DNA of 10,769 bases, taken from the NCBI GenBank assembly GCA_026391995.1, contig JAPLCY010000173.1, positions 1 to 10,769 on the forward strand. Reading direction: 5' to 3'. The notes below the pieces were generated by a model. The model ran no database searches, was not told the DNA's origin, and was given only the letters and a program-made list of their open reading frames with translations. Of the stretch, positions 1-10,769 are shown piece by piece (positions within the stretch are counted from its first letter, which is position 1; each line of letters begins with the position of its first letter). The stretch comes from Candidatus Auribacterota bacterium (GTDB taxonomy: Bacteria > Auribacterota > Tritonobacteria > UBA1439). The translations under genes and the position numbers were made by a program.

Positions 1-396
1 CAGATCGACGCCCTCGAGGTGATGGCGGTCAACCCGTACCGGTACCTGATCGCCCCCCGTCTGATCGCCTGCGTCGTCGCCCTGCCGCTCCTGGTGATAT
101 TCGCCGACCTCGCCACCCTCGTCTCGGGCTACCTGGTGGCGGTCTACCAGCTCGGCGTGAACGCGGGCGTCTTCATCCAGAGCGTGCAGAGCAGCGTCGG
201 CATGCGTGATATTTTCATGGGGATGCTCAAGGGGGCGGTCTTCGCCATCTTCATCTGCACGTTAAGCTGCTACCAGGGCTTTTATTCCCTCCCCGGGCCC
301 GAGGGCGTGGGGCGCGCGACCAACAGGGCCGTGGTAAGCGTGTGCATCATCTGCATTATGTTGAACTATCTCCTCAGCGAAATCATGTATGGCTAG
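1..396 (+). CDS. mlaE: MlaE-family ABC transporter permease, C-terminal part
   Basis: This is the C-terminal 131 residues of the inner-membrane permease of an Mla-type phospholipid transporter; the frame is open from base 1, so the N-terminus lies outside the window. It begins with QIDALEVMAVNPYRYLIAPR, a segment typical of MlaE/TTG2B permeases. Hydrophobic stretches follow at about residues 22-45 and 76-92, and near the end (about 110-127), together with the family-like stretch containing GRATNRAVV. With the MlaF ATPase and MlaD-type MCE protein downstream it should form an ABC complex that moves lipids between the outer and inner membranes. An internal GTG at 19 is not a plausible start because the conserved sequence continues upstream. 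The stop TAG is at 394-396, just before a repeat. Family assignment is firm; direction of transport and substrate are inferred from relatives. Confidence 0.93.
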   Translation, partial: QIDALEVMAVNPYRYLIAPRLIACVVALPLLVIFADLATLVSGYLVAVYQLGVNAGVFIQSVQSSVGMRDIFMGMLKGAVFAIFICTLSCYQGFYSLPGPEGVGRATNRAVVSVCIICIMLNYLLSEIMYG

Positions 397-403
397 AAAA
401 TCC

Positions 404-498
404 GCACATCGCACTTAGTACATAGTACATCGTACATAGTACTCCGCCAATTCGGCGTATGAAGTGCGATGTACTAAGTGCGATGTACGGAGTACTAT
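404..498. repeat. Heptad-periodic palindromic repeat between mlaE and mlaF
   Basis: The whole spacer is built from 7-base units of the form G(T/C)(A/G)CNNN in fixed register: GCACATC, GCACTTA, GTACATA, GTACATC, GTACATA, GTACTCC from 404 to 445, then GTATGAA, GTGCGAT, GTACTAA, GTGCGAT, GTACGGA, GTACTAT from 457 to 498. The two halves flank a small centre where CGCC (445-448) can pair with GGCG (454-457). A 17-base perfect inverted match joins 407-423 with 469-485, so the transcript can fold into a long hairpin. The 13-base AAGTGCGATGTAC occurs twice (462-474, 476-488). The GGAG at 489-492, inside the last units, is the likely ribosome binding site of mlaF. The 11-base GCACTTAGTAC is shared exactly with the repeat at 7981-7991. 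Confidence 0.85.
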
Positions 499-502
499 CA
501 TT

Positions 503-1255
503 ATGATCGAATATATTCATGTTTCCAAATCATTTGATGGATTAAAGGTCCTGGAGGACGTCTCCTGCACCATCCGGGAGGGGAAGATCACCGTCTTCAT
601 CGGTCCCAGCGGCGTGGGGAAGAGCGTGATGATGAAGATGATCGTCGGTCTCGAGGCTCCCGACACCGGTTCAGTCTTGGTGGATGGCGACGAGGTGAAC
701 GGCATGAACGAGGCGCGCCTCTACCGCCTCCGGCGGAAGATCGGGATGCTCTTTCAGGACGGGGCGCTCTTTGACTCGATGACCGCGGGGGATAATGTCG
801 CCTTCCCCCTGCGGCAGCACACCCGCATGCCGGAAGGCGAGATCAGGCGCATCGTCGCCGAGAAGCTGTCGTTGGTCGGCATGCCCGGCTGCGAGAATAA
901 ACTCCCCTCGGAGCTGAGCGGCGGCATGCGGAAGCGCGTGGGCCTCGCCCGCGCCATCGCCCTCAACCCCGAGATCGTGCTCTTCGACGAGCCAACCTCG
1001 GGGCTCGACCCGCTGATGGCCGCGGCAATCGACTCGCTGATCATTGAGATGCAGCGCCGCCTCGGCTGCACCTTCGTGGTGATCAGCCACGACATCCCCG
1101 GGACATTCACCATCGCCGACCGGATCGGAGTGCTCTACGACACGCGCTTGATCAGCTACGGGACGAGGGAGGAGATCCGGGGCTCACGCGATCCCGTGTT
1201 GGTGGAATTCTTTGCCAGGAATATGGAGCCCCACGCGCAAGCGCGTGGTTCCTAA
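503..1255 (+). CDS. mlaF: MlaF-family ABC transporter ATP-binding protein
   Basis: A 250-residue ATPase that should sit on the cytoplasmic face of the MlaE permease and power lipid transport. All ABC motifs are present: Walker A GPSGVGKS at 34-41, Q-loop glutamine 85 in MLFQDGALFDSM, signature LSGGMRKR at 138-145, Walker B IVLFDEP at 158-164 with the catalytic glutamate 163, and switch histidine 196 in ISHD. The FQDGALFDSMT stretch and the GGMRKRVGLARA signature are characteristic of the MlaF/TTG2A group. I chose ATG 503 because the conserved protein begins at MIEYIHVSKSF and GGAG (489-492) lies 10 bases upstream. A GTG at 464 would add 13 residues encoded by the repeat. The last residues (PHAQARGS) are encoded by a perfect hairpin (1231-1248) and look like a lineage-specific tail. 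Confidence 0.95.
   Translation: MIEYIHVSKSFDGLKVLEDVSCTIREGKITVFIGPSGVGKSVMMKMIVGLEAPDTGSVLVDGDEVNGMNEARLYRLRRKIGMLFQDGALFDSMTAGDNVAFPLRQHTRMPEGEIRRIVAEKLSLVGMPGCENKLPSELSGGMRKRVGLARAIALNPEIVLFDEPTSGLDPLMAAAIDSLIIEMQRRLGCTFVVISHDIPGTFTIADRIGVLYDTRLISYGTREEIRGSRDPVLVEFFARNMEPHAQARGS
1231..1248 (+). other. Perfect GC-rich hairpin overlapping the 3' end of mlaF
   Basis: CCACGCG (1231-1237) and CGCGTGG (1242-1248) pair perfectly around the loop CAAG, ending five bases before the mlaF stop codon. Only two T residues follow, so it is a poor intrinsic terminator. It may instead stabilise an upstream mRNA 3' end or be a remnant of a small palindromic repeat. The structure is visible; the role is a guess. 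Confidence 0.45.
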
Positions 1256-1302
1256 ACTGACTATCCCGAGCGTAACCTCGGGAAACCTAGCTGCCCATTC
1301 AT

Positions 1303-1330
1303 CCATCCACGGTGGAACCGGGATGGTTTT
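1303..1330 (+). terminator. Possible intrinsic terminator or attenuator between mlaF and mlaD
   Basis: CCATCC (1303-1308) pairs with GGATGG (1321-1326), and CGGT (1310-1313) pairs with ACCG (1317-1320) inside it, leaving one bulged A (1309) and a GGA triloop. This gives a ten-pair stem followed at once by TTTT (1327-1330). The T tract is short, and the genes on both sides belong to one complex, so partial termination that lowers mlaD relative to mlaEF is more likely than a full stop. A second small hairpin, CCCGAG/CTCGGG at 1265-1282, lies just upstream without a T tract. Confidence 0.4.
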
Positions 1331-1385
1331 CTGGGAGTCGGGATAAAGACACGATGAACAAGGAATTTTCAGCAGGAGGTGAGCC

Positions 1386-1997
1386 GTGGACAATCGATTC
1401 AGATATGAGGTGAGCGTGGGGCTCTTTGTTATCGCCGCCGCCCTGATCCTCGGGTACATGTCGCTGAAGCTCTCGCGGGCGAAGGTCAGGGACGGGCTCG
1501 ACGTCCGCGTCCGCTTCGCCCATGCCTGCGGACTGGTCAAGGACGCCCCGGTGACCGTGGCGGGGGTGGAGGTCGGCTACGTAAAGGGCCTGGGCCTCGA
1601 CAGCGGGCGGGCGCTCATCACCGCCAGAATCCGCCGCGATGCCGGACTCCGCAGGGATATCAAGGCGACCATCCGTTCAAAGAGCCTCCTCGGGGAGCCC
1701 TACCTCGAGCTCATTCCCTCTGATGGCAACGCGCCCCCCCTGCGCGAGGGCGAGATGATCACCGACACCAGCACCCCCGTCCAGATCGACCAGTTGGTCG
1801 CATGGCTCGGCACGCTGACGGCCCGGATCGATCCGGATGACGCGGGGCGTCTCCTCAAATCGCTCGCCGCCGATCCCGAGGCGACACGCCGCATCGTGAA
1901 AAACCTCGACACACTCCTCGTGCGCCTTTCCTCACTCGATGCCCCCGCGCTGAAGGAGTTCATACGCCAGCTCAAGATCAACGCGAGGTTTTTCTAG
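1386..1997 (+). CDS. mlaD: MlaD-family MCE-domain lipid transport protein
   Basis: A 203-residue protein with an N-terminal membrane anchor (about residues 10-28) and one MCE domain facing the periplasm (about 37-113). MCE proteins of this type form hexameric rings that pass lipids to the MlaEF complex. Family marks are GLVKDAPVTVAGVEVGYVKG (about 49-68) and LLGEPYLEL (101-109). The C-terminal 75 residues are predicted mostly helical, which would suit a short helical tail after the ring; the length is close to that of single-domain MlaD proteins. The start is GTG 1386, with AGGAGG (1374-1379) six bases upstream. The 130-base gap after mlaF is long for an operon and holds a possible terminator. 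No mlaC or mlaB gene follows; instead a glycosyltransferase-like gene starts one base after the stop. Confidence 0.93.
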   Translation: MDNRFRYEVSVGLFVIAAALILGYMSLKLSRAKVRDGLDVRVRFAHACGLVKDAPVTVAGVEVGYVKGLGLDSGRALITARIRRDAGLRRDIKATIRSKSLLGEPYLELIPSDGNAPPLREGEMITDTSTPVQIDQLVAWLGTLTARIDPDDAGRLLKSLAADPEATRRIVKNLDTLLVRLSSLDAPALKEFIRQLKINARFF

Positions 1998-1998
1998 G

Positions 1999-3093
1999 AT
2001 GCCACGGATCGTCTTCTACATCAGCGGCCACGGCCTCGGCCACGCGATGCGCATGAAAGAGGTCCTGCTCGAGATTCACGCCCTCGATCCGTCGGCGGAG
2101 CTCCACGTCATCGGGAACATGCCGGGGTGGGTCTATCAGGAGCCGCCCGCCGCGCGAATTCGTCGCCGCGAGCTCGTGTGCGATGTCGGCGCGATCCAAA
2201 GGGACAGCCTCCACCTCGACGTGAGGGGCACGCTCGAGGCGAACGCCTCCTTCTACCGCGACATCGGTGCCATGGTCCGCCGGGAGGCGGAATTTTTGCG
2301 CCGCGAACGGATCGGCCTCGTCGTCGGGGATATACCGCCGCTGGCCTTCCTTTCCGCCGCCGCGGCCGGCGTCCGGTCGGTCGCCGTGGGGAACTTCTCG
2401 TGGGACTGGATCTACGAGGAATATGTCATGGAGGATCGCCGCTTCGAATGGGTCCTCGATCTGATCCGTGAGGCGTACGGCAAGGCCGACCTTCTCCTCA
2501 GGCTGCCGATGCACGGCGACATGGGTGTGTTTCCGGCGATAAGGGATATCCCGCTCATCGCACGGCACGCCCGCATCCCACGGGAAGAGGTGCGGGAGCG
2601 CCTGGGCATCGGTCGCGCGGAACGGAGGAGGGTGATACTCATATCGATGGGGGGACACAACGCCGCCGATATAGAGCACACCCCCGCGACCGATTTTGGC
2701 GAATACCTGTTTATATCGTTTTTCAGGCCGGCGGCGGGGATACCGCATCTGATCCTTCTCGAAGACAAGGCGGGGATGTCGCATCCCGACATTGTGCGGG
2801 CAAGTGAGGCGGTGATCAGCAAGCCGGGGTATTGCACGGTCGCGGAGTGTATCGCCAACGCCACGCCGCTGGTCTACACCACGCGCGATCACTTCCGGGA
2901 ATTTCCCGTGATGGAGGAGGGGGTGAGGCGTTACTGCCGCTCCTGCCTGATGCCGCGGGAGGATTTTCACGCCGGGGCATGGCGTCGGCACCTGGATGCG
3001 TTCTTTTCCGCTCCCGGCAACGTGCCCGGCCCCTCCATTCCCACCGACGGCGCGAGGCACGCGGCGAGGGTGATCCTCTCGATGGCCCGCTGA
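1999..3093 (+). CDS. GT-B glycosyltransferase-like protein, similar to the N-terminal domain of plant L-arabinokinase
   Basis: A 364-residue soluble protein with a two-domain GT-B look. The N-terminal half opens with YISGHGLGHAMR (7-18), the glycine-rich loop typical of this fold, and contains CDVGAIQRDSL (61-71) and NFSWDWIYEEYV (132-143). The C-terminal half has SKPGYCTVAECIANATPLVY (274-293), the usual nucleotide-sugar binding region. From memory, this order (GHGxGHA, DxGA(V/I)Q, NFSWD(W/F)IY, RLP, IxDIPLxxR, KxGYxTVxE) is that of the region preceding the kinase domain in plant arabinokinase; here there is no kinase domain. Donor and acceptor are unknown. It starts one base after the mlaD stop (GAGG at 1985-1988), so it is probably co-transcribed and may act on an envelope glycolipid; that link is inference. 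It ends four bases from a convergent gene. Confidence 0.72.
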   Translation: MPRIVFYISGHGLGHAMRMKEVLLEIHALDPSAELHVIGNMPGWVYQEPPAARIRRRELVCDVGAIQRDSLHLDVRGTLEANASFYRDIGAMVRREAEFLRRERIGLVVGDIPPLAFLSAAAAGVRSVAVGNFSWDWIYEEYVMEDRRFEWVLDLIREAYGKADLLLRLPMHGDMGVFPAIRDIPLIARHARIPREEVRERLGIGRAERRRVILISMGGHNAADIEHTPATDFGEYLFISFFRPAAGIPHLILLEDKAGMSHPDIVRASEAVISKPGYCTVAECIANATPLVYTTRDHFREFPVMEEGVRRYCRSCLMPREDFHAGAWRRHLDAFFSAPGNVPGPSIPTDGARHAARVILSMAR

Positions 3094-3097
3094 ACCG

Positions 3098-3355
3098 CTA
3101 GCGACCGCGCGTGTTCTCCCACGTCCGCTCGAGCTGGGGCCGCATCGATTTCATGGAGGAGAGCGTCTGGTTCTGGAGCGCGATGATTTGGTCGAGTTTT
3201 CGCTGTATCACCGCGAGCTCCTGCGCCTGGCTGGCCTGCTGGTACGGCTGCGAGTACGGCTGGGAGGAGATCACGCGGGGCCAGATCGCGACGATCCCTA
3301 TGAGGATTGCCGCAACGACGGCGCATCCGATCCCTGTTACCTGAGCGCTGGTCAT
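3098..3355 (-). CDS. Small single-pass membrane protein with C-terminal helix (unknown function)
   Basis: An 85-residue protein that I do not recognise as a named family. It has one hydrophobic segment near the N-terminus (about residues 5-26), a linker rich in Gln, Ser, Pro and Tyr (SSQPYSQPYQQASQAQ), then an amphipathic helix with heptad-like spacing (ELAVIQRKLDQIIALQNQTL). The layout suggests a membrane-anchored coiled-coil protein with the helix on one face of the membrane. I prefer the ATG at 3355 because a GGGGG tract lies seven bases upstream and a promoter-like pair (3378-3407) would start transcription only about 16 bases before it. A GTG at 3391 would add 12 residues encoded within that promoter. 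It converges on the gene ending at 3093, with the palindrome CGCTAGCG (3096-3103) at the junction. Confidence 0.65.
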   Translation of the reverse strand: MTSAQVTGIGCAVVAAILIGIVAIWPRVISSQPYSQPYQQASQAQELAVIQRKLDQIIALQNQTLSSMKSMRPQLERTWENTRGR

Positions 3356-3377
3356 ACCCAAACCCCCTTTCATTGGC

Positions 3378-3407
3378 ATTGTACCACTCACCGGGGCACC
3401 ACCACAA
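3378..3407 (-). promoter_or_regulatory. Putative sigma-70-type promoter for the minus-strand membrane protein gene
   Basis: Read on the minus strand, TTGTGG (3407-3402) and TACAAT (3383-3378) are separated by 18 bases. The -10 box matches consensus at five of six positions and the -35 box at three. Transcription would begin about 16 bases before the ATG at 3355. The prediction comes from sequence only. Confidence 0.4.
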
Positions 3408-3456
3408 TAAAATCACACGCCATAATAAAATCGTGCAGCGGCGCCCCTTTTTGGGA

Positions 3457-3462
3457 TATAAT
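3457..3462 (+). promoter_or_regulatory. Putative -10 element for rnc
   Basis: TATAAT is a perfect -10 box. No good -35 box is visible 16-18 bases upstream. Transcription would begin near 3469, giving a leader of roughly 15 bases that contains GGAG (3471-3474) before the GTG start at 3484. The upstream AT-rich region holds AATAAAATC twice, at 3406-3414 and 3424-3432, and is shared with the divergent gene. Confidence 0.4.
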
Positions 3463-3483
3463 CCCCCTCCGGAGATGCCACCC

Positions 3484-4206
3484 GTGAGCAACGACGAGCG
3501 CCTCGGCCGTATCGAGGACCTGCTGGGATATCGATTCAACGCTATTGGACTCCTGGTCCAGGCGCTCTCCCACTCTTCGTACGTGAACGAAAACCCCGCC
3601 GGGGGGGGGTTGAGCAATGAGCGTCTCGAATTCCTTGGCGACGCAGTGCTCGAGCTGATCATCACGCGGCACCTCTATGAGCAGCACCCGGGCTGCACCG
3701 AGGGCGAACTTACCCTGATGCGGTCTGTGCTCGTGAGCGAGGGGACGCTCGCCGCCCTCGCCCGGAACATCGGTCTCGGCCAGGCCCTCTATCTCGGCAA
3801 GGGAGAGGCCTCGAGCGGCGGGGATGAACGGCGCTCGAACCTCTCGAACGCGCTGGAGGCGGTGCTTGCGGCGGTCTACCTCGACGGCGGTGTGGATGAG
3901 GCCGCCAGGGTCACCGGGGCGCTTTTTGCCGATGAACTCGCCCTCATCGTGTCACAGCGGCACCGCCTCAACTACAAGAATCTGCTCCAGCATTACAGTC
4001 AGGAGCGCGACGGAATGATCCCCGACTACCACATCATAGCCAGCCAGGGCCCGCAGCACGAAAAGCTGTTCGAAGTCGAGGTGCGGCTGGGGGGTGAACC
4101 CCTCGGGAGGGGCGCGGGTCACAACAAAAAAGAGGCCGAACAGGAGGCGGCGCAACAAGCGCTCCGGAACCTGAGGCAACTCGGCCAGGAGGGGGCTTCG
4201 CCATGA
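3484..4206 (+). CDS. rnc: Ribonuclease III
   Basis: A 240-residue dsRNA-specific endonuclease that processes rRNA precursors and structured mRNAs in the cytoplasm. The N-terminal RNase III domain (about 1-155) carries the signature NERLEFLGDAVLEL at 45-58 with acidic residues E46, E49 and D53, and the second motif SNALEAVLAAVYLDGG with E125. A double-stranded RNA binding domain follows (about 162-231: NYKNLLQHYSQ, then GHNKKEAEQEAAQQAL). Position 122 is Asn where E. coli RNase III has an Asp (D114); other RNase III proteins also vary here, so activity is still likely. I chose GTG 3484 because GGAG (3471-3474) lies nine bases upstream; ATG 3475 would touch the GGAG directly. Nine consecutive G residues (3601-3609) encode part of a glycine run. 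The stop overlaps the start of the next gene. Confidence 0.95.
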   Translation: MSNDERLGRIEDLLGYRFNAIGLLVQALSHSSYVNENPAGGGLSNERLEFLGDAVLELIITRHLYEQHPGCTEGELTLMRSVLVSEGTLAALARNIGLGQALYLGKGEASSGGDERRSNLSNALEAVLAAVYLDGGVDEAARVTGALFADELALIVSQRHRLNYKNLLQHYSQERDGMIPDYHIIASQGPQHEKLFEVEVRLGGEPLGRGAGHNKKEAEQEAAQQALRNLRQLGQEGASP

Positions 4207-4391
4207 TAGCGTTCACAGTTCTGTTCTTTTTGCTGCTGGTATCGGTCATGACCGCCGTGGCAATCATGGCCGCCATGAAGACGGTCGACTTCTTTGACGC
4301 CACGCGCCGCTTCTATCAACGCATGGAGGGGCTCGAGGCGAAGCTGGACGAGATCATCCGGCGCATCGATGCCACGCAAGGCCGGCGTTAG
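4203..4391 (+). CDS. Small single-pass membrane protein coupled to rnc (unknown function)
   Basis: A 62-residue protein with a strongly hydrophobic N-terminus (about residues 2-25) and a charged helix (about 32-58) containing LEAKLDEIIRRID. Its ATG overlaps the rnc stop codon as ATGA (4203-4206), indicating translational coupling. I do not recognise a named family. The layout, a membrane anchor followed by a short coiled-coil-like helix, resembles the minus-strand protein at 3098-3355, which has QRKLDQIIALQ at the matching place. The overlap with rnc and the clean anchor-helix layout make it a likely real gene. Confidence 0.65.
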   Translation: MIAFTVLFFLLLVSVMTAVAIMAAMKTVDFFDATRRFYQRMEGLEAKLDEIIRRIDATQGRR

Positions 4392-4430
4392 GCCACACAC
4401 GCAAACCGTCAACCGCGGAGTGATATACCC

Positions 4431-6092
4431 ATGAGCGCTCTGAACCACGAACGCATCACCAAAGGCCTCGAGCGCATGCCGCACAGGGCGCTCCTCTACG
4501 CCACCGGCATCAGCCGGGAAGACATGTCAAAGCCGTTCATCGGCGTCGCCACCTCCTGGAACGACCTCATCCCGGGGCATGTCCACATGCGCACCCTCGA
4601 GCGATTCATAGAGCGCGGCGTGTTCGCCGCAGGGGGGGTGTCCTTCTTCTTCGGGATCCCGGGGATCTGCGACGGGATCGCCATGGGGCACGAGGGGATG
4701 CGGTACTCACTGCCCCTCCGCGAGCTCATAGCCGACTCCGTAGAGTCCGTCGCCATGGCACATGCCTTCGACGGCCTTGTCCTCCTGACCAACTGCGACA
4801 AGATAACACCCGGAATGCTCATGGGGCTGATGCGGCTGGACCTGCCCGGCATCGTGGTCACCGCGGGCCCGATGCTCACCGGCAACTACCGGGGCAGGAA
4901 ACTCTCGCTCGCGAAAGACACTTTCGAGGCCATAGGCCGCTTCAAGGCAGGCGAGATAGACGCGGAGGAGCTGCGCGAGCTGGAGATGCGCGCGTGTCCG
5001 GGCCCGGGGTCATGCCAGGGCCTCTACACGGCGAACACCATGGCGTGCGTCACCGAGGCGTTGGGGCTCTCGCTGCCGTTCTGCGCCACCGCGCCCGCTG
5101 TCGAGGCGGAGAAGCTCCGCATCGCCCAGGACAGCGGGCACAGGATCGTCGAGCTCGTAAAAAACGGAGTGACCGCCCGCGGCATCGCGAACCGGAGGGC
5201 TTTTACCAACGCCATCCGCGTGGACATGGCGCTGGGCGGCTCCACGAACAGCGTCCTCCACATACCCGCCATAGCGCACGAGGCTGGGGTTGAGCTGCCG
5301 CTCGAGCTCTTCGACCGGATTTCGAAAGACACGCCGCACCTGGTCAGCATGCAGCCGGGCGGAAACTGGTGCATGGAGGACCTACACCGCGCCGGAGGGA
5401 TCCCCGCCATCCTGTCCGTCCTCAAGGGGAAGTTGGAGGACAATACGACGGTGAGCGGGCGGACCATCAGGAAGATCGCCGCTGAAGGGGCCGTGACCGA
5501 CCCGCAGGTGATAAAGACATTGAGCAATGCGCACAGCCCCGAGGGAGGCATCGCGATCCTGAAAGGCAACCTCGCCCCCGAGGGAGCCGTCGTAAAGCAG
5601 AGCGCGGTGAAGCCGGAGATGCGGCGCTTCAAGGGCCGGGCCATCGTCTTCGACTGCGAGGAAGACGCCATGAAGGCGGTTATGGGCGGCAGGGTCGGCA
5701 GGGGCTCCGTCATAGTGGTCCGCTACGAGGGGCCGAAGGGCGGTCCCGGTATGAGGGAGATGCTCTCGCTCACCGCCGCGATCGTCGGGATGGGCCTGGC
5801 CGACCACGTGGAACTCATCACCGACGGAAGGTTCTCGGGCGGCACAAAGGGTCCGTGCATCGGCCACATATCCCCCGAGGCGATGGTGGGTGGGCCGATC
5901 GCGCTCGTGAAAAACGGCGACATGATCGAAATTGACATGCCGCGCCGCGTTCTGAGCGTTGACCTGAAAGCGAAAGAGTTCGCTGCCAGGCTCAGGAAGT
6001 GGAAGGCGCCCGCCCCGAAGGTGACCACGGGGTACCTCGTCCGCTACGCGCGCATGGTCACGTCGGCGTCGACCGGTGCGATCTGCCGCTGA
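4431..6092 (+). CDS. ilvD: Dihydroxy-acid dehydratase
   Basis: A 553-residue enzyme that dehydrates 2,3-dihydroxy-3-methylbutanoate or -pentanoate to the 2-keto acids used for valine and isoleucine. Visible marks are [10 protein letters not shown] (81-90), [10 protein letters not shown] (120-129) with C122 and K124, [17 protein letters not shown] (188-204) with C189 and C195, [29 protein letters not shown], and a C-terminal STGAICR. Length fits the family. Position 49, a cysteine cluster ligand in many [2Fe-2S] dehydratases, is Gly here (IPGHVH), as in the E. coli [4Fe-4S] enzyme, so the cluster is likely of the E. coli kind; this is inference. GGAG (4417-4420) precedes the ATG by ten bases. 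It is the first gene of the ilv/leu cluster, starting 39 bases after a small membrane protein gene, with no clear promoter between them. Confidence 0.96.
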
Positions 6093-6126
6093 CGCGGCTA
6101 ATCTGCTGGTGCTGGATGGCGTCTCG

Positions 6127-6135
6127 TGCTACACT
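6127..6135 (+). promoter_or_regulatory. Possible extended -10 promoter upstream of ilvB
   Basis: TGCTACACT is an extended -10 element (TGnTACACT), four of six in the hexamer plus the TG. No convincing -35 box lies upstream. If used, it gives ilvB a leader of about 115 bases. The rest of the ilvD-ilvB spacer (6093-6256) holds no gene, T-box or leader peptide that I can recognise; it becomes AT-rich from about 6180. Confidence 0.33.
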
Positions 6136-6226
6136 AGCCCGCGCAATGAATGGCGAGATAATGCATGGCCCGGCCTTTTGAGGCTTCGTCATTCGATCAT
6201 CTGACATTTACCTTCCCTCTTGTTTT

Positions 6227-6240
6227 GGGATTTGGGATTT
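6227..6240 (+). repeat. Short GGGATTT repeat before ilvB
   Basis: GGGATTT occurs twice in tandem here, just upstream of the ilvB ribosome binding site. An inverted near-copy (13 of 14 bases) lies at 9962-9975 in the ilvC-leuA spacer. Role unknown. Confidence 0.45.
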
Positions 6241-6256
6241 CTTAAATGAGGTTCCC

Positions 6257-7946
6257 ATGAAAGGCTGCGAAATCGTTGTTGACGCGTTGGTCAGGGAAAA
6301 GGTCGAGGTGATGTTCGGCTACCCGGGCGGGTCGGTCATGGACATCTTTGACGTCCTCTACGACGCGCCCATCAACTTCATCCTCACCCGCCACGAACAG
6401 GCCGCCGCGCACGCCGCCGATGGCTACGCCCGCGCGACGGGGAAGGTAGGGGTCTGCCTCGCCACCTCGGGCCCCGGCGCCACCAATCTGGTGACCGGGA
6501 TCGCCACCGCCTACATGGACTCGATCCCGATGGTCGCGCTCACCGGGCAGGTGCCGACCCCGATGATCGGCAACGACGCCTTCCAGGAGGCGGACATCGT
6601 CGGGATCACGCGGCCGATCACCAAGCACAACTTCCTGGTCAACAACGTCAACGAACTCCCGCGCGTCCTGAAGGAGGCGTTCGTCATCGCCGCCACCGGG
6701 CGCCCCGGGCCCGTCCTCGTCGACCTGCCTAAGGATATCATGAAGGCGGAGTGTACCGCGCGCGAGCCGCAACAGGTAGAGCTGCGCGGCTACAAGCCTA
6801 CCTACGAGGGGCACCCGCAGCAGATCAAGCGCGCGGCCGAGGAGATCGCCAAGGCCAGGAAACCGGTCATCTACGCGGGCGGCGGCGCGATCACCTCCGG
6901 CGCCGATAAGGAGCTCATCCAGCTCGCGGTCAAGGCAGGGATCCCCGTCACCACCACGCTCATGGGCCTCGGGTCGTTCCCCGAAACGCACGAGCTCTCG
7001 CTCGGGATGCGAGGCCGACCTGGTCATCGCCATCGGGGCCCGTTTCGACGACCGGGTCACCGGGAAGCTCTCCGCCTTCGCCTCCCAGGCGACAATCATC
7101 CACATCGACATCGACCCCGCCTCGGTGCACAAAAACGTCAAGGTCGACGTCCCGATCGTCGGCGATGTCCGCTGCGTCCTTATCGAACTCAACAAGCTCG
7201 TGAAGCGGTGCGACTCCGCGGCCTGGCTCACGACGATCGCGTCGTGGAAGAAGAAACACCCGCTCACCTACCACACAAAGGACGGGGGCAGGCTGAAGCC
7301 GCAGTTCGTCCTCGAGCAGCTCAGGGCGCTCACCCGGGGCGAGGCGATCATCACCACCGACGTCGGCCAGCACCAGATGTGGGCGGCGCAATATTGCAAG
7401 GTCGTGAAGCCGCGGACGTTTCTCAGCTCCGGCGGACTCGGCACCATGGGCTATGGCTTCCCCGCGGCAATCGGCGCGCAGGCGGCGTTTCCCAAAAAGC
7501 TCGTCGTGGCGATCTCGGGCGACGGCAGCTTCCAGATGAATATCCAGGAGCTGACCACCGCGATCAACTACGACCTTCCTGTCAAGGTCCTCATTTTTAA
7601 CAACGGCTACCTCGGCATGGTCAGGCAGTGGCAGGAGCTCTTCTACAAGGGGCGGTACTCTTCGACCTGCCTGGCGCGCAACAGCAGCTGCCCCAGGATC
7701 TGCGACGGCAAGGGGAAGAAGTGCCCGCCTTTTGTTCCCGACTTCGTCAAGGTCGCGGAGGCGTACGGCGCGATGGGGCTGCGGGTCAGGAAGGATGCCG
7801 AGGTCGTGCCGGCGTTAAAAGAAGCGTTCAAGACGCGGAAGCCCGCCGTGGTCGAGTTTATCGTCGCCCAAGAGGAAAACGTCTTCCCGATGGTCCCCGC
7901 GGGGGCGACGGTGAAAGAGATGATCAAGGGAGTGGAACTGGTGTAG
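6257..7946 (+). pseudogene. ilvB: Acetolactate synthase large subunit, split by an internal deletion and frameshift
   Basis: This gene should encode the thiamine-diphosphate and FAD enzyme that makes acetolactate and acetohydroxybutyrate, the first common step of valine and isoleucine synthesis. The first frame (6257-7009) covers the N-terminal TPP-binding domain ([47 protein letters not shown]) and half of the central domain. After LSLGM the conserved protein resumes one frame over at base 7011 with [18 protein letters not shown] and runs to 7946 through the C-terminal TPP domain ([28 protein letters not shown]). The usual intervening (LGM)HGTxxANxAV segment is missing, so about 32 or 41 bases have been lost. 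The original frame runs on out of phase to 7600; a GTG at 7125 could start a C-terminal fragment. Between FYKGRYSST and VPDFVKVAEAYG there is a four-cysteine insertion. GAGG (6247-6250) precedes the ATG. It is either a true null allele or an assembly or sequencing fault. Confidence 0.92.
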
Positions 7947-7965
7947 CAACTAGTGGTACGCAGCA

Positions 7966-8047
7966 AGTACTAAGGATTAAGCACTTAGTACTTGGTACTT
8001 AGTGCTTAATCCTTAGTACTGATTAGTACTTAGCACTTAATCCTTAG
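7966..8047. repeat. Palindromic heptad repeat between ilvB and ilvN, with a third direct copy
   Basis: Bases 7966-7991 and 7995-8020 form an inverted repeat matching at 25 of 26 positions around a TTG loop. Bases 8026-8047 repeat 7995-8016 directly with two differences. All are 7-base units in register (GTACTAA, GGATTAA, GCACTTA, GTACTTG, GTACTTA, GTGCTTA, ATCCTTA, GTACTGA, then after a three-base phase jump GTACTTA, GCACTTA, ATCCTTA). The left arm resembles the left end of the 8537-8936 element (18 of 21 bases, 7971-7991 against 8537-8557). The right arm resembles its right end (19 of 21, 7995-8015 against 8916-8936). It therefore looks like an empty form of that element. In the transcript it would form a long hairpin just before the ilvN ribosome binding site. 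Confidence 0.88.
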
Positions 8048-8062
8048 GGCTGGAGGTTCGGC

Positions 8063-8536
8063 ATGAAACATACAATAAGCGTTCTGGTCGAGAACAAGTT
8101 CGGGGTGCTGGCCCGCATCGCGGGTCTCTTCAGCGGCCGCGGCTACAACATCGACAGCCTCTCCGTCGCCGAGACGGTGGACCCGACCGTGTCCCGCATG
8201 ACGATCGTCGCCCGCGGAGAGGAGGCGGTCATCGAACAGATCACTAAGCAGCTCAACAAGCTCGTGGATGTGATCAAGGTGCAGGACTACGCCGGGACGG
8301 CGTTCCTGGAGCGGGAGCTCATCCTGGTCAAGGTGCACACCACCTCCCAGACCCGCGCCGAGATCATCCAGATCGTGGATATCTTCCGCGGGAAGATCGT
8401 GGACGTCGACCGGGCCGGCCTGACGGTTGAACTGACCGGCACGGAGGACAAGATCGCGGCCCTCCTCGACCTCCTGAAACCCTTCGGGATCAAGGAGCTC
8501 GTGAGAACGGGCAAGATAGCAATAGCAAGGAAGTAG
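8063..8536 (+). CDS. ilvN: Acetolactate synthase small (regulatory) subunit
   Basis: A 157-residue regulatory subunit that binds the large subunit, raises its activity and confers valine feedback inhibition. The N-terminal ACT domain (about 3-76) begins ISVLVENKFGVLARIAGLFSGRGYNIDSLSVAETVDP, the classic IlvN/IlvH pattern with the effector-binding region NKFGVLARIAGLF. The C-terminal half (about 84-157) carries ERELILVKV and IVDIFRGKIVDV. Length matches the small-subunit family. GGAGG (8052-8056) lies six bases before ATG 8063, directly after the repeat. The intact reading frame contrasts with the broken ilvB just upstream, which argues that acetolactate synthase is still needed, or was until recently. 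The gene ends one base before the inverted-repeat element begins. Confidence 0.96.
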   Translation: MKHTISVLVENKFGVLARIAGLFSGRGYNIDSLSVAETVDPTVSRMTIVARGEEAVIEQITKQLNKLVDVIKVQDYAGTAFLERELILVKVHTTSQTRAEIIQIVDIFRGKIVDVDRAGLTVELTGTEDKIAALLDLLKPFGIKELVRTGKIAIARK

Positions 8537-8560
8537 TAAGGGTTAAGGACTAAGTACTAA
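8537..8560 (+). repeat. Left inverted end of the S23-like cassette
   Basis: This 24-base end starts at the base after the ilvN stop. It matches the reverse complement of 8913-8936 at 21 of 24 positions and includes the heptad-type core AAGTACT. Its last bases supply the in-frame stop (TAA, 8558-8560) that bounds the S23-like frame upstream. Confidence 0.8.
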
Positions 8561-8923
8561 AGCAGTTATGTAAAAACGTTTAGAGATTTAATCGTCTGGG
8601 AAAAGGCGCATAATCTGGTTCTGGAGATCTATACAACTACTAAACAATTCCCTGCAGAGGAAAAGTTTGGCCTTTCCAGCCAGATCCGCAGGTCGGCTGT
8701 CTCGATTCCTGCAAATATTGTCGAAGGGTTCAAACGAAGGAGCAACAAGGAGTTCGCTCGTTTTATAAATATTTCAGATGGCTCACTTGAAGAAACAAAG
8801 TATCATCTGCTGCTTGCTCTCGATCTCGGATATATTAGCCAGGGACAATATGCCAGGCTCCAGGAGTTATGCGACGAGATAGGCAAAATGCTTCATGGTC
8901 TGTACAAGAAGCTTAGTGCTTAG
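8561..8923 (+). pseudogene. Four-helix-bundle protein (S23 / 23S rRNA intervening-sequence protein family), start codon lost
   Basis: The frame is open for 120 codons from 8561 and contains no ATG, GTG or TTG before its main body. The body reads KTFRDLIVWEKAHNLVLEIY (from 8573), then FPAEEKFGLSSQIRRSAVSI, PANIVEGFKRRSNKEFARF, and a C-terminal LDLGYISQGQYARLQELCDE. These are clear marks of the roughly 115-residue S23 four-helix-bundle family, found as ORFs in 23S rRNA intervening sequences and related to the Avd protein of diversity-generating retroelements. An ATG at 8568-8570 stands at the right place but is followed at once by TAA; deleting two bases or adding one would restore MKTFRDL or M(x)KTFRDL. 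The final codons (LSA, stop at 8921-8923) lie in the right inverted repeat. Family function is poorly defined; RNA binding is suspected for relatives. Either recently broken, mis-sequenced, or started at a non-standard codon. Confidence 0.85.
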
Positions 8924-8936
8924 TACTTAATCCTTA
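8913..8936 (-). repeat. Right inverted end of the S23-like cassette
   Basis: A 24-base end, the inverted partner of 8537-8560. It also matches the direct copy at 8023-8046 closely, differing at two positions. It contains the last three sense codons and the stop codon of the S23-like frame and ends 17 bases before the ilvC ATG, close to the ilvC ribosome binding site (8943-8949). Confidence 0.8.
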
Positions 8937-8953
8937 CAACTAGAGGGGGTGTC

Positions 8954-9949
8954 ATGACAAAGATGTACTATGACAAGGACGCGAACCCGCGTGTCCTGAG
9001 CGGGAAGACTATCGCCATTCTCGGCTACGGCAGCCAGGGACACGCCCAGGCGCAAAACCTGCGCGACAGCGGCGTCAAGGTCATCGTCGCGGAGCTCGAG
9101 GGGACCGACAACTACACACATGCGGTGAAGGACGGCTTCAAGCCGGTCACCGCCGCCGAGGCGGCGAAGAAGGCCGACATCATCCACTTCCTGCTCCCCG
9201 ACGAGGTGCAGGCGAAGGTGTACCAGGACGACGTGAAACCGGCCCTCAAGAAGGGCATGGCCCTCGCCTTCTCGCACGGATTCAACATCCACTTCGGCCG
9301 GATCGTCCCGCCAAAGAACGTGGATGTGTACATGATCGCCCCGAAGGGCCCCGGCCATCTCGTCCGGCGCGTCTTCACGGAGGGGAAGGGCGTCCCCTGC
9401 CTCCTCGCCGTCCATCAGGACGCGACCGGCAAGGCCAGGCAGATCGCCCTCGCCCACGCGCGCGGCATCGGCGGAACCCGGGCCGGCGTCATCGAAACGA
9501 CGTTCGGGGAGGAAACGGAGACCGACCTCTTCGGCGAGCAGTGCGTCCTCTGCGGCGGCCTGACGGAGCTCGTCCGGGCGGGCTTTGACACCCTCGTCGA
9601 GGCGGGATACCAGCCCGAGATCGCCTACTTCGAGTGCCTGCACGAGATGAAGCTCATCGTGGACCTCATGTACGAGAACGGCATCCAGAACATGCGTTAC
9701 TCCATCAGCGACACCGCAGAGTACGGCGATGTGACCAGGGGCCCGAGGATCATCACCGCCGAGACCCGGGCCGAGATGAAGCGGATCCTCGGGGAGATCA
9801 GGAGCGGCGCGTTCGCACGCGAATGGATTCTCGAGAACATGGCCGGCCGCCCCGTCTACAAGGCGCTCGTACGCCAGGGGAAGGAGCACCTCATCGAAAA
9901 GGTCGGGGCCAAGCTCCGCGGCATGATGTCCTGGATAGAAAAAAGGTAA
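8954..9949 (+). CDS. ilvC: Ketol-acid reductoisomerase (class I), possibly NADH-preferring
   Basis: A 331-residue enzyme that isomerises and reduces acetolactate or acetohydroxybutyrate to the dihydroxy acids used by IlvD. The N-terminal Rossmann domain has [17 protein letters not shown] (24-40). The all-helical C-terminal domain supplies the Mg-binding and catalytic residues D191, E195, E227, E231 and S252; H108 (SHGFN) and K131 (APKGPGH) are also in place. Length fits the short class I form. The loop after the second strand (A46-Y54, AELEGTDNY) lacks the Arg and Ser residues that usually contact the NADPH 2'-phosphate and carries E47, E49 and D52, which suggests NADH use. GAGGGGG (8943-8949) lies four bases before ATG 8954. 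It follows the S23-like cassette and leads to leuA. Confidence 0.96.
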
Positions 9950-9961
9950 ATCCCGATAACC

Positions 9962-9994
9962 AAATTCCAAATCCCCGATATACGCTATTCGGGG
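9962..9994. repeat. AT-rich repeat and small hairpin in the ilvC-leuA spacer
   Basis: Bases 9962-9975 are an inverted near-copy (13 of 14) of the GGGATTT tandem at 6227-6240. They overlap a hairpin in which CCCCGA (9973-9978) pairs with TCGGGG (9989-9994) around a ten-base loop. No T tract follows, so it is not an obvious terminator. Confidence 0.45.
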
Positions 9995-10018
9995 GTCTGG
10001 GGTTTTGGAGTTATGCGT

Positions 10019-10769
10019 ATGTCAGACAGGTTCATCATCTTCGATACCACGCTCCGCGACGGCGAGCAGTCGCCGGGCGCCAGCCTGAACGAGCGTGAGA
10101 AGCTCGAGGTGGCCGCGCAGCTCGCCCGCCTCGGCGTGGACGTGATCGAGGCCGGCTTCCCGATCGCCTCCCCCGGCGACTTCGCCGCGGTTAAGAAGAT
10201 CGCCGCGACGGTGAAGGGCCCCGTCATCGCCGGGCTCGCGAGGGCGCTGCCGAAGGATATCGAGAGTGCGGCACGGTCGCTGGAGAAGGCCTCGAAGCCG
10301 CGGATCCACATCTTTCTCGCGACCTCGAAAATCCACCGGCGCTTCAAGCTCAAGAAGGCAAAGGGGGAGATTCTCAGGCTCGCCGTCACCGCGGTGCGCC
10401 AGGGGAGGAAGTATGTGGACGACATCGAATTCTCTCCCGAGGACGCCTCCCGCACCGAGCCTGAGTTCCTCGGCGAGGTGGTCGAGGCGGTGATCGACGC
10501 CGGCGCCCGTACCGTCAACATCCCGGACACGGTCGGCTACTCGACGCCGGAGGAGTACGGCGCGCTCATCCGCTACCTGAGGGAGCACGTCCGCGGGATC
10601 GCACGCGCGGTCATCAGCACCCACTGCCATAACGACCTCGGCCTTGCCGTCGCGAACTCCCTGAGCGCGATCATGAACGGCGCCCGGCAGGTGGAGTGCA
10701 CCATCAACGGTATCGGCGAGCGCGCGGGAAACGCCTCGCTGGAAGAAATCGACATGGCGGTAAAGACCC
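10019..10769 (+). CDS. leuA: 2-isopropylmalate synthase, N-terminal part
   Basis: The first 250 codons of the enzyme that condenses acetyl-CoA with 2-ketoisovalerate, the committed step of leucine synthesis; the gene runs off the window. The DRE-TIM barrel is clear: [16 protein letters not shown] (8-23) with R13 and D14, [12 protein letters not shown], the metal-binding [15 protein letters not shown] with H202 and H204, and [13 protein letters not shown] with N238. These patterns favour LeuA over homocitrate or citramalate synthase, and the neighbouring ilv genes, which make its 2-ketoisovalerate substrate, agree. I chose ATG 10019 because GGAG (10007-10010) is eight bases upstream; an in-frame ATG at 10013 would be only two bases from it. 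The 69-base gap after ilvC holds repeats and no evident terminator, so co-transcription with ilvC is likely. Confidence 0.95.

Follow-up and report, generated by a model that had tools for sequence, protein, structure and literature searches.

An S23 gene enclosed by inverted arrays of 7-bp repeats in the ilvN-ilvC spacer of a Candidatus Auribacterota bacterium

The 417-base gap between ilvN and ilvC was analysed in a 10,769-nucleotide stretch of DNA (hereafter the window; contig JAPLCY010000173.1 of assembly GCA_026391995.1) from a Candidatus Auribacterota bacterium and was found to hold a single open frame enclosed by two arms of degenerate 7-bp repeats (see Table 1 for details). The limits given in a preliminary description of the locus were reproduced: the block starts directly after the ilvN stop codon (TAG, 8534-8536) and leaves 17 bases before the ATG of ilvC at 8954. 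Its 24-base ends are inverted copies of each other that agree at 21 of 24 positions, as had been described; in 300 random 120 x 120 comparisons within the window, with windows overlapping repeats retained, the median best match was 15/24 and the maximum 21. A 17-base core of the left arm was also recovered in a separate repeat comparison of the window, and local alignment of the arms runs a few bases into the end of ilvN. The assignment of the sole frame to the S23 family held (PF05635, E 9.2e-45; TIGR02436, E 1.9e-42), its TAA stop codon (8921-8923) sits within the right end, and the gene-less copy of the same ends that had been reported upstream is real and is itself a palindrome.

Table 1. 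Features of the S23 element and its surroundings in the window
Feature	Position	Strand	Remarks
Left arm	8537..8560	+	Degenerate 7-bp repeats AAGGGTT AAGGACT AAGTACT; first base is the next after the ilvN stop
S23 / 23S-rRNA-IVS protein open frame	8561..8923	+	120 aa between stops; PF05635 and TIGR02436 matches
Right arm	8913..8936	+	TTAGTGC TTAGTAC TTAATCC TTA; S23 stop codon inside
Gene-less palindrome	about 7965..8046	.	Same heptads plus further arm; ilvB-ilvN spacer
ilvN	8063..8536	+	Host gene before element; from ORF list
ilvC	8954..9949	+	Host gene after element; from ORF list

Elsewhere in the window, ilvB is split across two frames (ORFs 6257-7600 and 7125-7946) by an apparent frameshift at about 7000-7020, possibly an assembly error. 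A palindromic stretch with a 7-bp word read by eye as GTACATA/GTACATC lies at 409-500, between ORFs 19-396 and 464-1255; it was not reported by the array scan.

The S23 frame has no ATG, GTG or TTG at the position where the gene starts in the sister genome G001, which carries a 68% identical relative at the same place; the ATG at the G001-equivalent start is followed directly by TAA in the window, while G001 reads through. The only protein record (P0001) is a 110-residue product with ATC as its first codon, and the missing canonical start may reflect decay of the gene, an error of the assembly or use of an unusual start codon. Inside the ends, matches were limited to models of S23 and Avd type (among the latter bAvd, PF22296, and the Avd model, whose match falls below its cut-off), and no recognised catalytic transposase domain was found there. 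The relatives with solved structures are 2gsc and 2rld, with five chains per entry. In an alignment of 57 S23 proteins from heptad-flanked elements, Q41, R44, S48, N52, E55 and E78 (window numbering; positions 34, 37, 41, 45, 48 and 71 of the aligned domain) are kept in 52 to 57 of the sequences, and we know of no nuclease, recombinase or other catalytic site with this make-up. The second S23 gene of the genome (L002, G000:C213:5637-5954) contains an in-frame TGA and has a period-8 array downstream (GATAGCTT) with a poor inverted partner.

Matches to PF05635 were found at 197 places in 32 of 59 genomes, the source genome included. Ninety-one of these were taken, roughly best first (all of the weaker places were left out, as were partial G051 matches and two fragments at contig edges, from G020 and G022), along with 42 named S23 loci from the genome collection. 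The 200 bases on each side of the domain were compared as inverted repeats, with a score of 14 or more counted as positive; the flank was too short at 2 of the 91 and 2 of the 42, giving 89 and 40 testable loci. Inverted flanks were observed at 67 of the 89 loci from the source and related genomes and at 24 of the 40 named loci, which span Omnitrophota, Elusimicrobia, Bacillota, WOR-3, Planctomycetota, Chloroflexi, Nitrospirae, Bacteroidota, Berkelbacteria and others; none were seen at this score at 22 and 16 loci, respectively. Among controls, score 14 was reached by 1 of 234 pseudo-domains within the same loci, by 20 of all 521 ORFs (3 with a period-7 arm) and, most strictly, by 17 of 171 genes whose intergenic flanks measure 60 bp or more on each side (2 with a period-7 arm). 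Compared to the last of these, the excess was statistically significant in both sets (Fisher test; P =8e-27 and P =8e-11).

The flanks are predominantly heptameric. Inverted flanks combined with a period-7 left arm were present at 43 of the 89 and 19 of the 40 loci, and arms with clear periodicity had period 7 in 84 of 111 and 37 of 43 cases, the remainder being mostly 8. Identity between lagged positions in the flanks peaked at 7, 14, 21 and 28, with no such peaks 600-900 bp away. The median aligned arm length was 33 bases and the 7-bp word varied by locus. Inverted flanks, mostly of period 7, were also carried by 14 of 15 S23 genes on cyanobacterial plasmids (taken from 50 S23-matching records, giving priority to the best matches and passing over near-duplicates; two of the loci, L337 and L338, are related) and, using 260-base flanks, by the two S23 genes that a single scan of viral contigs revealed. 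One of the plasmid elements has the word AGGAGTC. Regular flanking of S23 frames by heptad ends had been set beforehand as the decisive observation, and it was made at frequencies far above the controls; the existence of the cassette is confirmed, and it belongs to a widespread kind. Three of the S23 elements on cyanobacterial plasmids lie in CRISPR operons, namely L341, L344 (cas6/cas4) and L339 (cas10/Cmr3-family). A different arrangement was seen in G051, where S23-like genes stand head to head with a non-heptad hairpin between them (L061, 950-1664); about seven such pairs exist by coordinates, of which one was inspected.

Similarity of the S23 proteins was compared with similarity of their heptads over 67 of the 129 tested loci, those with period-7 arms at score 14 or more (2161 between-genome pairs). 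The two were correlated (Mantel r 0.379; mean 0.001 and maximum 0.138 in 2000 permutations). Proteins close to that of the window but from other phyla share almost its word (AAGGATT, AAGTAGT; L154, L193, L152), and exceptions occur, since L058/L097 and L112 combine similar S23 proteins with different heptads.

It had been proposed to search the genome for both ends, and gene-less copies with a matching heptad were indeed found elsewhere. The pattern TTAGTACTTANTNCTTA, with up to two mismatches, gave 57 (overlapping) matches in the source genome, and the reversed pattern gave 0. Only one of the two S23 places in this genome, that of the window, is among the matches; of 11 sites inspected, 4 were hairpins with a score of at least 14 and the rest were single arms or weaker. 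Hairpins were also surveyed in 777,850 bases from G001, G006 and G009; the stretches were picked according to contig number and yielded no S23 gene. These contained 27 inverted pairs of period-7 arrays (7, 1 and 19, respectively), compared to 0-1 pairs for each of the periods 5, 6 and 8-12; 26 of the 27 are separated by 10-111 bp, and the pairs account for 54 of 202 period-7 arrays, with 148 unpaired. For 20 of the 27 hairpins the best-matching arm was that of an S23 element in their own genome (label shuffling, mean 2.1 and maximum 15 in 2000), although these 20 fall on five S23 elements and 19 of the 27 pairs derive from one genome.

Two genomes with a single detected S23 gene gave a further comparison. 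The word of the G046 gene returned 163 (overlapping) matches in its own genome and 0-2 in 11 others, and that of the G052 gene 29 (overlapping) and 0-1, respectively; the cross-genome comparison was used for G052 because its reversed pattern resembles itself and, with 27 matches, is uninformative. All nine extra copies inspected in the two genomes were single arms, not hairpins. With respect to position, 12 of the 27 surveyed hairpins start no more than 15 bases from the ORF on their left. Twenty-two have a neighbour on both sides, and in 19 of these the two ORFs are co-directional, compared to 200 of 289 intergenic gaps (raw counts).

The arm-gene-arm unit occurs in many lineages and has dispersed as a unit within three genomes. 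In G038 three copies are 82-86% identical (the right side of one being a contig end), in G006 two copies are 85% identical and in G031 two are 79% identical; in each case the common part is the arm-ORF-arm segment only. The S23 genes of these multi-copy elements are under purifying selection, with dN of 0.047-0.073 and dS of 0.61-1.14 in five within-genome pairs (dN/dS about 0.05-0.12).

A match to ilvC was found in 41 of 44 genomes searched, with weak matches only in G014 and G029, and ilvN adjoins ilvC across a readable spacer in 24 of 30 fetched loci of relatives. The spacer holds S23 elements in 4 of the 24: those of the source genome (G000) and G001 have related S23 proteins and related words, and those of G003 and G042 differ from them in both protein and word. 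Gene-less heptad hairpins occupy it in three (G009, G010, G017), palindromes of period about 10 in two (G006, G039) and something else in two (G019, G036), and in 13 it is bare (36-76 bp). The tandem-unit palindromes of period 10 (L128 in G006 and L144 in G039; AATTCGTG.. and AATCTGCG..) perhaps represent a parallel family with another cognate gene.

Other sites show similar turnover. At L037, the spacer of G043 is occupied by an S23 element that fills the space from the stop codon of one gene to the start region of the next, as in the window; the corresponding spacer in G034 is 40 bp long and lacks S23, and that in G038 is filled by other palindromes. At L096 an S23 element is present in G038 and an S23 fragment between other heptads in G034, and the L103 spacer has no S23 in G034. 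No target duplication was seen in the flank comparisons of L037, L103 and L096; between G043 and G034 the allele without S23, the one usable 'empty' site, has diverged and is not a clean ancestral join, and the spacer appears to be replaced instead of cleanly split. Two outcomes had been named in advance as contrary to mobility, ends scattered at random with no link to S23 and a gene that all relatives carry at one locus with ends that do not move with it. Neither was observed, since gene and ends disperse together, matching gene-less copies exist and the site in relatives is empty or otherwise filled.

The block in the window is probably a mobile element of intervening-sequence (IVS) type, REPIN-like and dispersed, in which an S23 gene lies between inverted arrays of element-specific 7-bp repeats that its product would recognise. 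The earlier suggestion of a small mobile element or trans-mobilised unit is thereby supported by the flank association, the dispersal, the gene-less copies and the site turnover, from which mobility itself is inferred. We envisage that a pentameric S23 protein, a relative of Avd, would bind single-stranded nucleic acid and recognise there the period-7 array that belongs to its own family, with perhaps one heptad per subunit. TRAP wraps RNA and offers an analogy for an S23 ring contacting one word per subunit. Such a ring is attractive because each solved relative has five chains and the Xanthomonas S23 protein is a homopentamer according to the accessible text of PMC4990558. The paired arms would form a hairpin that host enzymes could copy or join at new sites, and the same hairpin route might serve the full element and, in trans, the gene-less hairpins, in a manner resembling the supposed action of RAYTs on REPINs. 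In RNA, the paired arms could allow excision of the element by RNase III, as happens with rRNA IVSs.

An RNA-level system without active DNA mobility, in which S23 would bind heptad arrays of the mRNA and, together with RNase III acting on the paired arms, process or protect operon transcripts, with the gene-less hairpins as regulatory targets, is unlikely but accounts for several observations. The arms of the window element pair in an RNA fold (z -3.44), RNase III cuts the rRNA IVS stem (PMC4990558, accessible text), and S23 elements with both neighbours known lie behind a co-directional gene in 65 of 72 cases, compared to 287 of 385 ordinary genes (P =0.003; two further orientation tests were borderline, P =0.036 and P =0.075). 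Such a system sits poorly with the turnover of positions among relatives and with one spacer housing different S23 elements, and the heptads are specific to the element and not fixed per target gene.

It is less probable still that S23 is a passenger and that a different enzyme, for instance a resident Y1/RAYT transposase, moves the heptad hairpins, a reading suggested by Y1 counts that parallel S23 counts by eye over the 59 genomes. Of 43 Y1 genes examined, 42 were testable and 34 of these have inverted ends at score 14 or more, but the ends are their own and different, with period 7 in 1 of 42 (0.6 self-identity). These distinct ends argue against Y1/RAYT as movers of the heptad hairpins, and this candidate was rejected; they also indicate that the pattern of a gene with its cognate palindrome is present in a known system. 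In addition, G020 (92% complete) and G034 (81%) have armed S23 elements and no detected Y1, the heptad follows the S23 protein, and S23 is under purifying selection. The Y1/RAYT-like ends are often of type GGGGTCAAACC or GGGGACACTCTT (L259, L262-L266, L269-L271, L275-L283 and others).

It is very improbable that S23 works, like Avd, with a reverse transcriptase in trans: the bAvd and Avd models do match the window protein (Avd below its cut-off), but RVT_1 had no match in S23-bearing genomes of 92-96% completeness, among them G003, G006, G012 and G021, and a reverse-transcriptase partner was rejected as a general rule because these nearly complete genomes lack RVT_1. Finally, slippage making heptad arrays everywhere, with S23 nearby by coincidence, is scarcely credible, for although certain bacterial genomes contain an excess of heptameric repeats (PMC4692102, accessible text), this reading is refuted by the control comparisons, the S23 association and the same-genome heptad match.

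Having favoured an S23-encoding mobile element for the window, we consider it quite possible, as a more tentative generalisation, that S23 proteins define a class of minimal mobile elements lacking both a canonical transposase and a reverse transcriptase, in which each S23 lineage recognises its own 7-bp word and multiplies both S23-bearing and gene-less arrays. The class would be spread over phyla, plasmids and phages, and it would include, as special cases, rRNA IVSs and the heptamers known from Xanthomonas and cyanobacteria. The package of S23 gene and heptads points to a widespread, largely overlooked kind of mobile element. S23 or 'four helix bundle' proteins are common and of solved structure yet have no known function, and rRNA intervening sequences are unexplained. 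With the rule that S23 lies between inverted arrays of a 7-bp word specific to it, a role that can be put to the test is assigned to the family. The rule could also account for a large class of intergenic repeats in bacteria whose source is not known, and it supplies naturally matched proteins and repeats with which binding and mobility can be studied.

Among known systems the closest is the 23S rRNA IVS. In the accessible text of PMC4990558, that of Coxiella burnetii is described as an S23 ORF with a 28-bp terminal inverted repeat stem and tandem GACAGAT heptamers before the start codon, in which the first repeat is the site where RNase III cleaves; a mobile element is mentioned there as an idea, and the heptamers are not generalised. 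The likeness extends to size (about 400-450 nt), the S23 ORF, stem-forming terminal inverted repeats and heptamers (in Coxiella beside the S23 start). Unlike an rRNA IVS, the window element lies in a protein-coding operon (ilvN/ilvC) and not in a 23S rRNA helix, its heptads are element-specific and build both arms, and there are dispersed copies and gene-less derivatives. A scan of 20 of the 42 named loci for an rRNA location of S23 gave no Rfam match. The earlier remark that the element is perhaps undescribed must therefore be divided: the architecture was partly described before, as the Coxiella IVS has the same parts, while the window element lies outside rRNA. Beyond PMC4990558, no link of S23 genes in general to inverted heptad arrays was found in the literature searched, which took in few preprints or subscription papers. 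If S23-dependent mobility is true, the class as a whole would be new and its parts already known from the rRNA IVS.

The element differs from an insertion sequence or MITE in having no transposase with a recognised catalytic domain inside its ends. It shares with Avd of diversity-generating retroelements a related four-helix family (bAvd PF22296 match), and a resemblance of PF05635 to Avd is noted in the accessible part of PMC10053308; unlike Avd, it misses the equivalog cut-off and there is no RVT_1 in its own genome (84% complete). REPINs and RAYTs, as defined in the accessible text of PMC3116915, likewise comprise short intergenic hairpins of inverted repeat doublets, a resident gene and matching non-autonomous copies. 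Dispersed hairpins matching the flanks of a resident gene were found here too (the 20 of 27 above), but G046 and G052 have single arms. Unlike the RAYT system as described there, the resident protein is S23 (PF05635) and not a Y1 tyrosine transposase, and the repeats are 7-bp tandem arrays whose sequence changes with each element.

Heptamers without a source gene have been reported in Xanthomonas, where, according to the accessible text of PMC4692102, two genomes carry 186 and 183 GGGAATC arrays with 70 and 75 convergent pairs, the downstream repeats lie mostly within 50 bp of a stop codon, and similar repeats, GGGGA(C/T)T, occur in Nostoc. That text names no source gene and describes the repeats as generally unassociated with transposable elements or insertion sequences, and neither S23 nor IVS occurs as a term in the paper. 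In the 509-kb Xanthomonas sacchari sequence NZ_CP010410.1, 33 places match the GGGAATC array (L351 being one stretch) and no S23 match is listed. Unlike the Xanthomonas and Nostoc heptamers as described in that accessible text, the arrays of the window are tied to an S23 gene. The S23 protein 2gsc derives from one of the two Xanthomonas species with GGGAATC arrays, which gives the sharp prediction that GGGAATC arrays flank its gene.
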